A DNA stretch of 6,024 nucleotides, taken from assembly GCA_003527165.1 (NCBI GenBank), contig DPSI01000585.1:1-6024 (forward strand), written 5' to 3'. Under the pieces are notes generated by a model. It was not told the origin of the DNA. It saw nothing but the letters and a program-made list of their open reading frames with translations, and made no database searches. This document shows, in pieces, positions 1-6,024 of the stretch. A program made the position numbers and the translations under genes. Each line of letters begins with the position of its first letter. The first letter of the stretch is position 1. Source of the DNA: Pseudomonas sp. (lineage in GTDB: Bacteria > Pseudomonadota > Gammaproteobacteria > Pseudomonadales > Pseudomonadaceae).

Positions 1-456
1 CTGGGCAAAGCTGCCGGCGGTATGTTCGGCCAGCACGTGCGCCGTCAACTCCACCTCCAGACCTCGCCGCCCCGCACTGACATGGAGGCTCGGCAGGGCT
101 AGCGCGGAGCTGTCGATAAAAGTACGCAGATGCTTTTTCTGGCCCAGCGGACTGATCCCACCGACCAGATAGCCCGTTGCCCGTTGCGCAGCCATGGGAT
201 CGGCCATATCGACCTTCTTCACCTTGGCCGCCTGCGCCAGCGCTTTCAGATCAAGCGTACCGGCGACCGGCACCACCGCGACCAGCAGTTCATTCTTCTC
301 GCTGCAGGCCAACAGCGTCTTGAACACGCACGCCGGCTCCAGACCGAGCTTTTCGGCCGCTTCGAGTCCATAAGACGCGGACTTCGGATCGTGTTCGTAG
401 CTGTGAACATGGAATTCGGCCTTGGTCTTTTTCAGCAGATCGATGGCGGGAGTCAT
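1..456 (-). CDS. ybaK: Cys-tRNA(Pro)/Cys-tRNA(Cys) deacylase YbaK/EbsC (C-terminus cut by window edge)
   Basis: I translated the minus strand from the ATG at 456-454. The frame stays open for 152 codons to the left edge, and the E. coli protein is about 159 residues, so only a few C-terminal residues and the stop are missing. The product is a trans-editing enzyme that hydrolyses Cys-tRNA(Pro) misacylated by prolyl-tRNA synthetase, acting in the cytoplasm. Visible family signatures are MTPAIDLLKK at the start, HSYEHDP at residues 18-24, VFKTLL with Lys46 (the lysine conserved in YbaK and important for its activity), PVAGTLDLK, and the near-invariant MADPMAAQRATGYLVGGISP followed by LGQKK, then VSAGRRGLEVEL. 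The similarity to E. coli YbaK is nearly collinear. I see no strong Shine-Dalgarno before the ATG, but the start matches the family N-terminus. It lies downstream of metE on the same strand with a 186-base gap, so co-transcription is possible but not evident. Confidence 0.95.
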   Translation of the reverse strand, partial: MTPAIDLLKKTKAEFHVHSYEHDPKSASYGLEAAEKLGLEPACVFKTLLACSEKNELLVAVVPVAGTLDLKALAQAAKVKKVDMADPMAAQRATGYLVGGISPLGQKKHLRTFIDSSALALPSLHVSAGRRGLEVELTAHVLAEHTAGSFAQ

Positions 457-599
457 GATGGCGAGCGAGTCGGATGGAAGTCGATACCTTAGCCAAAATC
501 ACAACAACCCGCACGTGGCGCGGACACGAAAGCCTCGGCCATTCCCGTAGAAGCCAGGGGGACACCGAGTCAGCTGGCGATCCGGCACACCGAAGCACA

Positions 600-619
600 T
601 TCGCGAGCAAGCTCGCGAA
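600..619. repeat. REP-like perfect palindrome downstream of metE
   Basis: TTCGCGAGC (600-608), two bases AA, then GCTCGCGAA (611-619) form a perfect 9-base-pair inverted repeat. The core GCGAGCAAGCTCGC resembles the repetitive extragenic palindromes scattered between genes in many Pseudomonas genomes, as recalled rather than searched. It lies 24 bases past the metE stop codon and has no T-tract on either strand, so it is not a standard intrinsic terminator. A hairpin here could still stabilise the metE 3' end or assist termination. Only one copy is visible in the window. Confidence 0.7.
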
Positions 620-642
620 ACAAGCTGGAAGACGCAACAGCC

Positions 643-2943
643 TCAGGCCACCCGGTCCTGATGCGCGGCGCGTAAATGCCGTGCGGCAGCCACCATACTC
701 ACCAGGGCCGCTTCGGTTTCCGGCCAACCGCGTGTCTTCAGACCGCAATCAGGATTGACCCAGAGCCGCTCGACCGGAATCCGCTCGCTGGCCTTCTCAA
801 GCAACTGCACCATCTCTTGTGCGTCCGGCACCCGCGGCGAATGAATGTCATAGACGCCTGGCCCAATGTCGTTGGGATAGTCGAAAGCGCGGAAGGCTTC
901 GAGCAGTTCCATCTGCGAACGTGAGGTCTCGATGGTGATGACGTCGGCATCCATCGCGGCGATCGATTCGATCACGTCGTTGAATTCGCTGTAGCACATA
1001 TGCGTATGGATCTGCGTTTCGTCCCGTACGCCGCTGGCGCACAGGCGGAAGGCCTCCACCGCCCAGTCCAGATAGCCCTGCCATTGCGCACGGCGCAACG
1101 GCAGACCCTCGCGGAACGCAGCCTCGTCGATCTGCACGATCCTGACGCCCGCTGCCTCCAGATCGCGGACCTCATCGCGAATCGCCAGCGCGAGCTGCCG
1201 CGCCTGCTGCTCGCGGCTGATATCGTCGCGGGGGAATGACCACATCAGCATGGTCACCGGGCCAGTCAACATGCCTTTGATGATTTTGCTGGTCTGCTGC
1301 TGCGCGTAGCGAATCCACTCCACCGTCATTGGCCCCGGGCGGCTCAGATCGCCGTAGATGACCGCGGGTTTGACACAACGCGAGCCATAACTCTGCACCC
1401 AGCCGAAACGGGTGAAAGCGTAGCCGTCGAGCTGCTCGGCAAAATACTCGACCATGTCGTTGCGCTCGGCCTCGCCATGCACCAGCACATCCAGGCCCAA
1501 CCGTTCCTGCACCGCCACTGCATGACGGATCTCCGCCTGCATCGCCTCGGTGTACTCAGCCAGCGCCAGTTTGCCCTGTCTGAACGCTTGGCGCGCCAGG
1601 CGAATGGCCGGCGTTTGCGGAAACGAGCCAATGGTGGTGGTTGGAAATGCCGGCAGATTCAGCCGTGCACGCTGCTTTTCGATCCGCTCGGCAAAGGGCG
1701 ACGAGCGCTGACTATCCTGTGTCTCGATCGCGGCCAGGCGCGCCTGCACGTCCGGCTTGTGAATACGCGGCGATTGCGCGCGACTGGCCTGGACCGCACG
1801 GCTGTGTTGCAGCGTGGCTTGTACCTGAGCATCTTCAGGGGCGTTCACCGCACGTGCCAGAACCGCCACTTCGGCGCATTTCTGCACGGCGAACGCGAGC
1901 CAGCTCTTGAGCTCGGCGTCCAACTGATCTTCACGCCGCAGATCCACCGGGGCATGCAGCAACGAACAGGAAGGTGCAACCCACAGTCGCTCGCCGAGTC
2001 GCTCGGCAGCATGGCGCAGCACATCCAGTGCCTTGTCCAGGTCGCAGCGCCAGACGTTGCGACCGTTGACCAGACCGAGCGAGAGAACCTTGTAAGTCGG
2101 CAGGCGATCAAGAATCACCGGATACTGATCCGGCGCGCGCACCAGGTCGATGTGCAGACCATCCACCGGCAGCGCAGCAGCCAGCCCCAGATTGTCTTCA
2201 AGGCCCCCAAAATAAGTCGCGATCAGCTTTTTCAACGGCGCACGCTGCAACAGGTTATAAGCCCGTTCGAAGGCGTTCTTCCAGTCCTGTGGCAGGTCCA
2301 GCACCAGAATCGGCTCATCGATTTGCACCCACTCGACACCCTGCGCGGCCAAACGCTCAAGCACCTCGCCGTAGACCGGCAGCAGCCGTTCGAGCAGCTC
2401 CAGCTTGTCGAAGGCTTCGCCCTTGGCCTTGCCTTGCCAGAGGTAGGTCAGCGGACCGATCTAGACCGGCTTGATTGCGTGGCCCAGCGCCTGCGCTTCT
2501 TCGACTTCCTCGAACAACTGCATCCAGGACAGTCCGAACTGCTGGTCCGCCGTGAATTCAGGCACCAGGTAGTGGTAGTTGGTATCGAACCACTTGGTCA
2601 TTTCCTGCGCCTGAGTGCCGCCGCAGCAGCTATGGGTGACGCCACGCGCCATGGCGAACAAGGTGTCCAACGTCGGTACGCCATCGGCTGGACGAAACCG
2701 CTCAGGGACCACACCGACCATCAACGAATGCGTCAGCACCTGGTCGTACCAGGCGAAGTCGCCGACCGGCAACAGTTCGATTCCCGCCTCCGCCTGCAAT
2801 TGCCAGTGGACTGCACGCAGCTCGCGGCCTACGCGGCGCAGCTCACCCTCGCTCAGGTCGCCCTTCCAGAACGCCTCGAGCGCCTTCTTCAGCTCGCGGT
2901 CGGCGCCGATGCGCGGAAAACCCAGGGAATGAACGACAGCCAT
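643..2943 (-). pseudogene. metE: Cobalamin-independent methionine synthase MetE, interrupted by an in-frame amber codon
   Basis: MetE (5-methyltetrahydropteroyltriglutamate-homocysteine methyltransferase) transfers a methyl group directly from methyl-tetrahydrofolate to homocysteine in the cytoplasm, the B12-independent last step of methionine synthesis. Reading runs from ATG 2943-2941 ([20 protein letters not shown]) to TGA at 645-643, 766 codons before the stop, against 753 residues in E. coli. Codon 161 (2463-2461) is TAG; before it the frame ends AIKPV and after it continues [15 protein letters not shown] without a shift. Both barrels are otherwise complete. The C-terminal zinc ligands are all present: His648 and Cys650 in HTHMC, Glu672 in TIETSRS, and Cys733 in [11 protein letters not shown], each offset by exactly seven from E. 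coli His641, Cys643, Glu665 and Cys726. A GGAGAG ribosome site lies 5 bases before the ATG. As written, the product is a 160-residue fragment of the N-terminal barrel. Internal restart, for instance at the GTG at 2364, would lack about 190 N-terminal residues and is unlikely to work. A sequencing error or suppression is the alternative. Confidence 0.92.
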
Positions 2944-2980
2944 AACATCTCTCCAATTCGTCTCGCTTTCGATGAGCTGA

Positions 2981-3009
2981 ATTGTGGGCGCAGAGCTCTA
3001 ATGAGACAA
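2981..3009 (-). promoter_or_regulatory. Candidate sigma-70 promoter of metE
   Basis: On the minus strand TTGTCT (3009-3004) and CACAAT (2986-2981) are separated by 17 bases. Each matches the -35 and -10 consensus at four of six positions. The -35 overlaps the TGAG-N5-CTCA palindrome. A weak promoter overlapped by an activator site would suit a MetR-activated gene, but the assignment rests on pattern alone. Confidence 0.35.
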
Positions 3010-3014
3010 ACTCA
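3002..3014. promoter_or_regulatory. Candidate MetR operator upstream of metE
   Basis: TGAG-ACAAA-CTCA is a perfect inverted repeat with four-base arms and a five-base spacer, ending 59 bases upstream of the metE ATG. LysR-family regulators bind T-N11-A dyads, and enterobacterial MetR recognises TGAA-N5-TTCA. This site has the same spacing with G/C in place of A/T at the inner arm position. The same arms and spacing recur upstream of metR at 3827-3839. A weaker half-matching site, GTAA-N5-TTCA, lies at 3033-3045 and could be the second site typical of LysR-type promoters. Confidence 0.6.
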
Positions 3015-3091
3015 CGCCATTCTTTTTTAACCGTAAAAACTTTCATGTTGGACATTTTTCCGGCTTTCCTTCTCTAACCACCAGATGCAGC

Positions 3092-3097
3092 GAGAAG
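3092..3097 (+). promoter_or_regulatory. Ribosome binding site deciding the exoD-like start
   Basis: GAGAAG lies 8 bases before the ATG at 3106. The upstream in-frame ATG at 3085 is preceded by CTAACCACCAG, which has no purine-rich Shine-Dalgarno match. This favours 3106 over 3085. The adjacent ATG at 3109 is also possible. Confidence 0.5.
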
Positions 3098-3105
3098 ACG
3101 CCGTA

Positions 3106-3696
3106 ATGATGGGCAAACAAGAACCGCAAAACCTCGAGACGCTGCTGAAGCTCCTCGGCCAGGCCGGTGAACCTGAAAAGCCGATCACCATTGAATGCAT
3201 GCTCGAAGCGACTGGCCACCGTAGCTTCGGTGCCCTGCTGCTGGTTCCGGGGTTACTGGTGTTCTCGCCGCTGTCAGGCATTCCGGGGCTGCCCAGCCTC
3301 TTCGCGGTGATGGTGGGGCTGATCGCGCTTCAGTTGCTGATCGGGCGCAAGCACTTCTGGCTGCCTCGGTGGCTGCTTCGACGTTGCGCATCGCGCAGCA
3401 AATACGATCGCGCCATCGCCTTTCTTCAGCGCCCAGCGCGCCTGGTCGACCGCCTTCTGCGTCATCGCCTGACCGTCCTCACCGAAGGCCTCGCGATACG
3501 CTTCAATGCACTGGTGTGCCTGTTGATCGCCGCCACCATGCCCCCGCTCGAGCTGATCCCATTTGGCAACTCCACCGCGGGCGCAGCGCTGAGCTTCCTA
3601 GGGCTGGGCATGATGGCGCGCGACGGCGTGCTGGTGATCGTCGCCCTGCTGTTTCTTGGCATGCTGGCCTACCTGGTCAGCCGCATCTGGATGTAA
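3106..3696 (+). CDS. ExoD-family integral membrane protein
   Basis: The protein belongs to the exopolysaccharide synthesis ExoD family (Pfam 06055), named after a Rhizobium protein needed for exopolysaccharide production and alkaline tolerance. Its biochemical role is not established, so the family name is not evidence that it makes polysaccharide. From the chosen start it has 196 residues, about the usual length. A short soluble N-terminus (residues 1-40) includes an LETLLKLLGQAGE helix. Then come hydrophobic stretches at about 42-53 and 64-80, with the family-like turn SPLSGIPGLPS between them and GRKHFWLPRWL after them. A basic amphipathic segment follows (about 90-125), then hydrophobic stretches at about 132-145, 155-168 and 174-192. 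It should sit in the inner membrane. An in-frame ATG at 3085 would add seven residues but lacks a ribosome site. It is divergent from metE and shares its intergenic region, and metR follows 218 bases downstream on the same strand. Confidence 0.87.
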   Translation: MMGKQEPQNLETLLKLLGQAGEPEKPITIECMLEATGHRSFGALLLVPGLLVFSPLSGIPGLPSLFAVMVGLIALQLLIGRKHFWLPRWLLRRCASRSKYDRAIAFLQRPARLVDRLLRHRLTVLTEGLAIRFNALVCLLIAATMPPLELIPFGNSTAGAALSFLGLGMMARDGVLVIVALLFLGMLAYLVSRIWM

Positions 3697-3703
3697 ATCG
3701 TCC

Positions 3704-3717
3704 GCATCGCCCGATGC
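3704..3717. repeat. Short inverted repeat after the exoD-like gene
   Basis: GCATCG-CC-CGATGC is a perfect six-base inverted repeat 7 bases after the TAA of the exoD-like gene. It could fold as a five-base-pair stem with a four-base loop. No T-run follows, so it is a weak terminator candidate at best and may be chance. Confidence 0.3.
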
Positions 3718-3826
3718 ACCCTCGATAGAACGAAGACGAAACAGGCCCGTATCGACTGGGTTCACTCTGCCGATTCCGCGCGGCTCGACAATAGCCATCG
3801 CAGTGGAACACACTTCGCCATCACAA

Positions 3827-3839
3827 TGAGCGGTGCTCA
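3827..3839. promoter_or_regulatory. Candidate MetR operator upstream of metR (autoregulation)
   Basis: TGAG-CGGTG-CTCA has the same arms and five-base spacing as the palindrome upstream of metE, with a different spacer sequence. It ends 75 bases before the metR ATG. LysR-type regulators commonly control their own genes through such a dyad, so negative autoregulation of metR is the natural inference. I could not identify a convincing -35/-10 pair for metR around it. Confidence 0.55.
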
Positions 3840-3914
3840 AGTCACCGGCTCTTCCCAGATCGAGCATTTCCTCGGATCCAGGCCCCGATACCGAAACAGC
3901 AGGAAGCCCGCAGC

Positions 3915-4841
3915 ATGCTGGAAATCCGTCACCTGAAAACGCTTCATGCACTGCGCGAAACAGATAGCCTCGTCGAAGCGGCCGAACGCCTACACCTGAC
4001 CCAGTCGGCGCTGTCGCATCAGTTCAAAGAACTGGAAGAGCGCCTGGGCCTTCAGCTCTTCGTGCGCAAAACTCGTCCGGTGCGCTTCACCAGCGCCGGT
4101 TTGCGCCTGCTACAACTGGCGGACAGCCTGCTGCCGCAGCTACGTGGTGCCGAACGAGACCTGGCCAGGCTGGCCGGAGGCACTGCCGGACGCCTACACA
4201 TGGCTATCGAGTGCCACAGTTGTTTTCAGTGGCTGATGCCGACCATCGACCAGTTTCGCGACGCCTGGCCAGAAGTCGAACTCGATCTCGCTTCGGGTTT
4301 CTCGTTCGCCCCGCTGCCGGCGTTGGCCCGCGGTGACCTGGATCTGGTGGTGACGTCCGATCCGATCGAAATGCCCGGTATCACCTATGTTCCGCTGTTC
4401 ACTTACGAAGCGCTGCTCGCGGTTGCCAACCAGCACCCATTGGCAACCCGACCTTATGTACGCGCCGAAGACCTGACCGGCGAAACCCTGATCACTTATC
4501 CGGTGGAACGTGACCGATTGGACATATTCACACGGTTCCTCGAGCCGGAGGATGTCGAGCCGGCGCAGGTCCGCACTTCGGAACTCACGGTGATGATGAT
4601 GCAATTGGTAGCCTCGGGCCGCGGCGTCTGTTGTGTGCCGAACTGGGCCCTGCACGAATACAGCACGCGCGGCTATGTCACGGCCAAGCGCCTGGGTGAA
4701 AAAGGCCTGTTCGCGACCCTGTTCGCCGGCATTCGCGCCGACATGCTGGATTCACCGTTCATGCGTGATTTCCTGCTGACTGCAAAGGACACCTCCTTTG
4801 CCACGCTCGAAGGCGTCAGCGCAGCACCGAAGGCGAGATAG
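3915..4841 (+). CDS. metR: LysR-family transcriptional regulator MetR of methionine biosynthesis
   Basis: The 308-residue protein reads through as MetR (E. coli 317 residues). The N-terminal winged helix-turn-helix occupies about residues 1-60: it opens LEIRHLKTLHALRETDSLVE, then TQSALSHQFKELEERLG containing the recognition helix, then LFVRKTRPVRFTSAG. A linker helix follows to about residue 90. The C-terminal periplasmic-binding-like effector domain carries AIECHSCFQWLMP (97-109), nearly identical to the E. coli MetR segment, then DLDLVVTSDP and LITYPVERDRLDIFTRFL. These distinguish it from generic LysR proteins. MetR uses homocysteine as co-effector and activates metE and other methionine genes. 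AGGAAG at 3901-3906 sits 8 bases before the ATG. In enterobacteria metR is directly divergent from metE, whereas here the exoD-like gene lies between. Its stop directly abuts the stop of the next, opposite-strand gene. Confidence 0.94.
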   Translation: MLEIRHLKTLHALRETDSLVEAAERLHLTQSALSHQFKELEERLGLQLFVRKTRPVRFTSAGLRLLQLADSLLPQLRGAERDLARLAGGTAGRLHMAIECHSCFQWLMPTIDQFRDAWPEVELDLASGFSFAPLPALARGDLDLVVTSDPIEMPGITYVPLFTYEALLAVANQHPLATRPYVRAEDLTGETLITYPVERDRLDIFTRFLEPEDVEPAQVRTSELTVMMMQLVASGRGVCCVPNWALHEYSTRGYVTAKRLGEKGLFATLFAGIRADMLDSPFMRDFLLTAKDTSFATLEGVSAAPKAR

Positions 4842-5969
4842 TCATTCCTGCCGATAGGGCAGCGCATCACGCGCCGCCTCGGCATAGCGCAGCACACCCA
4901 GGCGTTCTTGCTCCAGGAACTCGCGCACCGCGGCACGCAGCCCCGGATGCACGAGGTAGTGCCAGGACCGGGTGATCACCGGTTCGAAGCCACGGATGAG
5001 CTTGTGTTCGCCCTGCGCGCCGGCATCGAATCGGGACAGGCCGGCGGCGATGGCCTGGTCGACACCCTGGTAGAAACAGGTCTCGAAGTGCAACCGATCG
5101 AACTCGGCGAGGCAGCCCCAATAACGCCCATAGAGCCCGCTCGCGTCGACCAGGCTGAAGGCCATGGCCACCGGCCTGCCATGCTGCCGGGCCAGCACGA
5201 CACGGATCGCCTCTGGCATCCGCTCGGCCAGCAGGCTGAAGAAACTACGTGTCAGGTAGGGCGCCTGACCGCGCACGTGGTAGGTGTTGGCATAGCAGGC
5301 GTAGACGAAGTCCCACTCGACCTCGCTGACCTGATGGCCTTCGCGCCAGTCGAATTCGATCCCCTGCCCCGCCACTTGCTCACGCTCCTTGCGCAATTGC
5401 TTGCGCTTGCGCGAGGTGAGGCCATCGAGGAAATCCTGAAAGTCGCGATAATCGCGGTTGTGCCAGTGAAACTGGCAGCCGATGCGCTCCAGCCAGCCGT
5501 CACGCCCTTGGAAGATCGCATCGGCATCCGCCTCGGTGAAATTCACATGCAGGCTGGATTGCCCGTGCTCAGCGAGCCCGGCAGTGATTTGATCGAGCAG
5601 CTGGCCTGCCGCCTCGCGATCACCCAGCAGGCGAGAACCGGTCACCGGCGAGAACGGCACGGCGCAGAGCAGCTTGGGGTAATACTCGATCCCGGCCCGG
5701 TGACAAGCGTCGGCCCAGGCCCAATCGAACACGTATTCGCCACTGGAATGGGTCTTGCGATACAGCGGCAGCGCGGCGATGGCCTCACCCTGCGCATCGC
5801 TGAGCAGTTGATGCTGCGAACGCCAGCCGCTGCGACCGCCGACACTGCCGCTGTCTTCGAGCGAGGACAGAAATGCATGGCGAACAAAGGGCTGCGGATG
5901 GTCACCGAGCAAGGCATCCCAACGGGCGGGGGCGACGTCGGCGAGGCGGGAAATAGTCTGGATAGGCAT
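4842..5969 (-). CDS. DUF482 / FemAB-like GNAT-fold acyltransferase family protein
   Basis: This 375-residue protein matches the DUF482 family (Pfam 04339, COG3146), annotated as peptidoglycan-biosynthesis-like or GNAT N-acetyltransferase by fold similarity to FemAB aminoacyltransferases. The true substrate is unknown. Supporting features are an N-terminal ISRLADVAPARWDALLG, an aromatic EYVFDWAWADACHRAGIEYY (78-97), PKLLCAVPFSPVTGSRLL, a basic stretch TSRKRKQLRKEREQ (185-198), PVAMAFSLVD, GRYWGC near 281-286, LHFETCFYQGVDQAI, and the C-terminal signature FDAGAQGEHKLIRGFEPV (314-331) typical of the family. No signal peptide or membrane segment is visible, so a cytoplasmic location is likely. 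The ATG at 5969 fits the family N-terminus but has no clear Shine-Dalgarno; a short inverted repeat occupies that position. A terminator hairpin lies 29 bases upstream of the ATG, so the promoter must be in or very near that short gap, or transcription reads through from the gene to the right. Confidence 0.88.
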   Translation of the reverse strand: MPIQTISRLADVAPARWDALLGDHPQPFVRHAFLSSLEDSGSVGGRSGWRSQHQLLSDAQGEAIAALPLYRKTHSSGEYVFDWAWADACHRAGIEYYPKLLCAVPFSPVTGSRLLGDREAAGQLLDQITAGLAEHGQSSLHVNFTEADADAIFQGRDGWLERIGCQFHWHNRDYRDFQDFLDGLTSRKRKQLRKEREQVAGQGIEFDWREGHQVSEVEWDFVYACYANTYHVRGQAPYLTRSFFSLLAERMPEAIRVVLARQHGRPVAMAFSLVDASGLYGRYWGCLAEFDRLHFETCFYQGVDQAIAAGLSRFDAGAQGEHKLIRGFEPVITRSWHYLVHPGLRAAVREFLEQERLGVLRYAEAARDALPYRQE

Positions 5970-5972
5970 GTG

Positions 5973-5985
5973 CGCCAGTCTGGCG
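5973..5985. repeat. Inverted repeat directly before the DUF482 start codon
   Basis: CGCCAG-T-CTGGCG is a perfect six-base inverted repeat around one central base, ending 3 bases from the ATG at 5969-5967. On the minus-strand mRNA it could form a small GC-rich hairpin exactly where a ribosome binding site would be expected. It may be an operator, a translation-modulating hairpin or chance. Confidence 0.35.
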
Positions 5986-5998
5986 GGTAACCCGGACG

Positions 5999-6024
5999 AA
6001 AAAAAGCCCCATGCGCATGGGGCT
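5999..6024 (-). terminator. Intrinsic terminator of a minus-strand gene to the right of the window
   Basis: Read on the minus strand, AGCCCCATGC/GCATGGGGCT is a perfect 20-base palindrome (6024-6005), giving a GC-rich stem of at least eight base pairs. It runs straight into seven T residues (6005-5999). This is the classic rho-independent terminator layout for transcription coming from the right edge. The A/T symmetry could continue past the window and make it bidirectional. Confidence 0.85.

Follow-up and report, generated by a model that had tools for sequence, protein, structure and literature searches.

A lone in-frame amber codon in an otherwise intact metE of a draft Pseudomonas genome

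Results

Gene content of the window and position of the amber codon

The window analyzed here (6,024 nucleotides) is the whole of contig C274 of a Pseudomonas draft genome (G000; 3.40 Mb in 611 contigs, 71.58% complete, 0.56% contamination). Its completeness and fragmentation suggest that the draft is metagenome-derived. From left to right, the window carries a ybaK-type deacylase gene, metE, an ExoD-family gene, a metR-like gene and a FemAB-like gene, with metE divided as follows:

Left edge, minus strand: ybaK-type deacylase gene, running off the end of the contig
643..2460, minus strand: remainder of metE, with the second half of the N-terminal domain (PF08267, positions 155-311) and the catalytic domain (PF01717, 1-323 of 324); NF003556, 955.8 bits
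2461..2463, minus strand: in-frame TAG at metE codon 161, from reading of the frame; Leu, Val or Ile in 138 of 138 relative loci
2464..2943, minus strand: metE codons 1-160, first half of the N-terminal domain (PF08267, positions 3-153, 211.7 bits; NF003556, positions 2-151)
Between metE and the metR-like gene, plus strand: ExoD-family gene
3915..4841, plus strand: metR-like gene for a LysR-type regulator, intact and ending in TAG; best match NF011950 MetR (293.3 bits, cut-off 382); 96% identity to P0242, a protein named MetR
Rightmost, minus strand: FemAB-like gene

The metE frame starts at 2943, ends at 643 and comprises 766 codons, with a lone in-frame TAG at codon 161 (2463-2461). It is open on both sides of this stop, over 160 codons upstream and over 605 sense codons plus the terminal stop downstream (606 codons, 2460-643). 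The preliminary description of an amber codon in an otherwise intact metE was therefore exact in coordinates, frame and context, and its statement that the gene shows no other decay was borne out by the 765 remaining codons, which run without interruption. The metR-like gene, judging by its family, likely regulates metE. A sub-threshold Rfam match to the ASpks antisense RNA (30.4 of 52 bits, E 0.011) overlaps the metE stop on the plus strand (2422-2499) and is probably due to chance.

The interrupted frame retains the domains and zinc ligands of MetE

Both pieces of the frame match the same N-terminal domain (PF08267) in register, and the stop interrupts this domain midway, between profile positions 153 and 155. 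The catalytic domain (PF01717) is matched almost end to end by the downstream piece, and the two pieces combined thus carry the PF08267 and PF01717 pair expected of a functional MetE; the uninterrupted frame that is likewise expected is broken by the TAG. At the level of whole-protein families, the cut-off of TIGR01371 (929.95 bits) was reached by neither piece (183.9 and 889.9 bits), and that of NF003556 (541 bits) was passed by the second. A His-Cys-Glu-Cys set, which we take to be the zinc ligands of MetE, is found at H648, C650, E672 and C733 (numbered on the intact protein P0121 and identical in the window frame). Its spacing of 2-22-61 is that of the E. coli enzyme and of a functional MetE, in line with the earlier observation that, on this assignment, all four ligands are kept at the expected distances. 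Solved MetE relatives found in a search with P0121 include 3ppf and 1u1h.

Near-identical intact proteins exist

A database search with the downstream metE piece retrieved two intact proteins nearly identical to the window frame. P0121 (766 aa), encoded on two contigs of which the longest spans 235,588 bases, agrees with the window frame at 765 of 766 residues and carries Leu at position 161, and P0122 differs at residue 161 and three more residues. On the strength of this sequence identity, the hosts of both proteins are presumably of the same species as the window. Intact alleles of this kind are expected of a recent nonsense allele. When the metR-like gene was searched to see whether the neighbors of P0121 are also identical, the best match among those listed reached 98%. 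The two leading readings of the preliminary description, a recent nonsense change or a sequence error in an otherwise intact gene, both stay in place, as P0121 and P0122 fit either one.

The stop is private to the window

Codon 161 was read by tblastn at 140 of 140 loci, two of which are the window itself and 138 of which are relatives, with some genomes represented twice. The relatives encode Leu (109), Val (25) or Ile (4) and TAG in none, which confirms the observation as more than chance. A peptide-pattern search, in which 108 of 110 loci were scorable (the window and 107 relatives; the pattern did not hit L008 and L039), gave Leu at 78, Val at 25 and Ile at 4. The genus was also surveyed using 56 genomes including that of the window. 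A metE match was obtained in 53, and an interior TAG in none of the 52 others, with the TAG codons of G020 and G022 set aside as gene ends (frames of 761 or 765 codons, matched to residue 762 or 763); both encode Leu at codon 161 (loci L008 and L175 by tblastn, L014 by peptide pattern). Conservation of the TAG in relatives, which would have spoken for a functional codon, thus found no support, and, with Leu161 in P0121, its private occurrence indicates that codon 161 is not a conserved recoding site. Similarly, no twin of the 160-residue fragment was seen, as the best full-length identity was 88% among the 120 matches listed of 2629.

Other irregular metE genes were encountered in the survey. 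The gene of G064 is broken in several ways and carries a TGA, and its metH lies in five pieces; since both genes are damaged, this genome was set aside as an error-rich assembly. Its metE, metH and cobN-like genes are each split into several frames in an assembly of five contigs. In G068, metE is split in two pieces over two contigs, and G067 (73% complete) has a match to neither metE nor metH. At a Pseudomonas locus (L086), a stop is located at the extreme C-terminus. The nearest named metE relatives of the window belong to Stutzerimonas, and one locus from the genus of G000 (L002) has a metE identical to that of Stutzerimonas stutzeri SD25545 (L031). A plasmid search returned 10 records, with metE pieces of 72-75% identity or matches of about 50 bases.

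Three neighboring bases differ at codons 160-161

A point beyond the preliminary description is that the window differs from its three nearest relatives at codons 160-161 by three neighboring bases and not one, reading GTC TAG versus GTG CTG. Over the whole gene, 290-294 of 2298 bases differ in these comparisons, mostly at third positions, and 3 to 5 other runs of at least three differences occur. GTG is replaced by GTC at 4 of 30-32 codons elsewhere in metE, and CTG by TTG at 7-9 of 48-56. As both replacements are common in the gene, no exotic event is needed, and two ordinary synonymous differences plus one nonsense change would suffice to produce GTC TAG. For the same reason, a one-base deletion compensated by an insertion, considered at this site along with a complex mutation, was set aside as unnecessary, as was the latter.

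The draft shows no excess of interrupted genes

To place the stop in the context of its assembly, 80 contigs of G000 were examined, of which 10 consist entirely of N and 23 more contain N runs that may be scaffold gaps. The window is free of N, and the metE TAG is located more than 2 kb from either contig end. A codon-usage (coding-potential) scan for interrupted genes with 60-codon flanks was applied to the 70 readable contigs of these 80 (of 611 in total). Under strict settings, which caught ~21% of sites inside long frames, the scan flagged the metE site of the window and no candidate in 479,860 non-N bases of these contigs; in the single-contig relative G070, one candidate emerged over 800,000 bases. 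Under loose settings, which caught ~61%, 8 candidates were found in G000 and 16 in G070, corresponding to about equal rates. By this measure of limited power, the similarity of the two genomes indicates that G000 is not error-rich. One of the eight loose hits (L214) appears to lie antisense to frames that we take to be pil-like, and at the other seven, inspected by eye, a gene appears to end and the next to begin in the same frame.

When the 80 contigs and the window were compared gene by gene with 800 kb of G070, 24 frames proved comparable, three of them with an interior stop. One of these stops precedes the apparent start of a gene that is presumably folE-like, one affected frame is antisense to a frame of higher GC3, and the last is in L226. 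The latter (contig C61, 2206-3906, minus strand) is a long, arginine-rich frame with one stop and 80% identity to a G070 frame, and may be spurious. In G070 itself, an in-frame TGA (L257, position 1749, minus strand) interrupts a coding frame, the flanks of which we take to resemble a conjugation ATPase.

metH is general in the genus and metE is dispensable

The alternative methionine synthase gene, metH, was matched in all 54 near-complete genomes of the genus. Three of these are without a complete metE, as no match was found in G059 and G060 and only residues 1-404 were matched in G015, and all three carry a full-length metH; metE is therefore dispensable in the genus. In G000, the first half of metH is present on contig C489, where it is open over 671 codons up to the contig end; the remainder of the gene had no match in the 71.6% complete assembly. 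The proposal that MetH would serve as a fallback accordingly holds for the genus, and for this strain about half of the gene is assembled.

Own synthesis of B12, also raised at the outset, has found no support so far. Neither cobN (in the 72%-complete assembly) nor a cobalamin riboswitch (150 of 162 candidates scored) was found in G000, and its nearest relatives (G023, G070 and G075) carry only sub-cut-off relatives of cobN. Following this reasoning, a metE null might be costly here. Within the genus, cobN exceeded the cut-off in 11 of 56 genomes. It did so in two of the three genomes lacking a complete metE (G059 and G015, not G060) versus 9 of 51 other near-complete genomes, with G064 and G068 counted among the latter, a difference that is not significant (Fisher P = 0.10).

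Discussion

The metE stop is likely an ordinary event, namely a private nonsense codon that reflects either a recent loss-of-function allele or a consensus error, with no new mechanism involved. As the best explanation, to which we assign about an even chance, codon 161 underwent a nonsense mutation, very recently and at the level of the strain, which would leave an inactive fragment of 160 residues and dependence on MetH. One substitution in a leucine codon would have created the TAG, which would be present in the living cell and not merely in the consensus; the metE fragments would be inactive, and MetH with B12, either made or imported, would cover methionine synthesis. The observations that bear on this course of events are the TAG itself, the open frame around it, its absence from 138 relative loci, an intact and otherwise identical protein, and a metH that is open as far as it is assembled. 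Were the TAG real, the strain would need MetH, perhaps with imported B12.

A serious alternative, whose probability we place somewhat below even, is that the TAG stems from miscalled bases or misassembly in the consensus of a fragmented draft and that the organism has an intact metE. At 71.6% completeness in 611 contigs, local consensus errors are plausible, all the more with N runs (possible scaffold gaps) in 23 of 80 contigs. The near-identical intact proteins sit on far longer contigs, and the TAG has been seen in one assembly only among the 138 relative loci, the 52 other genomes and the fragment matches listed. Exactly at the stop, moreover, three adjacent bases depart from the nearest relatives, although those adjoining the nonsense change are common synonymous differences. 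Against an error, the site is remote from the contig ends in an N-free window, interrupted genes show no excess over the 480 kb of this assembly that were scanned, and the 765 other codons translate to the residues of P0121, which indicates that the contig is not error-rich. In 3.4 Mb a single error could easily occur, and a single real nonsense allele equally well. We lean slightly towards a real, very recent nonsense allele over a consensus error, because interrupted genes are not in excess in the 480 kb scanned (at limited power) and because three near-complete genomes with metH have metE missing or shortened.

Two further explanations would preserve MetE activity, and both appear very improbable. 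Amber suppression, read-through or reassignment, named as a third possibility in the preliminary description, would yield full-length MetE and agrees with a frame that stays open past the stop without decay; a suppressor tRNA could also be missing from the incomplete assembly. However, no CTA anticodon occurs among the 23 tRNA genes identified (ARAGORN typing; assembly 71.6% complete), an interior TAG is absent from the examined relatives, including the 52 other genomes of the genus in which metE was matched, and the metR-like gene of the same window terminates in TAG, which speaks against general reassignment. Similarly improbable is a split gene whose two pieces cooperate after translation restarts downstream (e.g., at GTG 2364). 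The downstream piece does hold the whole catalytic domain, but the stop cuts through the N-terminal domain, the first in-frame ATG, GTG or TTG follows 32 codons after it, and none of the 138 relative loci shares it.

Returning to a recent nonsense allele, its bolder form is that the window captures a Stutzerimonas just after loss of its B12-independent methionine synthase, in which, with no cobN found, one base change turned the strain into a B12-dependent member of its community; we consider this unlikely. A real allele would capture metE loss at its first step, in a genus whose 54 near-complete genomes all match metH and of which three have metE missing or shortened, and would offer a small case, open to testing, of how dependence on B12 begins. 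An error would instead be a warning against calling auxotrophies from draft genomes.

Literature searches on metE loss, metH and cobalamin returned no title on this allele among the matches listed. According to PMC10378866, methionine synthesis would require B12 in five of the 12 isolates described there, as these are without MetE; the Stutzerimonas isolate of that study is outside these five. The known pattern of metE loss in B12 users that keep metH is recognizable in G059, G060 and G015, where metE is absent or truncated and metH present; the window differs from this pattern as an unconfirmed case in which one stop interrupts an otherwise undamaged gene. Overall, when compared to ordinary MetE, the cobalamin-independent methionine synthase (TIGR01371 / PRK05222, PF08267 + PF01717), the window frame shares both domains, the ligand spacing and the length, and differs by one in-frame TAG at codon 161.
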